A DNA stretch of 7,446 nt from Dethiosulfovibrio sp. (GTDB lineage Bacteria; Synergistota; Synergistia; Synergistales; Dethiosulfovibrionaceae), in NCBI GenBank assembly GCA_028709985.1, contig JAQUTB010000070.1, positions 1 to 7,446 on the forward strand, written 5' to 3'. Of this stretch, positions 1 to 7,446 are shown in pieces. The position numbers and the translations under genes were made by a program. The stretch's first letter is position 1. Each line of letters opens with the position of its first letter. Below the pieces are notes generated by a model. The model ran no database searches and was not told where the DNA came from. It saw only the letters and a list, made by a program, of their open reading frames with translations.

Positions 1-20
1 TTTTAAACAACTGAAGAGAA

Positions 21-27
21 CCTCCTC
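21..27 (-). promoter_or_regulatory. Possible ribosome binding site of a gene leaving the left edge on minus
   Basis: Read on minus, positions 27-21 are GAGGAGG, a near-perfect Shine-Dalgarno sequence. A TTG lies 10 nt further on (10-8) and stays open to the window edge (TTG TTT AAA). This may be the start of a divergent gene outside the window. Only three codons are visible, so this is weak. The rest of 1-148 shows no other feature apart from the ribosome site of the plus-strand gene at 149. Confidence 0.25.
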
Positions 28-148
28 GATGAGCCTTTGAATGGATCGGTCACATGACCTCAAGTGCGATTTTATCACAGTCCTACATCGTAAGAGCGCG
101 ATAGAGTGATATAGTTATCGTTGTTCGAGATCGAAAGGATGGTAATAG

Positions 149-1033
149 ATGGAACTGTACTCTGACTGCGTAAACTGTGTGATAAAAAACGTCCTTCAAT
201 GCGCAAGAGAGATAGGGGTTAAAGAGAGGGATATGGTAAGGCTCGTCGGGCAAATATGTCGGGACCTGGGCCCTGAGATATCACAGACGTCCTGCTCCCC
301 CATACTGACCGAGATCGCCTATAACGCCCTGATGGGGATCTCCGGCCTCGCCGACCCGTTTGAGAAGGAGAAGAGAGCTATGGACGAGGCTATGATCCTG
401 CTGGAGGAGGGCTTCTTTGAGCTATCGTCGTCGAGGGAGGATCCAATAGAGGGCGCCCTTATTCTCTCCGGAGTAGCCAACCTGATGGACCTAGGGGCGT
501 TCAAGACGGTGGATCCCGAAGAGGTCGGCAGGATAATGGAGAGAGAGCTTGAGCTCCGACGGCTTCCCAGGCCACAGTACGCCGCCTTTTTAGACCTTAT
601 AGATCGGAATGGAGAATTATTGATCCTTGGGGATAACTGCGGAGAGATAGTGCTGGACAAGGTTGTTATCCGTCAGATGAGGCGAAGGTGGCCCAACCTG
701 TCCGTTACCTACGGGGTCAGAGGCAAACCGACCCTCAACGATGCCACGGAGGTCGAGGCCAAGAGGGTGGGGATGGACGACGTCGCGACTGTGGCATCGA
801 CCGGAGTCGGAACACCTGGTTTCGTGAGGGATATGGCGTCCCCTGAGTTCAAGTCCCTGTACGAAAGGGCCCCGGTCATCCTGGCGAAGGGGGTTGGAAA
901 CTTCGAGGCGGCGGAGTTCGGCGACGAGAGACTGTTCCATTTGTTCATAATAAAGTGCAATACCCTCTCCGATCTATTCAAAAGGCCGGAGAGGGATCTG
1001 GTTTTTATGTCAGGACGAGGCTCTCTGCTTTAG
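149..1033 (+). CDS. DUF89 / ARMT1-like damage-control phosphatase family protein
   Basis: A 294-residue protein of the DUF89 (ARMT1-like, archaeal AF1104-type) family. Members are metal-dependent phosphatases thought to clear damaged or surplus sugar- and cofactor-phosphates in the cytoplasm; the substrate here cannot be read from sequence. Visible motifs are an N-terminal Cys pair (C7, C10), DNCGE at 162-166 (usually DNAGE), RGKPTLNDAT at 191-200, AKGVGNFE at 246-253 and IIKCN at 267-271. These Asp/Asn residues form the metal and phosphate site in the family. Length is normal for the short prokaryotic branch. The ATG is preceded by an AAAGGATGG ribosome site about 9 nt upstream. It has no signal peptide or membrane segment. 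It stands alone, convergent with the beta-helix gene, with a near-palindromic element just after its stop. Family call is firm; substrate unknown. Confidence 0.9.
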   Translation: MELYSDCVNCVIKNVLQCAREIGVKERDMVRLVGQICRDLGPEISQTSCSPILTEIAYNALMGISGLADPFEKEKRAMDEAMILLEEGFFELSSSREDPIEGALILSGVANLMDLGAFKTVDPEEVGRIMERELELRRLPRPQYAAFLDLIDRNGELLILGDNCGEIVLDKVVIRQMRRRWPNLSVTYGVRGKPTLNDATEVEAKRVGMDDVATVASTGVGTPGFVRDMASPEFKSLYERAPVILAKGVGNFEAAEFGDERLFHLFIIKCNTLSDLFKRPERDLVFMSGRGSLL

Positions 1034-1039
1034 TGGAAC

Positions 1040-1158
1040 CTCTAAAAACGCTGACCCTCGGAGAGGGTCGTTCCGTCAAAGCTCATTCGAGCCCGTATTT
1101 TCGACATGCCGCAGACGGAACGACCTCTCCGAGGGGACTCTAAAGTAAGTTTTTAGAG
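1040..1158. repeat. 119-bp near-palindromic (MITE- or hairpin-like) intergenic element
   Basis: Outer arms are a perfect 10-bp inverted pair: CTCTAAAAAC at 1040-1049 and GTTTTTAGAG at 1149-1158. Inner arms of about 22 bp (1055-1077 and 1114-1136) are also complementary, differing by one missing base. The left inner arm is itself a perfect small hairpin, GACCCTC-GGA-GAGGGTC (1053-1069), so the DNA could form one long or two short structures. The spacer 1078-1113 has no clear gene. No convincing target-site duplication is visible. The element starts 7 nt after the upstream stop and covers the stop codon of the beta-helix gene. It may be a non-autonomous mobile element, or a two-way transcription barrier between convergent genes; a clean U-run directly after the stem is missing, so a classical terminator is less likely. 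Confidence 0.7.
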
Positions 1159-3467
1159 ATGCCCCTTATAAAGAGCGTCAAGGGAAGCAACAACAGTGCG
1201 GAGCCTATTCCCATGCCTGCCACAGAACAGCCACCACCTGAGGAGGGGGCTGGCTCGGTGGTCATCTGGGATGTTTCGGACCATTCGGCCCAACCTGAAT
1301 TCTCAAGCAGAGGGCGTACCCTGACATAATAATTAGTCCCATATGTCAGCTTTCCAGCCGGCACCTTAAGGGACAAAGTCTCGGATTGTGCTTCCGCATC
1401 GGGAAGTACCTCCTTGCCCTGAAGAGCGGAGTCAAAGACTATGTCGTTGAAATCCTTATCCCTGGCTATCTGCCAGCGCACGTCCTTAATTTTATCCCCA
1501 GAAGGCACCTTTATCCTAGCGGTAAGGATCGGGGCGAGGGGGTCAGCACCGGAAAAATCGGGGGAGATAGGATCAGCAACTACCGGGCCTGGAACGACCG
1601 GGTCAGGAGTAACCGGATCGGGAGTCACGGGCTCAGGGGTCACTGGCTCGGGGGTTACTGGTCCTGGAACCACAGGGACCTCTGGGACAAGCTCAAATGC
1701 TCCCATATCGACGCCATCTCCCTGGGGTCTTGAGACTCCTCTCTGATCCGCCGAGGGAACTGTTACAGGAAGGCCCTCCCAGCTTTTACCGGACCATATG
1801 ACGTCTCCGGAGATAAAATCAGCCGAAAGAATTTCCCCGACCCTCCAACCTTTATCCATAGCGGAGCTGCCACCGGAGATAGCGCACGTGGCGGAGAACC
1901 CCCCGTTATCACCGGCCTCTTTAAGCTTAGGATCCGATACGGATATATCCGACGATACGACGTTCAATCCCCCCTCTACGTCACCGGCCTGGACAACAGA
2001 AAAATACAGAGCAGGGGAGGAATCACCATCGTTGAAGATCTCTCCTCCACGGTTATCCCAGAAGACGGAGTTCAGAACAACGGGATTGCTTCCTTGCCCT
2101 ATAGCGCAGGATACGCTGCTGGAGCAGCTGGTGCTGTACATTCCACCGCCCTTTTTGCTGGCAAAATTGCCCTTCACGGTGCAATTTATGAAAAGGGGGT
2201 CGCTGTTGACTCTGTTATATATGGCCCCACCGTTTTTTGCCCTGTTCTCTACGAAGGTACAGTTCGTCACGACTGGGCTGCTCTTGGCGTTGTATAGAGC
2301 ACCACCGGATCCTTTGTCGTCGTCATCGATATCGGCGCTGACTAAGTTGCCGATAAAGGTTGTGTCGACTATGGAGAGGTCTGTTCCGGTGTTGTATATA
2401 GCCCCTCCCTCTATGACCGTGAAGTTGCCACGGAAGAGGCTTTGGGAGATCTTACCATCGCTTCCGACGCTCTCGTTTCTGAGGGCTCCTGCGTTATGGT
2501 GCGTGTGGTTGTCCTCAAAGACGCATCTCTCTATGAGTGGAGTACAACGTTGGTTATACAATGCTCCCCCACCTGCACCAGCCTCATTGCGACGAAAGAC
2601 GCAGCCCGTCAGGACAGGATTTCCTCTCCCGTTATAGACCGCGCCACCGTTGCCTAGGCAGTCTTTAGGGACGGAGGAGCCGGTTCCGGTTCTGTTGTCC
2701 TCAAAAGTGCAAGAGATAATCACCGGGTCGCTTTGGACGTTGGCCATGGCTCCCCCGTGCATATTGGCACCCGCCCTGTTCCAGGCAAACAAAGAGTCGA
2801 TTATCTCCGGAGCACCTTTTTGGTTCAGCATGGCTCCACCCATTCCGGCAGCCCTGTTTCCCCAAAAGACGCATTTGGACACCCTGATCCTCGAATCCAC
2901 GTTTGCCATACCGCCGCCGTTTCTACCGCTACCTCCTGTAACAAAAAAGCCGTCTAGGATAGCAGTTTGAATTCCCTTGGTGGAGACCACAGTCGTGCTG
3001 TTTATGCCGACTATGCCGTCGGCGCTGGAGATAACTCCCCTGTCATCGCTGATATCGTCGAGATAGAGATCCCCCGTAAGGACTGTTACGTTTTCGCGCC
3101 AATTTCTCTCGTTCAGGTTGTCCTCTATTCCGGTGAAGCCACCGTAAAGGGACACTCCCTCTGGAATGGTGAAGCTCAGGGCCTTGTCCGCTGATGCCAC
3201 TTCTGACGGGACCGACGGACGATACACTCCCTTTGACACAAAAAACACATCTCCCGACTGAGCAGCCCTCAGGCTTTCCCCAAACTGCGACTCGTTCAGG
3301 GAGCTCCCCCAGGAGGATCCGTCTCCGCCTGAGGAGTTGTTTTTATCGACCCTGAACACCGCTCCATCGGCCGGCCTTAACCCCGACAGGAATACGACAA
3401 AGGCACAAAGGCACACATATTTTTTCACAAAAAACCTTAATCTACCGAACACATCATCACACCTCAT
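1140..3467 (-). CDS. Secreted parallel beta-helix protein with choice-of-anchor Q domain and Synergist-CTERM sorting signal
   Basis: A cell-surface or exported protein with no enzyme signature. From the ATG: a basic-hydrophobic signal peptide (1-36, ending ADGA), then a right-handed beta-helix with ten GGA(M/L/V/I)YN-type rungs at about 185-445. A choice-of-anchor Q region follows at about 510-592, with DNGGFSAT, DQRGVSRPQG and DMGAFEL. Next come a V-T-P-E/D-P linker (599-628), an Fn3-like domain (about 640-735) and a C-terminal GGGC (744-747) plus a hydrophobic segment and Arg. The last part matches the Synergist-CTERM signal, presumed to be processed and anchored by a dedicated sorting system. 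The annotated ATG lacks well-spaced ribosome binding. GTG at 3452-3450 (codon 6) sits 7 nt after GAGGTG and is the likelier start (770 residues). The final residues SKNLL come from the inverted-repeat element. It follows the small rhodanese gene by 47 nt and is probably co-transcribed. Confidence 0.88.
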   Translation of the reverse strand: MRCDDVFGRLRFFVKKYVCLCAFVVFLSGLRPADGAVFRVDKNNSSGGDGSSWGSSLNESQFGESLRAAQSGDVFFVSKGVYRPSVPSEVASADKALSFTIPEGVSLYGGFTGIEDNLNERNWRENVTVLTGDLYLDDISDDRGVISSADGIVGINSTTVVSTKGIQTAILDGFFVTGGSGRNGGGMANVDSRIRVSKCVFWGNRAAGMGGAMLNQKGAPEIIDSLFAWNRAGANMHGGAMANVQSDPVIISCTFEDNRTGTGSSVPKDCLGNGGAVYNGRGNPVLTGCVFRRNEAGAGGGALYNQRCTPLIERCVFEDNHTHHNAGALRNESVGSDGKISQSLFRGNFTVIEGGAIYNTGTDLSIVDTTFIGNLVSADIDDDDKGSGGALYNAKSSPVVTNCTFVENRAKNGGAIYNRVNSDPLFINCTVKGNFASKKGGGMYSTSCSSSVSCAIGQGSNPVVLNSVFWDNRGGEIFNDGDSSPALYFSVVQAGDVEGGLNVVSSDISVSDPKLKEAGDNGGFSATCAISGGSSAMDKGWRVGEILSADFISGDVIWSGKSWEGLPVTVPSADQRGVSRPQGDGVDMGAFELVPEVPVVPGPVTPEPVTPEPVTPDPVTPDPVVPGPVVADPISPDFSGADPLAPILTARIKVPSGDKIKDVRWQIARDKDFNDIVFDSALQGKEVLPDAEAQSETLSLKVPAGKLTYGTNYYVRVRPLLENSGWAEWSETSQMTTEPAPSSGGGCSVAGMGIGSALLLLPLTLFIRGISKNLL
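1584..1673 (-). repeat. 15-bp coding tandem repeat (V-T-P-E/D-P linker)
   Basis: About six degenerate 15-bp units encode residues 599-628 of the beta-helix protein (VVPGP, VTPEP twice, VTPDP twice, VVPGP). Such Pro-rich repeats act as stiff spacers between an exposed domain and the anchor. Unit number is likely to vary between strains by slippage. Confidence 0.8.
2130..2921 (-). repeat. Degenerate beta-helix rung repeats within the CDS
   Basis: Codons 183-446 contain ten irregularly spaced copies of the rung GG(A/G)-hydrophobic-(Y/A/L)N. Most are followed by a P-hydrophobic strand, a Cys/Ser-Val/Thr-Phe turn and (D/G/E)N. Spacing is roughly 24-36 residues. The pattern is the polymorphic-outer-membrane-protein-like arrangement of a parallel beta-helix. 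DNA identity between rungs is low, so these are old protein repeats rather than recent duplications. Confidence 0.75.
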
Positions 3468-3514
3468 CTTCCACCAAAATAAATGGAATCCATATGGACC
3501 CCATTTTAAAACGA

Positions 3515-3952
3515 CTATTTCGTAACCGGTTCTATGAGGTTGGACGGGTCTTTCTGCCAGTCGATGATGCCCCCCTCGTAGTTCTTCACCGACTCGTAGC
3601 CCATCTTCACCATCTTTTTAGCGATGGTATTGCTCCTTTTCCCGCTGTTACAGTATGTGATCACAGTGACATCCTTGGTTAGACCCATGGAGTCGAGCTG
3701 CTCCTGGGTCATAGAGTCAAACTCATCGTCAAAGACGTTGATCGCCCCAGGGATGTGCCCTCCCTTGACTCCCTCTTTAGGGGACTCTCCGTTGAAATTC
3801 TCCGGGGATCTGACGTCCACCAGGACGAATCCTGCCTTGCCAAGGTGCTCCTTGACGTAGGCCTGATCGACAATCTCGACCGAGGCAGCGAAAGCGACGG
3901 AGGTACAGAGGACTACCATGATGGATAGAGCTAAACACTTCAGATTTCTCAC
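3515..3952 (-). CDS. Exported single-domain rhodanese-like sulfurtransferase (Cys active site)
   Basis: A 145-residue protein with an N-terminal signal peptide (1-22, ending VAFA) and one rhodanese domain. Key residues are LVDVRSPENF at 44-53, GGHIPGAINV at 64-73, active-site Cys101 in TYCNSGKRS, and NYEGGIIDW at 124-132. Rhodaneses carry sulfane sulfur as a persulfide on this Cys, so this one probably acts in the periplasm on thiosulfate or polysulfide-derived sulfur; donor and acceptor are unknown. The start is GTG (3952-3950), with AGGAG 10 nt upstream and a strong sigma70-type promoter further up. The beta-helix gene follows after 47 nt with no evident terminator. Its active-site loop is the Cys counterpart of the UGA-containing rhodanese 1 kb away, which makes it useful for comparison. 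Confidence 0.92.
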   Translation of the reverse strand: MRNLKCLALSIMVVLCTSVAFAASVEIVDQAYVKEHLGKAGFVLVDVRSPENFNGESPKEGVKGGHIPGAINVFDDEFDSMTQEQLDSMGLTKDVTVITYCNSGKRSNTIAKKMVKMGYESVKNYEGGIIDWQKDPSNLIEPVTK

Positions 3953-3995
3953 GAAAAAACCACTCCTTAGCGTTATGTTTTTTATTACTCACAGG

Positions 3996-4024
3996 ATTGT
4001 ATTCCTTGCATCCCCTTACGTCAA
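3996..4024 (-). promoter_or_regulatory. Sigma70-type promoter of the rhodanese / beta-helix unit
   Basis: On minus, TTGACG (4024-4019) and TACAAT (4001-3996) are separated by exactly 17 nt, each one mismatch from consensus. It points to the GTG start at 3952, giving a leader of roughly 35-40 nt that contains the AGGAG ribosome site. It is the best promoter match I found in the window. Confidence 0.75.
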
Positions 4025-4081
4025 GGGTAGGTTTTCCCCTGGAACAGCCTAAAACGACTGTACGATATTCGTCATTGAAGG

Positions 4082-4087
4082 TATAAT
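4082..4087 (+). promoter_or_regulatory. Candidate -10 element for the TVP38-family gene
   Basis: A perfect TATAAT lies about 93 nt before the GTG start at 4180. The matching -35 position (TGTACG at 4059-4064, 17-nt spacing) is poor, so an activator or another sigma factor may be needed. The remainder of the divergent region 3953-4179 shows no further clear site. Confidence 0.45.
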
Positions 4088-4179
4088 CTTCATTCTAAGA
4101 TGTAATTTATTCGACGTAGGTGGAAAATATTCCCTTACGCGATATGGCGCTAGCTAAAAATAACGTGAGGTGATCGTCT

Positions 4180-4899
4180 GTGGGAAGGTTTTTTAACAGG
4201 TCTTTTCTGTTGAAGGTTTGTCTGCCGGTGGGATTGATCGCAGGAGTGATGGCATTCAAGCCATCGAGGGATTGGGTAAAACAGGTCTTTTTGATGTTTC
4301 AGCTTTTGGACGTAAACCTGATAAGGGGGTATATCCTGTCCTTCGGCATATGGGCCCCTGTGATGTCATTTATCCTCATGGTCTTTCAGTCGGTGATAGC
4401 CCCTCTCCCGGCGTTTTTGATAACCTTCGCCAACGCAGGGCTCTTCGGGTGGTGGAAGGGGGCCATACTTTCCTGGTCCAGCGCCATGGCAGGGGCAGCC
4501 CTATGTTTTTTTATCGCAAAATGGTACGGAAGAAAGCCGGTTGAGCGCCTGACATCCAAGGCGGGACTTGAGGTAGTGGACCGCTTCTTCAACCGTTACG
4601 GCAACTATGCGGTTTTAGTCGCAAGGCTACTCCCCTTCGTGTCCTTCGATATAGTTAGCTACGGCGCCGGGCTGACCTCTATGAGATTCTGGCCATTTTT
4701 TCTGGCAACAGGACTGGGACAGCTGCCGGCGACGATAGTCTATTCCTACGTGGGAGGGATGTTGACCGAGGGGACGAGAAAATTCGTCCTGGGCCTTTCC
4801 CTGCTTTTCGTTTTAACCGCATTGGTCGCGCTGTGGAAAAAGATATATAGGGATCGCAGAGAGCCGGAAAGCTGCGCCGATCTTCCCTCAGGGAAATGA
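4180..4899 (+). CDS. TVP38/TMEM64 family (VTT-domain) inner-membrane protein
   Basis: A 239-residue integral membrane protein of the TVP38/TMEM64 (SNARE-associated, DedA-related) family, including E. coli YdjX and YdjZ. The biochemical role is poorly known; relatives are linked to lipid or small-molecule movement across membranes. Hydrophobic segments lie near 10-26, 57-88, 92-115, 143-166, 170-192 and 202-219. Family signatures are PLPAFLITFANAGLFGWWKG (76-94), FFNRYGNYAVLVARLLP (136-152), and a VSYGAGLT motif (159-166) followed by FATGLGQLPATIVY-like residues. The GTG start (4180) is chosen because GAGGTG lies 7 nt upstream and the membrane segment begins soon after. It is divergent from the Cys-rhodanese operon, and its stop is only 6 bp from the stop of the convergent UGA-containing rhodanese. 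Such proteins often sit beside rhodanese genes, as in the E. coli ydjX-ynjE region. Confidence 0.9.
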   Translation: MGRFFNRSFLLKVCLPVGLIAGVMAFKPSRDWVKQVFLMFQLLDVNLIRGYILSFGIWAPVMSFILMVFQSVIAPLPAFLITFANAGLFGWWKGAILSWSSAMAGAALCFFIAKWYGRKPVERLTSKAGLEVVDRFFNRYGNYAVLVARLLPFVSFDIVSYGAGLTSMRFWPFFLATGLGQLPATIVYSYVGGMLTEGTRKFVLGLSLLFVLTALVALWKKIYRDRREPESCADLPSGK

Positions 4900-4905
4900 C
4901 CGAGG

Positions 4906-5832
4906 CTAATTTTCCATGGGCATGTCCTCGTTTCCGCCCCACTCGTATATGGATCCCTCGTAGTTTCTGACTCGCTCAAAGCCGACGGCCCTGAGGACCG
5001 AGGTTACATACCCCGATCTTATGCCCATCGTTCAGTAGAGCGTGAAGGAATCCTGAGGTGTCAGAGCAAACCTATCCTTCATGATAGATCTGATCTCCTC
5101 AGGCAACCTGGGGCTGCCGTCTTCGTTCAGTATATCCAGCCACAACATCCATTTTGCCCCGGCGATGTGGCCTCCTCTGGGCTCTCCGGCGTTGGTGCTG
5201 CCGTCGAACTCCTTTTTCGTCCTGGTATCTATGAGCAGCTCCACGCCGAGGGATTCATGCACCTGGTCCATAGTTGCGTACCATGACCGATCGTACTCGT
5301 GGAGCGTCAGGGTCCCCTCGTCGGAGGGGGATGGCTTGGTGACCTCCCTAGTCAGCTCGTATCCCAACGAACTGTAGAGTGGCAGTCCACCGTAGAGGAG
5401 CCTTACGTTTTTCATGCCTGCCATCCTGAGCTGCCAGAAGTTGCGCCCGTCCGCCCCTGGTCCCTTGAACATGTCGGAGTAGAGCACGACGATAGAGTCG
5501 TCGTTGATGCCGAGCTCCCTCAGTTTGGGGCCAAGCTCTTCGATAGGCAGAGACGTCCCCCACCCCGGGTCACCGGGCCTTCCCACCGTTTTGGAGAAGA
5601 AATGGAATCCGACGTGAACCGCCCCAGGGATGTGTCCCTTGCCGTAGACCTTGGGGTTGTTCCCGTCCAGAAGCACTAACTTGGGATCCCCCAGCATAGA
5701 GTGAAGCTTCTGAGGCGTTATGAAGTACTCGGGATGGAGAAAACCGGAGAGATCCGGTTCATCGCCCCAAGCTGTCGCCGATATGGCGAGCACGAACATG
5801 GCAAGCCACGTTCGGATCAAAGCACGTTTCAT
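4906..5832 (-). CDS. Exported tandem-domain rhodanese, probable selenoprotein (UGA = Sec267 at the active site)
   Basis: Predicted 308-residue thiosulfate sulfurtransferase-type protein, with a signal peptide (1-23, ending TAWG). The N-terminal rhodanese domain (about 33-160) has LLDGNN at 54-59 and GHIPGAVHV, but Asp120 sits where the Cys would be, so it is non-catalytic, as usual for tandem rhodaneses. The C-terminal domain (about 185-305) has LIDTR at 200-204 and GGHIAGA at 220-226. TGA (5034-5032) then falls at the catalytic position in LY-U-TMGIRS. The frame runs on for 41 codons, including RNYEGSIYEW, to TAG at 4908-4906, 6 bp from the convergent gene. Conventional callers would end the gene at 5032. 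A SECIS-like hairpin follows the UGA. The ATG start has GGGAG 9 nt upstream. TGA is an ordinary stop in neighbouring genes, so the code is not globally changed. A nonsense mutation is the alternative but would have to hit precisely this codon. Confidence 0.85.
4996..5018 (-). promoter_or_regulatory. Putative bacterial SECIS hairpin downstream of the UGA
   Basis: On the minus-strand mRNA a 9-bp stem begins 13 nt after the UGA. GAUCGGGGU (5018-5010) pairs with ACCUCGGUC (5004-4996) through seven Watson-Crick and two G-U pairs, closing loop AUGUA. The loop starts 22 nt after the UGA, inside the usual bacterial range. The loop has a G, but in third place rather than the first two places typical of the E. 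coli-type consensus, so SelB recognition is not certain. Confidence 0.6.
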
Positions 5833-5859
5833 TTAAAATAACTCCCTTCATATTGATAT

Positions 5860-5913
5860 ACAATTGCAGCACGATCCCTACAAAAGGGAATTATACACAC
5901 TATAACTCATTGC
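5860..5913 (-). promoter_or_regulatory. Divergent promoter region, probable start site for the Sec-rhodanese gene
   Basis: The 116-bp gap 5833-5948 separates two divergent genes. On minus, TATAAT is at 5896-5891, with a weak -35 (TAGTCG, 17-nt spacing). Another weak pair, TTGTAG with TATATC at 17 nt, lies closer to the gene. On plus, TATAAC at 5900-5905 could serve the Fe-S protein gene but has no good -35. The short palindrome TCCCT-ACAAA-AGGGA lies between them. Confidence 0.4.
5875..5889. promoter_or_regulatory. Short inverted repeat, possible operator
   Basis: TCCCT (5875-5879) and AGGGA (5885-5889) form a perfect 5-bp inverted repeat around ACAAA, centred in a divergent promoter region. 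A regulator site for one or both genes is possible. At this length chance occurrence is also plausible. Confidence 0.25.
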
Positions 5914-5948
5914 GACTAGAGTCGTGGATTTCATTGGGGGCGATCTAA

Positions 5949-7055
5949 GTGAAATTGGACGATACTGAGCTGCCAAAGCTGCGGCTTTTCACGGATAGGT
6001 GCGTCGATTGCGGCCTGTGCCTGAAGGGATGCATGATGTCCGACGAGTTGAAAGACGGCCCTAAAAACGTCATCTCCCGTTTTCTGAGTGAAGGCACCGT
6101 TGACGACGCCTGGGCCTTTAGGTGCTCACTGTGCGGTTACTGTTCAACCGTCTGCCCCGCAGGAGCGGACCTGAGGTCGGTCATGATCGCGCTCAGGGAG
6201 GCGCCCTGTAAAAAGCCTCCCCTCAGGATGAAAAAGATTTTAGCTGGAGTCCTTCTCTTCCAGTTTATGGCGACCTGGAGACAGATGGGAACGCCTCCGG
6301 TCTTTCCGAAGAAGAGGGGCAAAAGACTGTTTTTCCCCGGCTGCGCCATGGCATCCTCCGACCCGGAGCTGGCCCTCAAGGTGTGGCAAATGTTGATCTC
6401 CATCGACCCCGACATGGGGATCATGGTGGATTGCTGTGGAACCCCTGCTTTGTCCCTAGGAAGACGGGACATCTCCGAGAGGATAAGGGGCAGGCTCGAA
6501 AAAACCCTGACAGTTTGCGGCGTGGAGGAGATAGTTGTGGCCTGTCCTAACTGTCTGAAGGCCCTATCGTGCCTCCCTGTGAAGGTGACCCCCGCGTGGG
6601 GATACCTGGAAAATACCATATCCGACTTACAGGCCTTCGAGGGCAAAGAGGCCATGTTTCACGCTCCATGTCCTCTCAGGGACGAGAGCAGGGAGTTGGC
6701 CGAGGTCGAACGGTTGGCCAGGACCCTTTTCCCATCCATACGCACAAAACCCTATGGAGCTAACGGCGGGGTGTGTTGCGGAGCCGGAGGCATGGTCCCT
6801 ATCGTGCATCCTAAAACGTTTTCCGATTGGTCCAGAAGGATCTCCGATTACAGGAGGGACGGGGAGACCGTCCTGTGCTGCTGCCAGAGCTGTGTCGACG
6901 CCATGGGCGGACGGGATGCCGACGTGGTCCATCTACTGAGAGTCATGCTCGGTGGTGAGGCTCCCCCACCTCCGACAGGGCTCGGCAGGTGGATCAACCG
7001 CAGAAGACTGAGAAAAGCCATACTAGGCAACCAAAACTGGAGGGGTTTTAAATGA
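5949..7055 (+). CDS. Fe-S oxidoreductase with two 4Fe-4S motifs and two CCG domains (HdrD/GlpC-like)
   Basis: A 368-residue soluble electron-transfer protein of the type found in heterodisulfide reductase subunit D, GlpC and LutA/glycolate oxidase iron-sulfur subunits. Two ferredoxin-type motifs are C18-C21-C24-C28 and C59-C62-C65-C69. Two complete CCG (cysteine-rich) domains follow: C132, C162-C163, C199-x2-C202, and C241, C276-C277, C312-x2-C315, with the CC-to-CxxC spacing (34-35) typical of that family. In HdrB/HdrD, CCG domains hold noncubane 4Fe-4S clusters that work on disulfides, so a thiol/disulfide or small-acid redox role is likely, but the substrate is unknown. GTG start (5949) with GGGGG 8 nt upstream. 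No membrane anchor. Its TGA overlaps the ATG of the next gene, so the two are translationally coupled and probably act together. It is not next to a flavin oxidase or HdrA gene in this window. Confidence 0.88.
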   Translation: MKLDDTELPKLRLFTDRCVDCGLCLKGCMMSDELKDGPKNVISRFLSEGTVDDAWAFRCSLCGYCSTVCPAGADLRSVMIALREAPCKKPPLRMKKILAGVLLFQFMATWRQMGTPPVFPKKRGKRLFFPGCAMASSDPELALKVWQMLISIDPDMGIMVDCCGTPALSLGRRDISERIRGRLEKTLTVCGVEEIVVACPNCLKALSCLPVKVTPAWGYLENTISDLQAFEGKEAMFHAPCPLRDESRELAEVERLARTLFPSIRTKPYGANGGVCCGAGGMVPIVHPKTFSDWSRRISDYRRDGETVLCCCQSCVDAMGGRDADVVHLLRVMLGGEAPPPPTGLGRWINRRRLRKAILGNQNWRGFK

Positions 7056-7446
7056 CTTGGAGGATAGACATCAAAACAGGGGAAATACTGAAAAAAGGCT
7101 CAAGCGGATCGGGAATAGACAGGGACGAGGCCCTTTACCTCATGGCTCTCCCGTTGGGTTCAAAGGAGACCTACGCCCTCATGGAGGCCGCCGATTCCCT
7201 TTCCAGGGAGACATTCAAAAACAAGGGGGAAAAACACTTCCACATAGGACTGAACGTGGCGCCCTGTCCGCTCAACTGTAGTTTTTGCTCTCTGACCGTA
7301 AAGACCGGGATATTCAAGGAGTCGATAGACTTCTCCGACGACCAGATCCTGGAATGGGCCAGATACGGAGAGTCCCGAAAGGCCGACTCGCTCAACCTCA
7401 TGACCACGGGGAACTTTCCCATGAAGCGGCTTTTACACGTCGGCAG
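7052..7446 (+). CDS. Radical SAM protein, BioB/HydE-like N-terminus (partial, runs off the window)
   Basis: The first 131 residues are visible, without a stop. The radical SAM cluster motif CxxxCxxC is C72-x3-C76-x2-C79 in NVAPCPLNCSFCSL. Before it come a helix-rich BioB-like lead (GIDRDEALYLM, near 21-31, and LSRETF near 50-55), then FHIGLNVAPC. This arrangement resembles biotin synthase, HydE and HmdB-type enzymes, which cleave S-adenosylmethionine to form a 5'-deoxyadenosyl radical. Which reaction is catalysed cannot be told from this part. The ATG (7052-7054) overlaps the previous stop as ATGA, with GGAGGGG 6 nt upstream. The Fe-S partner upstream may supply electrons. No signal peptide. 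Confidence 0.85.
   Translation, partial: MTWRIDIKTGEILKKGSSGSGIDRDEALYLMALPLGSKETYALMEAADSLSRETFKNKGEKHFHIGLNVAPCPLNCSFCSLTVKTGIFKESIDFSDDQILEWARYGESRKADSLNLMTTGNFPMKRLLHVG

What the first reader, a model, noticed from the sequence alone, without database searches (positions are those of the whole stretch)
5032..5034. In-frame UGA replaces the catalytic cysteine of an exported rhodanese: likely selenocysteine
Seen: the reading frame passes TGA at codon 267 and continues 41 codons. The following residues (TMGIRS, then RNYEGSIYEW) align with the neighbouring Cys rhodanese (NSGKRS, then KNYEGGIIDW), placing the TGA exactly at that protein's Cys101. The extended gene ends 6 bp from the convergent gene, leaving no unexplained gap. 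Known: rhodanese-related selenoproteins have been noted in environmental surveys, and TGC/TGT to TGA is the usual Cys/Sec exchange. Inference: a Sec sulfur- or selenium-transferase in the envelope. The standard gene call would lose the entire active site.
Basis: partly seen in the sequence, partly recalled or inferred. Interest (0 to 1): 0.93.

Follow-up and report, generated by a model that had tools for sequence, protein, structure and literature searches.

The report
Hidden selenocysteine rhodanese at cell envelope
A bacterial sulfur-transfer-type enzyme, predicted to sit outside the cell membrane, has a TGA "stop" codon exactly where related enzymes have their active-site cysteine; the same TGA is kept in 38 different gene copies from four bacterial phyla and is likely read as selenocysteine, so gene databases that treat it as a stop cut off the enzyme's active site.

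Summary
The TGA (codon 267, 5034-5032) replaces the active-site Cys of a secreted tandem rhodanese. The genome has SelA, SelB, tRNA-Sec and a SelD that itself contains TGA. All 38 distinct genes of the clade that I read as DNA (45-100% identical, four phyla) have TGA there, then 41 or 43 more codons ending in TAA or TAG. One clade member known only as a protein has Cys; more distant homologues have Cys or Asp. A hairpin about 22 nt after the UGA is more stable than synonymous recodings predict, an effect absent from Cys homologues; its loop mostly lacks the canonical G. Of the 120 closest listed database proteins, 116 end exactly one residue before the site: a widespread, systematically truncated likely selenoprotein. 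A VTT (TVP38/DedA-type) membrane-protein gene is adjacent in 33 of 38 loci, a 4Fe-4S/CCG gene near in 9. The window protein has no cysteine, which fits Se-S sulfur transfer rather than thiol-disulfide chemistry. Sec is very likely, sulfur transfer likely, a membrane relay speculative. Sec rhodaneses are a known kind; I found no description of this exported, VTT-linked clade in the papers searched.

The parts
4906..5832 (-). Complete coding frame of the tandem Sec-rhodanese (308 residues with TGA read as Sec; stop TAG at 4906-4908)
   Evidence: (PF00581, two stretches)
5032..5034 (-). In-frame TGA, codon 267, at the position of the rhodanese active-site Cys
4996..5018 (-). Predicted SECIS-like hairpin, 9-bp stem, apical loop 22 nt after the TGA
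5767..5832 (-). N-terminal signal peptide, judged by eye (a lipobox-like pattern is found in 29 of 38 family members by a loose pattern, not here)
   Evidence: sequence; low-confidence helix 8-20 in the model
5374..5718 (-). First rhodanese domain, without a Cys at the corresponding loop (YSD..GPGADGR)
4909..5271 (-). Second rhodanese domain carrying the predicted Sec; lost in a standard gene call from residue 267 on
4180..4899 (+). VTT-domain (TVP38/TMEM64, DedA superfamily) membrane protein, convergent partner gene
5949..7055 (+). 4Fe-4S / CCG-domain protein, divergent partner gene
3515..3952 (-). Single-domain Cys rhodanese with a signal-like N-terminus near the module; a similar gene was seen near only one other Sec gene (L068, 28% identity)

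Best explanation
The TGA at 5034-5032 lies at the active-site position of a tandem rhodanese and is very likely decoded as selenocysteine, giving an enzyme predicted to work on the outer face of the cytoplasmic membrane as a sulfurtransferase. Shown: the codon, its conservation in 38 genes of four phyla, the conserved extension, the Sec machinery genes in the genome, the fold (by prediction), and the absence of any cysteine in the window protein. Inferred: SelB and tRNA-Sec, aided by the hairpin just downstream of the UGA, insert Sec267. The selenolate, sitting in the loop between strand 263-266 and helix 271-282 with Arg272 and Ser273, would attack a sulfane-sulfur donor such as thiosulfate or polysulfide. 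It would hold the sulfur as Sec-Se-S(-) and pass it to a thiol or other acceptor. The partner VTT membrane protein and the 4Fe-4S/CCG protein would couple this step to the membrane or to cytoplasmic electron carriers (speculative). In the window's genus, likely Dethiosulfovibrio, whose type species uses thiosulfate and elemental sulfur as electron acceptors, the likely role is handling sulfane sulfur at the envelope.
Against: No protein or selenium data. The hairpin breaks one rule of the published bSECIS model: a G in the first two apical-loop positions is found in only 4 of 38 genes (one of them through a different hairpin) and not in the window (rule as in PMC13188914). Its stability is not exceptional by dinucleotide shuffling in the single window sequence (z -1.4 and -1.1), and only 13 of 27 genes pass 5% singly against synonymous recodings, while 1 of 23 Cys genes does too. 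Only 2 of 9 stem pairs have double-sided changes, no more than in shuffles (327 of 500 reach it). SelA is also present in the 2 of 7 genus genomes that lack the gene, and the tRNA-Sec cut-off is passed in 15 of 16 genomes searched, Cys ones included, and in 5 of 14 controls, so machinery alone does not discriminate. One clade member (P0004) has Cys. Sulfur transfer is inferred from fold and family; in 23 of the 25 distant Synergistota loci fetched the same position is Asp, which shows that the fold can be kept for something else.
Confidence: 0.85

Rival explanations
1. The TGA is a sequencing error or a pseudogene in this one fragmented assembly.
For: The assembly is 66% complete in 358 contigs.
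Against: Same TGA in 4 other genomes of the genus and in 33 further genes elsewhere, with an intact conserved extension.
Confidence: 0.01
2. The TGA is a true stop: the functional protein is the 266-residue N-terminal part, and the rest is not translated.
For: 116 of the 120 listed database relatives are annotated that way.
Against: Residues 268-304 are identical in all five genus copies while synonymous sites vary; real stops of these genes are only TAA or TAG after 41 or 43 more codons; truncation would remove the active-site loop and last helices of a rhodanese fold; a natural full-length Cys version exists (P0004).
Confidence: 0.03
3. The TGA is read through with another amino acid, for example Trp, by suppression or a changed code.
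For: Two database proteins (P0003, P0005) show Trp at the site, presumably from gene callers using another code.
Against: Neighbouring genes end in TGA; the residue found instead is Cys, the usual Sec counterpart, in the clade's one full-length non-TGA member and in 70 of the 72 non-TGA loci; tRNA-Sec is present in all 8 named-collection TGA genomes.
Confidence: 0.03
4. Sec is inserted, but the protein moves selenium or reduces an oxyanion such as selenite at the envelope, with the VTT protein as its transporter, rather than transferring sulfur.
For: Rhodaneses can carry Se as perselenide (recalled); a DedA protein has been linked to selenite resistance (title of a reference listed in PMC10127716; that paper itself not read); a gene-linked VTT protein in 33 of 38 loci.
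Against: The VTT plus rhodanese pairing also occurs with Cys rhodaneses in 16 of 23 comparator loci (VTT identity 28-64%), so the module is not tied to selenium; the closest solved folds are thiosulfate sulfurtransferases.
Confidence: 0.15

Closest known systems
Predicted Sec rhodaneses listed in reviews (forms 1-5; form 4 = COG2897/SseA-type, UxxG, first seen in the Sargasso Sea set)
   Same: Rhodanese domain with Sec; form 4 is also of the SseA group and has a U-x-x-G motif as here (PMC13188914, PMC9312934, PMC1088965, PMC2398784; passages read).
   Different: I could not fetch their sequences to compare. No VTT or Fe-S partner, export or truncation of this family was mentioned in the passages read. 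The clade here matches no NCBIfam model at its cut-off.
Thiosulfate/3-mercaptopyruvate sulfurtransferases (3p3a, 3hzu SseA, 1e0c RhdA, 1uar)
   Different: They have Cys; here predicted Sec, loop UTMGIRS rather than CRIGERS (3p3a) or CQTHHRS (1e0c), and a signal peptide or lipobox-like N-terminus.
E. coli ydjXYZ-ynjABCD and neighbouring ynjE
   Different: YnjE has Cys and three domains (recalled; chain of about 410 residues); extra AhpD-like and ABC-transporter genes; no conserved gene order beyond this was tested.
Sud polysulfide-sulfide transferase of Wolinella (recalled)
   Same: Envelope rhodanese proposed to hand sulfane sulfur to a respiratory system; would work like this.
   Different: Single-domain, Cys; nothing about it was tested here.

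Membership tests
Bacterial selenoprotein | In-frame UGA at the position of a catalytic Cys in homologues | tested here: met
Bacterial selenoprotein | Genome encodes SelA, SelB, tRNA-Sec, SelD | tested here: met
Bacterial selenoprotein | Hairpin 16-37 nt after UGA, loop 3-9 nt, stem 4-16 bp, MFE <= -7.5 (bSECIS model) | tested here: met
   Met in the window (22 nt, 5 nt, 9 bp, -12.6). By the script's count over the set: loop size 38 of 38, spacing 36 of 38, stem 36 of 38, MFE 34 of 38; two rows (L182, L191) were scored on an extra first hairpin although the 22-nt hairpin is drawn too, and L074 folds into a different hairpin
[quoted passage not shown]
   4 of 38 genes, not the window; [quoted passage not shown]
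Bacterial selenoprotein | Selenium in the protein | not testable with these tools
   needs mass spectrometry or 75Se labelling
Tandem rhodanese (thiosulfate/3-mercaptopyruvate sulfurtransferase) fold | Two rhodanese domains, active residue in the second | tested here: met
3-mercaptopyruvate sulfurtransferase SseA (NF008557) | Score over the curated cut-off of 250 bits | tested here: not met
   60.2 bits
Sulfurtransferase activity | Transfer of sulfane sulfur | not testable with these tools
   needs an enzyme assay
Published Sec rhodanese form 4 (COG2897) | Sequence similarity to MQG53192.1 / MCY3690685.1 | not tested
   sequences not fetched; only the UxxG motif and group name compared

The most novel reading that the evidence does not exclude
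This is the Sec-armed form of an ancient, unrecognised envelope chalcogen relay: an extracytoplasmic tandem rhodanese picks up sulfane sulfur (or selenium), a TVP38/VTT membrane protein carries or gates it, and a cytoplasmic 4Fe-4S/CCG protein reduces it. One Sec-clade locus fuses the last two partner types into one chain, and the E. coli ydjXYZ-ynjABCDE region would be a Cys counterpart. The Sec version would have been missed because nearly every gene call seen here stops one residue before its active site, and its SECIS hairpin would belong to a class without the canonical loop G.
Probability: 0.3. Interest if true: 0.87.

Novelty: new variant of a known kind. Interest (0 to 1): 0.74.

Why it matters
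It turns more than a hundred truncated "sulfurtransferase" records (116 of the 120 listed; 736 hits in all, the rest not inspected) into candidate selenoenzymes with a lost active site. It points to a task of selenium in anaerobes (sulfane-sulfur handling outside the membrane) and gives the functionally unexplained TVP38/VTT membrane family a testable biochemical partner. The family includes cultured organisms such as Peptoclostridium acidaminophilum and, by inference, Dethiosulfovibrio peptidovorans, so it can be tested directly by selenium labelling.

Tried and rejected
Rejected: sequencing error, pseudogene and genetic-code change (see rivals). The neighbouring single-domain Cys rhodanese as the source of the Sec gene: only about 30% identical to the second domain. 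A simple within-genus Cys-to-Sec swap: no close Cys orthologue was found in the phylum; the other homologues at E <= 1e-20 are at most 37% identical, with Asp in 23 and Cys in 2 of the 25 loci fetched. A chance hairpin: rejected on the set, though single sequences are weak. Rfam gave no match at the gathering score in the window. VTT adjacency is missing in 5 of 38 loci; two of these (L067, L161) end near the gene on the 5' side, the other three (L160, L074, L163) do not. The Fe-S gene is near in only 9 of 38, so it is an occasional partner. Radical-SAM-like genes lie near the Sec gene in the 5 genus loci and in a few others but were not tested as partners.

Rows left out: the comparators (23 Cys, 2 Asp) were chosen by me from the loci fetched; the more distant Cys loci L084-L146 and the remaining Asp loci were not put in. 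The second TGA copy in G342 was not fetched.

Literature: no paper held TVP38, rhodanese and selenium together, none at least three of selenoprotein, PGAP, TVP38, rhodanese; the three hits for thiosulfate sulfurtransferase plus selenoprotein plus UGA were off topic by title and abstract start; the two papers holding Dethiosulfovibrio and selenocysteine were seen as listing only. Of the 19 papers, passages of 7 were read; the other 12 were seen as listing only. The studies by Haft and colleagues cited in PMC13188914, which look for selenoproteins through unexpected truncations, were not read and could hold this family. Most subscription papers are not in that library.

Full report
Observation. 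The window (contig C208 of a 358-contig, 66%-complete genome) encodes on the minus strand a frame from ATG 5832 through an in-frame TGA at 5034-5032 (codon 267) to TAG 4908-4906, 308 codons before the stop.

Organism. The nearest named relatives of the adjacent membrane protein are from Dethiosulfovibrio (77-78% identity to D. salsuginis and an uncultured Dethiosulfovibrio; the three closest hits, 89-92%, are unnamed). One genome of the genus (G002, 2.6 Mb in 3 contigs) has about the size and the contig number given for the D. peptidovorans type strain (2,576,359 bp, three contigs; PMC3035263, passages). D. peptidovorans uses thiosulfate and elemental sulfur as electron acceptors (same source). 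Synergistetes are described as a selenoprotein-rich phylum, 13 of 14 sequenced organisms able to use Sec (PMC5029168, passages).

Sec machinery. SelA 471.9 bits and SelB 351.5 bits lie side by side on one contig. tRNA-Sec scores 68.6 bits and has anticodon TCA. SelD scores 327 bits and itself holds one in-frame TGA after the N-terminal TSG, an internal positive control. TGA remains an ordinary stop: the genes at 4180-4899 and 5949-7055 end in it. SelA is present in all 12 Synergistota genomes searched for it, including two of the genus that lack the rhodanese gene, so machinery is necessary but not discriminating.

Conservation of the codon. Five of 7 genomes of the genus hold the full-length gene, each with exactly one TGA at the same codon; the four others are 84-94% identical to the window. 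Residues 268-304 are identical in all five although codons vary. In 185 genomes of the phylum, the other 63 genomes with a match at E <= 1e-20 have only distant homologues (at most 37% identity, no stop); of the 25 such loci fetched, the site is Asp in 23 and Cys in 2. Their records are named Clostridia bacterium, Proteocatella sphenisci, Desulfotomaculaceae bacterium, Candidatus Aquicultor secundus, Desulfosediminicola flagellatus, Clostridium sp., Desulfoscipio geothermicus and Peptacetobacter hominis. An order-level search around Proteocatella (393 genomes) gave 39 matches at E <= 1e-50: 18 at 51-61% identity, all with one TGA, and 21 at 35-41%, none with a stop. Class-level searches at E <= 1e-60 gave 11 of 11 (10 of 113 genomes) and 3 of 3 (3 of 257 genomes) with one TGA. 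After removing six duplicate loci, 38 distinct genes were read as DNA, the window included: TGA in 38 of 38, extension 41 codons in 34 and 43 in 4, final stop TAG 21, TAA 17, TGA 0, motif UTMGIRSG in 37 and UTMGMRSG in 1. All 8 named-collection TGA genomes have tRNA-Sec at 61-77 bits. The cut-off is passed in 15 of the 16 genomes searched, Cys genomes included, and in 5 of 14 control genomes.

A family cut short in databases. Of the 120 listed best of 736 database hits, 116 end exactly at the residue before the site. Of the other four, P0003 and P0005 show Trp there (presumably a gene caller reading TGA as Trp), P0004 is a natural Cys version, and P0073 ends elsewhere. Six of the truncated records match, start residue aside, residue for residue, loci where I could read the TGA, among them Peptoclostridium acidaminophilum DSM 3953 (P0009), Tepidibacter hydrothermalis (P0023) and a Maledivibacter (P0016) (names, match). 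Names in the list extend the family to Fusobacteriota (Psychrilyobacter), where I did not read DNA. No NCBIfam model is reached at its cut-off.

Tree. With the site masked, 27 Sec genes plus the Cys protein P0004 lie on one side of a 100/100 branch, the 23 Cys and 2 Asp comparators on the other (the later 11 TGA genes were not added). The Sec side mixes Bacillota, Thermodesulfobacteriota, Actinomycetota and the window's genus. Its internal order is weakly supported, so horizontal spread and the direction of the one Sec/Cys exchange are not resolved.

Hairpin. In codon register the 51 nt from the TGA align without gaps in 27 genes (21 distinct rows). A 9-bp stem with its loop 22 nt after the TGA is paired in 95.2% of cells, against 23-44% when the partner is slid. 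The covariation score is reached by 0 of 500 shuffles, but the number of pairs with double changes (2) is reached by 327. The five Dethiosulfovibrio-type sequences use a slipped register of the same stem. Because shuffles ignore coding constraint, I recoded each gene synonymously 300 times: mean z is -1.73 in 27 Sec genes and +0.04 in 23 Cys comparators (Mann-Whitney p 1e-6, relatedness not discounted); 13 of 27 against 1 of 23 fall in the best 5%. Against the published bSECIS model (PMC13188914, passages), the script counted loop size met in 38 of 38, spacing and stem length in 36 of 38, and MFE in 34 of 38. The two spacing and stem misses (L182, L191) were scored on an extra hairpin nearer the TGA, while the 22-nt hairpin is drawn there too. 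The required early loop G is met in only 4 of 38 (L020-L022, and L074 through another hairpin), not in the window. By dinucleotide shuffling the window's own hairpin is unremarkable (z -1.4 and -1.1). I take this as a non-canonical SECIS, not yet proven.

Gene module. A VTT-domain gene lies within 400 bp of the core of the Sec gene in 33 of 38 loci: directly upstream on the same strand in 28, and convergent downstream in the 5 loci of the window's genus. The best VTT match per locus is 58-100% identical to the window's protein. The pairing also occurs with Cys rhodaneses (16 of 23 comparators, VTT identity 28-64%). A 4Fe-4S/CCG gene is within 1,500 bp in 9 of 38 Sec and 8 of 23 Cys loci. In Desulfosediminicola the gene after the Sec rhodanese encodes 4Fe-4S, CCG and VTT domains in one chain (L071). 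E. coli K-12 has two DedA-family genes, a 4Fe-4S gene and the rhodanese-fold protein YnjE in one neighbourhood. YnjE is described as directly FNR-activated and ydjXYZ-ynjABCD stands in the same FNR-regulon table (PMC3688515, passages). Some COG0586 DedA proteins carry rhodanese fusions whose meaning is called unclear (PMC10127716, passages). This makes a membrane-coupled sulfane-sulfur relay a reasonable but untested proposal.

Against the literature. Sec rhodaneses are listed as predictions, in five forms in the newest review; form 4 is of the SseA group (COG2897) with a UxxG motif, from the Sargasso Sea set (PMC13188914, PMC9312934, PMC1088965, PMC2398784; passages). The chemistry is therefore a known kind. 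What I did not find in ten library searches and the passages read is this exported clade, its reach over four phyla, its systematic truncation, its VTT partner or its loop-variant hairpin. I could not compare sequences with the form-4 examples and did not read the truncation-based studies by Haft and colleagues, so part of this may already be covered.

Confidence. Sec at codon 267: about 0.95. Extracytoplasmic sulfur transfer: about 0.65. Relay with the VTT protein: about 0.3. The overall 0.85 leans on the first.

Noticed in passing
L071:3831-5579: Single chain with 4Fe-4S, CCG and VTT domains directly downstream of a Sec rhodanese; a fusion linking the two partner gene types.
   Followed up: partly
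L040-L062, active site of distant Synergistota homologues: Asp (motif YDTAGVR) replaces the catalytic Cys in 23 of the 25 loci L038-L062; a conserved tandem rhodanese without a chalcogen nucleophile there.
   Followed up: partly
P0003 and P0005: Database proteins with Trp at the Sec position, presumably from gene prediction with TGA read as Trp.
   Followed up: no
G342 and G679: Two TGA-containing copies in one genome.
   Followed up: no
L065:1500-1560: SelD of the same genome has its own in-frame TGA after the N-terminal TSG.
   Followed up: yes
L001:451-1071 (-): YedF-like (TusA/DsrE-type, name recalled, no family search run) gene near selA-selB.
   Followed up: no
window 1140-3467 (-): Large protein with polymorphic-membrane-protein repeats, a choice-of-anchor domain and a Synerg-CTERM match just under its cut-off.
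   Followed up: no
window 149-1033 (+): ARMT1-like damage-control phosphatase domain protein.
   Followed up: no
window 7052-7446 (+), L068:3921-4805, L153:488-1393, L069:1145-2140: Radical-SAM-like genes near several Sec-rhodanese genes; the window and L069 matches are below curated cut-offs; not tested as partners.
   Followed up: no
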